DNA of 64,000 bases, taken from contig CANIFU010000002.1 of the NCBI GenBank assembly GCA_947466965.1, positions 107,209 to 171,208 of the forward strand, read 5' to 3'. Below, piece by piece: positions 1 to 64,000 of this stretch; within the stretch, counting starts at the first letter, position 1, and every line of letters begins with the position of its first letter. Position numbers and translations under genes: made by a program. The notes beneath the pieces are model-generated. The model ran no database searches. It saw only the letters and a program-made list of their open reading frames with translations, and had not been told where the DNA came from. Source of the DNA: Bacteroidota bacterium (GTDB lineage: Bacteria; Bacteroidota; Bacteroidia; 2-12-FULL-35-15).

Positions 1-7
1 AAAAGAA

Positions 8-1546
8 ATGGAGCACCCCTCCTGGGACACGCAATTACTTGCTCCCCTAATTGATGCTTCGATGACTATAAACAATATTCTTCCCGACTCAATTCTACAA
101 ACAAATGCTGATAGTTCGATGAAAATTGTTTTCAGCAATGAACTGTATAAGATAAATATGGACACTTTATTTAATATTGCCGACACCACTATTCACAGTG
201 GCTACGCTGTTCCTTTTACAATAGGAAGTGGGTTAACGCCAGGATATACTCTTCCATTTCCGTCTTCTTCTTCTACTACCTACTCTTTACCAGGTATTGA
301 ATTGAAAAAGGTTATTATAAAATCAGGATTTGTTACTTTTAAAGTGAAAAGTAAAATACGAGAAGTAACTGAGTTTGTTTATTCAATTCCTTGTGCAACT
401 GATGCTTTAGGAAATCCATTTTCAAAACCATTTACTGTTCCCGCTCGCGTTGGTTCCAATCCAGGTGTTTATAATCAAACATTCGATTTGTCAGGCTTCA
501 CAATCAATCTAACAGGACCTTCCGGAACACAGATCAATACAATCTATACTTCTTTGGCAGGTAAAATAAGTGCAACCGCTGCAGATACTGTTTTAGTAAC
601 ACCTTCAGACAGTTTAATAATTGATAATACTTTTTACGATTTGGTCCCCTTTTATGCTAAAGGGTATTTCGGAAATAATACTTACAACACCGGTTCAAGC
701 GAAAGTGCGTTTACACTTTTCGATAGAATTGTAGATGGAACCATCCTATTAGAAGATGTTGACTTTAACTTTAGCATCGAGAATCCAATTGGTCTTGATG
801 CTCGTTTATACATAAACAACATTACCTCTATCAATTCCCGTACAGGAACATCAATTAATTTATCAAATACGCTTATCGGTAGTCCAATCAATATCAATCG
901 TGCATCCGAAAGTGCAGGAATCATTTATCCAACCTATGCGAACTTTCCTTTAAATACAAGTAATTCTAATATTAAACCAATGATCGAAAACTTGCCCGAC
1001 AAATTTGGTTATTCCATGCAAGTGATTACAAATCCCCTAGGTAATATTTCAGGCTCAAATGATTTTATTTATTACGACAGACTTTTAAAAGCCAAATTGA
1101 ACATGGAAATTCCGCTTTCTATCGTTGCCAATAATTTGACCTTAGCCGATACCTTAGACTTTAATATTTCTCAGTCAGATGGCACTCAAAATATTCATGA
1201 TGGAACCATTGCGCTTTTTGCAAATAACGGTTTTCCTTTCGATGCAAAACTACAGTTGTATTTACTGAACGAGAACAACACCGTTAGAGATTCAATCTTC
1301 GGTTATGCCAATACGATTGTAGAAGCTCCAATTAATTCAAGCTTAAGGGTAATAGGCAAAAAAATGACAAAAATTTCGGTTCCTATAAGTGCTGAAAAAA
1401 TGAATTTACTATACGACACAAAGAAGGTGGTAATGAAAGTAAAATTCAACACAAGTTCACAACCGCAATATATAAAGATTTACAGTGAATATTCAATAGA
1501 CATTAAACTAGTCGGGGATTTTAATTATACGATCCAACTCCATTAA
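8..1546 (+). CDS. hypothetical secreted/surface protein, probably truncated by the window edge at its N-terminus
   Basis: Long ORF rich in Ser/Thr/Asn and beta-type composition; the next gene starts 10 bp downstream. No signal peptide at the first Met, so the true start may lie upstream. Confidence 0.6.
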   Translation: MEHPSWDTQLLAPLIDASMTINNILPDSILQTNADSSMKIVFSNELYKINMDTLFNIADTTIHSGYAVPFTIGSGLTPGYTLPFPSSSSTTYSLPGIELKKVIIKSGFVTFKVKSKIREVTEFVYSIPCATDALGNPFSKPFTVPARVGSNPGVYNQTFDLSGFTINLTGPSGTQINTIYTSLAGKISATAADTVLVTPSDSLIIDNTFYDLVPFYAKGYFGNNTYNTGSSESAFTLFDRIVDGTILLEDVDFNFSIENPIGLDARLYINNITSINSRTGTSINLSNTLIGSPININRASESAGIIYPTYANFPLNTSNSNIKPMIENLPDKFGYSMQVITNPLGNISGSNDFIYYDRLLKAKLNMEIPLSIVANNLTLADTLDFNISQSDGTQNIHDGTIALFANNGFPFDAKLQLYLLNENNTVRDSIFGYANTIVEAPINSSLRVIGKKMTKISVPISAEKMNLLYDTKKVVMKVKFNTSSQPQYIKIYSEYSIDIKLVGDFNYTIQLH

Positions 1547-1556
1547 AAATAACGTT

Positions 1557-2819
1557 TTGAAGAAGATACTATTTTTACTTTTCATTCTAATAAATCAGTT
1601 CAATTCAGAAGCGCAGATAGCGGCCATCTTTTCTGATGAATTTCCAGAAACAGCAAGAACCCGAATCGGGCTGGTTGGCGAGTATGGCATAAACTCAAAT
1701 GCTTTCACCACACAATTTGTTTCTAAATTTTATAAAGGCGGTTATATTGACGCCGCATTAAAAAATGATGTTTTGAAGCGAACCGAAAAAATGAATACCA
1801 TTGGTGCTGATTTGAACTATGGAGTTTATGTGGGAATCAAACTCGATTCTATCTTTCACAAAAAGAATATCAGTTTATTTTTCAGTTTGCGCGACAGAGC
1901 TCATTTTGATGCTCGCTTTTCAAAAGATTTATACAAAGTAGCCTTTTATGGAAATGCTCCTTATGCAGGAAAAACAGCAAATTTCAACGATTTTAATTTA
2001 AACTACCTTCGTTATCAACAACTTCAGATTGGCTTATTTTCTTCCAAATATGACAGTGCAGCGCGCTGGGGTATAGCCGTATCAATTTTAAAAGGCGAAC
2101 AGTATTCTTCTATTTTTGCTAAAAAAGCTGAAATGTATACTAGCGAAGACGGTCAATATATTGACTTCAATACAGAAATGCAGGTTGCACAATCCGATAC
2201 AGCAAACAAAGGAATAGGTGCATTCAATGGAATAGGTGCCAGTTTTGATATTTATTTTGAGGCGCCTTTTAAAACTCGTTTCGAGAATTCTAAATTAATT
2301 ATTTCTGTTGCTGATATTGGTTCGATAAAATTCAATAACAATTCACTGTATTTAAATCAGGATTCACTTTTTCATTATACTGGATTTCATGTAAACAGTA
2401 TTTATGAACTTCAGGATTCAACCTTCGCAAATGCTTCGCAAGATAGCATTGTCAATTCAATAGCACCATTCAAAAAAAAATCCATTTCGGTGACACTTCC
2501 AACAGTTCTTAACATCACTTACGAAACAAAATTCAACAAGCACGTTGAAGTTACTGAAGGAATTCGATATGTATTTAATGGCAATTATCATTTGCTTGGT
2601 TACATCAAAGGGAATTTCATTTTCAATCACCAACTTTCTATTTCCACAACCTTTGGATATGGCGGCTACGGGAAATTTAGCTATGGCATAGGTGTATTTG
2701 CCAATTTAGGAAAAGGTGTCATTATCTATGCGGGAAGCAATAATCTAGAGGGTTTTATCGCTCCTAAAAAAGCATTAGGTCAATCAGCATACATTTCACT
2801 TATTAAAAATTTCAAATAA
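1557..2819 (+). CDS. DUF5723-like outer-membrane/beta-barrel protein
   Basis: Signal peptide (MKKILFLLFILINQFNSEAQ) and barrel-like sequence resembling Bacteroidota DUF5723 proteins; start codon is TTG as given in the ORF track. Confidence 0.65.
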   Translation: MKKILFLLFILINQFNSEAQIAAIFSDEFPETARTRIGLVGEYGINSNAFTTQFVSKFYKGGYIDAALKNDVLKRTEKMNTIGADLNYGVYVGIKLDSIFHKKNISLFFSLRDRAHFDARFSKDLYKVAFYGNAPYAGKTANFNDFNLNYLRYQQLQIGLFSSKYDSAARWGIAVSILKGEQYSSIFAKKAEMYTSEDGQYIDFNTEMQVAQSDTANKGIGAFNGIGASFDIYFEAPFKTRFENSKLIISVADIGSIKFNNNSLYLNQDSLFHYTGFHVNSIYELQDSTFANASQDSIVNSIAPFKKKSISVTLPTVLNITYETKFNKHVEVTEGIRYVFNGNYHLLGYIKGNFIFNHQLSISTTFGYGGYGKFSYGIGVFANLGKGVIIYAGSNNLEGFIAPKKALGQSAYISLIKNFK

Positions 2820-2824
2820 ATATT

Positions 2825-3640
2825 ATGTCGTTAAACAATATTCCGAATTTAAAACATTTAGAAACAAATAACTTTTTCTTAATTGCAGGCCCTTGTGCTG
2901 TTGAAAACGAAGAAATTTGTTTTGAAATAGCAGAAAAAGTAAAATCAGTTACCGACAAACTTGGTATTCCATACATTTTCAAAGCATCGTTCAAAAAGGC
3001 GAACCGTTCACGCCTAGATTCGTTTACTGGAATTGGAGATGAAAAAGGGTTGGAGATCATCGCAAAAGTTGGAAAACAGTATAACCTTCCTACACTTACT
3101 GATATTCATACTCATGAAGATGCAACAATGGCGGCAGCGTTTGTTGATATTCTACAGATTCCTGCATTCTTATGCAGACAAACAGATCTTCTTGTTGCTG
3201 CAGCAAAAACAGGGAAACATGTTAATATAAAAAAAGGGCAATTCCTTTCTGCCGAATCAATGAAATTTGCAGTCGATAAAGTAAGAGAATCAGGAAATAC
3301 AAACATCATGCTTACCGAGCGGGGAACTTTTTTAGGCTATCAAGATCTTGTTGTTGATTTCAGAGGTATACCCGAAATGCAAAAAAACAATGTTCCTGTT
3401 GTCATGGACATCACCCATTCATTACAACAGCCGAATCAAACAAGTGGCGTAACTGGAGGCAGACCTGATTTAATAGGAACAATAGCGAAAGCCGCAATTG
3501 CGGTTGGTGTAGATGGAATTTTTTTAGAAACACACCCTAATCCAGCTAAAGCAAAATCAGATGGAGCAAATATGCTTCACCTTGATCATTTCGAAAAATT
3601 AATGAACGATTTGATAACAATCAGACGTGCAATCTTATAA
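2825..3640 (+). CDS. kdsA: 3-deoxy-8-phosphooctulonate synthase
   Basis: Motifs FFLIAGPCAVENEE, FKASFKKANRSR, GGRPDLIGTIAKAA and FLETHPNPAKAKSDGANML are typical of KdsA. Confidence 0.95.
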   Translation: MSLNNIPNLKHLETNNFFLIAGPCAVENEEICFEIAEKVKSVTDKLGIPYIFKASFKKANRSRLDSFTGIGDEKGLEIIAKVGKQYNLPTLTDIHTHEDATMAAAFVDILQIPAFLCRQTDLLVAAAKTGKHVNIKKGQFLSAESMKFAVDKVRESGNTNIMLTERGTFLGYQDLVVDFRGIPEMQKNNVPVVMDITHSLQQPNQTSGVTGGRPDLIGTIAKAAIAVGVDGIFLETHPNPAKAKSDGANMLHLDHFEKLMNDLITIRRAIL

Positions 3641-3659
3641 TTTTTATAAACGTATTCAG

Positions 3660-5135
3660 ATGAAAAGACTACCATTTGTTTTTACTTTTCTTTTTTGTTT
3701 TTGTTTTCAATTCGTTATGCATGCGCAATCTCCAATAAAATTCAGAAAAGTGATTGGTAACAATGGGTATGATTATGGCTATTCATGTAAACAAACTTTT
3801 GATAAAGGATATATTATTGGTGGCTCATCAAGTTCATTCGGAAGTGGCAACACTGATATGTATGTTGTGAAAACAGATTCTATGGGCGTTCCTTGGGGTG
3901 ATAAAACAATTGGCGGAATAAATATCGATCAGGGAATGTGTATCAGACAAACAAGCGACAGTGGATATGTTTTACTTGGCTATACAAACAGTTACGGAGC
4001 CGGAGGATATGATATGTATCTGGTAAAGATGGATTCTTCTTTTAACACACAATGGACAAAAACCTATGGAGGAACAGATTGGGATTTTGGAAATTGTGTA
4101 GAGCAAACTTCAGATGGTGGTTATATCCTTTGTGGTTCTACGTATAGTTATGGAAAAGGAGATCAGGATTATTATTTGATCCGGACCAATTCAACGGGTG
4201 ACACTTTATGGACAAAAACATACGGTGGAACAAAAGAAGATATTGCAAAATCTGTGATTCAAACAAGTGATGGCGGATTTATTTTAACGGGAGTAACTAA
4301 AAGTATGGGAGACACGCTTGGTGATTTTTATACAATAAAAACATTTGCAAATGGCGATACAACTTGGACATACAAATTGGGTGGATTACAAGCAGATATT
4401 GGAAATGACATTTTAGAAAGTAATACAGGTGAATTTATTGCAGGTGGTGAAACATATAGTTTTGGTGCTGGTAATGCAGATGCAGTTCTCATAAAATTAT
4501 CAGCCACAGGAATATTTCAAAACATATTTACGATTGGTAATACCGGTTTTGATAATGCCACTTCTATAACGGAGGGAGCAGACGGAAAAATAGCAATGGT
4601 AGGCCTTACAAAAAATTGGGGAACAGTAAATGGTGATATGTATTTTACAATAATAAAAAACGATTGGACCTTTTTCAACTCCACAACTTTTGGAACAATT
4701 ACAAAAGATCAGGGATTCTCTGTTGAAGCTACTGCAGATAAATGTTTCATTTTATGTGGTACAACGAAAGGTTTCAACAATGGTTTGGAAGATATTTACC
4801 TGATTAAAACCGACTCAATGGGATTATCCGGATTTACGGGGTCAGAATCCATTTTTATAACAAGTGTTCAGGATCAAAATTCGTTCCTCAACAATTCGTT
4901 TGTTTTATTTCCAAATCCAGCGAATAATAGTATTCATATTAATATAAATACTTCATGGTGGCAAGATCAAGCGGAAATCATTATTGTTGATGTATTAGGA
5001 AAAGAAGTAGAACATTTCCAAACAGCTCTCAATAATTTTTCTATCAACACGAAAGATCTTACGAATGGCTTGTATTACCTGACTTTAAAAACTAAAAATT
5101 CAATCTCGACACAAAAATTAGTCATTCAGCATTAA
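3660..5135 (+). CDS. T9SS type A sorting domain protein with internal beta-propeller-like repeats
   Basis: Signal peptide from M at 3660; repeated QTSDGGYIL.G.T.SYG..D.DYYLIKT units; C-terminal sorting domain (FPNPANNSIHI...LTNGLYYLTLKTKNSISTQKLVIQH). Confidence 0.85.
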   Translation: MKRLPFVFTFLFCFCFQFVMHAQSPIKFRKVIGNNGYDYGYSCKQTFDKGYIIGGSSSSFGSGNTDMYVVKTDSMGVPWGDKTIGGINIDQGMCIRQTSDSGYVLLGYTNSYGAGGYDMYLVKMDSSFNTQWTKTYGGTDWDFGNCVEQTSDGGYILCGSTYSYGKGDQDYYLIRTNSTGDTLWTKTYGGTKEDIAKSVIQTSDGGFILTGVTKSMGDTLGDFYTIKTFANGDTTWTYKLGGLQADIGNDILESNTGEFIAGGETYSFGAGNADAVLIKLSATGIFQNIFTIGNTGFDNATSITEGADGKIAMVGLTKNWGTVNGDMYFTIIKNDWTFFNSTTFGTITKDQGFSVEATADKCFILCGTTKGFNNGLEDIYLIKTDSMGLSGFTGSESIFITSVQDQNSFLNNSFVLFPNPANNSIHININTSWWQDQAEIIIVDVLGKEVEHFQTALNNFSINTKDLTNGLYYLTLKTKNSISTQKLVIQH

Positions 5136-5202
5136 TATTTAATTACTATTTATTTATATTTTTTTAAATTTACACAACTAAAATCATTTATAATAAAGGA
5201 AT

Positions 5203-5910
5203 ATGGGACGAGTATTTGAAAAGCGTAAGTATAAAATGTTTGCCCGCTATGATAAAATGGCGAAAGGCTTTACACGTATTGGAAAAGAGATTGCAATAGC
5301 GATCAAATTAGGAGGTGGTGATCCAGCTGGTAACTCACGTTTACGCGTGGCGATCCAGAATGCGAAAGGCTTGAATATGCCGAAAGTAAACATTGACGCG
5401 GCTATTAAACGTGCAACATCAAAAGATTCTTCAAATTTAGAAGAGGTTGTTTATGAAGGGAAAGGTCCTTATGGAGTGGCAATTTTAATTGAATGTGCAA
5501 CAGATAATCCTACAAGAACGGTTGCCAATGTTCGAATGAACTTTAATAAATATGGCGGAGAATTAGGTAAAACAGGATCTTTGGATTATTTATTTGACAG
5601 AAAAGGTGTATTCCGTATTAAGAACGAAAACCTAGTTCTGGAAGAATTAGAGTTCGAATTGATCGACTTCGGTGCAGATGAGATAGAAAGCGATGAAGAA
5701 GAAATTGTAATTTATACTGCTTTCACAGATTTCGGAAACATGCAAAAAGCACTTGAATCAAAGAAATTCAACATCATCAGTTCAGAATTGGAACGTATTC
5801 CAAATTCAACAGTTGAATTAAACGATGAGCAAGTGGAAGAAGTAATGAAACTAGTTGGTAAATTAGAAGAAGATGATGATATCCAAACGGTATATCATAA
5901 TTTGAAATAG
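5203..5910 (+). CDS. yebC: YebC/PmpR family DNA-binding regulatory protein
   Basis: GRVFEKRKYKMFARYDKMAKGFTRIGKEIAIAIKLGGGDPAGNSRLR...YEGKGPYGVAILIECATDNPTRTVANVR. Confidence 0.93.
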   Translation: MGRVFEKRKYKMFARYDKMAKGFTRIGKEIAIAIKLGGGDPAGNSRLRVAIQNAKGLNMPKVNIDAAIKRATSKDSSNLEEVVYEGKGPYGVAILIECATDNPTRTVANVRMNFNKYGGELGKTGSLDYLFDRKGVFRIKNENLVLEELEFELIDFGADEIESDEEEIVIYTAFTDFGNMQKALESKKFNIISSELERIPNSTVELNDEQVEEVMKLVGKLEEDDDIQTVYHNLK

Positions 5911-5931
5911 ATTTGTATTCAATCAGAAAAA

Positions 5932-5961
5932 AAAACGCAGTAGTTATTCCTTCTGCGTTTT
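5932..5961. terminator. bidirectional intrinsic terminator between convergent genes
   Basis: AAAACGCAG / CTGCGTTTT stem, with A- and T-runs on either side. Confidence 0.8.
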
Positions 5962-5963
5962 TT

Positions 5964-6815
5964 TTATTCTCCTAGATGATACAATGTTAATCCTGCAATA
6001 GGTGTTTCAGAAATAGTATCAATATTTACCCCTTTATTTGCTGCAACAGCACGAAGGATATTGCTATAATAAAATGCAACCGAGCCGGTGCAGCTTAATT
6101 TAAGTTCTTTGTGTTTTTTATACCTGCAAATATAGTTGTCGAAAAACTGATCAAAACAACCAGCAACCAAATCAATTATAAATTGTTCTTTTAAATTCTG
6201 GTAAATGAATTTACTGAAAGAAGCTAAAAATCTATTCGGCATTGGTTTTCTGTAAACAGCATCTATAATATCGTCTTTACTCAGGTTGAACCGGGCAAAA
6301 AATCGTGCAGCAAGATCTTCAGGCAATTCATCATTTATAAATGCCTGAACAAACGTTTTCCCGATATGAGCGCCACTTCCCTCATCACCTAAAATAAAAC
6401 CACTGGATGTTCTGTTTTCAACTATTTCTCCCCCATCGTAATAACAGGTATTTGCACCAGTACCCAAAATTGCAGCAATTCCAGGATTTTTACCACATAA
6501 TGAACGTGCTGCTCCCAAAAGATCAGAGTTGATTTCAATGACTGCTGCAGGAAAATGTTCTTGTAACGCTTCGAATACAATTTGTTTTTTGTCAGCAACC
6601 TTACAACCTGCTCCGTAAAAATAAATTGATAGTCCAAGACTTAAATCGTTTTTGTTTAACTGAGGAATCAATTCGAATTTTAAAATTTCAGAAATTTGAG
6701 ATGTCGTTTGAAAATATGGATTTATCCCCTGTGTAGCGAATTGATGAATTTGTTTATTGTTATCAATCAAACGCCAATCGGTTTTTGTGGAGCCACTATC
6801 TGCTATTAGAATCAT
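5964..6815 (-). CDS. BadF/BadG-type N-acetylglucosamine kinase-like ATPase
   Basis: MILIADSGSTKTDWRL phosphate-1 motif, ILGTGANTCYYDG and GFILGDEGSGAHIG. Start placed at the internal Met because the upstream extension overlaps a terminator hairpin. Confidence 0.85.
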   Translation of the reverse strand: MILIADSGSTKTDWRLIDNNKQIHQFATQGINPYFQTTSQISEILKFELIPQLNKNDLSLGLSIYFYGAGCKVADKKQIVFEALQEHFPAAVIEINSDLLGAARSLCGKNPGIAAILGTGANTCYYDGGEIVENRTSSGFILGDEGSGAHIGKTFVQAFINDELPEDLAARFFARFNLSKDDIIDAVYRKPMPNRFLASFSKFIYQNLKEQFIIDLVAGCFDQFFDNYICRYKKHKELKLSCTGSVAFYYSNILRAVAANKGVNIDTISETPIAGLTLYHLGE

Positions 6816-6847
6816 ATTGCTAAAGTATACATAAATGATGAAAAAAA

Positions 6848-6873
6848 ATGCCGACAAACAATAATCAATCGGC
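6848..6873 (-). terminator. intrinsic terminator downstream of the Rieske gene
   Basis: TGCCGA/TCGGCA stem followed on the minus strand by an uninterrupted T-run. Confidence 0.65.
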
Positions 6874-6913
6874 ACTTAAATTATTTTTTCGATGTTCATT
6901 TTTTTTGCAGGGC

Positions 6914-7342
6914 TTACAAAATTATATGAACGAATGAACTCTCAATTTCAGTTTTATACTTTTTGATTGGCTTTAAGGCAGGTTCCTTCAATACATTGCC
7001 TTCCAGATCGAAAGTACTGCCATGTGAAGAGCAAAACAATCCCGTTTTATTTGCAGTCAAAGGATTATCCTGATGAGAACACTTCATTTCTAAAGCAGTG
7101 TAAATTCCATTACTCTTTTTAACCAATAATATATCAAATGGAATAGAACTGTTTCTGACGATTACACTATTATTTCCTTCAGTAAATGCTGTAAATGGAA
7201 CAGCGAGTATATTTTTCACAACAACTGCTTTAAATACAGGCATTGGGGTACACGAACTTAACTGTGAAACGAGGGCTCCCCCGCCAACGACACTTAAACA
7301 TAGGGCACAAGTTTTTTTTATAAATGACCGTCTATTCTGCAT
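6914..7342 (-). CDS. Rieske (2Fe-2S) domain lipoprotein/exported protein
   Basis: MQNRRSFIKK twin-Arg-like start, SSC lipobox, Rieske ligands C-S-H (CSHQDNPL) and C-x-x-H (CSSHGSTFDLEG). Confidence 0.8.
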   Translation of the reverse strand: MQNRRSFIKKTCALCLSVVGGGALVSQLSSCTPMPVFKAVVVKNILAVPFTAFTEGNNSVIVRNSSIPFDILLVKKSNGIYTALEMKCSHQDNPLTANKTGLFCSSHGSTFDLEGNVLKEPALKPIKKYKTEIESSFVHIIL

Positions 7343-7343
7343 A

Positions 7344-8555
7344 TTAAAAACTATAACCAACACCTAAGCTAAAGAAACCTTGTTCTTTTTTAAAGTCAGG
7401 ATCCGGCAATCCAACTAATACAGGGTTTTGCTCCCCTGTCTGCAATAGGACATAATCGGCCTTAACGATAACACCTTTTATAGGTTGAAAACTGATTCCA
7501 CCTACAAAGTAAGTACTATTTTTAGTTTTGTCAACAATTCCATTTTGAGATAATTTATAATTCATATCTAAATTCTCGTAGCGTGCAAAAACAGTAAGGT
7601 TCTTTTCTGACTTTTTAACTAATTTAAGAACGTTAAATCCAACTTCGCCATAATACCCCAACACAACCTCAGGAATATTATTGCCATAAGCATTGTTTAT
7701 TTTTTCAGAATCTGAAATTTGAACAGAAGTAAATAATCCCTTAAGGGAAAATCCTTTATTAGTATATTGAACATTGGCTTCATATAAAAATACGGGAGTT
7801 CCGAATGCCCCGTTGGCAAGTTTCAATGTATCGGAATCTTTTTTACTCAAACCGGCACTACCGCCGTAATAAGCGGAAGCCTGTATCCTAAAATTTTTAA
7901 TGTAATACAATAAGGAACCGGTAACTGCCATCGCAGATGCATTTGCGTCTCTCCCTTCAAAACGTCCATCACGAATTCCTCTACCACTTTTAAATTCAGC
8001 AGAATTTAATCCGTTAACCAATGCAAGAGAATAATTTAATCCAGGTAATTTGTTTGTTGAACCGAACAATCCTAAGCCAATCTCCCTCCAAGTAGCAGGA
8101 ATAATAAAGCGTTCAACAAATGGACGGTCATTACCATTAAAAGTAGTTGGTAGATGGTTTTCATTAATAATTCCAATTCTAGGAATAAATAAACCTGTAG
8201 TTAAATATATATTCTTATTTAAATTAAACTTAATAAAAGCTTGCTCCAATGCGACTTCACCACCTGCTTCTCCACCTGCAACTTTTGCATCCTCGATCTC
8301 CAACTCTGAAAAAAATGAAATTTTATCATTGAATTTATGACCTAAAAATAAGATCACCCTATCAACATTTGCTTCAGCAAGTTTATTATTTACGTTGTAT
8401 TTATATTTAACACTTCCATAGCCAGAAATTACTGTTGCAGTTTTACTTGCGATTAAGCCAGCAGCCAAAGAATCTTCTTTGGTTAATACTTGCGCTTTCA
8501 ATGTGGAAGCTAATAATGTTAATATGATTATTGTGTGCAATTGTATGTATTTCAT
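7344..8555 (-). CDS. outer-membrane porin-like beta-barrel protein
   Basis: Signal peptide, alternating beta-strand pattern and aromatic C-terminus (FFSLGVGYSF). Confidence 0.75.
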   Translation of the reverse strand: MKYIQLHTIIILTLLASTLKAQVLTKEDSLAAGLIASKTATVISGYGSVKYKYNVNNKLAEANVDRVILFLGHKFNDKISFFSELEIEDAKVAGGEAGGEVALEQAFIKFNLNKNIYLTTGLFIPRIGIINENHLPTTFNGNDRPFVERFIIPATWREIGLGLFGSTNKLPGLNYSLALVNGLNSAEFKSGRGIRDGRFEGRDANASAMAVTGSLLYYIKNFRIQASAYYGGSAGLSKKDSDTLKLANGAFGTPVFLYEANVQYTNKGFSLKGLFTSVQISDSEKINNAYGNNIPEVVLGYYGEVGFNVLKLVKKSEKNLTVFARYENLDMNYKLSQNGIVDKTKNSTYFVGGISFQPIKGVIVKADYVLLQTGEQNPVLVGLPDPDFKKEQGFFSLGVGYSF

Positions 8556-8658
8556 AAATAAAGAAATTATTTAGATTAATTATTAATAACGGCACAAATG
8601 TAGATTTGGAGCAACGAAACGACAATACCTAAAAAGTGGTATTTTAAAATTTGGAGGC

Positions 8659-8975
8659 AGAAAATAAGGTGATAGGGAAATAAGTTGAGGTGATAAGGGA
8701 AAAAGGTGATAAGGTTATAGGGTAAGAAGGGAAAAAGGTAATGGGTAAGAAGGAAAGAGGGTAATAGGGAAAGAGGTAATAAGGAAATAGGGTAATAAGG
8801 GAAAGAGGTTAATAAGGAAATAGGGTAATAAGGGAAAGAGGTTAATAGGGAAAAAGGTAATAAGGAAATAGGGTAATAAGGAAATAGGGTAATAAGGGAA
8901 AGAGGTTAATAAGGAAATAGGGTAATAAGGGAAAAAGGAAACAAGGTAATAAGGTAATAAGGAAAGAAAGAAAGG
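8659..8975. repeat. degenerate purine-rich tandem array, about 8-bp periodicity with a higher-order 33-bp unit, C-free on the + strand from 8659 to 8941
   Basis: Recurrent unit AAGGAAATAGGGTAATAAGGGAAAGAGGTTAAT and variants; no C between 8658 and 8942. Confidence 0.9.
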
Positions 8976-8977
8976 AA

Positions 8978-9643
8978 TTAATTACTCGCAAATAGGAAGT
9001 GATTCGGAGAGACTAAATTTTCGCGAACGGCAAACAAAACTAATCCGGCAGTATTGTTGACGCCTAGTTTGTTCATGATGTTTTTACGGTGAGTCGTAAC
9101 AGTATGCGTACTTAAAAACAGTTTATCAGCTACTTCTTTATTTGACAATCCTTCAGCAATCAGTTTGATGATTTCCATTTCGCGGTCACTTATATTTAAA
9201 CCTTCACAGGTATATTCATTAACCGATGTTTTATCAATCAAAACAGCACTTGCAATTTTTCCGCACATAAAATTTTCACCTTTCGCAGTTTTATAAATCG
9301 CTTCAACAATTTCTTCCTGCTCACAATCTTTTAACAGATGACTCGTTACGCCTAAATTCAAAGCCTTTGCAATAGAAATATTACTTTGAACATCTGTAAT
9401 GGCAAGCAAATGTGTTTTGGGATACTTTTTTACAATTTGATGTAAATTCTCAAAGCTAAAATTAGCAGATGTATAATCAATAATGATCAAATCGGGGTGA
9501 TAAAATTTTGATTGATTAATAAGGTCAGAAGCACTTAAAGCTTCTGAAAGGAGCACAAAATCAGTGTTTTCTTCAAGCAAAATTACTAAGCCTTTGCGAC
9601 TTAAAAAATGGCTATCAGCTATGATAATTTTGATTTTTTGCAC
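8978..9643 (-). CDS. NarL/LuxR-family response regulator (orphan in this window)
   Basis: Receiver domain (IIADSHFLSRKGL...DLIIIDYTS) plus LuxR HTH (SDREMEIIKLIAEGLSNKEVADKLFLSTHTVTTHRKNIMNKLGV). Confidence 0.9.
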   Translation of the reverse strand: MQKIKIIIADSHFLSRKGLVILLEENTDFVLLSEALSASDLINQSKFYHPDLIIIDYTSANFSFENLHQIVKKYPKTHLLAITDVQSNISIAKALNLGVTSHLLKDCEQEEIVEAIYKTAKGENFMCGKIASAVLIDKTSVNEYTCEGLNISDREMEIIKLIAEGLSNKEVADKLFLSTHTVTTHRKNIMNKLGVNNTAGLVLFAVRENLVSPNHFLFASN

Positions 9644-9773
9644 TTTTTTTATTTAGATTGATTTTAAATAATGATCAAAAGTACAAATTGTAATGGTTTA
9701 TACAAACTTTTGGAGGACTTTTTTAAAGGAACTTATAAACCTAACGAAAGAGTCATATTAAAACTAGAAAAGC

Positions 9774-9896
9774 AGCCGCAGATTCGCAGATTTTCTGTGT
9801 GTGTTAATTTGGACTGATTCTGTGTAAATTGAAAGTTTATAAGCTAAGAATCTGCCCAAATAAATTAAGCGTATAAAAATCTGCGAATCTGCGGCT
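9774..9896. repeat. 21-bp perfect inverted repeat flanking an 81-nt spacer (MITE/REP-like element)
   Basis: AGCCGCAGATTCGCAGATTTT (9774-9794) and its exact reverse complement at 9876-9896; each arm carries tandem CGCAGATT. Confidence 0.8.
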
Positions 9897-9913
9897 ATAT
9901 TGCTAAAACATAA

Positions 9914-10834
9914 TTAGTGGCTAACAACAATACGCTCCCCTTCTATTGCTAATATGGAATTTTGAAAAGTAGATTTAGCCTCTTCCAGCAATGGATTTAA
10001 GTCTTTATAACGGGCAGAATAATGCCCAATCATCAGTTGCTTTACATCCGCTTTTGCAGCAATCGTTCCAGCCTGTAAGGCTGTTGTATGAAAAGTTTCC
10101 TTTGCTCTTGATTCCATTTCCTGCAAAAAAGTGGCTTCATGATAAAGTAAATTAACACCCTTTATATATTCAATGATCCCTTCATCATAACAGGTATCAG
10201 AACAGTACGCATAACTTCTGGGAGCCTGAATAGCATTCACCAGATCCTTATTTTTAATGATCTCCCCCGATTCTTTAACAAGATCTGCTCCCGATTTTAT
10301 TTCAATAATTTGATCAACAGACAGGCCGTGATTATGTATGGTTTCTTTTGAAATAGTAGCAAGCAGCTGTTTTTCCTTAAAAATAAATCCACAGCAAGGG
10401 ATGCGGTGATTCAATACAAGCGTTCTTACTTCCACCCTTTCATCTTCAAATATCAAATCATTGTTTAGATAATTATGCGGATGATAAACGATTTTATAAT
10501 TGATATACGATTGTGAATGCTTGAACTGCACTTCAATGATTTCCTGCAATTCAGCCGGACAAAACAGATGAAGATCTGCAGTTCGCCCTAACAGGTGCAT
10601 GCTGGAGATCAAGCCAACCAATCCTAAATAATGATCGCCATGTAAATGACTAATAAAAATATGGTTTATGCGCTGAAATTTTAGTTTAAACTTCCTTAAT
10701 TGGATTTGTGTTGCTTCGCCACAATCGATTAAAAAAAAACGCTCAGCTATGTTTAGTAGCTGAGCGGTAGGGTTACGTTTTGAAGTTGGTGTTGCACTGC
10801 TGCAACCAAGAATAGTTAATTCAAAATGCTGCAT
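9914..10834 (-). CDS. rnz: ribonuclease Z
   Basis: ELTILGCSSATPTSKRNPTAQ, FISHLHGDHYLGL, LLYHEATF, IGHYSARY motifs. Confidence 0.92.
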   Translation of the reverse strand: MQHFELTILGCSSATPTSKRNPTAQLLNIAERFFLIDCGEATQIQLRKFKLKFQRINHIFISHLHGDHYLGLVGLISSMHLLGRTADLHLFCPAELQEIIEVQFKHSQSYINYKIVYHPHNYLNNDLIFEDERVEVRTLVLNHRIPCCGFIFKEKQLLATISKETIHNHGLSVDQIIEIKSGADLVKESGEIIKNKDLVNAIQAPRSYAYCSDTCYDEGIIEYIKGVNLLYHEATFLQEMESRAKETFHTTALQAGTIAAKADVKQLMIGHYSARYKDLNPLLEEAKSTFQNSILAIEGERIVVSH

Positions 10835-11592
10835 TACTTACCGGAAACAATCATACGTTTAGTAATTGTTTTGTCACCATTGGTGATAGAGTATATATAA
10901 ACTCCCGGTGCAAATGAATTGGCTTCAATTTTAATTGTGTTTACACCTTTTGTTGTTTTGTAATTGCTATCAAAAATAACAGCACCTAGCATATTAAATA
11001 CTTTAAAATCTACAGTTCCGTTATTAACGGTTGAAAAACGAATTTCAGAACTTTCGCTAAAAGGATTTGGAGAATTTTGGTCAACATCAAATTTATTTAA
11101 ATCCAATGTTTCTACACCTGTTGGTGCAACAACAATACTTCTGTATTGTTGGTTAGTTTGAGGTAAACTTGCAGGGAATCCCAAAAAGGTTGCATAAGCC
11201 ATTGCATTTACAGTTACTTGGTGATTCCAAACAGAAGTTGGAGTTCCTGTAATTAATATACATCCGCTTGAGTTACCTGGAAAACTACAACCTGACGGAG
11301 CACAAGAATAAGATAAGCCTGGTGCTAAACTATCCACACTGGTGATATCGATAGACACGATAGTAGCTAATGGTTGACCGAAATCTGATCCATCAGGAGG
11401 AACCATCATACTCATTACTTGAGTGTAAGGAACACCAACTGTTCCAATTGCAAGACCAGTAGCACTATCAGGACAAATGCCATAGGTTGTTCCAGCAGGA
11501 ATACAAGAAACGTTTGGGATACAAATTTGTGCTAACGATGTGAAAGCAAGTGATGTACCGACTGCGAAAGTGAAAAGTAGTTTTTTAATCAT
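10834..11592 (-). CDS. T9SS type A sorting domain-containing secreted protein
   Basis: Signal peptide; DVDQNSPNPFSESSEIRFS...SFAPGVYIYSITNGDKTITKRMIVSGK C-terminal domain. Confidence 0.85.
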   Translation of the reverse strand: MIKKLLFTFAVGTSLAFTSLAQICIPNVSCIPAGTTYGICPDSATGLAIGTVGVPYTQVMSMMVPPDGSDFGQPLATIVSIDITSVDSLAPGLSYSCAPSGCSFPGNSSGCILITGTPTSVWNHQVTVNAMAYATFLGFPASLPQTNQQYRSIVVAPTGVETLDLNKFDVDQNSPNPFSESSEIRFSTVNNGTVDFKVFNMLGAVIFDSNYKTTKGVNTIKIEANSFAPGVYIYSITNGDKTITKRMIVSGK

Positions 11593-11629
11593 GGTTTAGG
11601 AATTTTAGTTTAGTTTAGTAATTTATTGT

Positions 11630-11977
11630 TTATGCTGTAATAGTAAATATTTCTTTTGCTTCAATTAGAGTTGATGTAATATTTAAAATTGTATCCAATT
11701 GAGAAATCGAGATTAGTTTTTTTACAGGTTCTTGCAAACCACAAAGTACAAATACGCCTTGACTGTTTTTGCACAAACGGTTAGCAACCAAAATGGCACT
11801 TAAACCAGAAGAATCACAATAGCGGGTATCTGTCAAATCTATTATCATATTCTTTACTCCATCCGAACTAATTAACACCAACTCTGATTTTAATGCTGGC
11901 GATAAATTACTATCCAACTTCTCTGCAAGTAACTTAATAATTGTATACTTCTCCGTCTTATCTATTTGAAAACTCAT
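11630..11977 (-). CDS. STAS domain anti-sigma-factor antagonist-like protein
   Basis: IIDLTDTRYCDSSGLSAILVANRLCKNSQGVFVLCG, typical STAS fold with conserved phosphoacceptor-type Ser. Confidence 0.85.
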   Translation of the reverse strand: MSFQIDKTEKYTIIKLLAEKLDSNLSPALKSELVLISSDGVKNMIIDLTDTRYCDSSGLSAILVANRLCKNSQGVFVLCGLQEPVKKLISISQLDTILNITSTLIEAKEIFTITA

Positions 11978-12061
11978 ACTGATAATTTATTTTAACAAAT
12001 ATATGAATTTTTTGTATTAAAAAAACAAGTAGAAAATTGAAAGAAATAAAAGTGTTGAAAA

Positions 12062-12985
12062 CTATGCTCTACCAGCTAAAAGGAATAAAACAGCCATTCT
12101 TACGGCTACTCCATTTTCAACCTGATCCAAAATGATACTTTGAGCACTATCGGCAACATCGCTGGTAATCTCTACACCTCTATTAATTGGTCCAGGATGC
12201 ATCACGACAATTTTTTTAGATAGTGAATCTAACAGCTCTTTATTAAGACCAAAAAGCATGGTATATTCCCGCAAAGATGGGAAAAACTTTATATCTTGCC
12301 GCTCTAGTTGTATACGCAACATATTAGCAACATCGCACCATTCCAGTGCTTTTCGCAAATTATGTTCTACTTTTACACCCAAACTATGTATATATTTTGG
12401 CATTAATGTAGTGGGGCCGCAAACCATAACATCTGCTCCTAATTTTTGCAAACAAAAAATGTTTGACAATGCAACGCGGGAGTGTAATATATCTCCAACA
12501 ATGGCTATTTTTTTACCTTTAACACTCCCTATTTTTTCTTTGATAGAAAATGCATCAAGCAAAGCTTGAGTAGGATGTTCATGGGCCCCATCACCGGCAT
12601 TTATAATTTTTGCATCAATATGTTTTGATAAAAAAACAGCTGCACCGGGATTTGGATGACGCATCACCACCATATCCACTTTCATCGCCAGAATATTATT
12701 TACGGTATCTATTAATGTTTCACCTTTTTTTACAGAAGAGGAAGCTGATGAAAAATTAACAACATCAGCACTTAAGCGTTTTTCGGCTAATTCAAAAGAT
12801 AGTTTTGTGCGGGTAGAGTTTTCGAAAAATAAATTTGCAATGGTAATATCTCTAAGTGATGGTACTTTTTTAATTGGGCGATTAATAACTTCTTTAAAAT
12901 TTTCGGCCGTTTTCAAAATTAAATGAATATCATCTGCCGTGAGATCTTTTATTCCAAGTAAATGTTTTGTACTTAGTGTTGTCAT
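12062..12985 (-). CDS. pyrB: aspartate carbamoyltransferase catalytic subunit
   Basis: FFENSTRTKLSFELAEKRL, MRHPNPGAA, GAHEHPTQALLDAFSI, HPGPINRGVEI motifs. Confidence 0.95.
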   Translation of the reverse strand: MTTLSTKHLLGIKDLTADDIHLILKTAENFKEVINRPIKKVPSLRDITIANLFFENSTRTKLSFELAEKRLSADVVNFSSASSSVKKGETLIDTVNNILAMKVDMVVMRHPNPGAAVFLSKHIDAKIINAGDGAHEHPTQALLDAFSIKEKIGSVKGKKIAIVGDILHSRVALSNIFCLQKLGADVMVCGPTTLMPKYIHSLGVKVEHNLRKALEWCDVANMLRIQLERQDIKFFPSLREYTMLFGLNKELLDSLSKKIVVMHPGPINRGVEITSDVADSAQSIILDQVENGVAVRMAVLFLLAGRA

Positions 12986-13536
12986 TAGTCGTTCGATAAT
13001 AATGTTACTTTATCTGCACCATCTGTTTCTTTCCATTCCACTTTCACTTTTTCGGATGCAATGGAATCAATCGTTTTTCCAACATATTTTGCTTGGATGG
13101 GCAAATGCCTGCTTAATCGTCGGTCAATCAACACAAGTAATTCAACATCGTTGGGCCGTCCGAAAGCCAACATAGCATCTAATCCTGCTCGAATGGTTCT
13201 GCCTGTAAACAATACATCATCCACCATGATCACATTTTTTCCTTCAATAATAAAATCGATGTTTGTTTTATTGGGAACCAGTTCTTTCTGGCGAAAATCA
13301 TCACGATAAAAAGTAGTATCCAAACTACCACATTTGATATCTTTTTTCTTTAATATCTCTTGAAGTTTTTTATGGATCCTAGTTGCAAGATAAATTCCTC
13401 TGGGCTGCAGCCCTATAATAACTGTATTTGAGAAGTCGTTGTGAATTTCAATTAATTGATAACAAAGCCGAGTGACGGTAATATCGAGGTGTTTACTATC
13501 TAAAATGATTCGAGGCTTCATCATACTAGAGCTCAA
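12985..13536 (-). CDS. pyrR: bifunctional pyr operon regulator/uracil phosphoribosyltransferase
   Basis: IIGLQPRGIYLATRI, VIMVDDVLFTGRTIRAGLDAM PRPP motif; overlaps pyrB by 1 nt. Start could be a downstream Met (MMKPRIIL). Confidence 0.92.
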   Translation of the reverse strand: MSSSMMKPRIILDSKHLDITVTRLCYQLIEIHNDFSNTVIIGLQPRGIYLATRIHKKLQEILKKKDIKCGSLDTTFYRDDFRQKELVPNKTNIDFIIEGKNVIMVDDVLFTGRTIRAGLDAMLAFGRPNDVELLVLIDRRLSRHLPIQAKYVGKTIDSIASEKVKVEWKETDGADKVTLLSND

Positions 13537-13588
13537 AGTTAATAAAAAAATCGAACGTGCAATAAATTAAATACTTATTAAAAACAAA

Positions 13589-13619
13589 AAGCCCTTAAAA
13601 CGTATTGTCTTAAGGGCTT
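13589..13619 (-). terminator. intrinsic terminator
   Basis: AAGCCCTTAA / TTAAGGGCTT perfect 10-bp stem with A-rich + flank (T-rich on minus). Confidence 0.8.
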
Positions 13620-13635
13620 AATAAGAAAGCGATTA

Positions 13636-14121
13636 TTAAAACTCTTTAACTGCTCTTGCACAAATAGTACAATTACTTAATAATTTCCATGGTGTAGATG
13701 TAATTCCACCTGATGTTCCCATATAAAGCGTCCACGCAGAAGTTCCATCAGTACTTTTTGTAGAACTCCAATAATTAAGATTAAGAAATCCGCCTATTGT
13801 AGTTTTTAGTGGCATCATTAACTCTAATTCCGTTTTTGTCGGTAACCGCCAACCACCAATAGAAGTAGCAGTAGTATATGAATTGCAATTAGCATTTGCT
13901 GTTGCCCAATTAATGTGATAACCTTGATCAGAAGTTGCAGCAATCAAACCGTGTTGACTTGAAGCATCTACAAAAATAACAATACCGCCCTGAAGATCAT
14001 CGCCAACGGCATAAGAAGCTGAGGCAATACTAGTATCGGCTGGTTTGGTTTCATCTTTTTTACAAGAACCAAAAGAAAGAACTAAAAGGAGCAAAGCGAA
14101 TATTTTTGGAGTAGTTTTCAT
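13636..14121 (-). CDS. DUF1566-like lipoprotein
   Basis: Lipobox SFGSC; GGIVIFVDASSQHGLIAA...WRLPTKTELELMM...YWSSTKS...CARAVKEF. Confidence 0.75.
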   Translation of the reverse strand: MKTTPKIFALLLLVLSFGSCKKDETKPADTSIASASYAVGDDLQGGIVIFVDASSQHGLIAATSDQGYHINWATANANCNSYTTATSIGGWRLPTKTELELMMPLKTTIGGFLNLNYWSSTKSTDGTSAWTLYMGTSGGITSTPWKLLSNCTICARAVKEF

Positions 14122-14150
14122 GATGTATTATTTTTTTATTAATAATAAAA

Positions 14151-14313
14151 CTAAAAACTTAGATTCAATTTATATAAAAAAGGTTGCATGATAAAAAACT
14201 CATGTTTTTTGACAGCTACTTTTAAGTTTTCAATTAATTGATAACAAAGCCGGGTAAAGGTAATATCGAGGTGTTTACTATCTAAAATGATTCGATGCTT
14301 TATCATACTAGAG
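14151..14313 (-). pseudogene. chimeric gene fragment: pyrR 5' end fused to a TPR/SpoIIE-gene fragment (51-codon ORF at 14151..14306)
   Basis: 14228-14313 matches pyrR 13446-13531 at 81/86 positions by eye; 14203-14226 is an exact 24-bp match to 16464-16487. ORF reads MIKHRIILDSKHLDITFTRLCYQLIENLKVAVKKHEFFIMQPFLYKLNLSF*. Confidence 0.85.
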
Positions 14314-14362
14314 AACAAATATGCAAAAAATATTTCAATGCTACATTTTAAAAAAGGGAATC

Positions 14363-16582
14363 CTAAACCCTAACACCAAGGATGCAGACATCGTCCACTT
14401 GATCCAACATAGCCTTCCAGGATTCAAATGTATTAGTTAACATTTCTTTTTGCTCATCCATTTTCATATTTTGAATTGTTAAAAGAATGGATTTGAGTTG
14501 CTGGTATTTAAATTTCTTTCCACTAGCACCACCAAATTGATCCGCATAACCGTCCGTGAAAATATAAATAATATCTCCTTTTTCTAATTGGATAGTATGC
14601 CCGGTAAAGGGTTTGCGATAATCAAACTTTCCAATAGGCTGCTTATCCGCTTTTATTTCTTGAATTTCGCCTTTGCTTTGAATCCAAATAGGGTTGTTTG
14701 CTCCTGCCCATTTTAACTGATTGTTTTTTTGATCAAGGCAACACAAAGAAATATCCATTCCATCCTTCACATCACTTTCGCTTTTTTCGAAGGTCTCTTC
14801 TACCAACTCTGTTAGTTTATCAAGTATCGCAGCGGGCTCTGTTAATCCAAATTCTTTTATTGTTCTATTCAAAGCATTATGTCCGACTACACTCACCATC
14901 GCACCGGGAACACCATGTCCGGTACAATCTACAACAGCATAAAAGATTTTATCCCCTATCTTTTCCATCCAGTAAAAATCTCCTGAAACTATATCTTTCG
15001 GTTTAAATAAAATAAACGAGTCGGACAGAAATTCCTTCACCAATTTATCGGAAGGCAAAATTGCCGTTTGAATTCTTTTCGCATAGGTAATACTATCGCG
15101 AACTTCTCTGTTACGCTCTTCAATAATTTCCTTTTGTAAGGTAATCTCATTATTCGCTTTTTGTATTTGTCTGTTACTTCTAAAAACAAACAATGCTAGT
15201 AAAAGCACAAAGATCAATCCGGTAGTAACTGATCCAATAATAATTTTCTGTTTTTTACTTTCAGCGGCAGAGAGTGCCTCCTGCTTTTCCTTATCCTTAT
15301 TTAATAACTCAATTTGCGATTGTTTTTTTTCAGAATCGTATTTGCTGCTCATTTCTGCCATGGATTTAGCATTTTCAGAAGTAAAAACACTGTCTTTCAA
15401 GGTCGAAAAAAGTTCATGATATTTAAACGCCTTTTCGAATTTACCTGCGTTGGAATTGGCTTTCGCATAGGACTTGTATATTTCAATCAGATCAGGTTTC
15501 AAATTCAATTTTTTGGCGATAGAAATAGCACTTTCATATTTCTTTGAAGCATTCACAATATCATTCTTTTTTGAATATACATTTGCCTGACAATTATATG
15601 AATAGAGTTCAATTTGATAATTTTTTATTTCAATTGCAATGTCTTCTGCCTTTTTAAAATTAATCAGTGCATTTACTAAATCGCCCATATCTGAATACAA
15701 TTCTCCTAAATTAACCAGAATCATTCCTTGCCCATTTTTATCTCCAATTTCCTTTTTAATTTCATATGACTTTTTAAATTCAACTTGTGCTTTTTCAAAC
15801 TGTTTAGTATCTTTATATACAGCTCCCAAATTCATTGTAATGGCACTCATTTGATATTTATTATTGATTTTTAAGGCCATTTTTAATCCATCCGTAAAAT
15901 ATTTTTCAGCTTCTTTATAATTTTTCATATAGAAATAAACCACACCAATGTTTCCATTGGCCATAGTGATTCCTTCATTGTCTTTTATGATCTCATTCAG
16001 TTTTAATGATTTCAAATAATATGTAAGGCTCTGCTTGTAATTTCCCGACAAATTAAAGCAGCTGGCAATATTATTATATAATTTACCGATTGTAATTGTA
16101 TCGTTAAACTTTTTGAATGCTAGATCCAATGCTTTCTGATAATTATTGATAGCGCTATCATATTGTTGATGATAATAGAAATAAGTACCATAATTATGAT
16201 AACTCCGAACAATCAACTCATAATAATTTATTTCCTTTGCCAAAAGCATTGTCGTATCAATATAACGTTTCGATTGCTTAAAATCAGATAGTCTAAGATA
16301 AATTCCGCCCAAATTAGTATACCCCTTCAATTCCCCTTTTTTATAATTTATTTTTTTGGCTTTCTTAATTGCTTCAATTGAATATTCAATAGCTTTCTGA
16401 GGATCAACAGTAGAAGAAGCAAGGCTTATATTGAGGAGCGTTTTTACTTCCGAGGTATCTTTCTGTTTTTTGACAGCTACTTTTAAGGAATCAATATCTG
16501 CTGGCGTAAAAATTTTTTTGACTTGAGCATACGAGCCGATAGAATGTAAAAGAAAAACAAATGCTATTGAAATCTTTTTCAT
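14363..16582 (-). CDS. tetratricopeptide-repeat sensor with C-terminal SpoIIE/PP2C phosphatase domain
   Basis: Signal peptide at MKKISIAFVFLL; multiple TPRs; TM segment; RIQTAILPS...FKPKDIVSGDFYW...VDCTGHGVPGAMVS...DGYADQFGG. Confidence 0.9.
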   Translation of the reverse strand: MKKISIAFVFLLHSIGSYAQVKKIFTPADIDSLKVAVKKQKDTSEVKTLLNISLASSTVDPQKAIEYSIEAIKKAKKINYKKGELKGYTNLGGIYLRLSDFKQSKRYIDTTMLLAKEINYYELIVRSYHNYGTYFYYHQQYDSAINNYQKALDLAFKKFNDTITIGKLYNNIASCFNLSGNYKQSLTYYLKSLKLNEIIKDNEGITMANGNIGVVYFYMKNYKEAEKYFTDGLKMALKINNKYQMSAITMNLGAVYKDTKQFEKAQVEFKKSYEIKKEIGDKNGQGMILVNLGELYSDMGDLVNALINFKKAEDIAIEIKNYQIELYSYNCQANVYSKKNDIVNASKKYESAISIAKKLNLKPDLIEIYKSYAKANSNAGKFEKAFKYHELFSTLKDSVFTSENAKSMAEMSSKYDSEKKQSQIELLNKDKEKQEALSAAESKKQKIIIGSVTTGLIFVLLLALFVFRSNRQIQKANNEITLQKEIIEERNREVRDSITYAKRIQTAILPSDKLVKEFLSDSFILFKPKDIVSGDFYWMEKIGDKIFYAVVDCTGHGVPGAMVSVVGHNALNRTIKEFGLTEPAAILDKLTELVEETFEKSESDVKDGMDISLCCLDQKNNQLKWAGANNPIWIQSKGEIQEIKADKQPIGKFDYRKPFTGHTIQLEKGDIIYIFTDGYADQFGGASGKKFKYQQLKSILLTIQNMKMDEQKEMLTNTFESWKAMLDQVDDVCILGVRV

Positions 16583-16634
16583 GATTGAAGTATAAAAAAA
16601 TTTAGACTTGCAATTTAGGACAATTTTTCGGACA

Positions 16635-16667
16635 AAAAAAGCGCCCCACAGTACGGGGGCGCTTTTT
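16635..16667 (-). terminator. intrinsic terminator of rpsA
   Basis: AAAAAGCGCCCC...GGGGGCGCTTTTT hairpin. Confidence 0.8.
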
Positions 16668-16723
16668 CTAAAAACCATGGCGTGATTTTTAGATTTTGCA
16701 GGTCGCGTAAGACCTACAAAATA

Positions 16724-18544
16724 TTATTCAGACTTTTTAGTCGATTTTTTTTCAGTTGCTTCCATATCTGCTTTCAGATTCGAAAGAACATCCATATCGC
16801 CTAGTGTTGTTTTTTCAACACTGTCTTTTACTTTTTTAACAGCTTTCTTTTCTTCGTCTCCTGCAGTTTTCTTTTCAGATGCAACAGCAGCTTTTTCAGC
16901 AGCAGTTACTTCTTCATTGATCTTGCTATGAGAAACGATGATTTTTTTGCCTTCTTTATTGAACTCAAGAACTTTGAAATCCAATACTTCTTCAATTTTC
17001 GCTGCAGCACCATCTGGTTTCAACAAGTGACGAGTCGGGCAAAATGCTTCAACACCATATGGCATAGAAACGATCGCACCTTTTTCCATTACACTTGTAA
17101 TTGTTCCTTGGTGAACTGAATTTTCAGTAAAGATTGTTTCAAACACATCCCATGGATTTTCTTCCAATTGTTTGTGTCCTAAACTCAATCTGCGGTTTTC
17201 ACCATCAATATCAAGAACAACAACATCTATTTTATCACCAATTTTAGTGAATTCAGAAGGATGTTTGATCTTTTTAGACCAAGAAAGGTCAGAAATGTGG
17301 ATTAATCCATCAACACCTTCTTCAAGCTCAACAAAAATACCGAAGTTAGTGAAGTTGCGAACTGAAGCAGCGTGCTTAGTTCCTTTAGAATATTTAGTGA
17401 TAACATTACTCCATGGATCAGGCATTAATTGTTTAATACCTAAAGACATTTTACGTTCTTCACGATCAAGTGTTAACACAACAGCTTCTACCTCTTCGCC
17501 CACTTTTAAGAAATCATGAGCAGTACGTAAATGCTGGCTCCAGCTCATTTCAGAAACGTGGATTAAACCTTCAACACCTTGAGAAATTTCAACAAATGCA
17601 CCGTAATCAGCGATCACCACTACTTTACCTTTTACTTTATCACCAATTGCTAAATCAGCTTTCAAGCTATCCCAAGGATGAGCAGAAAGTTGTTTTAAGC
17701 CCAATGCAATACGTTTTTTCTCGTTATCGAAATCAAGGATAACAACATTGATTTTCTGATCCAATTTAACGATCTCTTCAGGATGATTGATACGCCCCCA
17801 AGATAAATCTGTAATGTGAACAAGTCCGTCAACACCACCTAAATCGATGAACACTCCATAAGAGGTAATGTTTTTAACAGTTCCTTCTAATACTTGTCCT
17901 TTTTCTAATTTAGAAATGATCTCTTTTTTCTGTTGTTCTAATTCCGCTTCAATTAATGCTTTGTGAGACACAACAACATTTTTGAATTCATTGTTGATTT
18001 TCACAACTTTAAATTCCATTGTTTTACCAACATATACATCGTAATCACGGATAGGTTTCACATCAATTTGAGAACCCGGTAAGAATGCTTCAATTCCGAA
18101 TACATCAGCGATAAGACCACCTTTTGTACGGCATTTAACATATCCTTTAATAATTTCATCGTTATTAAGCGCTTGATTAACTCTTTCCCAAGATTTCATA
18201 GCGCGAGCTGTCTTGTGAGAAAGGATCAATTGTCCGCTTTTATCTTCTTGACTTTCAACATAAACTTCAACAACATCACCGATTTTCAAATCAGGGTTGT
18301 AACGAAATTCTGTTAATTGAACAACACCATCAGATTTATATCCAATGTTTACAACAACTTCTTTGCTGTTTTTTGCAACAACTTTACCATCGATTATTTC
18401 GTTAGCTGCAACTGATTTAAGGGTTTTTTCATAAAGTGAATCGTATTTATCACGATCAGCTTGAGAATACGTTTCTCCTTTGTTTCCTAATGCATTCCAA
18501 TCAAATGCTTCTAATGATACTGGTGTTTCTACTGTTTCTGCCAT
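16724..18544 (-). CDS. rpsA: 30S ribosomal protein S1
   Basis: Multiple S1 RNA-binding domains (GTVKNITSYGVFIDLGGVDGLVHITDLSWGRINHPEE etc.); start placed at MAETVETP. Confidence 0.95.
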   Translation of the reverse strand: MAETVETPVSLEAFDWNALGNKGETYSQADRDKYDSLYEKTLKSVAANEIIDGKVVAKNSKEVVVNIGYKSDGVVQLTEFRYNPDLKIGDVVEVYVESQEDKSGQLILSHKTARAMKSWERVNQALNNDEIIKGYVKCRTKGGLIADVFGIEAFLPGSQIDVKPIRDYDVYVGKTMEFKVVKINNEFKNVVVSHKALIEAELEQQKKEIISKLEKGQVLEGTVKNITSYGVFIDLGGVDGLVHITDLSWGRINHPEEIVKLDQKINVVILDFDNEKKRIALGLKQLSAHPWDSLKADLAIGDKVKGKVVVIADYGAFVEISQGVEGLIHVSEMSWSQHLRTAHDFLKVGEEVEAVVLTLDREERKMSLGIKQLMPDPWSNVITKYSKGTKHAASVRNFTNFGIFVELEEGVDGLIHISDLSWSKKIKHPSEFTKIGDKIDVVVLDIDGENRRLSLGHKQLEENPWDVFETIFTENSVHQGTITSVMEKGAIVSMPYGVEAFCPTRHLLKPDGAAAKIEEVLDFKVLEFNKEGKKIIVSHSKINEEVTAAEKAAVASEKKTAGDEEKKAVKKVKDSVEKTTLGDMDVLSNLKADMEATEKKSTKKSE

Positions 18545-18645
18545 TTTAATTTTTCCCGGATAAAAATTGCCGAGAGGCTTTTTTTTTGTATCCAATTAAT
18601 TGATTATCAATTTAATTGAAGAGGTTAGTACTAAATTTGCTTGTT

Positions 18646-18659
18646 CCTTAAATTTAAGG
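18646..18659. promoter_or_regulatory. 14-bp perfect palindrome at the predicted rpsA transcription start
   Basis: CCTTAAATTTAAGG, immediately downstream of the -7 element on the minus strand. Confidence 0.4.
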
Positions 18660-18663
18660 GATA

Positions 18664-18693
18664 CAAATATACAAAATTATGTACTTGAGTCAA
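18664..18693 (-). promoter_or_regulatory. Bacteroidota-type promoter for rpsA
   Basis: Minus strand TTG-N19-TATATTTG, matching the TTG / TAnnTTTG consensus. Confidence 0.7.
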
Positions 18694-19188
18694 GAATAAT
18701 CTTATTTTATTTTATTCTTTTAAAAATCGCTTTTAAAAACATAAACTAAAGGTTAATATAATAATTTTAATATATTGATAAATAGTTTAATACACAATAT
18801 ATTATTTATACATTTTAAAATCTAAATTTGAGTATAAAATTTAATAAATCTGCATTAAAAAAATTATTTTCCCCTACTTTAATTGCAACTTTTGTTATAC
18901 ATGTTCCAAAATTTCGAAATCGATTAAAACGAAAAAATGTTCCATTTACACATTAACTTAGAAAATCAATTATTGTCAACAAAAAAAAGCAATTCTCCTT
19001 TTTAATGAAACAGTTAAGAATTACATTTTCTACTTCATTACTAATTAAAAATAAGAGAGTTGGCTGCTACAAAAAAACAGAAGCATTTAAAAGCGAAGGC
19101 ACTCATTTCAACTACAAATTAAGAGGAATCACTGCTACATTTCTGAAATCTACTAGAAATCATTCCATTTATTTTACAAACAAATCGT

Positions 19189-19216
19189 TTGACATACAAA
19201 GCTTTTGCTATTTTTG
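19189..19216 (+). promoter_or_regulatory. Bacteroidota-type promoter for the SET-domain gene
   Basis: TTG-N17-TATTTTTG about 20 nt before the ATG at 19235. Confidence 0.45.
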
Positions 19217-19234
19217 CCCCCTCAAATACAACAT

Positions 19235-19678
19235 ATGTACTCAGACTTATTAGTAAAAAAATCAACCATTCCGGGAACTGGAAAAGGCTTATTTACAAAA
19301 CGTGATATAAAAAAAGGTGAACGAATCATCGAATACCTTGGTGAAATTGTTACAGAAGCTGAATTAGACCGTAGAGCCGAAAATGATATTTACGGATATG
19401 CATTTTATATTAGCAAAAGAAAATGTATTGATGCTTATTATACTCCAAATGAATTTGCCCGTTATGCAAACGACGCTAAGGGATTGACCAAAATTAAAGG
19501 AATTACCAATAATTGCTGTTATGTTGTTTATAAAAATTCGGGCTGGATCAAAGCTGAAAAGAACATTAAAGCAGGTTCCGAATTGTTTGTTTCTTATGGA
19601 GCGGAATACTGGAGAGACATCCGTGATAACATTAAATTGGACAAGGAAAAAGCTGCTCTTAAGAAAAAGAAACAATGA
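19235..19678 (+). CDS. SET domain-containing protein (putative protein-lysine methyltransferase)
   Basis: STIPGTGKGLFTKRDIKKGERIIEYLGEIV...YANDAK...NNCCYV...IKAGSELFVSYGAEYW SET motifs. Confidence 0.85.
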   Translation: MYSDLLVKKSTIPGTGKGLFTKRDIKKGERIIEYLGEIVTEAELDRRAENDIYGYAFYISKRKCIDAYYTPNEFARYANDAKGLTKIKGITNNCCYVVYKNSGWIKAEKNIKAGSELFVSYGAEYWRDIRDNIKLDKEKAALKKKKQ

Positions 19679-19863
19679 TCATTCGATACCTAATACTCAC
19701 TTTCATATACTGCTAATACGAACAAAAGTATCTTTACAATTTTGCTGTTTTCATAGGTTATCCTCACTCGTGTTGACGAAAAAACTCTAATAGAAATTTT
19801 TAATTCTGAGAAAAACAGAGAAAAAAAGAGGGTGTTTTACTTTTTTTGGGAAGCGTATAATTA

Positions 19864-20748
19864 CTAATCGTATATTTCTTTTCTACTTGCTTTCAATGTA
19901 TTCATCAAAAGTGATGCAATGGTCATTGGACCTACTCCACCGGGAACAGGCGTAATAAAAGATGCTTTAGCAGCTACTTCATCATACTTTACATCACCCA
20001 ATAATTTATATCCGCTTTTTGTTACTTCAGATATAACACGCGTAATTCCAACATCAATTACCACTACTCCATCTTTCACCATTTCGGCCGTTATAAATTC
20101 AGGTTTTCCTAATGCAACAATTAAAATATCCGCTTTCAATGTATACTCTTTTAAATTGGCTGTTCTACTGTGACACATGGTAACAGTACAATTTCCGGGA
20201 AAATTATTTCTTGCCATAAGGATACTCATTGGAGAACCAACAATATGACTACGTCCAATTATTACACAATGCTTTCCTGCTGTATCAATCTTGTAACGTT
20301 CAAACAATTGAATGATTCCGTATGGCGTTGCAGGAAGGTACGTTGGTAAATTTAAAGCCATTCTTCCGATGTTCTGAGGATGAAATCCGTCTACATCTTT
20401 TTGAGGTGCAATGGCCTGCACAATATTGTGTTCGTTGATATGCTTTGGAAGCGGAAGTTGAACAATGTAGCCATCTATATCCGCGTCATTATTTAAGCCT
20501 TCAACAATGTATAACAATTCTTTTTCGGTAGTTGATTCAGATAAGCGGACCATGGTAGATTTAAACCCAATTTTTTCGCAGGCCTTTACTTTTGCTCCCA
20601 CATAGGTTTCACTCGCTCCATCGCTACCAACCAAAATAGCAGCCAAATGAGGGATTTTCCCATTGTTTACTTTTATCGCTTTTACTTCTGCTGCAATCTC
20701 TTCTTGAATTTGAAGAGAGATTAATTTACCATCTATAATTGTTGTCAT
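19864..20748 (-). CDS. folD: bifunctional methylenetetrahydrofolate dehydrogenase/methenyltetrahydrofolate cyclohydrolase
   Basis: [70 protein letters not shown]. Confidence 0.95.
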
Positions 20749-20771
20749 CGTTTTTATTTTGTAAATTTTGG

Positions 20772-20861
20772 TGTCATCTCGAGCAGAGCAGAGATACGGC
20801 ATCTCATTATAGTAAACAGTCTTTCTAATTGGGAGGTCCCGTGTTGTGGCAAGGGATGACA
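20772..20861. repeat. short intergenic element with TGTCATC...GATGACA termini
   Basis: TGTCATCTCGAGCAGAGCAGAGAT...GGGATGACA; inverted 7-bp ends, resembles intergenic repeats common in Bacteroidota. Confidence 0.45.
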
Positions 20862-20917
20862 TTTATAAAGATAGAAAGCTCTCCGAACTTTAGACTTTTT
20901 ACTTTCAAACTTTTCAC

Positions 20918-22261
20918 TTATCTCCCCATACCGGGCATATTTTTCATTTGTTGCATCATCTTCGCCATATTCTCTTTATTCCCCATCATTTTCATCATTT
21001 TGCGAGTATCATCAAATTGCTTTACCAAACGGTTTACGTCTTGTATGGTTGTCCCACTGCCTTTTGCAATGCGTTCTCTGCGTTTTCCATTTAAAGAATC
21101 GGGATTTTCGCGTTCAAATGGCGTCATCGAATAAATAATTGCTTCAATGCTTGTAAAAGCATTATCATCAATATCAACATTTTTTAATGCTTTACCTACT
21201 CCAGGGATCATACCTACCAAGTCCTTGATGTTACCCATCTTTTTAATCTGGTTCAGTTGAGATAAAAAGTCGTTAAACGTAAACTGGTTTTTAGCGATTT
21301 TCTTTTGAATTTTTCTGGCCTCTTCAACATCATACTGTTCTTGAGCACGTTCTACCAAGGTAACTACATCACCCATTCCAAGAATTCTATCGGCCATACG
21401 GCTTGGATGAAATACATCTATTGCATCCATCTTTTCACCTGTTCCAACAAACTTGATAGGCTTGTTTACAACAGAAAGAATTGATAACGCAGCACCACCA
21501 CGTGTATCACCATCTAATTTTGTAAGAACAACTCCATCAAAATTTAATCGTTCATTGAATGTTTTTGCTGTATTAACAGCATCCTGGCCAGTCATTGAAT
21601 CAACTACAAATAATATCTCGTCTGGTTTAACAGCATCTTTAACGGCTGCGATTTCGTTCATCATCTGCTCATCTATCGCTAATCGACCGGCTGTATCGAT
21701 GATCACCACCGAGTTACCATTTAACTTTGCATGAGCAATACCTTTTTGAGCTATTGAAACAGCATCTTTATTTTCTCTGTCAGAAAAAACATCTACACCT
21801 ATTTGTTCTGCTAAAACATGTAATTGATCGATGGCGGCAGGACGATAAATATCACAAGCAATCAATAAAGGTTTTTTACCACGTTTCGTTTTTAAGTGAT
21901 TGGCTAGCTTTCCTGAAAAAGTAGTTTTACCAGAGCCTTGCAAACCACTCATCAAAATTACGGTAGGATTACCTGCCAATTTAATATCGGTACTGGTTTC
22001 ACCCATTAATGCACTCAACTCATCGTGCGTGATTTTTGTAAGCAACTGACCGGGAGAAATGGATGTTAAAACATTTTGTCCGAGTGCTTTTTCTTTTACT
22101 TTATCAGTAAATTGTTTGGCAACTTTATAGTTCACATCGGCATCCAATAAGGCTTTCCGAATTTCCTTAACTGTTTCCGATACGTTTATCTCCGTAATTT
22201 TACCTTGTCCTTTTAAAACTTTAAAGGCCCTATCTAGCTTTTCGCTTAAATTATCAAACAT
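20918..22261 (-). CDS. ffh: signal recognition particle protein
   Basis: GLQGSGKTTFSGKLA, DIYRPAAIDQL, DTAGRLAID, TKLDGDTRGGAALS; Met-rich C-terminus. Confidence 0.96.
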   Translation of the reverse strand: MFDNLSEKLDRAFKVLKGQGKITEINVSETVKEIRKALLDADVNYKVAKQFTDKVKEKALGQNVLTSISPGQLLTKITHDELSALMGETSTDIKLAGNPTVILMSGLQGSGKTTFSGKLANHLKTKRGKKPLLIACDIYRPAAIDQLHVLAEQIGVDVFSDRENKDAVSIAQKGIAHAKLNGNSVVIIDTAGRLAIDEQMMNEIAAVKDAVKPDEILFVVDSMTGQDAVNTAKTFNERLNFDGVVLTKLDGDTRGGAALSILSVVNKPIKFVGTGEKMDAIDVFHPSRMADRILGMGDVVTLVERAQEQYDVEEARKIQKKIAKNQFTFNDFLSQLNQIKKMGNIKDLVGMIPGVGKALKNVDIDDNAFTSIEAIIYSMTPFERENPDSLNGKRRERIAKGSGTTIQDVNRLVKQFDDTRKMMKMMGNKENMAKMMQQMKNMPGMGR

Positions 22262-22405
22262 GTTTTATAAATTTTTAGGAATGCGAATTTAATCAAAATT
22301 AAACTTATATAAAGCGATTTGAAACGAATATTGCAGCTTTTAGTTAAAATTATCATTTAACGAATATTCGTTGCTGATAGAAATTATCCTTCAGAATTAA
22401 TAAAA

Positions 22406-22433
22406 AAATCTGTGAGTTTGCACCCACAGATTT
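22406..22433 (-). terminator. intrinsic terminator downstream of the methyltransferase gene
   Basis: AAATCTGTG / CACAGATTT stem; A-run on + (T-run on minus). Confidence 0.65.
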
Positions 22434-22475
22434 GATTTTCGCATTCGTTATAAAAAATAGTAATTCGATGTTTTA

Positions 22476-23546
22476 TTATTTCTTTTTGCACTTCAATAAA
22501 CTCTGGCTTACACCAATTTGATCGATTTGTTCTATTACTTCAAATCCGGCTTCAAGGACGCATTTTATGAACACTTCAGAATGGTACATTTGACTATTTC
22601 CATTGGCGATAGTAGTAAAATACAAAGAGGTTTGTTGTAAAGAAAATGCTGCTGCTTCAAATCGTTGACGATCCCAGAAAGGCTCCAGAATGAATACAAA
22701 ACCGTCGTCATTAATTGCTTCGTGACAACGTTGTAAAATAGAAATGATCTCTTTTTCAGAAAAGCAATCAAGAAACTGACTCATCCAAACTGCATCATAT
22801 CCTTTCGGAAGTTTTTGCGTTTCATCCAAAATATTGGTTCCATGAAAAGAAAGACGGTCAGACAAACCATGTTTTTCGATATTCGCCTTCGCCATTGTAA
22901 CTTGTCCGGGAAGATCCACAATTGTTACATGCACATCTTTATCAAATTTTGCACAAGCAATAGACCATTTGCCGGTATTGCCACCAATATCTAATAATTT
23001 TTTAGGCTTATTTTTAAAAACTAAAGGGAGTACTAAAGGAAAAGCATCATCTGAATAAAAATGATCGAAACCAAACCATGATTTCTGAGCAAATTCTGGA
23101 AGATGCGCTAATGCTTCATATACTGTTTTCCAGTTACCAAACACTTTTAAACCTTCAGGCTTTTCATTATTTATAGAATCTTCTAAATTAAAAAGACCTT
23201 TATAACAAACATCTTGAACAAAGTCCATGTTTACGCGTGTCATCTGATCATTTAAAATAAAATGGCCGGTTTTAGACAGTGTATATTTGTTAGCATCATC
23301 AATCAATACAACACCTATACCTAATCCTGATTCAAGCAAAACACGCACTCCGTAATGAGGCAATTTTACTTTTTCAACTATTTCCTCCAGAATTAATCCT
23401 TTTCTGCCTGAATCTTGAATGCATTGAAGGATGCCACTATCACGCAAAACACGCGTTGCCTGAAACACCATAGGTGCATGAGCAATCCACTGAGCATATT
23501 CAATTGCTTCTAAAGCTGTTCTTGTCTCTTTCTTAAAAAAATCCAT
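22476..23546 (-). CDS. SAM-dependent methyltransferase with N-terminal winged-helix/dimerisation domain (O-methyltransferase-like)
   Basis: LLDIGGNTGKWSIACAKFDKDVHVTIVDLPGQ motif I/II; winged-helix-like N-terminus. Confidence 0.8.
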   Translation of the reverse strand: MDFFKKETRTALEAIEYAQWIAHAPMVFQATRVLRDSGILQCIQDSGRKGLILEEIVEKVKLPHYGVRVLLESGLGIGVVLIDDANKYTLSKTGHFILNDQMTRVNMDFVQDVCYKGLFNLEDSINNEKPEGLKVFGNWKTVYEALAHLPEFAQKSWFGFDHFYSDDAFPLVLPLVFKNKPKKLLDIGGNTGKWSIACAKFDKDVHVTIVDLPGQVTMAKANIEKHGLSDRLSFHGTNILDETQKLPKGYDAVWMSQFLDCFSEKEIISILQRCHEAINDDGFVFILEPFWDRQRFEAAAFSLQQTSLYFTTIANGNSQMYHSEVFIKCVLEAGFEVIEQIDQIGVSQSLLKCKKK

Positions 23547-23692
23547 ACCTATTATTTTCTTTTTTTGCCAAAGATAAGATTTGAAACTTAAATAGAAAAT
23601 CCTGAGGCTATTTTATGCAGGAATGAACTTTCAATTCATTTAAAGAAGGTATTTTAAAAGATTGAGTTGAGAGAGTTGAAAAAAATAGATAC

Positions 23693-24457
23693 TTACTTTA
23701 AGTCAAAAAGATTGTTTACACCCATACTTCTTCTAACCGTAAATCCTTCAGCAAAGTCAAAACCGGCATCTCGCCCATAAACACTCATCTTTCCTCGTAC
23801 CACATCAAAGAAGTTTTTTACAGATATAGGTGATTCCGGTTCAATGGATTGGGGATCATAAAACTGAGATTTAAAAATCTGTATGGCTGCCATTTTTTTA
23901 TCAATAAAAGGCGTCACATCTACTACAAAATCGGGTTTCAATTGCCTGTCTTGTATATAATGATAAATTGCTTTGGGTCTCCATGCTTGTTGTTTAAAAC
24001 CGTCATAAGCTGTTTCCACTTTTATCAATCCACTGTAAAAGCAAGCTGCTTCAACCAATTCGGAAGCTCGAGCATGATCAGGATGACGGTCGGAAACTGC
24101 ATTACAAAGAATGATCTCGGGCTGGTATTCTCTAATTTTTTTAATAATCGCTAGTTGGTGTTCTTTATCATTTTTAAAAAATCCATCAGCCATTTTTAAA
24201 TTATCACGAACTGAAATACCTAATATTTTTGCTGCTTCAGCAGCTTCCTTTAAACGAAGCTCAGCGCTTCCTCTTGTACCTAATTCGCCACAAGTAAGAT
24301 CAAGTATTCCGCACTTTTTACCTATTGAAATGTGTTTTAATAGTGTTCCAGAACAAGATAATTCAACATCATCGGGATGCACACCAATAGCCAGAATGTC
24401 TAATTTATGTAAGGGAGATAATGGAGCAAATAATGAAGAATCGCTAAAAGCTGTCAT
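23693..24457 (-). CDS. bshB1: bacillithiol biosynthesis deacetylase BshB1
   Basis: LDILAIGVHPDDVELSCSGTL...LDLTCGELGTRGSAELRLKEA...SDRHPDHARASELV...SMGVNNLFDL. Confidence 0.9.
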   Translation of the reverse strand: MTAFSDSSLFAPLSPLHKLDILAIGVHPDDVELSCSGTLLKHISIGKKCGILDLTCGELGTRGSAELRLKEAAEAAKILGISVRDNLKMADGFFKNDKEHQLAIIKKIREYQPEIILCNAVSDRHPDHARASELVEAACFYSGLIKVETAYDGFKQQAWRPKAIYHYIQDRQLKPDFVVDVTPFIDKKMAAIQIFKSQFYDPQSIEPESPISVKNFFDVVRGKMSVYGRDAGFDFAEGFTVRRSMGVNNLFDLK

Positions 24458-24459
24458 AG

Positions 24460-25011
24460 TTATTTTCCTCTTACCCAGTTAACTATTTTATCACTCATTG
24501 GATTTTCATTTGAATATAGCACATCTACTAAGTTACCTTTTTCATCAATCAGGTATTTTTGAAAATTCCATTTTACTGAGGAGTCCATTTTACCGTTCAA
24601 CTCTTTTGAGGTTAGCCATTTATAAACCGCATTCATATCATCCCCTTTTACATCAATTTTCTCCATCATCTGAAAACTCACACCGTAATTTTTACTGCAA
24701 AATTCTTTGATTTCATTATTTGTTCCCGGCTCCTGACGTCCGAAGTTATTCGCTGGAAAGCCTATGATCACAAAATTTTGATCCTTATATGTCTTATATA
24801 ATTTTTCTAGGTCTTCATACTGTCCGGTATAACCGCATTTAGAGGCTGTATTAACAATCATCACTTTTTTACCTTTTAGATTATCGAAATTGAAATCTTT
24901 CCCTTCAATCGTCTTCGATTTCAATTGATAGAAAGAAGTGGAATTAATTTTATAAGAAAATGCGGAAAATGCTATTAACGCAACAAAAAGAATTGAATAT
25001 CTGATCTTCAT
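24460..25011 (-). CDS. glutathione peroxidase-family thiol peroxidase (Cys type)
   Basis: NTASKCGYTGQYEDLEKLY, GFPANNFGRQEPGTNNEI, WNFQKYLIDEKG. Confidence 0.9.
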   Translation of the reverse strand: MKIRYSILFVALIAFSAFSYKINSTSFYQLKSKTIEGKDFNFDNLKGKKVMIVNTASKCGYTGQYEDLEKLYKTYKDQNFVIIGFPANNFGRQEPGTNNEIKEFCSKNYGVSFQMMEKIDVKGDDMNAVYKWLTSKELNGKMDSSVKWNFQKYLIDEKGNLVDVLYSNENPMSDKIVNWVRGK

Positions 25012-25138
25012 AGTTTTTAGTTTTTTTAAGAGTTATCAAATGTACAAAAAACAATCTATAATGGATTTTGTTTAACATTTTTTTGATTCTTTATAGCTAT
25101 TGTATTGTATCTTTGATGTAAATTATGATACTTATTTT

Positions 25139-26542
25139 ATGAAAATTCAATTTTGGGGAGCAGCCCGCACCGTTACAGGAAGCAAACATCTGATCACAAC
25201 GGACGATAATAAAAAAATATTATTGGATTGCGGTTTTTTTCAGGGAAGAGGTTCAGAAACGGACGGACTGAATCGTCAATTCGGGTTTGATCCTGCAAGT
25301 ATCGATTATCTGATTCTGTCACACGCCCATATTGACCATTCGGGAAGTATTCCTAATCTTGTAAAACAAGGATTTAAAGGTGATATTATATGTACAAAAG
25401 CCACACTCGATCTTTGCAAGATCATGCTGACTGATAGCGCACACATTCAGGAAAATGATGTAAAATACCTGAATAAACGCAGAATGAAAGTTGGACAAGA
25501 ACTTTTAAAGCCAATTTTTACTGAAAAAGATGTTGAACAAAGTATGAAATTATTTGTAGGTACAAACTACAACTTGCCCTATACTGTTTATGAAGATTTA
25601 CAAGTAACCTTTACCGATTCTGGTCATATATTAGGAAGTGCTGGCGTGAATATTGAACTGAGAGAAAATAAAAAAACGACAAAACTTTTCTTTTCAGGAG
25701 ATATCGGAAGGTATGGGGGCTCTATTCTCCGAGACCCACAGCCTTTCCCGCAAGCCGATTACATCATTGGCGAATCTACATATGGCGACAGACTTCATAG
25801 CGACATCATACAAACAGAACAGCAATTGTTCGATGTTATCTTTAATACATGTATCACAAAAAAAGGAAAGGTTATTATTCCAGCTTTTAGTCTTGGACGA
25901 ACGCAAGAATTAGTATATGCGCTCGATATTATGTCAACAAAAAAAATGTTGCCACAAATTAATGTATATGTCGACAGTCCGCTTTCTGTTAATGCAACCT
26001 CAATCATGAAAAATCATCCTGAATGTTTCAATGAAGAGATTTTGGAATACATGAAAAAAGACGCCAATCCTTTTGGTTTCGACAATCTTATTTATATCCA
26101 GGATGTAATTGAATCCAAACAACTGAATGAACATAAGGAGCCTTGTATCATTATATCGGCTTCTGGAATGGCTGATGCGGGAAGAATAAAACATCACATT
26201 AAAAACAATATTTCAGATCCCAAAAACACGGTATTAATTGTAGGTTATGCCGAACCGAATTCCTTGGGTGGTAAACTGCGTGCAGGAAACAAAAAAGTTA
26301 AAATATTTGGTATTGAACACGCTGTGAACGCGGAAGTGATCATCATGGATTCATACAGTGCACATGGCGATTACAAAGAAATGATCCGATATTATGCATG
26401 TCAAGATCCGGTGAAAGTGAAACAGTTATTTTTAGTGCATGGGGAATATGATGTTCAATTAAATTTCAAAGAAAAATTGCGCGAAGCGGGCTTCCTTAAT
26501 ATTACGATTCCTGAACAAGGGGATGAAATTGAACTATATTAG
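25139..26542 (+). CDS. MBL-fold/beta-CASP RNA-processing exonuclease
   Basis: SHAHIDHSG, beta-CASP region, SASGMADAGRIKHH, YSAHGDYKEM, LVHGEYD; start at MKIQFWG, since TATCTTTG (25109-25116) lies in the longer ORF. Confidence 0.9.
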   Translation: MKIQFWGAARTVTGSKHLITTDDNKKILLDCGFFQGRGSETDGLNRQFGFDPASIDYLILSHAHIDHSGSIPNLVKQGFKGDIICTKATLDLCKIMLTDSAHIQENDVKYLNKRRMKVGQELLKPIFTEKDVEQSMKLFVGTNYNLPYTVYEDLQVTFTDSGHILGSAGVNIELRENKKTTKLFFSGDIGRYGGSILRDPQPFPQADYIIGESTYGDRLHSDIIQTEQQLFDVIFNTCITKKGKVIIPAFSLGRTQELVYALDIMSTKKMLPQINVYVDSPLSVNATSIMKNHPECFNEEILEYMKKDANPFGFDNLIYIQDVIESKQLNEHKEPCIIISASGMADAGRIKHHIKNNISDPKNTVLIVGYAEPNSLGGKLRAGNKKVKIFGIEHAVNAEVIIMDSYSAHGDYKEMIRYYACQDPVKVKQLFLVHGEYDVQLNFKEKLREAGFLNITIPEQGDEIELY

Positions 26543-26550
26543 TTTTTTAT

Positions 26551-27207
26551 ATGCTGGCTAAACAAATCAAACACCTTATATTCAAAGAACTCAAGCTTGA
26601 AATGCGCAATAAATATGCTCTTGGAGGCATTTTATTGTATGTGGTTTCTACCATCTTTGTAAGCTATTTGTCTTTTAAAAAAATTGTAACTCCTGCAACC
26701 TGGAATGCCTTGTTTTGGATCATCCTTCTTTTTGCTTCTATCAATGCCATTGCAAAAAGTTTTATCAACGAAACGAAGGGTAAACTGCTTTATATGTATA
26801 CGCTTGCAAGTCCGCAAGCAATAATACTATCCAAAATAATTTACAACTCCATCTTGCTAATCGTTTTATCAGGATTGTGTTTACTAACCTACAGCTTGTT
26901 TGTTGGATATATCATTCAGGACCTTCCACTTTTTCTCATCACCTTATTATTGGGTAGCTTTGGATTTTCATCACTACTAACAATGGTTTCAGCAATTGCT
27001 TCCAAAGCGGGCAATAATTTCACACTAATGGCAATACTAAGCTTTCCGATCATTATTCCTTTGTTGATGATACTCATCAAATTATCAAAAAATGCGATTG
27101 ATGGATTAGAGCGCTGGGACCTAAACTATTTGCTTGTTTTATTGTTCTTAAACGTAATTATTGTAGCATTGTCTTATTTATTATTTCGCTACCTTTGGCG
27201 AGATTAA
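26551..27207 (+). CDS. ccmB: heme exporter protein CcmB
   Basis: Six-TM membrane protein; FKELKLEMRNKYALGGILLYVVSTIFV...NETKGKLLYMYTLASPQAIILSKIIYN; followed by ccmC/D/E/F. Confidence 0.85.
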   Translation: MLAKQIKHLIFKELKLEMRNKYALGGILLYVVSTIFVSYLSFKKIVTPATWNALFWIILLFASINAIAKSFINETKGKLLYMYTLASPQAIILSKIIYNSILLIVLSGLCLLTYSLFVGYIIQDLPLFLITLLLGSFGFSSLLTMVSAIASKAGNNFTLMAILSFPIIIPLLMILIKLSKNAIDGLERWDLNYLLVLLFLNVIIVALSYLLFRYLWRD

Positions 27208-27314
27208 AATGACAAATTAAATCTGAAAATACGCTCTCGGTTTCGCTCGATTCGACAAGCATATTTTTGTTTTAATAAATTAGGATAAGAATTTAAATTT
27301 AGTTGATTAAAATA

Positions 27315-27980
27315 ATGAGAAATAATTGGTGGAAAATAATTGCAGTAGTATTTGTGCTTTATACACTTATTGCTGGTTTTTTAATTCCTGTTCCTGCACA
27401 GCCTATTCTGCACGAAACCATCCGTAATCTTTATTTTCATGTGCCAATGTGGTTTTCAATGATGACCATACTTTTTATTTCTATTTGGCACAGCATCAAA
27501 TACCTTAATAAATCAGATATACAAAGTGATATCATTGCAACACAAGCCGCACATGTAGGAATGTTGGTTGGTGCTTTAGGACTGATCACCGGATCTTTTT
27601 GGGCAAAATATACCTGGGGTGCTTGGTGGGTTGCAGATACCAAACTGAATGGTGCAGCCATAACAATGCTTATTTACCTTGCCTATTTTGTTTTAAGAGG
27701 TTCGATCGATGAGGAACAAAAACGTGCACGTATTGCTGCCGTCTATAATATTTTCGCCTATGTGATGCTGATCGTTTTTTTAATGGTTCTTCCACGTATG
27801 AGCGACTCGCTTCATCCCGGAAACGGAGGAAACCCCGGTTTTAACAAGTATGATCTGGACAGTAATATGCGGATGGTTTTCTATCCCGCTGTGATCGGAT
27901 GGATACTTTTTACTGTATGGATATTTACGCTTAAAGTAAGAATAGAAAAACTTAAAAGAAAAAATTTAATAAATGAATAA
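27315..27980 (+). CDS. ccmC: cytochrome c biogenesis protein CcmC (heme-handling, WWD motif)
   Basis: LYFHVPMWFSM, GSFWAKYTWGAWWVADTKLNGAA WWD motif, LPRMSDSLHPG. Confidence 0.88.
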   Translation: MRNNWWKIIAVVFVLYTLIAGFLIPVPAQPILHETIRNLYFHVPMWFSMMTILFISIWHSIKYLNKSDIQSDIIATQAAHVGMLVGALGLITGSFWAKYTWGAWWVADTKLNGAAITMLIYLAYFVLRGSIDEEQKRARIAAVYNIFAYVMLIVFLMVLPRMSDSLHPGNGGNPGFNKYDLDSNMRMVFYPAVIGWILFTVWIFTLKVRIEKLKRKNLINE

Positions 27981-28203
27981 TTCAATAAAAATAACACTGC
28001 TTTCATTTTTAATGATGATTGTTATAGCAAGTGCAAGCGCTCAGCAAAATGAACCGGTTGAAATGGCAACCGGACTTTATCAATCCGGAAAGATCTATGT
28101 GGTTGTGATTGTTATCTCGGTTATTTTTATCGGTATCACCGGATATTTAATTTCGCTTGACAGAAAGATCAGTAAATTAGAAAAAGAAGCTAAAAACAAA
28201 TAG
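27973..28203 (+). CDS. CcmD-family small membrane protein
   Basis: Small single-TM protein with KIYVVVIVISVIFIGITGYLISLDRKISKLEKEAKNK, between ccmC and ccmE. Confidence 0.75.
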   Translation: MNNSIKITLLSFLMMIVIASASAQQNEPVEMATGLYQSGKIYVVVIVISVIFIGITGYLISLDRKISKLEKEAKNK

Positions 28204-28206
28204 AAT

Positions 28207-28602
28207 ATGAAAAAGGTTCACATACTTGGCATCATCCTCATTGCGGTAGCAATTGGCGCTATATTCACAACATTAAACAATACCAGCACTTATGCTGATT
28301 TCACAGAAGCGGCAAAGAATCCGGGAAGCGAATTTCACGTAGTTGGAAAATTGAACAAAGAAAAAGAAGCCGTTTACGAACCTAAAGTAGATGCCAATCT
28401 TTTTACATTTTATATGATCGATAACAAAGGCGTTGAATCTAAGGTTATATTGCATAAAAATAAACCTCAGGACTTTAAAAGTTCTGAACAAATTGTATTG
28501 ATCGGACAAATGCAGGGACAAGAATTTCACGCTTCTGATATTTTAATGAAATGTCCTTCTAAATATAATGACGGCAAACCAGAAGAAACGGCAAGCAAGT
28601 AA
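28207..28602 (+). CDS. ccmE: cytochrome c maturation protein CcmE, CXXXY variant
   Basis: OB-fold CcmE-like sequence with QEFHASDILMKCPSKYNDG; Cys116 at the usual heme-binding His position and Tyr120 retained. Confidence 0.85.
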   Translation: MKKVHILGIILIAVAIGAIFTTLNNTSTYADFTEAAKNPGSEFHVVGKLNKEKEAVYEPKVDANLFTFYMIDNKGVESKVILHKNKPQDFKSSEQIVLIGQMQGQEFHASDILMKCPSKYNDGKPEETASK

Positions 28603-28679
28603 TTTTTTAAAGCATATTTATTGAACGCTAACTCGTTTACAGAGTTCATAAAGATTAAAAATTCTTACAGTATAAACAT

Positions 28680-31097
28680 ATGGAATACATTGGTGAACAT
28701 TTAGGAATTGGTAAAGTTGGAAATGTATTTGTAATCCTATCCTTTGTGCTTGCTTTGTTAGCAAGCATTTCTTATTTTTTTGCGGCAAAAGACAATGACG
28801 ATTCAGTATCGTGGAAACGCATCGGAAGAATTGCTTTCCGTTTACACGGCCTTTCTGTAATGGGAATTGTGAGCACCTTGTTCATCATGCTCATGAATCA
28901 TTATTTTGAATATGAATATGTTTGGCATCATAGCAACAAAGAGATGCCTATGCGTTACATACTTTCTTGTTTCTGGGAAGGTCAAGAAGGAAGTTTTTTA
29001 CTGTGGACGTTCTGGCAGGTTGTACTTGGTTTGATGCTGCAACGTACCGCAAAAAAATGGGAAGCGCCTGTAATGGCTGTCATTTCATTGGTTCAGGTAT
29101 TTCTTGCTTCTATGTTATTGGGAATCACCATTGCAGACTATCATTTAGGAAGCAATCCCTTTACTGTTCTTTTGCGCGACCATCCCGACTTTGCAAACAT
29201 CCCCTTGTTTTCCAGTCCGAATTACATCGATAAAATTGATGGACGTGGATTAAATCCATTGTTACAAAACTATTGGATGACCATCCACCCTCCTACGCTG
29301 TTTCTTGGTTTTGCATTAACTGTTGTTCCTTTTGCCTATGCAATTGCTGGTTTATGGAAAAAGAATTTTACGGAGTGGCTTAAACCTGCATTACCATGGA
29401 CATATGCTGGTGTTACTGTTTTAGGCGTTGGAATTTTGATGGGCGGTGCTTGGGCTTATGAAGCTTTAAGTTTTGGTGGTTTCTGGGCCTGGGATCCTGT
29501 TGAAAATGCTTCACTAGTTCCATGGCTTACTCTTGTTGGGGCTGCACATCTAATGTTGATTAACCGCAATAAAGGTCAATCATTATTTACAGCTTTTTTC
29601 TTAGCTATACTTACGTTTATTTTAATTCTGTATTCTACCTATCTCACGCGAAGTGGTATTTTGGGTGAAACTTCCGTTCACTCATTTCCAACTGCTGGTA
29701 TGGCCGGACAACTGCTCGTTTATCTTTTTTGCTTTCTGATTATCGGTATTCTATTGTTGGTCATAAATTGGAAACATTTCCCGAAACAAGATACCGAAGA
29801 AGGTCTATGGTCGCGCGAATTCTGGATGTTTGTTGGTGCAATTGTACTCCTCGTTTCCTCTTTCCAAATCATATTTTACACCTCCATGCCGGTATGGAAC
29901 AAGATCTTTGGAATGAACAAAGCGCCACTAAAAGAAGTCGTGACGTTCTACAATAACTGGCAATTGCCCTTTGCATTTGTTGTTACCTTGCTAATTGCCG
30001 TTGGCCAATATTTTAAATATAAGAACACGGATATAAAATTTTTCTTAAAAAACATTTCCCTTTCTTTCTTTCTTTCACTGGGCTTAACAATTATAATGAT
30101 TTTCTTATTAAACTACAAAAATCGCTACTACTCCATCTTGTTGTTTTCTTCCATTTTTGCTGCAGTTGCAAATGCAGATTACATGTTCAGAGTTCTTCGG
30201 GGAAAAATAAAAAAAGCAGGAGCTTCCATTGCACACATTGGTTTTGCATTGGTGTTATTAGGTGCATTGATTTCTACTTCTAAAAAAGATGTTATCTCAC
30301 AAAACACTTCTGGAAAAAGTGTGGAGAGTCTAGGTAAATCATTCTCCAACAACGACAACATTTTGCTTACTCAGGGCGATACGCTTAAAATGGGTAAATA
30401 CTTGGTAACATATAAAGGTAAACGACAAGAAGGAATAAATATTTATTTTGATGTTGATTATTTCTCGAAGGATGAAACAGGAAAATTGGTAAAAGAATTT
30501 TCATTAGCGCCTTTGGTTCAAACAAATCCACGCATGGGAAATGTAGCAGAACCTGATACTCGCCACTTTTTAACCTATGATGTTTACACGCATGTTACAT
30601 TTGCAGATCTTGAAACACTTTTAGAAAAAAAACAACAAACATCAGATGAATATGCTCCCGCAAAAAATTTCACTCTAAAAAAAGGAGACAGTATTTTTTC
30701 ATCGAATGCTATTATTATTTTTGATTCGCTATCGGTCAATATTGATAAAAGAAAATATCATTTGAGCGAAAACGATATTGCTGTGGAGGCAAACTTTCAA
30801 GTTTTAGATATCTCCAAAAAATATGAGGCAAACCCTGTTTATGTAATTCGTAATAATAGTATACAACCTATTGAATCACGAGTAGATCAATTGGGTTTAA
30901 AATTTATGTTTTGGCAGATTAACCCAGAAGATGGAAAAATTCAGATCTCCTTACAAGAGAAAAAATCAAACGTTCGAGACTTTATAGTAATGCAGGCAAT
31001 GGTCTTCCCATACATTAATATTCTTTGGATCGGTTGTATCATAATGGCTATAGGAACTATATTGGCCATTTTAGAAAGAATAAGAAGATCTTCTTAA
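28680..31097 (+). CDS. ccmF: heme lyase CcmF/CcsA-family protein
   Basis: WEGQEGSFLLWTFW, NYWMTIHPPTLFLGFA, GGFWAWDPVENASLVPWL WWD domain, STYLTRSGILGETSVHSF. Confidence 0.9.
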   Translation: MEYIGEHLGIGKVGNVFVILSFVLALLASISYFFAAKDNDDSVSWKRIGRIAFRLHGLSVMGIVSTLFIMLMNHYFEYEYVWHHSNKEMPMRYILSCFWEGQEGSFLLWTFWQVVLGLMLQRTAKKWEAPVMAVISLVQVFLASMLLGITIADYHLGSNPFTVLLRDHPDFANIPLFSSPNYIDKIDGRGLNPLLQNYWMTIHPPTLFLGFALTVVPFAYAIAGLWKKNFTEWLKPALPWTYAGVTVLGVGILMGGAWAYEALSFGGFWAWDPVENASLVPWLTLVGAAHLMLINRNKGQSLFTAFFLAILTFILILYSTYLTRSGILGETSVHSFPTAGMAGQLLVYLFCFLIIGILLLVINWKHFPKQDTEEGLWSREFWMFVGAIVLLVSSFQIIFYTSMPVWNKIFGMNKAPLKEVVTFYNNWQLPFAFVVTLLIAVGQYFKYKNTDIKFFLKNISLSFFLSLGLTIIMIFLLNYKNRYYSILLFSSIFAAVANADYMFRVLRGKIKKAGASIAHIGFALVLLGALISTSKKDVISQNTSGKSVESLGKSFSNNDNILLTQGDTLKMGKYLVTYKGKRQEGINIYFDVDYFSKDETGKLVKEFSLAPLVQTNPRMGNVAEPDTRHFLTYDVYTHVTFADLETLLEKKQQTSDEYAPAKNFTLKKGDSIFSSNAIIIFDSLSVNIDKRKYHLSENDIAVEANFQVLDISKKYEANPVYVIRNNSIQPIESRVDQLGLKFMFWQINPEDGKIQISLQEKKSNVRDFIVMQAMVFPYINILWIGCIIMAIGTILAILERIRRSS

Positions 31098-31108
31098 AAC
31101 AACTACTA

Positions 31109-31888
31109 TTGAAACCTGAGATAAAAATAACGATCATTGGTGCAGGCAATCTTGCTACACAACTCGGACTTACACTTTATAACGAAGGCTATTTTATATC
31201 TCAGGTATACAGCCGTAATCTCAAAAACGCCTCATTACTAGCTAAAAAATTAAAAGGAGAAGCTATTACCAACCTGAAAAAACTTTCTTCTGATTCTTCC
31301 ATTTACATCATTGCAGTAAAAGATGATGCGATCAAATCTGTTGCCGGACAATTAAATTTTAAAGATAAAATAGTTGTTCATACTTCCGGAAGCATTCCTA
31401 TCGATGTATTAAAACACTGTTCTAAAAATTATGGCGTTTTTTATCCTTTACAAACATTTTCAAAAGAAAAAAAGGTTGATTTTAAAAAGATTCCAGTTTG
31501 TATTGAAGCAAATAACAGTATTACACTATCAACATTAGACTACTTTGCAAAAAGCATTAGTAAAAACGTAAAAAAAATAAATTCAGAAAAGCGCAAAAAA
31601 ATTCATCTTGCTGCGGTGTTTGCATGCAATTTTAGTAACCATATGTATACGATTGCTGAAATATTGTTGTATAAAGACAAATTATCGCTTGATCTTTTAA
31701 AACCATTAATCGAGGAAACTGCAAATAAAATAAAAGAGAATAAACCTTTGAAAACACAAACAGGTCCTGCTGTTAGAAATGATAAAAAAACAATGGAAGC
31801 GCATTTAAAATTGTTATCAAAGGAAAAAGACTTACAGAAAATATACGCAATGATTAGTAAAAGTATAAAAGGGATTACTACACTTTAA
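31109..31888 (+). CDS. Rossmann-like/DUF2520 domain-containing protein
   Basis: ITIIGAGNLATQLGLTLYNEGY...VHTSGSIPIDVL...GVFYPLQTFSKEKKVDF...FACNFSNHMY...TGPAVRNDKKTM; no upstream in-frame ATG that avoids the ccmF overlap, TTG start assumed. Confidence 0.82.
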   Translation: MKPEIKITIIGAGNLATQLGLTLYNEGYFISQVYSRNLKNASLLAKKLKGEAITNLKKLSSDSSIYIIAVKDDAIKSVAGQLNFKDKIVVHTSGSIPIDVLKHCSKNYGVFYPLQTFSKEKKVDFKKIPVCIEANNSITLSTLDYFAKSISKNVKKINSEKRKKIHLAAVFACNFSNHMYTIAEILLYKDKLSLDLLKPLIEETANKIKENKPLKTQTGPAVRNDKKTMEAHLKLLSKEKDLQKIYAMISKSIKGITTL

Positions 31889-31944
31889 TCGGAATTAGAA
31901 TAAGTGATTTTCGAGATGACAATTAATAAAGTAAATTAGAAACG

Positions 31945-32466
31945 ATGGAAAATTTCAAAACAAAACTTACCAAAGTGAAAGCATTTATTTTTGATGTGGA
32001 TGGCGTTCTTACGGATGGCTCGGTTACACTTATGCCTGATGGGGAACAAGTAAGAATAATGAACATTAAAGATGGATATGCGCTGCAATTGGCCGTAAAA
32101 AAGGGATACAAAATTGCGATCATCTCTGGTGGCAAATCAGAAATGGTGCGCAAGCGATTACTTGGTTTAGGCATTACAGATATTTATTTAGGGGTACATA
32201 CAAAAATTGATGTCTACAAAGAGTTAATTGAAATTTACAATATATCTCCTGAAGAAATACTTTACATGGGGGATGATCTTCCCGACTATGAAGTGATGCA
32301 ACAAATCGGGGTTCCAACATGTCCGAATGATTCCGCGGTGGAGATAAAAGATATTTCCATTTATGTTTCCGATAAAAAAGGCGGAGAAGGTGCTGTTCGT
32401 GATGTTATTGAACAAGTGTTGAGGGTTCAAGGGCAATGGTTCAGCAAAGAAGGTTTTGTGTGGTAA
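31945..32466 (+). CDS. kdsC: HAD-family 3-deoxy-D-manno-octulosonate 8-phosphate phosphatase
   Basis: AFIFDVDGVLTDGSV, AIISGGKSEMV, YMGDDLPDYEVM, GGEGAVRDVIEQVL. Confidence 0.88.
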   Translation: MENFKTKLTKVKAFIFDVDGVLTDGSVTLMPDGEQVRIMNIKDGYALQLAVKKGYKIAIISGGKSEMVRKRLLGLGITDIYLGVHTKIDVYKELIEIYNISPEEILYMGDDLPDYEVMQQIGVPTCPNDSAVEIKDISIYVSDKKGGEGAVRDVIEQVLRVQGQWFSKEGFVW

Positions 32467-32542
32467 GTACCGACAAAAAGCATATAAAAATAAAGATAGA
32501 ATTAATTTCTCACTAGAAATAACAACGTTTAGCAAGTAGTTT

Positions 32543-33511
32543 ATGATTGCATTTTTAAAATTAATCCGGATTCAGAATTTATTGATCATCGCATTCACGC
32601 AGTATGCTGTTCGCTGGTGCATTGTGTATCCGATCATAAAACTGAACAGTACCTATTATACGCTTCAGCTTTCAGAAATCAACTTTTTCTTATTGGTTTT
32701 GTCTACTGTAATGATAGCGGCAGCAGGTTATATCATTAACGATTATTTTGATGTACGCATCGACAAAGTAAATAAACCCGAGCGCATGTTAATTGACAAA
32801 GGCGTTAAAAGAAGAGTTGCAATTGGTGCGCATACTGTAATAAATGTGCTTGCACTGTTGATCGCTTTTTATGTTTCCTATTCTATAAGTTCATGGAGAT
32901 TAACACTTATTCATTTTATATGTGCCGGAGGATTGTGGTTCTATTCAACTACTTTCAAGCGTCAGTTCTTTGTCGGAAATTTGGTGATCGCCTTATTTAC
33001 AGCGCTTGTACCTATCATCGCGGTTGTATATGATATGATACCTATTTACAGAGCCTACTTACCGATAGAAGAAAGTCTGAGTTTCAAATCTGTTTGGGAA
33101 TACACACTTGCCTTATCCTTTTTTGCTTTCTTAACAACCTTGTTGCGTGAAATGATTAAAGATATCGAAGATGTAGACGGTGATGAAGAATTTGGTTGTA
33201 AAACAATGCCTATCGTATTGGGTATCCGAACTACAAAAAACATTGCGATCTTCATTGCATTCGTAACGATCATCTGTTTGGTTTATGTTGAAATGCAATT
33301 CCTGAAGATGGGTGATACCGTTTCCTTGATATATTTTATTGTGGCTTTGCAACTACCGCTTCTTTTCCTAATCTACAAGATAAAGATAGCTCAGGAAAAA
33401 AAACAATTTCGTTTTGCGGGTAACTTTTCTAAATTTATTATGCTTATGGGAATCCTTTATCTATTGGTTTTCGCCTACCCTATCTTACACAACTATCTGA
33501 ATGCAATTTGA
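32543..33511 (+). CDS. UbiA-family prenyltransferase
   Basis: NDYFDVRIDKVNKPERML and REMIKDIEDVDGDEEFGCKTMPI Asp-rich motifs; multi-TM. Confidence 0.88.
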   Translation: MIAFLKLIRIQNLLIIAFTQYAVRWCIVYPIIKLNSTYYTLQLSEINFFLLVLSTVMIAAAGYIINDYFDVRIDKVNKPERMLIDKGVKRRVAIGAHTVINVLALLIAFYVSYSISSWRLTLIHFICAGGLWFYSTTFKRQFFVGNLVIALFTALVPIIAVVYDMIPIYRAYLPIEESLSFKSVWEYTLALSFFAFLTTLLREMIKDIEDVDGDEEFGCKTMPIVLGIRTTKNIAIFIAFVTIICLVYVEMQFLKMGDTVSLIYFIVALQLPLLFLIYKIKIAQEKKQFRFAGNFSKFIMLMGILYLLVFAYPILHNYLNAI

Positions 33512-34082
33512 AGAACTGAAAAAATACACCTTGCTGCTGGCTTCTAAATCGCCCCGCAGACAATATCTTTTGAAAGAACTTGGTCTCGATTTTGAGGTTC
33601 GCATTAAAGAAGTGGATGAAAGTTTTCCGGAGCAATTAAAAGCTGCAGAAATCCCCTTATATCTTTGCGAAAAAAAAGCAGACGCATTTGATGAAGAGTT
33701 AACTGACAATACGATTGTAATAACGGCAGATACAATTGTATGGATAAACGGGCATGTTCTCAACAAGCCTCAGAACTACGATGATGCGTTAAGAATGCTG
33801 CAACTGCTTTCCGGTAAGATGCATGAAGTATATACCGGAGTTTGTTTAAAATCGAAACACAAAACAACATCTTTCGTTGCGCTCACAAAAGTTTATTTCA
33901 AGGAACTCAGCTTGGAAGAAATTGAATTTTACATCGGGAATTATAAACCTTACGACAAGGCCGGAGCTTATGGAGCACAGGAATGGATGGGTTACATTGC
34001 TATAGACAGAATCGAAGGCACTTATTTTAATGTAATGGGCTTGCCGGTTAGAGAGTTGTATGAAGCGTTGTTGAAGTTTTAA
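33501..34082 (+). CDS. Maf-family nucleotide pyrophosphatase
   Basis: LLLASKSPRRQYLLKELG, ITADTIVWINGHVLNKPQ, YDKAGAYGAQEW, GLPVRELYEAL. Confidence 0.92.
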   Translation: MQFEELKKYTLLLASKSPRRQYLLKELGLDFEVRIKEVDESFPEQLKAAEIPLYLCEKKADAFDEELTDNTIVITADTIVWINGHVLNKPQNYDDALRMLQLLSGKMHEVYTGVCLKSKHKTTSFVALTKVYFKELSLEEIEFYIGNYKPYDKAGAYGAQEWMGYIAIDRIEGTYFNVMGLPVRELYEALLKF

Positions 34083-34094
34083 AAAAATAAAAAA

Positions 34095-34122
34095 AGACAC
34101 GAAAAAATTATTCTCCGTGTCT
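34095..34122. terminator. intrinsic terminator between convergent genes
   Basis: AGACACG / CGTGTCT stem with A-rich flank. Confidence 0.6.
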
Positions 34123-34133
34123 AAATTCTAAAA

Positions 34134-35288
34134 TCAGATCCTTACTCCCATTACCAATACATCATCCATCTGCGGTTCGTCTTGCCTCCAATTCAACAAT
34201 GCATATTGCAAAAAAGAATGCTGTTCTTCCATTTCCATTCCTTGTAATGACAACAACAACTCTTTAAAACGCTTTCTATTGAATTTCTTTTTCAGCTCAC
34301 CACCAAACTGATCGCAGTATCCATCTGTAAAAAAGTAAAAGGTATCCTCTTTTTTCAATTCAATTTCTTTCGAGACAAATATCTTTTCTACATCAGCATA
34401 AAATCCAATCGGATAACGATTTGCTTCAAACTCAATCAATTCATGGTCACGCAGAAGTAACATAGGGCGGAATGCACCTGAATAGCTAACGCTATTCTTT
34501 TCTGAATCAAATACGGCCAATGCCACATCCATTCCATCGTTTGTGATCTCTCCTTTTTTGTTGAGTGCCGCAAATAATTCTTCGTCCAGCGCATATAATA
34601 TTTCGGAAGGTTCCGTAATTCCTTTTTTTACGATTACCTCTTTTAATATTCCATTGGCAATGATGCTCATTAATGCTCCCGGAACACCGTGTCCCGTGCA
34701 ATCAACAGCCGCGACAAATGATTTACTTCCTCTTTGGTAAAAGAAATAATAATCGCCACTCACTAAATCTTTTGGCTGGTACAAAACAAATGCATCTGAA
34801 AATGCGTTTTTTATTTTTTCTATGTCAGGCAAAATCGCTTCTTGAATTCGACTGGCGTATTGAATACTATCCACCATATCTTTATTATGCTGCTCCAGTT
34901 CTTTGTGTTTCTCAATTAACTTTTGTTCAGCTTTTTTCCTATCCGTTATATCATGTCCGATGCCAACCAATGTATTTGCAGGTCCTTTGGATGTGTTCCA
35001 TAATATCCATTTATCGCCACCTGTTGCCGTTTTTAATAATCGTTCGTAAGTAACAGACTCCATTAATGAATTCTGTTGAAGTTGTTGCATAGTGAGTTCT
35101 TTTACTGCTTCCCGTTCAAGAATATCAATGCGGGTTAAATCCCACCAACCTTCACCTAATAATTGTTCCTGCTCAAAACCAAGCATACGTTTTGTGGATG
35201 GACTTACATATTCAACTTTACCTTGTTGATTTACAACAACAATTAAACTGTTGAGCTTAGCTAATATAGCATCTGTAACTAGTGACAT
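34134..35288 (-). CDS. PAS domain + SpoIIE/PP2C-type phosphatase
   Basis: PAS (LIVVVNQQGKVEYVSPSTKRMLGF) then RIQEAILPD...YQPKDLVSGDYYF...VDCTGHGVPGALMS...DGYCDQFGG. Confidence 0.9.
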   Translation of the reverse strand: MSLVTDAILAKLNSLIVVVNQQGKVEYVSPSTKRMLGFEQEQLLGEGWWDLTRIDILEREAVKELTMQQLQQNSLMESVTYERLLKTATGGDKWILWNTSKGPANTLVGIGHDITDRKKAEQKLIEKHKELEQHNKDMVDSIQYASRIQEAILPDIEKIKNAFSDAFVLYQPKDLVSGDYYFFYQRGSKSFVAAVDCTGHGVPGALMSIIANGILKEVIVKKGITEPSEILYALDEELFAALNKKGEITNDGMDVALAVFDSEKNSVSYSGAFRPMLLLRDHELIEFEANRYPIGFYADVEKIFVSKEIELKKEDTFYFFTDGYCDQFGGELKKKFNRKRFKELLLSLQGMEMEEQHSFLQYALLNWRQDEPQMDDVLVMGVRI

Positions 35289-35650
35289 AACTAAAAGTAT
35301 AAAAGGCAAAATGCCTGAATTTAAAATTAAGAAATTTGGAGTTGCTTCCTGGAAGCGGCAGTGAAATTATCTGCTAAGGGGAATACGATTAAATCGCATA
35401 TTGCACATACAATGCCACATTCCCTTGGTAATAACCATGAGAATAGTAAATGAAAGAATGGTATTTATTGCTTTTGACATTTTGTATTTGTTGGTGCAAA
35501 TGTATAACAATTTTCTTAAATCAACTATAATGAAAATAAAGGCTAGGAGTCGTCAGAATAAATTAGGCCTACATACTTTTAAAATAAAGAACTTCAGCGT
35601 TTTTTTTAAATTATGCTTAAAATATTAACTACTACATTTATAGATTAAAA

Positions 35651-35683
35651 AAAAGCGCCATCCAAATTACGGATAGCGCTTTT
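35651..35683 (-). terminator. intrinsic terminator of sucC
   Basis: AAAAGCGC..ATCC/GGAT..GCGCTTTT hairpin. Confidence 0.75.
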
Positions 35684-35703
35684 CTTATTTTGATTAAGTT
35701 ATT

Positions 35704-36915
35704 TTAACTCAACACTTTTTTCACAAGATCAGCAGCCTCTTGCAATGCGATTGCAGAATAAACTTTTAATCCTGACTCATCAATAATCTTTTTCGCTTCA
35801 ACAGCATTTGTACCTTGAAGACGTATAATGATAGGCACATTGATTGTTCCCATATTTTTATATGCATCTACAATACCTTGTGCTACTCTGTCGCAACGAA
35901 CAATTCCACCAAAAATATTTACTAAAATTGCTTTTACTTTAGGATCTTTTAAAATGATACGGAAAGCTTGTTCAACGCGCGCAGCATTAGCAGTACCTCC
36001 CACATCAAGGAAGTTAGCTGGATCACCACCAGATAATTTAATGATATCCATTGTTGCCATTGCCAAACCAGCACCATTCACCATACAACCAACGTTTCCG
36101 TCAAGTTTTACATAGTTTAAACCATGCTCACCTGCTTCAACTTCTGTTGGATCTTCTTCTGTTGTATCACGTAAAGCCAATAGATCAGGATGACGGAACA
36201 AACCGTTTCCATCTAAAGCAACTTTAGAATCTACAGCAATGATCTTGTTATCAGATGTTTTTAAAACCGGATTGATCTCAAACATGGATGAATCTGTTGC
36301 TTCGTAAGCTTTATAAAGAGAGGCTACAAATTTTGTCATTCCTTTAAATGCTTCACCGCTTAAACCTAAGTTAAAAGCTATTTTGCGGCATTGAAAATCA
36401 CGCAAACCTACTTTAGGATCGATCTCTTCTTTAAAAATTAAATGAGGTGTATTGTGTGCAACTGTTTCAATATCCATTCCACCTTCAGTAGAATACATGA
36501 TCGTATTACGACCTTTTGCTCTGTCTAAAAGCACACTCACATAAAATTCTTTCACAGGAGATTCACCCGGATAATAAACATCCTGCGCAATCAATACTTT
36601 GCTTACTTTTTTACCTGTAGCACTTGTTTGAAGCGTTACAAGATTATTACCAAGAATATTTGTAGAGATAGACTTTACATCATCCAAGGACTTTGCTAAA
36701 GCAACACCACGTTGTTCTGTTCCTACTATTTTTCCTTTACCACGTCCACCAGCATGAATTTGTGATTTTACAACCCACCAACCAGTTCCGGTAGTTTTTT
36801 GCAATTCTTTAGCCGCTTCAACAGCTTGTTCGGGCGTTTCTGCAACAATACCTTCTTGTATTGCAACTCCAAAGCCTTTCAATACTGCTTTGCCTTGATA
36901 TTCATGTATATTCAT
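35704..36915 (-). CDS. sucC: succinyl-CoA ligase (ADP-forming) subunit beta
   Basis: MNIHEYQGKAVLKGFGV, QIHAGGRGKGKIVG, GLAMATMDIIKLSGGDPANFLDVGG, NIFGGIVRCD. Confidence 0.96.
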   Translation of the reverse strand: MNIHEYQGKAVLKGFGVAIQEGIVAETPEQAVEAAKELQKTTGTGWWVVKSQIHAGGRGKGKIVGTEQRGVALAKSLDDVKSISTNILGNNLVTLQTSATGKKVSKVLIAQDVYYPGESPVKEFYVSVLLDRAKGRNTIMYSTEGGMDIETVAHNTPHLIFKEEIDPKVGLRDFQCRKIAFNLGLSGEAFKGMTKFVASLYKAYEATDSSMFEINPVLKTSDNKIIAVDSKVALDGNGLFRHPDLLALRDTTEEDPTEVEAGEHGLNYVKLDGNVGCMVNGAGLAMATMDIIKLSGGDPANFLDVGGTANAARVEQAFRIILKDPKVKAILVNIFGGIVRCDRVAQGIVDAYKNMGTINVPIIIRLQGTNAVEAKKIIDESGLKVYSAIALQEAADLVKKVLS

Positions 36916-36943
36916 AATGTTCTTGTTTAAGATTTAAGAGTTC

Positions 36944-36974
36944 CAAAAGTATGTTTTTTATTGCTGAAAATCAA
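36944..36974 (-). promoter_or_regulatory. Bacteroidota-type promoter for sucC
   Basis: Minus strand TTG-N20-TACTTTTG. Confidence 0.5.
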
Positions 36975-37093
36975 ATTTGTTTTATTCACAATTTATGACT
37001 GTGTGACGATAGTCCACCTTATGCTTTCAGGTGTATTTTTTTATATAATCAATGAACTAAATTATCAAAATGTATAAATCTTTAAAAACAAAA

Positions 37094-37121
37094 ATCCCTC
37101 GCCATTTGCATGATGAGGGAT
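37094..37121 (-). terminator. intrinsic terminator of rpmE
   Basis: ATCCCTC / GAGGGAT stem, A-run on +. Confidence 0.65.
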
Positions 37122-37143
37122 CTTTTAATATATAAAAAAAGTA

Positions 37144-37422
37144 TTATTCTTCTGTTTTAGCTGCAGGTGCATCACCTTTTTTAGCGTAACGCGTACGGAA
37201 TTTATCAACACGACCAGCTGTATCTACCAATTTCACTTTACCTGTATAAAAAGGATGTGACATGTGAGAGATCTCTAACTTAACGATAGGATATTCATTT
37301 CCATCTTCCCACTTTACAGTTTCTTTGCTTTCAACACAAGATTTTGTCAAAAATGAGTAATCAATACTTAAATCTTTAAATACTACTAAACGGTAGTTTT
37401 CCGGGTGAATTCCTGCTTTCAT
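37144..37422 (-). CDS. rpmE2: 50S ribosomal protein L31 type B
   Basis: [19 protein letters not shown]...[28 protein letters not shown]; no CxxC zinc motif. Confidence 0.93.
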
Positions 37423-37450
37423 TTTAATTCTATTTTTTAATTTCGGATTG

Positions 37451-37480
37451 CAAAGATAGTCATTTGTATTAATTATGCAA
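37451..37480 (-). promoter_or_regulatory. Bacteroidota-type promoter for rpmE2
   Basis: Minus strand TTG-N19-TATCTTTG. Confidence 0.65.
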
Positions 37481-37594
37481 TATTTATGTAAAAAAATTAC
37501 TTTCTTTATATTTTACGAGCTGCTTTGTCCTCAATTTATCTTTGTTAAAGCCCTTCTGCCGTTAAATATTCAACTTTCTGATTATCTTTATCCA

Positions 37595-37741
37595 ATGAAA
37601 AAAACAATTTTCAAGATACTGGCACACATAAACAAAGCGATTCTGCCTAAATATTATCAACGTGACCTTAAAAACTTGAAGAAATGGGAAATGGCAATTG
37701 TTGCTTACAAATACTGGGTAACCATCAATTCAATTGACTGA
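37595..37741 (+). CDS. 48-aa conserved-looking Bacteroidota small protein
   Basis: MKKTIFKILAHINKAILPKYYQRDLKNLKKWEMAIVAYKYWVTINSID resembles a small family I recall from Bacteroidota genomes, sometimes labelled SsrA-binding protein; start set at the internal Met. Confidence 0.6.
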   Translation: MKKTIFKILAHINKAILPKYYQRDLKNLKKWEMAIVAYKYWVTINSID

Positions 37742-37843
37742 TCCTATTTTACGATTAAATGCTGTAACCTAGCGCACTCATTATTTTTTCTGACTTTCTA
37801 ATTTATTATTACTTATTTAGACTTTATAAATTTAAAAAAACGA

Positions 37844-38030
37844 ATGAAAAAGTATTCGATTTTAATAACTCTAGCTCTCATCTGTATAAATACTATTGCT
37901 CAAACCCAAAATAAAGATGATGACAAAAAATGGGATGTATCCAATCCGAAAGGTACGACGAAGGATATAGAATTTACAACAACCGAAAGTGCATAGATGA
38001 ATCTTGATTTACTCTCTTTTACAAAAAAAT
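37844..38030 (+). pseudogene. 5' remnant of a TolB/PD40-amidohydrolase-like secreted protein gene (right limit approximate)
   Basis: MKKYSILITLALICINTIAQTQNKDDDKKWDVSNPKGTTKDIEFTTTESA*MNLDLL; resembles the N-terminus KKWDV..P.G..K...FTT.EGTWMNLDVSPDG of that family, with a stop at the Trp position. Confidence 0.55.
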
Positions 38031-38044
38031 GCTATACTTGCAAT

Positions 38045-38842
38045 ATGATTAACCTCTTTATGCCTACTTTTATTACTGTTCGCTGGATAGATGTACTTGA
38101 CATTCTTTTGGTTGCAATACTCATATACCAACTCTATCATTTGGTGAAAGGAACCGTTGCAATCAATATTTTTATAGGCATTATACTTATTTATATTCTC
38201 TGGACTATTGTCAGAGTTGCAAATATGCAATTATTTGGTAGTATACTTAGTAAATTCATTGATGTTGGTTTTATTGCTCTGCTAATTGTTTTTCAACCTG
38301 AACTCAGACGGTTTCTATTATTTTTAGGAACAACAGATCTTTTAAAAAAAGGTAAGATCGGAAAAGGATTGTTTGACTTTAAATGGAACGTAAGTTCCGT
38401 TCAAACACTGGATGTAAATTCGATTGTTAAAGCTTGTAAAAATATGAGTGAAAACAAAACTGGAGCGATCATTATTCTTACAAAAGAAAACGATCTCAAA
38501 TTTTATGCGAATACAGGTGATTCTATTGATGCGAAAGTATCCGTTAGGATGATTGAAAGTATTTTTTATAAGAATTCGCCACTACACGATGGTGCAATTA
38601 TTATTTCAAACAATATTATAATAGCTGCCCGATGTGTTTTGCCAGTAACAGAACACGCAGACTTTCCGGCACATTTAGGAATGCGTCATCGTGCTGCTGT
38701 TGGAATAACTGAAAACACCGACGCCATTGCAATTGTTGTATCTGAACAAACAGGTGAGATTTCGTATTCTATTAAAGGAGAATTAAAGCATGCTTTATCA
38801 CATGAAAGACTAAAAGAATTGCTTGAAACAGTGGTAAATTAA
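38045..38842 (+). CDS. cdaA: diadenylate cyclase CdaA
   Basis: N-terminal TM segments; FQPELRRFL, NSPLHDGAIII (DGA) and GMRHRAAVGI (RHR) motifs; start set at MINLFMPTF. Confidence 0.92.
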   Translation: MINLFMPTFITVRWIDVLDILLVAILIYQLYHLVKGTVAINIFIGIILIYILWTIVRVANMQLFGSILSKFIDVGFIALLIVFQPELRRFLLFLGTTDLLKKGKIGKGLFDFKWNVSSVQTLDVNSIVKACKNMSENKTGAIIILTKENDLKFYANTGDSIDAKVSVRMIESIFYKNSPLHDGAIIISNNIIIAARCVLPVTEHADFPAHLGMRHRAAVGITENTDAIAIVVSEQTGEISYSIKGELKHALSHERLKELLETVVN

Positions 38843-38846
38843 TTCG

Positions 38847-39404
38847 TTATTTCTCTCCATTTTTCTTTTTAAATTCCTTAATTAACTGCTCATCTGTTTT
38901 ACCCAAATTACTGATTGCAGCTTTAGCATCATTACAATATGCGCTTTTAGGAAATTTCTGAATCAATTGTTCGTAAACAATTTTTGCTTTACCATCTTGA
39001 TCCAAAAAATTATCAAGCAGTGATGCTTGCAAAAAAAGACTCTCTTGAACTAATTGATATGCAGGGTATTTCTCAACAATGATTTGATAATAGCCTAAAG
39101 CTTGAGGGTACTGCTGAATTGCTGTAGCAATTTCACCCGCCTTAAAAAGATAATCGGGAGTAATAGAATCCTGAGGATAATTCTTATAATATTCAGAATA
39201 AGCATGAAGCGCTATACCGGCTGTTACTTTATCAATCTGAACAGATTTATGCATGTCTTTTTCCAATTGATCTATCTGTTTAATCAATCTTATTTTGGGA
39301 TCAGAAACAGCTGTTTTTAATTGCTCTGAAACATCTCCATCATTACTGCAGGAATTAAAGAAAATTAGCAAGAAAGCTACTAGTATAGTATTTATTTTTT
39401 TCAT
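38847..39404 (-). CDS. TPR-type lipoprotein
   Basis: Lipobox FFNSCSN; tetratricopeptide-like repeats (ALGYYQIIVEKYPAY...AKIVYEQLIQKFPKSAYCNDAK). Confidence 0.7.
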   Translation of the reverse strand: MKKINTILVAFLLIFFNSCSNDGDVSEQLKTAVSDPKIRLIKQIDQLEKDMHKSVQIDKVTAGIALHAYSEYYKNYPQDSITPDYLFKAGEIATAIQQYPQALGYYQIIVEKYPAYQLVQESLFLQASLLDNFLDQDGKAKIVYEQLIQKFPKSAYCNDAKAAISNLGKTDEQLIKEFKKKNGEK

Positions 39405-39408
39405 TCTT

Positions 39409-40008
39409 TTATTTATCAGGGAAACGCATTTTATAAGAAACATTCACTTTCCCTTTAGAGATATCTGATAGTTTCCCTTTTAACAAACGTCTTCTCAAGG
39501 GACTAATAAGATCAGTAAACAAGCGCCCTTCGATATGATCATACTCATGCTGAATTACACGAGCAGCAATCCCTTCATATGTTTCTTCAATAAAATTAAA
39601 GTCGGTATCGTAATATTGTATTTGAATCTTAGGTTTACGTTTTACATCTTCACGAATTTTCGGGATACTCAAACACCCTTCATTAAAAATCCACTCCTCA
39701 CCTTCTTCATTGGTAATAACTGGATTAATAAATGCTTTTGAAAGATTACCTAATTGTGCGCGTTCTTCAGGTGAATATTCATCTTCTTCATCATCATTTC
39801 TTTCACCATTTACAAAAGGTGTTGTATCCACCAAAAACAAACGGATTGATTTTCCAACTTGAGGAGCAGCTATTCCAACACCTGCAGAAGCCCGCATGGT
39901 TTCAAACATATCTTTAATTAATTGATCAAGGCCAGGATAGTCTTTTGAGATTTCTACCCCTACTTTTCTTAATACGGGATCACCGTATGCAATTATCGGT
40001 AATATCAT
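39409..40008 (-). CDS. def: peptide deformylase
   Basis: GVGIAAPQVG, EGCLSIP, QHEYDHIEG. Confidence 0.95.
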   Translation of the reverse strand: MILPIIAYGDPVLRKVGVEISKDYPGLDQLIKDMFETMRASAGVGIAAPQVGKSIRLFLVDTTPFVNGERNDDEEDEYSPEERAQLGNLSKAFINPVITNEEGEEWIFNEGCLSIPKIREDVKRKPKIQIQYYDTDFNFIEETYEGIAARVIQHEYDHIEGRLFTDLISPLRRRLLKGKLSDISKGKVNVSYKMRFPDK

Positions 40009-40084
40009 TTTTATTTTTTATTGTTATTCGTTATAAACTATTTGAAAAGGAACTTATTTTGCGTGAAAGCATTTTCCCGCTTAG

Positions 40085-40498
40085 TCAAAACCTTTTGTTC
40101 ATATAACTCTGTAAAATAATAGTTGCACTTATTTCATCAACTAATTCTTTATTTTGCCTTGCCTTTTTTTTCAAACCACTGTCAATCATGGTTTGAAAAG
40201 CCATTTTTGAAGTAAAGCGCTCATCCATCCGTTCTACTTTAATTGTCGGAAAGGTTCGCTTCAAATGGATTACAAACGGTTCAATAAAACGTGCAGATTC
40301 CGAAGGAGCATTGTTCATTTGTTTAGGTTCCCCCACTACAATACATTCCACATCTTCCTTACTGATATATGTCTTCAGGAAATCAATCAAATCTTTTGAA
40401 TGAACGGTTGTTAGTCCTGTAGCGATTATCTGTAAAGGATCCGTCACTGCAATTCCAACACGCTTACTTCCATAATCAATTGCCATTAACCTTGCCAT
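40085..40498 (-). CDS. ruvX: Holliday junction resolvase-like RuvX/YqgF
   Basis: MAIDYGSKRVGIAVTDPLQIIATGL, VVGEPKQMN, DERFTSKMA, DEISATIILQSY. Confidence 0.92.
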   Translation of the reverse strand: MARLMAIDYGSKRVGIAVTDPLQIIATGLTTVHSKDLIDFLKTYISKEDVECIVVGEPKQMNNAPSESARFIEPFVIHLKRTFPTIKVERMDERFTSKMAFQTMIDSGLKKKARQNKELVDEISATIILQSYMNKRF

Positions 40499-40614
40499 TG
40501 AACAAAAGTAATAAAAAATGTACATGTTTTGAATGCCTTTTTCTGTTTAAGTCCAAAGACGTTAACACTAAAAAATGAATATATTTGCAAAGCTAAAACA
40601 CAAAATGAAGCATT

Positions 40615-41421
40615 ATGCAAAAGATTATTGAAGCAGCCTGGGAAAATCGGGAATTATTAAAAGATAATGAAACACAAAAAAACATACGTGAAGTAATTGA
40701 ATTGCTTGATAAAGGAAAATTGCGTGTTGCCGAACCTAACGGATCTGAGTGGCAAGTAAACGAGTGGATAAAAAAAGCGGTAATCCTTTATTTTCCAATT
40801 CAAAAAATGGAAACCATTGAAGTGGGCATTTTTGAATTCCACGATAAAATGAAATTGAAAACGAATTATGCGGCTTTGGGTGTGCGTGTTGTTCCAAATG
40901 CCGTTGCTCGTTATGGGGCATACTTGGCTAAAGGGGTAATTATGATGCCCAGCTATGTGAATATAGGCGCTTTTGTTGACAGCGGATCAATGGTTGATAC
41001 ATGGGCAACAGTTGGCTCATGCGCACAAATTGGTAAAGACGTACATTTGAGTGGCGGTGTTGGTATTGGAGGAGTATTGGAACCAGTACAGGCAGCTCCA
41101 GTAATCATTGAAGATGGATGTTTTATTGGTTCACGATGTATCGTTGTTGAAGGTGTTCACGTTCAAAAGGAAGCTGTATTGGGTGCCAATGTCGTATTAA
41201 CAAAATCAACAAAAATAATTGATGTAACAGGAAGCGAACCTATAGAATACAAAGGATTCGTTCCTTCACGTTCTGTTGTCATTCCAGGTTCTTATACCAA
41301 AAGATTTCCTGCAGGAGATTTTAATGTTCCATGCGCATTGATCATTGGCAGCCGAAAAGAAAGTACTGACTTAAAAACATCTCTAAATGATGCACTCAGA
41401 GAATACGATGTGGCAGTTTAG
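40615..41421 (+). CDS. dapD: 2,3,4,5-tetrahydropyridine-2,6-dicarboxylate N-succinyltransferase
   Basis: Left-handed beta-helix hexapeptides; VVPNAVARYGAYLAKGVIMMPSYVNIGAFVDSGSMVDTWATVGSCAQIG. Confidence 0.95.
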   Translation: MQKIIEAAWENRELLKDNETQKNIREVIELLDKGKLRVAEPNGSEWQVNEWIKKAVILYFPIQKMETIEVGIFEFHDKMKLKTNYAALGVRVVPNAVARYGAYLAKGVIMMPSYVNIGAFVDSGSMVDTWATVGSCAQIGKDVHLSGGVGIGGVLEPVQAAPVIIEDGCFIGSRCIVVEGVHVQKEAVLGANVVLTKSTKIIDVTGSEPIEYKGFVPSRSVVIPGSYTKRFPAGDFNVPCALIIGSRKESTDLKTSLNDALREYDVAV

Positions 41422-41463
41422 AAACTTAAATAATCAAATAATCTTTAGCTTTAATTTATTCAT

Positions 41464-42456
41464 TTGAAATTTTTAATCATTCAAACCGCTTTTATTGGTG
41501 ACGTCATTTTAGCAACTGCTGTTGCAGAAAAGCTCCATAATCGGCATCCTGATGCTCAAATCGATTTTGTTTTAAGAAAAGGAAACGAAACGCTTCTAAT
41601 GGATCATCCTTTTATTAAAAATGTTTTTATTTGGGATAAAAAACAAGGGAAAATTAAAAATTTACTTTCTATTATTCATCAAATAAGAGGGCATAAATAT
41701 GATTCAGTGATCAACCTTCATCGTTTTGCCAGTTCAGGTTTTATTGCAGCATTTTCAGACGCACAAGAGATTATTGGATTCGATAAAAACCCTCTTTCTT
41801 TTTTATTTTCAAAAAAAATAAAACATGAGATCGGAAATGGAAAACATGAAGTTGAACGCAACCAGCAACTCATACAACATCTTACAGACCATCTAGCCGA
41901 AAAACCAAAACTGTATCCAACACAGAGCAATTATAATCTAGTAAAAAAATACAAGGAACAACCTTTCATTTGCCTTGCTCCTACCTCTGTTTGGTTTACA
42001 AAGCAGTATCCAAAAGAAAAATGGATCGAGTTGTGCAACGCATTGCCCAAAGATCTTGCTGTTTTTTTGTTGGGAGCACCAAATGATATTTCTTCCTGCG
42101 CAGAGATTATCGATGCTTCAGAAAACAGGAATTCGAAAAACACGATTAATCTTGCGGGAAAATTATCCTTTTTGGAATCGGCAGCATTGATGAAGGATGC
42201 TAAAATGAATTTTGTGAATGATTCTGCTCCAATGCACCTTTCTTCAGCAGTTAATGCAAATACAACGGCCATCTTTTGTTCAACGGTTCCATCTTTTGGT
42301 TTTGGACCACTCTCCGAAAATTCGCAGATCGTGGAAACGAAAACGATTATGAAGTGCCGTCCTTGCGGTTTACACGGACATAAAACCTGTCCGGAAGGAC
42401 ATTTCAAATGCGGTTTCTCAATTGAAACAAATGAAATTTTGAAACATATTCCATAA
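41464..42456 (+). CDS. glycosyltransferase family 9 (heptosyltransferase-like)
   Basis: KFLIIQTAFIGDVILATAVAEKL, LAPTSVWFTKQYPKEKW, FVNDSAPMHLSSA; TTG start. Confidence 0.85.
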   Translation: MKFLIIQTAFIGDVILATAVAEKLHNRHPDAQIDFVLRKGNETLLMDHPFIKNVFIWDKKQGKIKNLLSIIHQIRGHKYDSVINLHRFASSGFIAAFSDAQEIIGFDKNPLSFLFSKKIKHEIGNGKHEVERNQQLIQHLTDHLAEKPKLYPTQSNYNLVKKYKEQPFICLAPTSVWFTKQYPKEKWIELCNALPKDLAVFLLGAPNDISSCAEIIDASENRNSKNTINLAGKLSFLESAALMKDAKMNFVNDSAPMHLSSAVNANTTAIFCSTVPSFGFGPLSENSQIVETKTIMKCRPCGLHGHKTCPEGHFKCGFSIETNEILKHIP

Positions 42457-42559
42457 ATGTATTTTTAAAAACAAATTTATTTTTACAATTCAGAAGAATT
42501 ACAGCAAAAAATTAATTACAGATTCGTAAATTCGTAAAAATTCAGAAGCAAACTACAAC

Positions 42560-43123
42560 ATGGATGAAGAAATAAAAAATGCATTAACTATTCTTCAAAA
42601 AGGAGGAACTATATTGTATCCAACAGATACAGTTTGGGGAATAGGCTGCGATGCAAGAAATAAAGAAGCTGTTACTAAGATTTTCAAACTCAAGGAAAGA
42701 GCGGAATACAAAAGCATGGTTGTATTAGTTTGTGACGAAATAATGGTCAACCGATATGTAAAAGAAGTACCTGCTATAGCTTGGGATTTGATTGAATCAA
42801 CTGAAGAACCCTTGACATTAATTTATCCTGATGGACGAATGTTGGCTGAAAACATTATTGCTGCAGATGGAAGTGTTGGGATTCGAATTGTAAAAGATGA
42901 ATTTTGTAAAAAGCTAATACAAAAATTCGGAAAGCCAATAGTTTCAACTTCTGCAAATGTAAGCGGAGAAACTTCACCAAGTTCTTTTAATGAAATCAAA
43001 TTAGACATCATGAATAAGGTGGATTATATAGTCAACCTCAGACAAAAAGAAATAAATAATACAAAACCTTCCACCATCATAAAAATTGCAATGAACGGAG
43101 AGTTCAAAATTTTAAGGAAATAA
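42560..43123 (+). CDS. L-threonylcarbamoyladenylate synthase (Sua5/YciO/YrdC family)
   Basis: GGTILYPTDTVWGIGCDARN...IFKLKERAEYKSMVVLV...PIVSTSANVSGE. Confidence 0.9.
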   Translation: MDEEIKNALTILQKGGTILYPTDTVWGIGCDARNKEAVTKIFKLKERAEYKSMVVLVCDEIMVNRYVKEVPAIAWDLIESTEEPLTLIYPDGRMLAENIIAADGSVGIRIVKDEFCKKLIQKFGKPIVSTSANVSGETSPSSFNEIKLDIMNKVDYIVNLRQKEINNTKPSTIIKIAMNGEFKILRK

Positions 43124-43153
43124 TACATACACGTATTAATTATTTTTTGCATA

Positions 43154-44581
43154 GTGAAAACAAAATTAACACATCCTGTTTTTAAAATCGTTTCACAATG
43201 TGCTGACGAAATGAATGTTATGGCCTATGTTATTGGTGGCTGGGTTCGGGACCTGCATCTCAATCGTCCTTGTAAAGATATTGATATTGTTGCCATCGGA
43301 CCAGAAAACGAAGAACGAAAGATTGGCATCGAATTAGCCAATGCTGTTGCAAAAAAGTTAGGAAATAAATTCCATGTAAATATTTATAAAAGTTTTGGTA
43401 CAGCTCAAATCGTTTTCGAAGACTATGACATTGAATTTGTTGGAGCAAGAAAAGAATCCTACCGATCAGAAAGTCGAAATCCAATTGTAGAAAACGGAAC
43501 ATTAGAAGACGATCAGAACCGCAGGGACTTTACTATCAATGCGCTAGCAATTGCTCTCAATTCCAACAACTATGGCGAATTACTTGATCCGTTTGATGGA
43601 ATAAAAGATATGCATTCAAAGGTTATTCGCACACCACTTAATCCTGATATTACGTATTCGGATGACCCACTCAGAATGATGCGTGCCATTAGATTTGCAA
43701 CACAATTGGATTATACGATTGAAGAAAAATCACTAATAAGCATTGAGAAGAATAAAGAACGCATAAAGATCATTTCGAAAGAACGAATCAGCGATGAACT
43801 CAATAAGATTATTTTGGCAAAAACACCATCCATCGGATTTAAATTATTGTTTGAAACGGGCTTGTTACATATTATTTTTCCTGAAATGGTAGCTTTGTAT
43901 GGTGTTGAAATCCGAAATGGCAAATCACATAAAGATAATTTCTACCATACCCTTGAAGTGTTGGATAATATATGTAAAACTACGGATGACCTTTGGCTCA
44001 GATGGGCTGCCATTTTACATGATATTGCCAAACCCCCTACAAAAAGATTTGAGCCTGAACATGGCTGGACCTTTCATGGACATGAAGATAAAGGTTCACG
44101 AATGGTTCCCAAAATTTTCGAGCAATTAAAACTACCGCTGAATGAAAAGATGAAATATGTGCAGAAATTAGTTTTACTGCATTTACGTCCTATCGTTCTT
44201 GCAAAAAATGATATTACAGATAGCGCAGTTCGAAGATTATTATTTGAAGCAGGTGATGATATTGATGATTTAATGAAATTGTGTGAAGCTGACATTACTT
44301 CAAAAAATGAATATAAAGTTCAAAAGTATATGAAGAACTTTGAATTGGTGCGTCATAAATTAAAAGAAGTTGAAGAAAAAGACAACATACGTAATTGGCA
44401 ACCACCTATTAGCGGTGAAGATATTATGAAAACATTTAATATTCCTGCAGGAAAAGAAGTCGGAATAATTAAAAATGCTATCAGGGAAGCCATTTTAGAT
44501 GGTGTCATAAAAAACAATCATTCGGAAGCAACTGTATTTATGATTGCTGAAGGAATTAAATTAGGACTAAAAAGCACATAA
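43154..44581 (+). CDS. CCA tRNA nucleotidyltransferase with HD domain
   Basis: YVIGGWVRDLHLNRPCKDIDIVAIG, RRDFTINALAI, DPLRMMRAIRFATQL, AAILHDIAKP; GTG start. Confidence 0.9.
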   Translation: MKTKLTHPVFKIVSQCADEMNVMAYVIGGWVRDLHLNRPCKDIDIVAIGPENEERKIGIELANAVAKKLGNKFHVNIYKSFGTAQIVFEDYDIEFVGARKESYRSESRNPIVENGTLEDDQNRRDFTINALAIALNSNNYGELLDPFDGIKDMHSKVIRTPLNPDITYSDDPLRMMRAIRFATQLDYTIEEKSLISIEKNKERIKIISKERISDELNKIILAKTPSIGFKLLFETGLLHIIFPEMVALYGVEIRNGKSHKDNFYHTLEVLDNICKTTDDLWLRWAAILHDIAKPPTKRFEPEHGWTFHGHEDKGSRMVPKIFEQLKLPLNEKMKYVQKLVLLHLRPIVLAKNDITDSAVRRLLFEAGDDIDDLMKLCEADITSKNEYKVQKYMKNFELVRHKLKEVEEKDNIRNWQPPISGEDIMKTFNIPAGKEVGIIKNAIREAILDGVIKNNHSEATVFMIAEGIKLGLKST

Positions 44582-44722
44582 TTTCTAAATCATTTTCAAT
44601 AGACTATTTTAAATAAATAATTAACAAAAAATAAAGCAATAATTCGTATTTTTGAAATCAAAAACTGGCAAACATTTAACAACCAGTAAAAAATTTACTA
44701 ATATAAAAAAGGAACTAATAGT

Positions 44723-45382
44723 ATGGCTGTTTATCGCTTTCGGGTTACATTTGAAGATAACGAAGAAGTCTATCGTGAAATAGAAATAAAATCAGCTCAA
44801 AACTTTGAGGATTTTCACAATATCATTATTCATTCAATTGGTTTTGATAATTTGCATGATGCCTCTTTTTTTATAAGCGATGATTTATGGAGAAAAGGTG
44901 AGGAAATTGGACTAATTCCGCTAGCTGAAGATGAAGTTGAAAGAAGAAAAAGAAGAGAAATCCCCATAAAAAAACAAATGAATAAATGCAAAATGGCATC
45001 ATTAATCGATGATCCGCATCAAAAATTTGTTTATGTATATGATCCGAAAACAAGCTGGACATTCATGATTGAATTGGTAAAAATATTATTAGATGACCCT
45101 AAGGGGACATTTCCTAAGTGTATTAAATCAATTGGAGAAGCGCCCAAACAGCACAATACAGCTTCTAAAGTTGTTGCTGTTGAAGATGATGAAGATTTTG
45201 ATGATGATGAACCACACCTGGATGATGATGCATATGCTAATGCACATGGTGAGGATGAAACTTCTTTATTAGAGGGTGAAGAAGGAGAAGAAGAAGAATC
45301 CGAAGATGAAGCACATGTTGAGGATGAATCTCATGATGAAGATGCGCATGATCCAGGTGAATTCGAAGAAGAGGATCACTAA
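44723..45382 (+). CDS. pRiA4b ORF-3-like protein with long acidic C-terminal tail
   Basis: MAVYRFRVTFEDNEEVYREIEIKSAQNFEDFHNIIIHSIGFDNLHDASFFISDDLW; C-terminal roughly 60 aa nearly all D/E with interspersed H. Confidence 0.7.
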   Translation: MAVYRFRVTFEDNEEVYREIEIKSAQNFEDFHNIIIHSIGFDNLHDASFFISDDLWRKGEEIGLIPLAEDEVERRKRREIPIKKQMNKCKMASLIDDPHQKFVYVYDPKTSWTFMIELVKILLDDPKGTFPKCIKSIGEAPKQHNTASKVVAVEDDEDFDDDEPHLDDDAYANAHGEDETSLLEGEEGEEEESEDEAHVEDESHDEDAHDPGEFEEEDH

Positions 45383-45429
45383 ATTTCTTTTATACCTCAA
45401 TTAAATTTTTCTTATCCATAGGGCAAAAA

Positions 45430-46332
45430 ATGTCAGATAAAACCTTAATTGTACTGATAGGTCCTACAGCAATAGGTAAAACAACTGCAAGTATTCAGAT
45501 TGCAAAGATATTATCCTGCCCTATTATTTCTGCAGACTCTCGCCAATTTTTCAAAGAAATGAGCATCGGTACCGCCAAACCGAACAAAGAAGAAATGCAT
45601 GGAGTAACCCACTTCATGATTGATTCACATTCAATTTTTGATGACATAAATGTTGGCAAATTTGAAACAGAGGTTATTGCTCTTTTAGAAACACTCCATC
45701 AAACAAATAAAACAGTTATTCTTGTTGGTGGTTCAGGACTTTATATTGATGCTGTGTGTAAAGGGTTTGACGAATTACCTGAAGCCAATATCAATATACG
45801 TAACCAAATTACTTTATTACTTGAGGAAAAAGGAATTGAATCACTTCAATTATTATTGAAAGAATTGGATCCCGCTTATTACTTGAAAGTAGATCTTCTA
45901 AATCCACAACGAATAAGCCGAGCTCTTGAAGTATGCTTGTCAACCGGTAAAACCTATTCTGAACTTCGAGAAGGAAATATAAAAAAGCGAAATTTTAAGA
46001 TTATAAAAATTGGATTGAATACTTCCCGTGAATTAGTATACAATCGTATAAATAGGCGTGTGGATGAAATGATGGAAGCCGGTTTGTTAGAGGAAGTGAA
46101 AATGCTGCAACCACACAAACATTTAAATGCACTTCAAACCGTCGGTTACAGTGAATTGTTTGACTATCTAGAAAATAAAGTAGATTTAAAAACAGCAGTA
46201 GAATCTATCAAACAAAATTCACGAAAATTTGCAAAAAGACAACTGACCTGGTTTCGTAGAGATGAGGGAATTAAGTGGTTTGAACCGAACGCAATTCCTG
46301 AAATATTACATTTTTTGAAAACACAGCTCTAA
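45430..46332 (+). CDS. miaA: tRNA dimethylallyltransferase
   Basis: LIVLIGPTAIGKTTASIQIA, ISADSRQFFKEMSIGTAKP, NPQRISRALEVC, KRQLTWFRRDEGIKWF. Confidence 0.95.
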   Translation: MSDKTLIVLIGPTAIGKTTASIQIAKILSCPIISADSRQFFKEMSIGTAKPNKEEMHGVTHFMIDSHSIFDDINVGKFETEVIALLETLHQTNKTVILVGGSGLYIDAVCKGFDELPEANINIRNQITLLLEEKGIESLQLLLKELDPAYYLKVDLLNPQRISRALEVCLSTGKTYSELREGNIKKRNFKIIKIGLNTSRELVYNRINRRVDEMMEAGLLEEVKMLQPHKHLNALQTVGYSELFDYLENKVDLKTAVESIKQNSRKFAKRQLTWFRRDEGIKWFEPNAIPEILHFLKTQL

Positions 46333-46398
46333 TTGTCCTTTTTTTCGGAAAAGTTCTGTGAAAATGATTACGACTAAAATATCAGTTATACACTGAAA

Positions 46399-47643
46399 AT
46401 GATTAACACAATAAAGGAATATACAAAACTCAACAAAACACTGCTCAACATAATTACTGTTGAATTTTTTGTGCAGCTAATCAATGTTCTTTTTGTAGCA
46501 ATTCTTCCGCTATATATGAAATCTGAAGGTTATAGCGATTCTCAATACGCACACTTCACCTCCTATCGTTATTTCGGAATGCTTGCTTTAGCTCTGTTTC
46601 TAGGAATGTTTATAAAAGGGCGGAAAATATTACCCATGTTTTACATTGCAGCTATTGGCGTTCCTCTATTTGCTGTACTTATCATAATTGGTGTTCAACT
46701 TCATTCAACTTCTTTATTACTCATTTCACATTTATTATGGGGAACAGCATATACATTTATTCAAATTCCGATTTTGCCCTACATAATGCGTAATGCTCCA
46801 AAAGATCAGCAAACAAGGGCAATTACACTCAACTTTGCAACATGGAGCATGGCTACTATTGTTGGTAGCTTTTTAGTAGCAATATTCAACGGAATAAATC
46901 CAGACTTATTTACGGAGCGGAATTTATTATTTGTTATTTCTATTTTATGTTTTTCAGGAATATATTTTGTGATGAAGATGGAAAAGAATGAAAACGTTCC
47001 GATCTTACAAAAGAGCAGGACAAACTTAAAAGATTACGATTGGATCATAATTATGAAAGCGCTAGTGCCAACAATGATCATTGCTATCGGAGCAGGTTTT
47101 ACTATTCCTTTTATGAGTTTGTTTTTTTCGAATGTTCACAATATGAGTACGGCATTTTTTTCTACATTAAACCTTATCACAGCCATCGCTGTTACAATTG
47201 TTGCCATTTATATTCCAGTTTTAAAAGAACGTTATGGATACCATAAAACCATTCCAATTACTCAATCTTTTGCTATTATTGCATTAATAATAATGGCGAC
47301 AACACAATATTATAGTCACCTTAATTTTGCAATCATCGTTGCTTCAGTTTCTTATTTATTTCGACAACCATTAATGAGCGCAGCGGTTCCAATGACTTCA
47401 GAAATTACGATGAAATATGTAGGCGAAAGAAACAGAGAAATGGTGAGTGCATTAACATCAGCAATCTGGTCTGGTTCAGCTTATTTTAGTGCTGTAGGTT
47501 TTGGAGTTTTACGCCATATGAATGTTGAATATGTAAATATTTTTTGGATTACATCAGGGATGTATTGCATTGGAGTAGTTCTATATATTATGCTTATCCG
47601 CGATTATACCTTCAGAGAAAAATCAGGATTAATTAGTAATTAA
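46399..47643 (+). CDS. major facilitator superfamily transporter
   Basis: About 12 predicted TM segments; MFS-like pattern. Confidence 0.8.
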   Translation: MINTIKEYTKLNKTLLNIITVEFFVQLINVLFVAILPLYMKSEGYSDSQYAHFTSYRYFGMLALALFLGMFIKGRKILPMFYIAAIGVPLFAVLIIIGVQLHSTSLLLISHLLWGTAYTFIQIPILPYIMRNAPKDQQTRAITLNFATWSMATIVGSFLVAIFNGINPDLFTERNLLFVISILCFSGIYFVMKMEKNENVPILQKSRTNLKDYDWIIIMKALVPTMIIAIGAGFTIPFMSLFFSNVHNMSTAFFSTLNLITAIAVTIVAIYIPVLKERYGYHKTIPITQSFAIIALIIMATTQYYSHLNFAIIVASVSYLFRQPLMSAAVPMTSEITMKYVGERNREMVSALTSAIWSGSAYFSAVGFGVLRHMNVEYVNIFWITSGMYCIGVVLYIMLIRDYTFREKSGLISN

Positions 47644-47644
47644 C

Positions 47645-48613
47645 TCAAAATCCAAGCAAAATACCTTTTACTCCTTTTTCGCTAAACATTATAGTTGGAG
47701 CAGGAATTTTAAGAAATCCGATGGAATAAAAAACTGTTGTTAAGAATTTAGATTTTGTTTTTAAACGTGTTAAATCCACATCAAGAGATAAATAAAATTG
47801 CCTGTACCGTTCATGATTAATTTGAAAACCATTACCATCAATAAATGGTGGATTGTACATTCCTCCTGTCATTCCATTGGCGCCATATCCAAAAGCGAAG
47901 TTTAACCATTTTGGAAATTTACTTGTATTAGACATAAATGAATAAGGATTTACTGAAAGCCAATATGTTTGTCCATTATAATCTTTAAGTATATTTTCTT
48001 GAAGTGTATTACCTAAGATATTAGGACGAAATTGAGCATATTCACTTTGCTGAAAAGAATATTTAAGAACAAAGCGTTGCTCGTTCCAAGCCAACTCTTG
48101 TAGAACGCAAAGCAATGAACCACCAGTATTGGTTGTAAAATCTCCAATAGAAAAGCCCCATTCAGAAGAATTACCATCCAATATCTCTATGGTGCTTTGA
48201 TAAACAGACCCCAACATCCCACCAAACCAAATTGATTTTTTTCGCTCCACGCCACTCCATTTGAATAAACGAACCCCTACTCTTCCAATATAGTATGATG
48301 TTGTTAGGTGCCCAACTTTATCAACCTGAAGCCATTCTTCATTATCATTAAAAAAATGAAAAGCAGAACGAGGATAATTTTTATACCACAATTCATTTAA
48401 AAAAATTAATGAACTTCCATATAATACGACTTCTGTTCCGGCAACAATGCCTAGCCTTTTTTTATTAATTATAGAAACTGTTTGGGAAGAATCCGTTTGA
48501 GCAAAAGATGGAATGCTTATGAAGTAATAGCAAAGTAAAGAAATTAAATTATTTTTTTTTTTGAATAAATTCACCCTTAAAGATAATAAAGATTTATTTG
48601 TTAATTCAGCCAC
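47645..48613 (-). CDS. DUF2279-family protein
   Basis: DKVGHLTTSYYIGRVGVRLFKWSGVERKKSIWFGGMLGSVYQSTIEILDGNSSEWGFSIGDFTTNTGG. Confidence 0.75.
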   Translation of the reverse strand: MAELTNKSLLSLRVNLFKKKNNLISLLCYYFISIPSFAQTDSSQTVSIINKKRLGIVAGTEVVLYGSSLIFLNELWYKNYPRSAFHFFNDNEEWLQVDKVGHLTTSYYIGRVGVRLFKWSGVERKKSIWFGGMLGSVYQSTIEILDGNSSEWGFSIGDFTTNTGGSLLCVLQELAWNEQRFVLKYSFQQSEYAQFRPNILGNTLQENILKDYNGQTYWLSVNPYSFMSNTSKFPKWLNFAFGYGANGMTGGMYNPPFIDGNGFQINHERYRQFYLSLDVDLTRLKTKSKFLTTVFYSIGFLKIPAPTIMFSEKGVKGILLGF

Positions 48614-48673
48614 AACAGAATCAAAAAAGAATTCGACTGATCAATTAATTCTTAAACATGTATGAACAGTGAA

Positions 48674-49840
48674 TTATTCTTGTCTGAAATAGCTCAAAGC
48701 AGAAAGATCGACCAAATGTACATTCTGATAATAAAAATTCAAAATGTCTTTATACGATTTATTAAGGTACGCCATATGCATTGCCCCTTCTTGGCAAAGA
48801 CCAACCCCATGCCCATACCCTCTGCCGTTAAAATAAATGTATTCTCCTTGCTGATCGATTGAAAAATAAGTAGATTTTAATTGAAAATCTGCTCGGATTG
48901 TTTTAAGAGGAATTTTAAGATCCTTATCAGTAAAATAAATTGATCGGCCATTTGGCTGTGAAAACGAGGTGGCATCATTCAATTTCAAACTATCGTCAAC
49001 GGGATATTTGTGCTTTAATTGCAAATATGCACGCCAATCTTCTAATGGGATATTTCGTTTCCAATTGGCATGTGTCTGATGGATACAAAATGTATCTTTT
49101 ACAGATTTTAAATAGCTGGTAGACATAGACCAAACATCTTGTGATGCAACAGTTTGTCCTCCACAATTAGAATGAAAAGCAGCAGTAATAAGATTAAGAT
49201 CATTATCCACTACAACTAAGCCTTTTGTTTCAGAAACACCTTTCCTAACATCTGCAACGGAAGTTCTGCTTAAATAAGCCTGACAATGAACATCGTCACA
49301 CACCTGAAACCCTTCAGGAGTATGCCTTGTAATATGTGCCAATAAATAGGTTCTGCATAAAATAGATTGAAGCTTATAATATTCTAAACTTGTCCGGGTT
49401 CCCGATTCAGACTCTACCACTCCAGCAATGTATTTTTCAATCTCTACTTTATTAATAAGTAAAAACTGATTTTTATCGGATGTAAGTTCAACGGATAAAT
49501 TATCCTCATATGTTCGAACTTTCCCTTCAGGCAAAACGGATTTTATTTTAAAAGCGCCATCTGCTTGTTTCGAAATCATTTTGAGAGAAGCATATTTACC
49601 TATCGTTTTTTCAAATGTTTTTAAAATAATAGAATCGTTTTCAATAGTCATTTGAAAAATCCCTGGAATATCGCTGTTAGTAAGAAGAATACCATCACCA
49701 TACACATCGTAATTTCCTATAATAGGAGAAAATATAAAGGATTTTATCACCTTCGTTGTAAGAATTCTAACATTTATAGAAGCAGCATTAACCAACGAAC
49801 TAACTATTAGTAAAAGAAGAATAAAATTGTATTTTTTCAT
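48674..49840 (-). CDS. SpoIID/LytB domain-containing protein
   Basis: KVEIEKYIAGVVESESGTRTSLEYYKLQSILCRTYLLAH...VTAAFHSNCGGQT-like...GRGYGHGVGLCQEGAMHMA. Confidence 0.88.
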   Translation of the reverse strand: MKKYNFILLLLIVSSLVNAASINVRILTTKVIKSFIFSPIIGNYDVYGDGILLTNSDIPGIFQMTIENDSIILKTFEKTIGKYASLKMISKQADGAFKIKSVLPEGKVRTYEDNLSVELTSDKNQFLLINKVEIEKYIAGVVESESGTRTSLEYYKLQSILCRTYLLAHITRHTPEGFQVCDDVHCQAYLSRTSVADVRKGVSETKGLVVVDNDLNLITAAFHSNCGGQTVASQDVWSMSTSYLKSVKDTFCIHQTHANWKRNIPLEDWRAYLQLKHKYPVDDSLKLNDATSFSQPNGRSIYFTDKDLKIPLKTIRADFQLKSTYFSIDQQGEYIYFNGRGYGHGVGLCQEGAMHMAYLNKSYKDILNFYYQNVHLVDLSALSYFRQE

Positions 49841-49870
49841 TTAATTTTGAAAGAGTTAAGAAATATGCGG

Positions 49871-50986
49871 TTAATCCTTGGAAAGATCATTTGTTAAATA
49901 TTTGATCATCAGTTCAGCCGTTTTTTGGGATGCTCCAGATCCACCTAATTTTTCCTTCAATTCCAAATAGTCAGCCAATAATTTATTTCTAGTTCCAGAT
50001 TGAAATAATTTATCAAGTTCAACTTTTAAATTTTTTTCATTGAGTTCATCCTGAATCAACTCTTTTACAATCTCCTTATCCATTATAAGGTTCACCAGTG
50101 AAATGTATTTTACTTTGATTAATTGTTTTGCAATCGCATAGGAAATTTTTCCACCCTTATAACAAACAACTTCAGGTACACCAAACAAAGCTGTTTCCAA
50201 GGTTGCTGTGCCTGAAGTAACAAGAGCAGCTTGTGACATTTGAAGTAGTTGATAGGTTTTTCCAAATACTATTTTAATATTTTCATCAAAGAAAAAAGTA
50301 TTATAATATTCTTTTGTCTGCGAAGGAGCACCAGCCACTACAAAAAGATAGTCAGGATAATGAACACGCATCGATAACATTAATGGAAGCATTGAAGCAA
50401 TCTCTTGTTTTCTACTTCCTGGTAAAAGCGCTATTATTGGTTTGGTAATTTCCAAGTCTAACGAATCAGTTTCATTTGCATAGTTAGTAACAGCATCTAA
50501 TAAGGGATGGCCAACAAAATCTACCTTGTAATCAAAACGCTGATAAAATTCTTTCTCGAAGGGTAGAATAACAAACATTTTATCAACAATCTTTTTAATT
50601 TTATTAACGCGTGATTGTTTCCACGCCCATACTTGTGGAGAAATATAATAGAATACTTTTATCCCATTGGCATTTGCAAATTCTGCAATGCGTAAATTAA
50701 AACCAGGATAATCGACGAGTATCAATACATCCGGTTTGTATTTCAAAATATCAGATTTACAAAAATTAATGTTTTTGAAAATAGTACGAATATTCATCAA
50801 CACTTCCGTGAATCCCATAAAAGCAAGATCACGAAAATGTTTTACAATTTCTGCACCCTGCTCTTTCATTAGATCACCACCCCAACAGCGGAATGAGGCA
50901 TTAGCATCCAACGCTTTTAATGATTTAATCAGATTAGATGCATGTAGATCACCTGAAGCCTCTCCAGCAATAATGTAGTAGTTCAT
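49871..50986 (-). CDS. lpxB: lipid-A-disaccharide synthase
   Basis: YYIIAGEASGDLHASNLIKSL, MGFTEVL, YYISPQVWAWKQSRVNKIKK, LLPGSRKQEI, SGTATLETAL. Confidence 0.95.
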   Translation of the reverse strand: MNYYIIAGEASGDLHASNLIKSLKALDANASFRCWGGDLMKEQGAEIVKHFRDLAFMGFTEVLMNIRTIFKNINFCKSDILKYKPDVLILVDYPGFNLRIAEFANANGIKVFYYISPQVWAWKQSRVNKIKKIVDKMFVILPFEKEFYQRFDYKVDFVGHPLLDAVTNYANETDSLDLEITKPIIALLPGSRKQEIASMLPLMLSMRVHYPDYLFVVAGAPSQTKEYYNTFFFDENIKIVFGKTYQLLQMSQAALVTSGTATLETALFGVPEVVCYKGGKISYAIAKQLIKVKYISLVNLIMDKEIVKELIQDELNEKNLKVELDKLFQSGTRNKLLADYLELKEKLGGSGASQKTAELMIKYLTNDLSKD

Positions 50987-51262
50987 TTAACCGATCCTTA
51001 AGTAATTAGTAAAAAAACTTAAAACAACAACAATACCAGCCCATACAAAAGTGGAAATAAGCACACCTTTAAGACCATTGAATTTTTCTCTTTTCTGATA
51101 AAAATAAAAAGGTATCAGATTACTGGCAACACACAAACTCACATTCATACTTCTTAACCCCGTATCATATACAAAAAAATAATATAGGATATATACAAGA
51201 ATTGGAGTAAAAAAACCGATTATAAGTCCTAGCCAAGTTTGATCCCAATTAAAATATTTCAT
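50987..51262 (-). CDS. small hypothetical membrane protein between lpxB and surE
   Basis: Three predicted TM segments, packed between the two genes. Confidence 0.65.
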   Translation of the reverse strand: MKYFNWDQTWLGLIIGFFTPILVYILYYFFVYDTGLRSMNVSLCVASNLIPFYFYQKREKFNGLKGVLISTFVWAGIVVVLSFFTNYLRIG

Positions 51263-51273
51263 TCATTTAAATT

Positions 51274-52047
51274 TTAAAATTTCCATTTAGCAATATACTT
51301 AATCGAATCATGGGCGGTCAAATCGAATTGTGTCGGAACAATAGATACATATTGATTCTCTAATGCCCAAACATCAGTATCTTTTTTGCCTTTGTCATAA
51401 TTTTCAAATCTTCCAGTAAGCCAGAAATATGATTTTCCTGAAGGATCTTTTCTTTCATCCAGTTCCTCGATCCAATTTGCTTTTGCTTGTCGACAAACTT
51501 TGATACCTTTTATATCACTATATTTAACTTTAGGAATATTCACATTCAGGCAAACACCTTTTGGCAAACCTTTTTCGAGGACTTGTTTGGCAATTTTTTT
51601 CACAATTTTTTTTGAAGCGGAAAAATCAGCATCTATAGATTCGTTTAGCAACGAAAATCCAATTGAAGGAATACTTTCAATTGCCCCTTCAACAGCGGCA
51701 GACATCGTACCTGAATAAATGACATTGATAGACATATTCGAGCCATGATTAATACCAGAAACAACAAGATCTGGTTTTGTTTTTAAAATCTTATTGATCG
51801 CAATTTTTACGCAATCAACAGGCGTTCCAGAGCAACTGTATTCTTCTTTAACGCCATAAATAGCAACTTTATTTATCCGCAATGTCGAATTAATAGTAAT
51901 GGCATGTCCCATTCCAGATTGAGGTTTATCGGGAGCAACCACTACCACATCTCCTAATGTTTTCATTACTTCTACTAGGGTTGCAATACCTGGAGCAGTT
52001 ATACCATCATCGTTTGTAACAAGAATTAAAGGTCGTTTTGTTTTCAT
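51274..52047 (-). CDS. surE: 5'/3'-nucleotidase SurE
   Basis: ILVTNDDGITAPGIATL, VVAPDKPQSGMGHAIT, YSCSGTPVDCVKIA, VSGINHGSNMSINVIYSGTMSAAVEGA. Confidence 0.95.
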   Translation of the reverse strand: MKTKRPLILVTNDDGITAPGIATLVEVMKTLGDVVVVAPDKPQSGMGHAITINSTLRINKVAIYGVKEEYSCSGTPVDCVKIAINKILKTKPDLVVSGINHGSNMSINVIYSGTMSAAVEGAIESIPSIGFSLLNESIDADFSASKKIVKKIAKQVLEKGLPKGVCLNVNIPKVKYSDIKGIKVCRQAKANWIEELDERKDPSGKSYFWLTGRFENYDKGKKDTDVWALENQYVSIVPTQFDLTAHDSIKYIAKWKF

Positions 52048-52176
52048 AGTTACAAAAATAGTTCAGTAATCTCAATGGAAGATGGTAAAATAAAATATTG
52101 CATCCACATTTAATTGTTGATAAAACCGCCAAAGATCATATCATAAGACTTTCTAAATACGTAATTTTGCAACTCA

Positions 52177-53526
52177 ATGAAAACTATAATCATTATTGGA
52201 GGCGGATTAAGTGGGATTTTATCTGCTATGCAATTACTCGACATAAGAAAGGATATTCTTGTAAAAATTATTAATGCGAGTCATCCAATTGCACTCGGAG
52301 TTGCATACAGCACAAATGACCCTGATCATTTATTAAATGTTCCAGCAGGAAAAATGAGCTTATTTCCTAATCTTCCTGATCACTTTACCGATTGGTTGAT
52401 TTCTAAAAACTATCGTTCTAATGATTTAGCAAATGAATTTATTCCACGGAACGTATTTGGTAACTATATAACAGAAGTTTTTAATTCTTATAAAAATAAC
52501 AAGCAATTAGAAATAATTGATGCAGAGGCTACTGATGTTGAAAAGCAGACTAATAAATATTCTGTTTTTTTAAGTAATGGCAAAACAATTGCTGGAGAAA
52601 AAATCATCTTGGCTTTTGGTAATTTTCTTCCTTCCAATCCAAAATCAAAATCTACTTCGTACTTTAATACTGCTAACTATTTTCAAGATCCTTGGAATCC
52701 AGCATATTTAAAAAATATTTATAAAGAAAATAGCATATTGCTTATAGGAACTGGTTTAACAATGGTTGATTGTGTGTTGAGTATTCTAAAAACAGGTTTC
52801 AGCGGACGTATATATGTTGTATCGCCAAGAGGCTATACTCCAGCGCCTCATGGAAAATCAGATAACTACCCCGATTTTTATAAGGAACTAATTGGACGCA
52901 GTTTACTTGAGATATTTCAAACGGTTCGGTTTCACGTTAAAAAAGCCGAAAAGGCAAACATTTCTTGGAGAGCAGTTATAGATGCTTTGCGTCCTCATGT
53001 TCAAAAAATATGGATCGCATTAAACACCAAAGAAAAACAGCAATTCATATCTCATATTCGCCATATATGGGGAATTGCGAGGCATCGCCTACCAGTATCA
53101 ACCTTTAATGAAATTGTTAAATTAAAAGAAAAGGGTCAATTGGAAATAATTGGTGGTCGCATTACAACAATTGAAGAGAAAAAAGATAATGCATCTATTT
53201 CCATTCTTTTGAGAAAAAAATCAATTACAAGAGAACTAATAGTAAGCAGAATTATTAATTGTACAGGCCCACAAATTAATTATAAAGAACTGAAAAATGA
53301 ATTGGTTATAAATTTATTAAGAAAAAAAATGATCCTTTCCGATGAATTAAATATGGGAATTAAAACCGAAATTTCAGGAAAAATTATTCAAAATTCGCAG
53401 GACGTATCATCAGATTTTTATGCAATAGGAAATTTACTTAGGGGCGTATTGTGGGAAACAACAGCCCTTCCTGAAATACGAAACCAGGCAGCATTAATTG
53501 CACAACAAATTACTGAAACTGAGTAG
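52177..53526 (+). CDS. FAD/NAD(P)-binding protein (NAD_binding_9-like)
   Basis: IIIGGGLSGILSAMQLL, GVAYSTNDPDHLLNVPAGKMSLFP, LIGTGLTMVDCVLSI, FYAIGNLLRGVLWETTALPEIRNQA. Confidence 0.85.
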   Translation: MKTIIIIGGGLSGILSAMQLLDIRKDILVKIINASHPIALGVAYSTNDPDHLLNVPAGKMSLFPNLPDHFTDWLISKNYRSNDLANEFIPRNVFGNYITEVFNSYKNNKQLEIIDAEATDVEKQTNKYSVFLSNGKTIAGEKIILAFGNFLPSNPKSKSTSYFNTANYFQDPWNPAYLKNIYKENSILLIGTGLTMVDCVLSILKTGFSGRIYVVSPRGYTPAPHGKSDNYPDFYKELIGRSLLEIFQTVRFHVKKAEKANISWRAVIDALRPHVQKIWIALNTKEKQQFISHIRHIWGIARHRLPVSTFNEIVKLKEKGQLEIIGGRITTIEEKKDNASISILLRKKSITRELIVSRIINCTGPQINYKELKNELVINLLRKKMILSDELNMGIKTEISGKIIQNSQDVSSDFYAIGNLLRGVLWETTALPEIRNQAALIAQQITETE

Positions 53527-53552
53527 AAATAAATTCTTAATTTTGTCTTCCA

Positions 53553-54773
53553 ATGAAGAACTTCAATATTCCCGATTTTTACAAAAGCCGTGTTATTTCG
53601 AAAGTAAAAGAAATCCGCAAAATCAATGATCCTCGAAAAAAAGATTTCAGTCCTACTATTCTCGATTTTGGTTCTATCAGATTCCATATTGCCCGACATT
53701 TTGGTTTTTGTTATGGTGTAGAAAACGCCATTGAAATTTCATATAAAGCCATTGAAGAAAATCCTGATAAAAAAATTTATCTTTTGAGTCAAATGATTCA
53801 TAATGCTGATGTAAATAACGATCTCTTGCAAAGAGGTGTTAATTTCCTTATGGATACAGCAGGAAATCAAATTATTCCATTCAGTAATTTATCAGCAAAA
53901 GATATCGTAATAATTCCTGCATTCGGAACAACTCTTAAAATTGAAGCTGAATTAAATAAAATCGGAATTGAAGTTCGCAAATACGATACAACTTGCCCCT
54001 TTGTGGAGCGTGTTTGGAAAAAATCTGAAAAATTAGGGCAAGAAAGTTACAGCATTATTATTCATGGAAAATTCAACCACGAGGAAACTCGTGCTACCTT
54101 TTCAAGAAGTGAACAAAATGCTCCTTCCATAATTGTAAAAGATATTACAGAATCAAGAGTTTTGGGTGGATATATTTTAGGAAATATTACAACCGAAGAA
54201 TTCAATAAGGTTTTCAAAGGAAAATATTCAGATAATTTTAACCCCGCATTGCATCTTGAACGAATTGGTGTAATAAACCAAACGACAATGTTGGCGACTG
54301 AAACCCAGGAGATAGCAGATTTTTTTAAAAATATAATGTCTGACAAATTCGGTACAACTAATCTTTCAAAACATTTTGCTGATACCAGAGATACCTTATG
54401 CTACGCAACAAATGAAAATCAGGAAGCAACTCTTGGACTTTTAAAAAACAATGCTGATATTGCGATAGTAGTTGGTGGATATAACAGCTCAAATACCTCG
54501 CACATAGTAGAACTCTGTGAACAAAAACTACCTACTTTTTTCATTTCTTCCGCAAATGAGATCGTTTCAAAAAATGAAATTAATCATTTTGATTTTTCTC
54601 ATCATCAACATCTTCATACGATAGATTTTCTTCCTGCAAAAGAAAGCATTGACATTATTTTAACAAGTGGTGCATCTTGCCCCGATTCGATTGTTGATGA
54701 GGTATTACAAAAGATTTTATCTTTTTTCCCTGACACTAAAAATATTGATACCGTTATCGACACATTGAAATAA
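53553..54773 (+). CDS. ispH: 4-hydroxy-3-methylbut-2-enyl diphosphate reductase
   Basis: FGFCYGVENAIEI, IHNADVNNDL, IPAFGTTLKIEAELNKIGIEVRKYDTTCPFVERVWKK, VVGGYNSSNTSHI, LTSGASCPDSIVDEV. Confidence 0.92.
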   Translation: MKNFNIPDFYKSRVISKVKEIRKINDPRKKDFSPTILDFGSIRFHIARHFGFCYGVENAIEISYKAIEENPDKKIYLLSQMIHNADVNNDLLQRGVNFLMDTAGNQIIPFSNLSAKDIVIIPAFGTTLKIEAELNKIGIEVRKYDTTCPFVERVWKKSEKLGQESYSIIIHGKFNHEETRATFSRSEQNAPSIIVKDITESRVLGGYILGNITTEEFNKVFKGKYSDNFNPALHLERIGVINQTTMLATETQEIADFFKNIMSDKFGTTNLSKHFADTRDTLCYATNENQEATLGLLKNNADIAIVVGGYNSSNTSHIVELCEQKLPTFFISSANEIVSKNEINHFDFSHHQHLHTIDFLPAKESIDIILTSGASCPDSIVDEVLQKILSFFPDTKNIDTVIDTLK

Positions 54774-54808
54774 AAAAGGCGTTCTGTAATTTACAGAACG
54801 CCTTTTTT
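54772..54808. terminator. bidirectional intrinsic terminator
   Basis: AAAAAAGGCGTTCTGTAA-T-TTACAGAACGCCTTTTTT. Confidence 0.9.
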
Positions 54809-54821
54809 ACAGAATTAAATT

Positions 54822-56648
54822 TTACTTCGCGATTACGAGTTTGCGAACCAAAACATCAGCATCAACAATTATTTTGCATGTATAGATACCTGCATTCAAA
54901 TTATCAACAGGCACGTTCAATTTACCGCTCTTAGATTGAATATCAGAAGCATGAATCGTGATTAATTTACCTTGAACATCAAATAATTGATATTCGATAT
55001 TTTTTACATTAAATGGAATATCGTAATTGATGACAGCCATATTAGAAGAGGGGTTCGGATAAAAATCACCAAAATAATTTCCTAATTGACTTTCAGCAAT
55101 CCCTAAACCAGAAATCTTTTCAATTCCGATATTAATCATCAAATCTTCGGTTTCTCTGTAACGATAAGTAGCCCAAGTATTCCCTAAAATTTCGAATACC
55201 CTATTTGAAAACGGAGCAACTTGATTTTGACCAAGAGTTAAACCATCGCCATTCATTTTCCATGCAATGTATAAACCTCCGGAAGAAACAGTAATAGGAG
55301 CTGTTAATGCGATATTGTTCCATGATGTTGTAAAAACAGAGCCGGGAGCAACAAAAATAGAATCTAATTTAGTACCAGCAGCACCTGCAGAGCCATTATC
55401 ATCGTATACAACCATTGAGTATCCAACCAACATAGGATTCGCAACAATGTATGTATAAAGATCTGTAACTTTAGCAGGATAAAAAGGAGGAACATAATAA
55501 ATAGCAGCGCCACCTGAACCGCCAGTCCAATTTAAACCACCCAAACCTGCTTCTACTCCATTATCGTATGAAAGACGCATTGCAGCTACTGTAGTATCTA
55601 TAACCACTAATTCTTGTATCTTCTGATCATTACTTGGCGTTGCATCACCTGCTAATTGAGTATTTGTAACAAAACGAAATGTTCCTGCTGTTGTAGGATT
55701 AAACACATTTGTCATAGTTATATTCTCTGTTTGTCCGGGTGTTGATGCCAAACACATCATGTTATCAGTAACAACAGGAGTGCCAGCAGCATTAAAAACA
55801 CGGGAGAATACATTATAGGAAGGTAAATTTTGATTTCCTGTATTTTTAATACTCGTTTTCATTGTAAACGAATCACCATTTTTAGAAAGGAATAATCCAC
55901 CTGTTTCGGTGTTATCATTGTAAGCTGTAGATGCATCATTTACTACGAATGTGGTATTGCTTGGGTAAGAATATTTAATTGCATAATTTACTGGAGGAAA
56001 AACATTCATTGAGTGTTGTAATCCAATGCTACCTGAATTGTTTTCGATACCAATAACAACATTTGTTCCTGCTGCAGGAGCACCTGTTTGAACTTTATAT
56101 TGATATGTAATCGAACTATCAACAGCACTTAAAATTATTTGAAATGTATTGGACCCTGATCCTGCAGGAATTGCTGAATCGTAAAAAGGAACATCCAACC
56201 ACGAAACAATTAATGTATCATTTGTTGGATTGGTATATCTCCAACATGCTGCCGAATTAGTAATATCAAATAGCAGATCACAAGCCATTGCAGACAAGAA
56301 GTTTTGAGCTCCGGCTACATTCGGAATCATTCCGAAAGGAGCAGAAATCTGACCATTTGTAAACCCAAGATACCCATTTGAACCTATCCAAAATTGAGAA
56401 ACATCATACCAATAGTAATGAAATGGAAAACCAACAGGGAAAGAACCTACAGTATTATCATCCGCTAAAAAACGAACTTGTTGAGCGCCAGTTAATGGTA
56501 AAATATCAATCCAATTATAAGCAGGTCCTGAAGGATCATTGCTATCGCGCCATATATAGCCATAAGTATCCGGACCACCGGTTGTTTGTGCAAACAATGA
56601 GTTGAGGCCAAAGAGGCAAGCAACAAGAAGATGAATAGACTTTTTCAT
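54822..56648 (-). CDS. T9SS type A sorting domain-containing secreted protein
   Basis: Signal peptide; FYPNPSSNMAVINYDIP...LNAGIYTCKIIVDADVLVRKLVIAK C-terminal domain. Confidence 0.87.
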   Translation of the reverse strand: MKKSIHLLVACLFGLNSLFAQTTGGPDTYGYIWRDSNDPSGPAYNWIDILPLTGAQQVRFLADDNTVGSFPVGFPFHYYWYDVSQFWIGSNGYLGFTNGQISAPFGMIPNVAGAQNFLSAMACDLLFDITNSAACWRYTNPTNDTLIVSWLDVPFYDSAIPAGSGSNTFQIILSAVDSSITYQYKVQTGAPAAGTNVVIGIENNSGSIGLQHSMNVFPPVNYAIKYSYPSNTTFVVNDASTAYNDNTETGGLFLSKNGDSFTMKTSIKNTGNQNLPSYNVFSRVFNAAGTPVVTDNMMCLASTPGQTENITMTNVFNPTTAGTFRFVTNTQLAGDATPSNDQKIQELVVIDTTVAAMRLSYDNGVEAGLGGLNWTGGSGGAAIYYVPPFYPAKVTDLYTYIVANPMLVGYSMVVYDDNGSAGAAGTKLDSIFVAPGSVFTTSWNNIALTAPITVSSGGLYIAWKMNGDGLTLGQNQVAPFSNRVFEILGNTWATYRYRETEDLMINIGIEKISGLGIAESQLGNYFGDFYPNPSSNMAVINYDIPFNVKNIEYQLFDVQGKLITIHASDIQSKSGKLNVPVDNLNAGIYTCKIIVDADVLVRKLVIAK

Positions 56649-56781
56649 TTAATATATGTTTTTGAGGTTAAGATTACTTAAAACAAATATATCATAAAAT
56701 ATCATAAAAGAAGGCTGAATTTGCCTATAAAAAAATAAAAATTGTAAGTAATTTAATTTAAACAATTAGTAAATTTCGGAT

Positions 56782-57621
56782 ATGAAACGCTTCACATTCT
56801 ATCTTTTATTATTTTTCAGTATTACTGCTAACGGACAAAAAAACTGCAGTTTAGAAAACAACAGTTTCAAAGCGGGAGAACAGTTTAACTATAAAATATT
56901 TTATAATTGGGGAGCCATCTGGATGGAAGCTGGTGAAGCAAGTTTTAGTGTTTTTTTGAATACGCTTAACGGCAGAAAGGTTTTTCATTTTGTAGGAACA
57001 GGAGCTACGTATCCTAAATACGATTGGTTATATAAAGTACGTGATAAATATGAATCATATGCTGATACCCTCTCACTTAAACCCCTGCGATTTATTCGTG
57101 AGGTAAAAGAAGGGTTGAGTTATGTATATGATGATTATGTTTTTGATCAGAAAAAAAACAAAGTATATACCTCTTCAAAACGAAACAAGAAAGCATGCAA
57201 AATCGATTCGATAAACATAATAGGATGTACCAACGATTTGATGACAGCGATCTATTATGCAAGAAGTCTAGATTTTTCAAAATATAAAGCAAAGGATACA
57301 ATTCCAATCACATTTATATTAGATGGTGAAATATTTCCTTCTTATATAAGATATCTCGGCAAGGAAACAATTAAATCGGAATTACTCGGAAATATACGTT
57401 GTATTAAATTCAGCCCTAAATTAATTGAAGGAACAATATTCAAAGGAGGGGAAGGAATGACCGTTTGGATCACTGATGATGAAAACAAGATGCCGGTATA
57501 TGTTGAAACACCAATTATAGTAGGTACAATTAAAGTAAATTTGTTTAGCTATAAAGGATTAAAAAATCCATTGAACTGCATCATTCCGGAAAATAAAAAC
57601 ACTCCACTTAAGAAGAAATAG
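56782..57621 (+). CDS. DUF3108 domain-containing exported protein
   Basis: Signal peptide; FKAGEQFNYKIFYNWGAIWMEAGEASFSV...DWLYKVRDKYESYADTLSLKPLRFIREVKEG. Confidence 0.78.
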   Translation: MKRFTFYLLLFFSITANGQKNCSLENNSFKAGEQFNYKIFYNWGAIWMEAGEASFSVFLNTLNGRKVFHFVGTGATYPKYDWLYKVRDKYESYADTLSLKPLRFIREVKEGLSYVYDDYVFDQKKNKVYTSSKRNKKACKIDSINIIGCTNDLMTAIYYARSLDFSKYKAKDTIPITFILDGEIFPSYIRYLGKETIKSELLGNIRCIKFSPKLIEGTIFKGGEGMTVWITDDENKMPVYVETPIIVGTIKVNLFSYKGLKNPLNCIIPENKNTPLKKK

Positions 57622-57847
57622 AGCTTATTTGAAAAGAGTAAGAAAGACAAATTTTATTTTAAAAAATGTTCCTATTGTTTTAAAAACAGGATTGTCATAC
57701 TTAATTACGATTATTTTTTTTAAAACATTCTTTCTACAAAAAAAAATTACATTTCGACAAACAAATCTTTTAATCCAACAGAAAATAATTTAAACGGTAA
57801 AACTAAAAACTAAGTACATTTGCCGGATAATAAAAAAAAATAAACCA

Positions 57848-58831
57848 ATGTCAAATGGAATTTCGCTAATAGGAGAAATGGTTGCACTGGGAACAACCCT
57901 CTCTTGGAGTATAGGTATTTTTCCATTTACAGAAGCCGCTAGAAGGATGGGTCCAAATCCAGTGAATCACATACGATTAGTTCTTGCTGTTGTTTTTTTA
58001 TCGTTCCTTTCTATTATTTTCCTTCCTATTTCATTTATTGAACTATTTACGACTCCAATGTCCCAACATTGGCTATGGTTTGGCGCTTCTGGAGTTGTTG
58101 GATTGGCATTAGGAGATTATTTTGGTTTTACTTCCTTTGTCATACTTGGTCCGCGTATAGGAAGTATTTTTAGCACACTTGCTCCTGCCGCAGCACTCTT
58201 TGCAGGTTTTTTCATTATTGGAGAACGAATAAACAGCATTGGCATCATTGGTATTATCATTACCATCGCTGGGGTGATTTGGTTAACATTGAGCAAAAAT
58301 TCGAAAGCAACAATGAAAGACCACGAAATCGGTAATGTAAATAGGGGAATTATTTATGCAATTTTATCGGCTGTTTGCCAGGGGATCGGAGTTGTTTTAG
58401 CTAACAAAGGATTCGAAACACAGCTTAATAATAAAGAGCTGCCTTTTTTTCAAGCAACCTGGATCAGAATGATATGCGCAACTATAATTATTTATTTGAT
58501 TACCATTTCTCAAGGTAAACTAAAACAAATAACACAACCCGTTTTAGAGAATAAAAACAATGGACTAATTTATACATTGGGAGGAACTATTTTTGGTCCG
58601 GTTGTAGGAGTAAGTTTATCTATGTTGGCTGTTTCCTTATTGCACAATAAACCCTCCGTTGCACAAACTATTTTCTCTCTTGTTCCAGTATTTGTATTGC
58701 CTCTCTCGTATTTGTTTTATCGTGAAAAGATCACTTTAAAATCAATTATTGGAGCGCTGATAGCTATTGCAGGAGTAATCGTATTGATATGGAGACAAGA
58801 TATTCTTTCATTCTTTATTTATGTATTTTAA
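57848..58831 (+). CDS. EamA-family DMT transporter
   Basis: Ten TM segments, two EamA repeats (GEMVALGTTLSWSIGIFPFTEAARRMGPN... and the second half). Confidence 0.85.
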   Translation: MSNGISLIGEMVALGTTLSWSIGIFPFTEAARRMGPNPVNHIRLVLAVVFLSFLSIIFLPISFIELFTTPMSQHWLWFGASGVVGLALGDYFGFTSFVILGPRIGSIFSTLAPAAALFAGFFIIGERINSIGIIGIIITIAGVIWLTLSKNSKATMKDHEIGNVNRGIIYAILSAVCQGIGVVLANKGFETQLNNKELPFFQATWIRMICATIIIYLITISQGKLKQITQPVLENKNNGLIYTLGGTIFGPVVGVSLSMLAVSLLHNKPSVAQTIFSLVPVFVLPLSYLFYREKITLKSIIGALIAIAGVIVLIWRQDILSFFIYVF

Positions 58832-58955
58832 AGAATTCTATACGTTTTAAAAGCTATTGATTTAAGAACGATTATATTATAAGATGAATTTAAAATCTAT
58901 CATTTACATATCAAATATTTACTGATATTTGTATTTTAAAATAAATAAAAGAAAC

Positions 58956-59465
58956 ATGAAAGCATCTGACGATCTTGCAAAATATTTCAACTCAAAAGAA
59001 TACGCTACAACGATTGTTGGAGAAAAAGAGGACATTCGTTTTCCTGTAACAAATGAAGATAAGATCTCCGCATTAATTTCATTACTTTCAGATCCGGCAA
59101 ATAAAGAAATGAAAGAAGAAGCATTGATTACATTAAAAAAAGAAAATGGTGGTGATACACTTCTTCTCGCAATTGCCAGTTCAAAAGCAATTAATGTAAG
59201 AAATATATTAGTTGCTGCATGTTGGGAATCAGAAATCAATTTCAGCAAATACCTTCCTTTTTTTATTTTACTTGCTTTGGATGAAAATTATTTGATTTCT
59301 ATAGAAGCAATTACAACTATTGAATATATGGAAGGGCCTTTTAATCAAAAAGATTTAACAGAAGCAATTAAAAAAGTGAAAGCATTTAAAAAAGAAATTA
59401 CAACAGAACGTCAGGTATTATTAAATGATTTAGTAGTTACTTTGGAAGGGTTTTTAAAGATATAG
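58956..59465 (+). CDS. HEAT-like hypothetical protein
   Basis: All-helical repeat-like sequence; start at MKASDDLAKYF. Confidence 0.6.
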   Translation: MKASDDLAKYFNSKEYATTIVGEKEDIRFPVTNEDKISALISLLSDPANKEMKEEALITLKKENGGDTLLLAIASSKAINVRNILVAACWESEINFSKYLPFFILLALDENYLISIEAITTIEYMEGPFNQKDLTEAIKKVKAFKKEITTERQVLLNDLVVTLEGFLKI

Positions 59466-59544
59466 TATTCAAGTTACATTAAACTATAAAAGTATAAATT
59501 GATAGTAGAATAAAATATTGAACCTATAAATTGAAGTTTATAAA

Positions 59545-60900
59545 CTAGTTATCCTTTAACATCCTATAAATTGTTGATTTACCAATATTAAGTTTTTTAG
59601 CAACTAATAATACATTATTATTGTATTTCTCCAGATAAGTAGCAATCAATTTTTTATTGTATTCGTCAAGAGTCATTTCCTTCAATAAAAAATCACTGCT
59701 AGAAGCACTTTTTCCGAATTTAATATTCTCAGCATCTATTGTATCATTATTAGACATAACACAAGCCAAATCTATCATTGATTTCAATTCCCTAATATTT
59801 CCAGGAAAATGATAATCCATCAATTTATTTTGTGCTTCTGCTGTTATTTTGAAAAGGCTCAAATTATTTGCTGCACAATTCATTTTTATAAAATGTTTCG
59901 CTAATAAAACTATATCCGAACCTCTTTCTCTTAAAGGAGGAAGCTGAATAGAAAGTCCTAAAAGACGATAATATAAATCTTCTCTAAAATTCCCTTTTTT
60001 AACCTCTTCAGCAAGATCCCGATGAGTAGCAATAATAATTCGCGCATCAAACTTTACTACTTCATTTCCACCTACTCTAGTAAGTTCTCTTTCCTGCAGT
60101 ACTCTTAATAATTTAGCTTGCATTGTAAGTTCCATCTCGGCAATTTCATCAAGAAAAAGGGTGCCATTATTCGCTTCTTCAAACCTACCAATTCTTCTAG
60201 CAACAGCACCTGTAAAAGAACCTTTTTCATGACCAAAAAGCTCACTTTCAATCAATTCATTTGGGATTGAAGCTACGTTTACAGCAATAAATTTAGCTTT
60301 TTTTCTAGCGGAATTATAATGAATCGTTTTCGCTGCAACTTCCTTTCCTGTTCCTGTTTCTCCTAAAATAGAAACTGAAATTGATGATCGGCATGCCTTA
60401 TCAATAAGGGAATACAAACTTTTCATCGATTCATGCGTACCTATTATTGTTTCAGAAAAATCATATTGGGACTTGAGTTCGTTTTTTAACTCAACAATCT
60501 CTTCTCTCATGGATATTTTATCTCGCAAATGTGAGATAGACATCCATAGTCTTTCTTTTGTATCATCATTTTTTACAATATAATCTGCAGCACCCTCTTT
60601 TAAAAGTTTAATAGCTGTAGAAATATCTTCTTGACCTGAAACTACGACAACAGCAATTTCAGGATTATTTTCACTTATTTTTTGAAGAAGTGAGGAACCA
60701 TTAAAATCTGGTAGATGATAATCCAAAATGATTATTTCAGGATTTTTATATAAATTTTTTAAAAGATTAGCACCGGTTAAATAGCTTTCTACTATATTAT
60801 CTGGATTGAGAGATAAGAGATGTGATAAAAAAGAATTGTATAATTTATCATCATCAACAATATGAATCCTTAATTCGTTTTTCGACTTTTTAACTCTCAT
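59545..60900 (-). CDS. sigma-54-dependent response regulator (NtrC family)
   Basis: Receiver domain; GETGTGKEVAAKTIH Walker A, ESELFGHEKGSFTGAVARRIGRFEEANNGTLFLDEI; C-terminal Fis-type HTH. Confidence 0.93.
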   Translation of the reverse strand: MRVKKSKNELRIHIVDDDKLYNSFLSHLLSLNPDNIVESYLTGANLLKNLYKNPEIIILDYHLPDFNGSSLLQKISENNPEIAVVVVSGQEDISTAIKLLKEGAADYIVKNDDTKERLWMSISHLRDKISMREEIVELKNELKSQYDFSETIIGTHESMKSLYSLIDKACRSSISVSILGETGTGKEVAAKTIHYNSARKKAKFIAVNVASIPNELIESELFGHEKGSFTGAVARRIGRFEEANNGTLFLDEIAEMELTMQAKLLRVLQERELTRVGGNEVVKFDARIIIATHRDLAEEVKKGNFREDLYYRLLGLSIQLPPLRERGSDIVLLAKHFIKMNCAANNLSLFKITAEAQNKLMDYHFPGNIRELKSMIDLACVMSNNDTIDAENIKFGKSASSSDFLLKEMTLDEYNKKLIATYLEKYNNNVLLVAKKLNIGKSTIYRMLKDN

Positions 60901-61038
60901 AAAATGATTTTAGCTTAAAAATTTATTTAAATATATGAAAAAAACGATTCAAAACTATACCTAAAAGCTCAAATATATATAAAGATGTTCGAAAAATGCT
61001 ATGTAAAAGCTAATTTATTGATCGTTAAGAAAATAAAA

Positions 61039-61058
61039 AAGCAGCAAAAATGCTGCTT
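61039..61058 (-). terminator. intrinsic terminator-like hairpin
   Basis: AAGCAGCA-AAAA-TGCTGCTT with T-run on the minus strand. Confidence 0.6.
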
Positions 61059-61512
61059 CTTTATTTTAGATTGCCCCCAAGCAATCTGTTTATTTAGAAC
61101 TGCTCCCTCTCTCCAAAGAACAGCTCAAGGATAATTATTCAATTGTATTGAATAATTAATATTTTTGATTGTTAAATTTTTTTTATTCGTTAATTCATCT
61201 CATTCATCTAAAAATTTGGATAAATCATATGAATTAATATGATTTATTTAAACACATTAGAATTAGCAAAAATAATTGTCATTTAAAGAATAAGGAACGC
61301 TTCATGAATTTTACACGTGCATAAATAAATACTTCTGATGACAAATCAACTTTACGTAACAATTGTTTACGATCTTTTTTTATTCTTATTTTTTTTGATG
61401 GAAAAAGAAAAAACTTCATTTGTAAATTATATTTTTTTTACTCTTTGTTAATAAAATATTAAATCAGTTTATCAAAAATGCCTAATATAACTTTCAGTAA
61501 AACAGTTTTGAA

Positions 61513-62058
61513 TTAATGTTTTTCCGATATTGTTTTCTTTATTTTTGTAGTCTCCTCAATTTTATTTTTAATGTGATTTGTATAATTCAGATTCATTTCA
61601 AATTGATCATTTTTTTTATTGTATTTTATAAGAGCAACAGGGAAATCAAGATAGAAATCATCAACACCTTCTTTTTCTTTAAACAGCTCAACAATAAATT
61701 GAAAATGATATTTATCATCAAAAACGTTTTTAGAATCTGGAATTGTAGTAAGAATTACAATTGAACGAGAAACATATCCTGGCTTAGAGACTTCAATAGT
61801 GTAATATGAATTTAAAAGCAAATCAAATGAAAAATCATGATCGTGATATGAAACACTAGTAATTTCATCCCATTCTAATTCTTCATTTTCTTTAAATAAT
61901 CGAATAATGGTTCCATCAATAGGAATTTCTTTTTCAACTGCTATTCCAACAACATGAACAAAATTTACCGAATCTTGTATTTTTTCATTTTTTTCCTGAG
62001 AAAAAATATTAGTGTTAGTAAACAAAATGATAAGCAGATAGTATATTTTATTTTTCAT
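61513..62058 (-). CDS. hypothetical exported protein with carboxypeptidase-regulatory-like beta domain
   Basis: Signal peptide; VGIAVEKEIPIDGTIIRLFKENEELEW...YYTIEVSKPGYVSRSIVI. Confidence 0.6.
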   Translation of the reverse strand: MKNKIYYLLIILFTNTNIFSQEKNEKIQDSVNFVHVVGIAVEKEIPIDGTIIRLFKENEELEWDEITSVSYHDHDFSFDLLLNSYYTIEVSKPGYVSRSIVILTTIPDSKNVFDDKYHFQFIVELFKEKEGVDDFYLDFPVALIKYNKKNDQFEMNLNYTNHIKNKIEETTKIKKTISEKH

Positions 62059-62109
62059 ACATAAAAACTTATTTTTTAATACACTTTAATAGCAATTTAT
62101 TTTTTACTA

Positions 62110-62472
62110 CTAATTTATAAACTGTTGGTAATTAACAGGGGCTTCATTAAAACTATTCGATCTTGGGAAACTTTTAAGTATGGAACGAATAATTGTTAAA
62201 ATGTGTTTTTCAGATAATCGCTTTACACTTATTTCAAGAATGCCACGCGCATCAACATATTCCATGATTTTTTGAGGTTCACGAAAACGAAAACATTCTT
62301 TCGAAATTTTAAGACAAGAGCCATCATTAAAAAAATAACGAACTCCAACTTCTCCATCAAAACCATAATCATTGGTAGTGTTAAATTTCTGAGAATAAAC
62401 TGCAGCATCTTTAAGGAATTGAATGTTTAAAAGTTGCTCCGACTTTGTAGATTGTAATGTAATAGTTTTCAT
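62110..62472 (-). CDS. hypothetical protein
   Basis: Open frame of 120 codons with plausible composition; no family recognised. Confidence 0.5.
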   Translation of the reverse strand: MKTITLQSTKSEQLLNIQFLKDAAVYSQKFNTTNDYGFDGEVGVRYFFNDGSCLKISKECFRFREPQKIMEYVDARGILEISVKRLSEKHILTIIRSILKSFPRSNSFNEAPVNYQQFIN

Positions 62473-62870
62473 TAATATTTTTTTTATAAATTAAAATCAA
62501 TATATAAATACAAAAAAACAATATATAGCTATCATAAATAAACCGAAAGTGAAAGAAAAAAGAAATAAGATTATATTTTCAGTTGTTACATTAAGCCCTC
62601 TTTTATAAAAATATTTTAAAGTCTTTTTTTTATTCATTTTTAAAAATTTGCAATCATTTAAAATATAAGTTAAACCTGAGAAATATATACTATCATTAAA
62701 ATATAAATTAAAGCAATGAATAAAAAAACAAAAAGTCTAAAAATATTAATGCCATCTGATGCGTTATCTATTTTATTTTCATAATCTTTAATCATCCTTT
62801 AATATATTAGAAATAGAATTATTTTATTTCAAACAAACCAACATTCTAATTTCACTAGTCATTATAAATT

Positions 62871-63074
62871 TTACAGACCCATTGTTTTTCCAAATAAACT
62901 CCAATTATCGGATTCAACACCTTTTACTTTATTGTGTTGTTTGGATTTAATTTTAAAAAACAATTCCTCCCGATCATCTATCTCCCATGGATTTATTTTC
63001 AACAATTCATTCACGTCTTTTTTTTCAGATTCACTTGATTTTTCTGATGTATTATAAACAATATAATTTTCCAT
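62871..63074 (-). CDS. small hypothetical protein
   Basis: 67-codon ORF, charged; no family recognised. Confidence 0.35.
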   Translation of the reverse strand: MENYIVYNTSEKSSESEKKDVNELLKINPWEIDDREELFFKIKSKQHNKVKGVESDNWSLFGKTMGL

Positions 63075-63176
63075 AGTTTATATTTTAAAAAAGATCATTA
63101 GTGTTTTACTATTTTCAGACCAAAGAACAAGAACCCTTTATTTACGGCATGATTGCTAAATAAAACAAGCTAAAAC

Positions 63177-63191
63177 TTCCCAAATCGGGAA
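63177..63191. promoter_or_regulatory. palindromic site TTCCCAAATCGGGAA
   Basis: 15-bp interrupted palindrome; related copy at 63711. Confidence 0.4.
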
Positions 63192-63327
63192 AAATAATAT
63201 CATTTTGGTTTTCGCAAAAAATAAAATAGTAATTTGATGTGGCAATAATATATAAATACAGTAGCAACCATTTTTATATAAATAAAGAATCTATAGAATA
63301 GTGTGGGAAGGCCCTAACAAATAATTA

Positions 63328-63516
63328 TTATATAGAAGAAGAAATCGCGTTTAGTCTTTCGAATATTTTACTATAATAATCAGCAACTTCATTTTGAAGT
63401 TTTGCTAGAAGAAGGGCGTTCTCATCAACTACATTATTATTAAATGATATAAGCACCTTTTCTTTAGATTTATATTTAAGTGTTGACTTTTTAGTGTTTT
63501 TTAATTTATTTTTCAT
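63328..63516 (-). CDS. small hypothetical protein
   Basis: 62-codon basic/helical ORF; no family recognised. Confidence 0.35.
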   Translation of the reverse strand: MKNKLKNTKKSTLKYKSKEKVLISFNNNVVDENALLLAKLQNEVADYYSKIFERLNAISSSI

Positions 63517-63710
63517 TTCTCCAATTTTGTATGTTAACAGTTTGCAGCTACTTTTTTTGGAGAGAATAAAAAAGTATTTTTATTTATTAATTTAATTGCT
63601 GCATTTACAAATTAATTGTTTTTTAAAAACTATTTATAAAATAACGACTTCTGTGCCACAAATAAATCCTTAAATAATATAGCTTTCAGAGAATGAGTAA
63701 TTAATTACGA

Positions 63711-63725
63711 ATCCCAAATTGGGAA
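63711..63725. promoter_or_regulatory. palindromic site ATCCCAAATTGGGAA
   Basis: Core TCCCAAATTGGGA is a palindrome; related copy at 63177. Confidence 0.4.
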
Positions 63726-64000
63726 CAATAGATTCTTTTTTGGATTTTCATAAACACTAGAAAATCTATCGAAACAAAAATTTAATTTAGACTTCTCGCA
63801 ACAGAAATAAAAATAATTTATTCTAATTATCGATGTAAGGTTGTAATTTATTTAGTCGCACCTCAAAAAGTCAATTTTACTTTTCGAGCAAATAAATTTA
63901 AGTATTGGGTGATTAAAACGAAGCATAAATTTTCAATAAAAAATTCAAGTCCCTGTTTCCAGAGATTCATTATTCGTTTAAAGTTCATTGCAGCAGCCGA

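Follow-up and report, generated by a model that had tools for sequence, protein, structure and literature searches.

A C-free octamer array between a NarL-type response regulator and a predicted porin operator in a Bacteroidota bacterium is probably a tolerated minisatellite

Among described repeats, the closest to those reported here are the GGGNATC and GGGGA(C/T)T heptamers of Xanthomonas and Nostoc, dispersed short G-rich intergenic direct repeats which recur, at varying length, beside the same genes of related species. Repeats of the GGGNATC type form G-quadruplexes (G4) in vitro and lie nearer the ORF at their 5' side, and no function could be assigned to them (Rehm et al. 2015, PMC4692102). 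The TAACTGA repeats of Beggiatoaceae, Cyanobacteria and five Bacteroidetes are also short intergenic direct repeats, and their long Bacteroidetes arrays are missing from close relatives at the same gene pair (MacGregor 2015, PMC4679880). As for the regulatory elements relevant to this locus, the NarL site of E. coli has a 7-2-7 arrangement, TACCCCTAAAGGGGTA, and the quoted napF and yeaR sites bracket position -43.5 (PMC4549865); the flavobacterial -7 box, TAnnTTTG, occupies -12 to -5 (PMC9723704); and Rho-loading (rut) sites are unstructured stretches rich in C and poor in G (PMC9160355; PMC6407284).

The array analysed here resembles the Xanthomonas and Nostoc repeats in belonging to a genome with many such intergenic loci (six C-free arrays), but its unit is not their 7-bp GGGNATC or GGGGA(C/T)T. 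It is instead a C-free unit of period 8/16 (GGTRATAA / GGGAAANA), repeated in long arrays where theirs mostly have four units, and without G4 potential. The TAACTGA repeats differ in being a heptamer with both C and G found mostly just before start codons, whereas the octamers described here stand upstream of a predicted promoter. The C-free arrays of this bacterial group are of a kind that is already partly known.

In the window (the whole 64-kb stretch of DNA that was analysed), C is absent from the + strand at 8659-8941, exactly as a previous sequence-only reading had reported. This run of 283 nt (A138 G98 T47) has a chance expectation of ~1e-19 per 64 kb under the dinucleotide statistics of the window, where the second longest C-free run measures 82 nt. 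A lone C occurs at 8942, beyond which the array continues to ~8970. Tandem Repeats Finder, the check that the earlier reading had proposed, gave the array as the top tandem repeat of the window (8663-8967, period 8), with super-units of 81 and 97 bp (score 346). The 33-bp higher-order unit noticed before was recovered in three perfect copies, at 8781, 8814 and 8878. The octamer period was likewise retained, but the unit had to be refined into 38 GG-started units, mostly of 7-9 nt, which alternate between GGTRATA(A) and GG(G)AAANA(A), the self-match of the array being strongest at 16 bp.

Searches outside the window showed that the unit is single-copy in its own genome, and that the exact GGTRATA triple-octamer pattern is found in 1 genome among 396 genomes of the phylum, so the unit is not phylum-wide. 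In an 864-kb sample of the own genome, the longest run lacking C or G after that of the array measures 86 nt, and other tandem arrays with a period <20 are all <60 nt. A mobile or phage origin was rejected because phages and plasmids gave no match to the array. We also discarded its identity with a known RNA family, as Rfam produced nothing above threshold, with only spurious sub-threshold matches and none of them within the array. Elsewhere in the window, positions 9767-9903, between the regulator and a ribonuclease Z-like gene, gave sub-threshold matches to several microRNA-precursor models, which suggests a long hairpin.

The array and its surroundings are organized as follows:

6914-7363, - strand: Rieske-domain protein, downstream of the porin gene
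7344-8555, - strand: porin-like protein of the outer membrane, matching Porin_O_P weakly (just below threshold) and predicted to be the target of the operator
8595-8602, - strand: predicted Bacteroidota -7 box TACATTTG (consensus TAnnTTTG, PMC9723704), 21 nt past the operator
8626-8641, - strand: predicted operator TACCACTTTTTAGGTA, two inverted heptamers in the 7-2-7 layout of the NarL site (PMC4549865)
8659-8970, + strand: degenerate octamer array (GGTRATAA / GGGAAANA), C-free at 8659-8941, with a C at 8942 and ending in GGAAAGAAAGAAAGGAA
8978-9643, - strand: NarL/LuxR-type response regulator of 221 aa (receiver and GerE domains)

Both flanking genes lie on the minus strand, as the earlier reading had stated, with the stop codon of the regulator ~10 nt from the 3' end of the array and the start of the porin gene 103 nt from its 5' end. 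The earlier proposal that the array could serve as a G-less porin leader was not supported, since a conserved predicted operator and -7 box separate the array from the porin start codon: in 20 of the 29 regulator orthologues the motif TACCN8GGTATT is followed after 20-21 nt by TAnnTTTG and, 30-44 nt later, by a start codon. When the genus was scanned for this pattern, 28 of 36 genomes had the module, mostly as a single copy, and the reversed control gave 0 matches. By our own arithmetic, the predicted operator is centred at -43.5 from the predicted transcription start of the porin gene and the array covers roughly -69 to -380. The array therefore lies upstream of the operator and, according to these predictions, upstream of the porin promoter and outside the porin leader; if the array is transcribed from the minus strand at all, the product would be regulator 3' RNA. 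As in napF and yeaR of E. coli, the predicted site consists of inverted TACC..../....GGTA heptamers with a 2-bp gap near -43 and adjoins a gene for a NarL-family regulator, but it differs from them in belonging to another phylum, in its -7 box and in targets that vary between species.

As a separate observation, the operator/promoter module of the regulator is kept while the target gene changes among species (window 8555-9643 and orthologues L046-L074). The targets are the porin and Rieske genes in the window, with a similar porin in G020 and G022, a TonB-dependent receptor-like gene in G025, G035, G010, G002, G001 and G015, a DUF4856 lipoprotein in G008 (similar in G028) and a 277-aa barrel-like protein in several species, and in some species there is no module target ahead of a BadF-type kinase. 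In G019 (contig C72 near 48.4 kb; L058/L083/L289), the BadF-type kinase gene that adjoins the same regulator has a 103-nt G-free (AACCAAT)n array ahead of its start codon, with a TAnnTTTG box on the far side of the array, making it a real candidate for a natural G-less leader, at a locus other than that of the window.

Comparison with relatives placed the origin of the array. Among the 29 clear orthologues of the regulator in the genus, the array is present in 2, that of the window and that of G025, a sister species with ~90% identity around the locus, and absent from 27. In G025 the array, which also contains one C, occupies the corresponding place between this regulator and the shared operator/promoter region. 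It measures 468 nt vs 317 nt in the window, a difference between species read from contigs of metagenome-assembled genomes (MAGs) or drafts, in which short-read assembly may have collapsed array lengths. The operator-side edge is identical in both species over 34 nt (GGGTAAGAAGGGAAAAAGGTAATGGGTAAGAAGG), and the interior is rearranged. The 18 other module-bearing orthologues have array-less regulator-operator spacers of 29-244 nt, those of the next-closest species G035 and G010 being of 30 and 157 nt. This comparison establishes that the two arrays are orthologous, of single origin and different in length and unit order; the simplest account, judging from these sequences, would be an origin in the common ancestor of G025 and the window's own genome (G000), followed by different growth. 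The expectation of the earlier reading that length would vary was borne out between these species, and its concern about assembly error was removed, since the independent MAG G025 carries an orthologous and longer array; an assembly artefact was accordingly rejected.

The same reading had considered that the repeat might be scattered through the genome. Scatter of the exact unit was rejected, as this is confined to one locus, but C-free arrays of other units do occur at many loci, and the window array is a member of this class. We collected the class by searching for a C followed by 101 non-C bases, so that its freedom from C is partly a product of construction, which the position rule and the within-genome unit similarity described below are not. 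In the genus, 34 of 36 genomes contain C-free runs of 101 nt or more, mostly tandem arrays of other units. A length of 121 nt or more is reached by such runs in 27 of 80 genomes sampled across the taxonomic class (three of them from the same genus). The own genome has six C-free arrays with different units, all outside called ORFs, and five of them (C1, C2, C8, C26 and C56, including that of the window) are matched in G025 by arrays with the same flanks, locus-typical units and different lengths. Among these C-free-selected loci, units from one genome are more similar to one another than units from different genomes, with a cosine of 0.21 vs 0.06, a result that 0 of 500 label shuffles reached. 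Three of four arrays based on 7, 8 or 14 bp (at least 55 nt) that came from sequence chosen without regard to arrays are nearly C-free on one strand, and arrays with periods in multiples of three generally contain both C and G.

The arrays are also oriented with respect to genes. On simple longest-ORF gene calls, the 5' end of the C-free strand abuts a gene in 39 cases vs 6 for the 3' end (P = 5e-7), and the 5' gene is the nearer one in 43 of 56 arrays of the genus and in 15 of 20 arrays of other families. This is the rule of the Xanthomonas and Nostoc repeats, which follow a stop codon when on the coding strand and precede a start codon when on the non-coding strand, and the window array itself breaks it, with its 3' gene by far the nearer of the two. 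Terminators were not enriched over controls after stop-anchored arrays (4 vs 6), nor were -7 boxes beyond start-anchored ones (1 vs 1).

Several further features of these genomes were recorded. The five additional C-free 7/8-bp arrays of the own genome (C1, C8, C14, C26 and C56; L267-L271) are 142-397 nt long with GTRAT-type units, and several begin right at a stop codon, some being followed by an intrinsic terminator-like hairpin. In two genomes from other families of the class we counted 31 (G452) and 21 (G487) C-free runs of 121 nt or longer, whose units are typical of the species (GGGGTATA, GTTAGATG and AAAATAGAAGATAG in the former; GATGGAAAATGGA in the latter). In G042 (L040, L044, L039), short GGAGATAGGG arrays are followed by inverted CCCTATCTCC counterparts, with several copies per genome, and these pairs could form long imperfect intergenic hairpins. 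On contig C10 of the own genome (L359:5682-5887), a 77-nt G-free run comes within ~45 nt after an 86-nt C-free one, as two degenerate repeats of opposite orientation that face each other.

Taken as a whole, we consider that the array is probably a degenerate minisatellite tolerated in the spacer between regulator and operator, grown by slippage, belonging to the multi-locus class and having no sequence-specific role for the porin. Other readings of the locus give the array a function. A possible though doubtful one is that it acts as a rut site, so that some 320 nt of untranslated, G-free, C-rich and unstructured regulator RNA would load Rho, terminate transcription and insulate the activator-dependent promoter downstream from read-through. 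The array is G-free on the regulator strand in both species, and the spacer RNA read from that strand has 33-36% C, 0-1% G and a predicted MFE of 0.0, in agreement with the earlier statement that the 3' RNA of the response regulator would be G-free and unstructured. Like known rut sites, it offers more than 78 nt of C-rich, G-poor, unstructured RNA past a stop codon, with C exceeding G in the 78-nt window and regularly spaced C (CC or TC in nearly every unit, as read from the sequence). The regulator stop ranks 1 of 634 sampled stops of the genome for C minus G in that window (30 vs 19 at the 99th percentile). In addition, a search for an intrinsic terminator between regulator and porin found none, and the genome encodes a Rho of 555 aa. 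However, rut sites are not defined by tandem repetition, and termination here is a prediction from sequence. Moreover, the majority of orthologues have neither the array nor a strong spacer terminator (found in 2 of 20), which argues that termination at this position is not generally needed, and most class arrays after stop codons have the opposite orientation, with a C-free sense strand, so the class overall is not a rut device.

It is very unlikely that the array is a cluster of half-sites, TACC heptamers on the regulator strand, which would titrate or concentrate the adjacent regulator beside its operator. Operator-arm-like heptamers number 10 in the window array and 17 in that of G025 (3.1 and 3.6 per 100 nt), against a background of 0.2 per 100 nt both in the window overall and, on average, in other C-free arrays. 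This enrichment is real but common to unrelated arrays of the same species, two of which (L267 and L269) reach 2.0-2.3 per 100 nt because the favoured unit of the species is GTRAT. Besides, the half-sites of the array are all direct repeats, with no inverted repeats found and 0 forming a 7-2-7 pair, and the other, array-less orthologues are also without them, leaving the idea weak. Very unlikely too is an action through unusual DNA structure (two-tetrad G4 or triplex) or as a phase-variation switch of the porin. In its favour, the array is G-rich and strand-asymmetric, its length differs between species, and there is the in vitro G4 precedent of the GGGNATC repeats. Against it, we found no four G3 tracts with loops of 12 nt or less and no predicted G4 in the array, so that G4, proposed from the sequence at first sight, was rejected on negative predictions, as was secondary structure. 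The triplex is unlikely because T (17% of the array) interrupts the purine tracts in most units and leaves them short. As for a switch, the spacing between operator and promoter is fixed whatever the array length, and changes in that length would therefore leave the promoter geometry unaltered.

The tolerated minisatellite, with its 8/16-bp unit, would date from the ancestor of the two sister species, having arisen in the interval that separates the regulator gene from the operator of the adjacent gene, and would grow and rearrange by slippage or unequal exchange as one of the strand-asymmetric C-free 7/8-bp arrays of the genus and other Bacteroidia. Its position outside the operator/promoter module may explain why it is tolerated, presumably with no specific function. 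A likely non-specific side effect would be a G-free, C-rich RNA past the regulator stop on which Rho could load. The composition of such arrays does not appear to be enforced, given that a C-bearing unit variant, GTGATTGCGTGA, has been multiplied within another array of G025 (L274), as expected if composition is copied. Two observations count against this minisatellite reading. In the array edge alignable between the two species, 0 of 16 substitutions involve C where 25% would be expected from neighbouring genes (P = 0.01), a pattern that hints at active avoidance of C, and the anchoring of 5' ends to genes, inside and outside the genus, is not predicted by pure random slippage. We consequently keep, as a rather unlikely alternative, that an orientation-aware active process in Bacteroidia makes and maintains species-typical C-free 7/8-bp arrays at gene ends, that of the window among them, with selection or mutation bias excluding C from one strand; such a process could involve, for instance, a trans-acting factor specific for the unit or slippage coupled to the ends of transcription.

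These results place in Bacteroidia, as in Xanthomonas and Nostoc, strand-asymmetric repeats with species-typical units and a common position rule, and since genetic tools exist for this phylum, the purpose of such repeats can be put to the test there. In addition, the locus reveals a response regulator which retains its operator module while the target gene is swapped.
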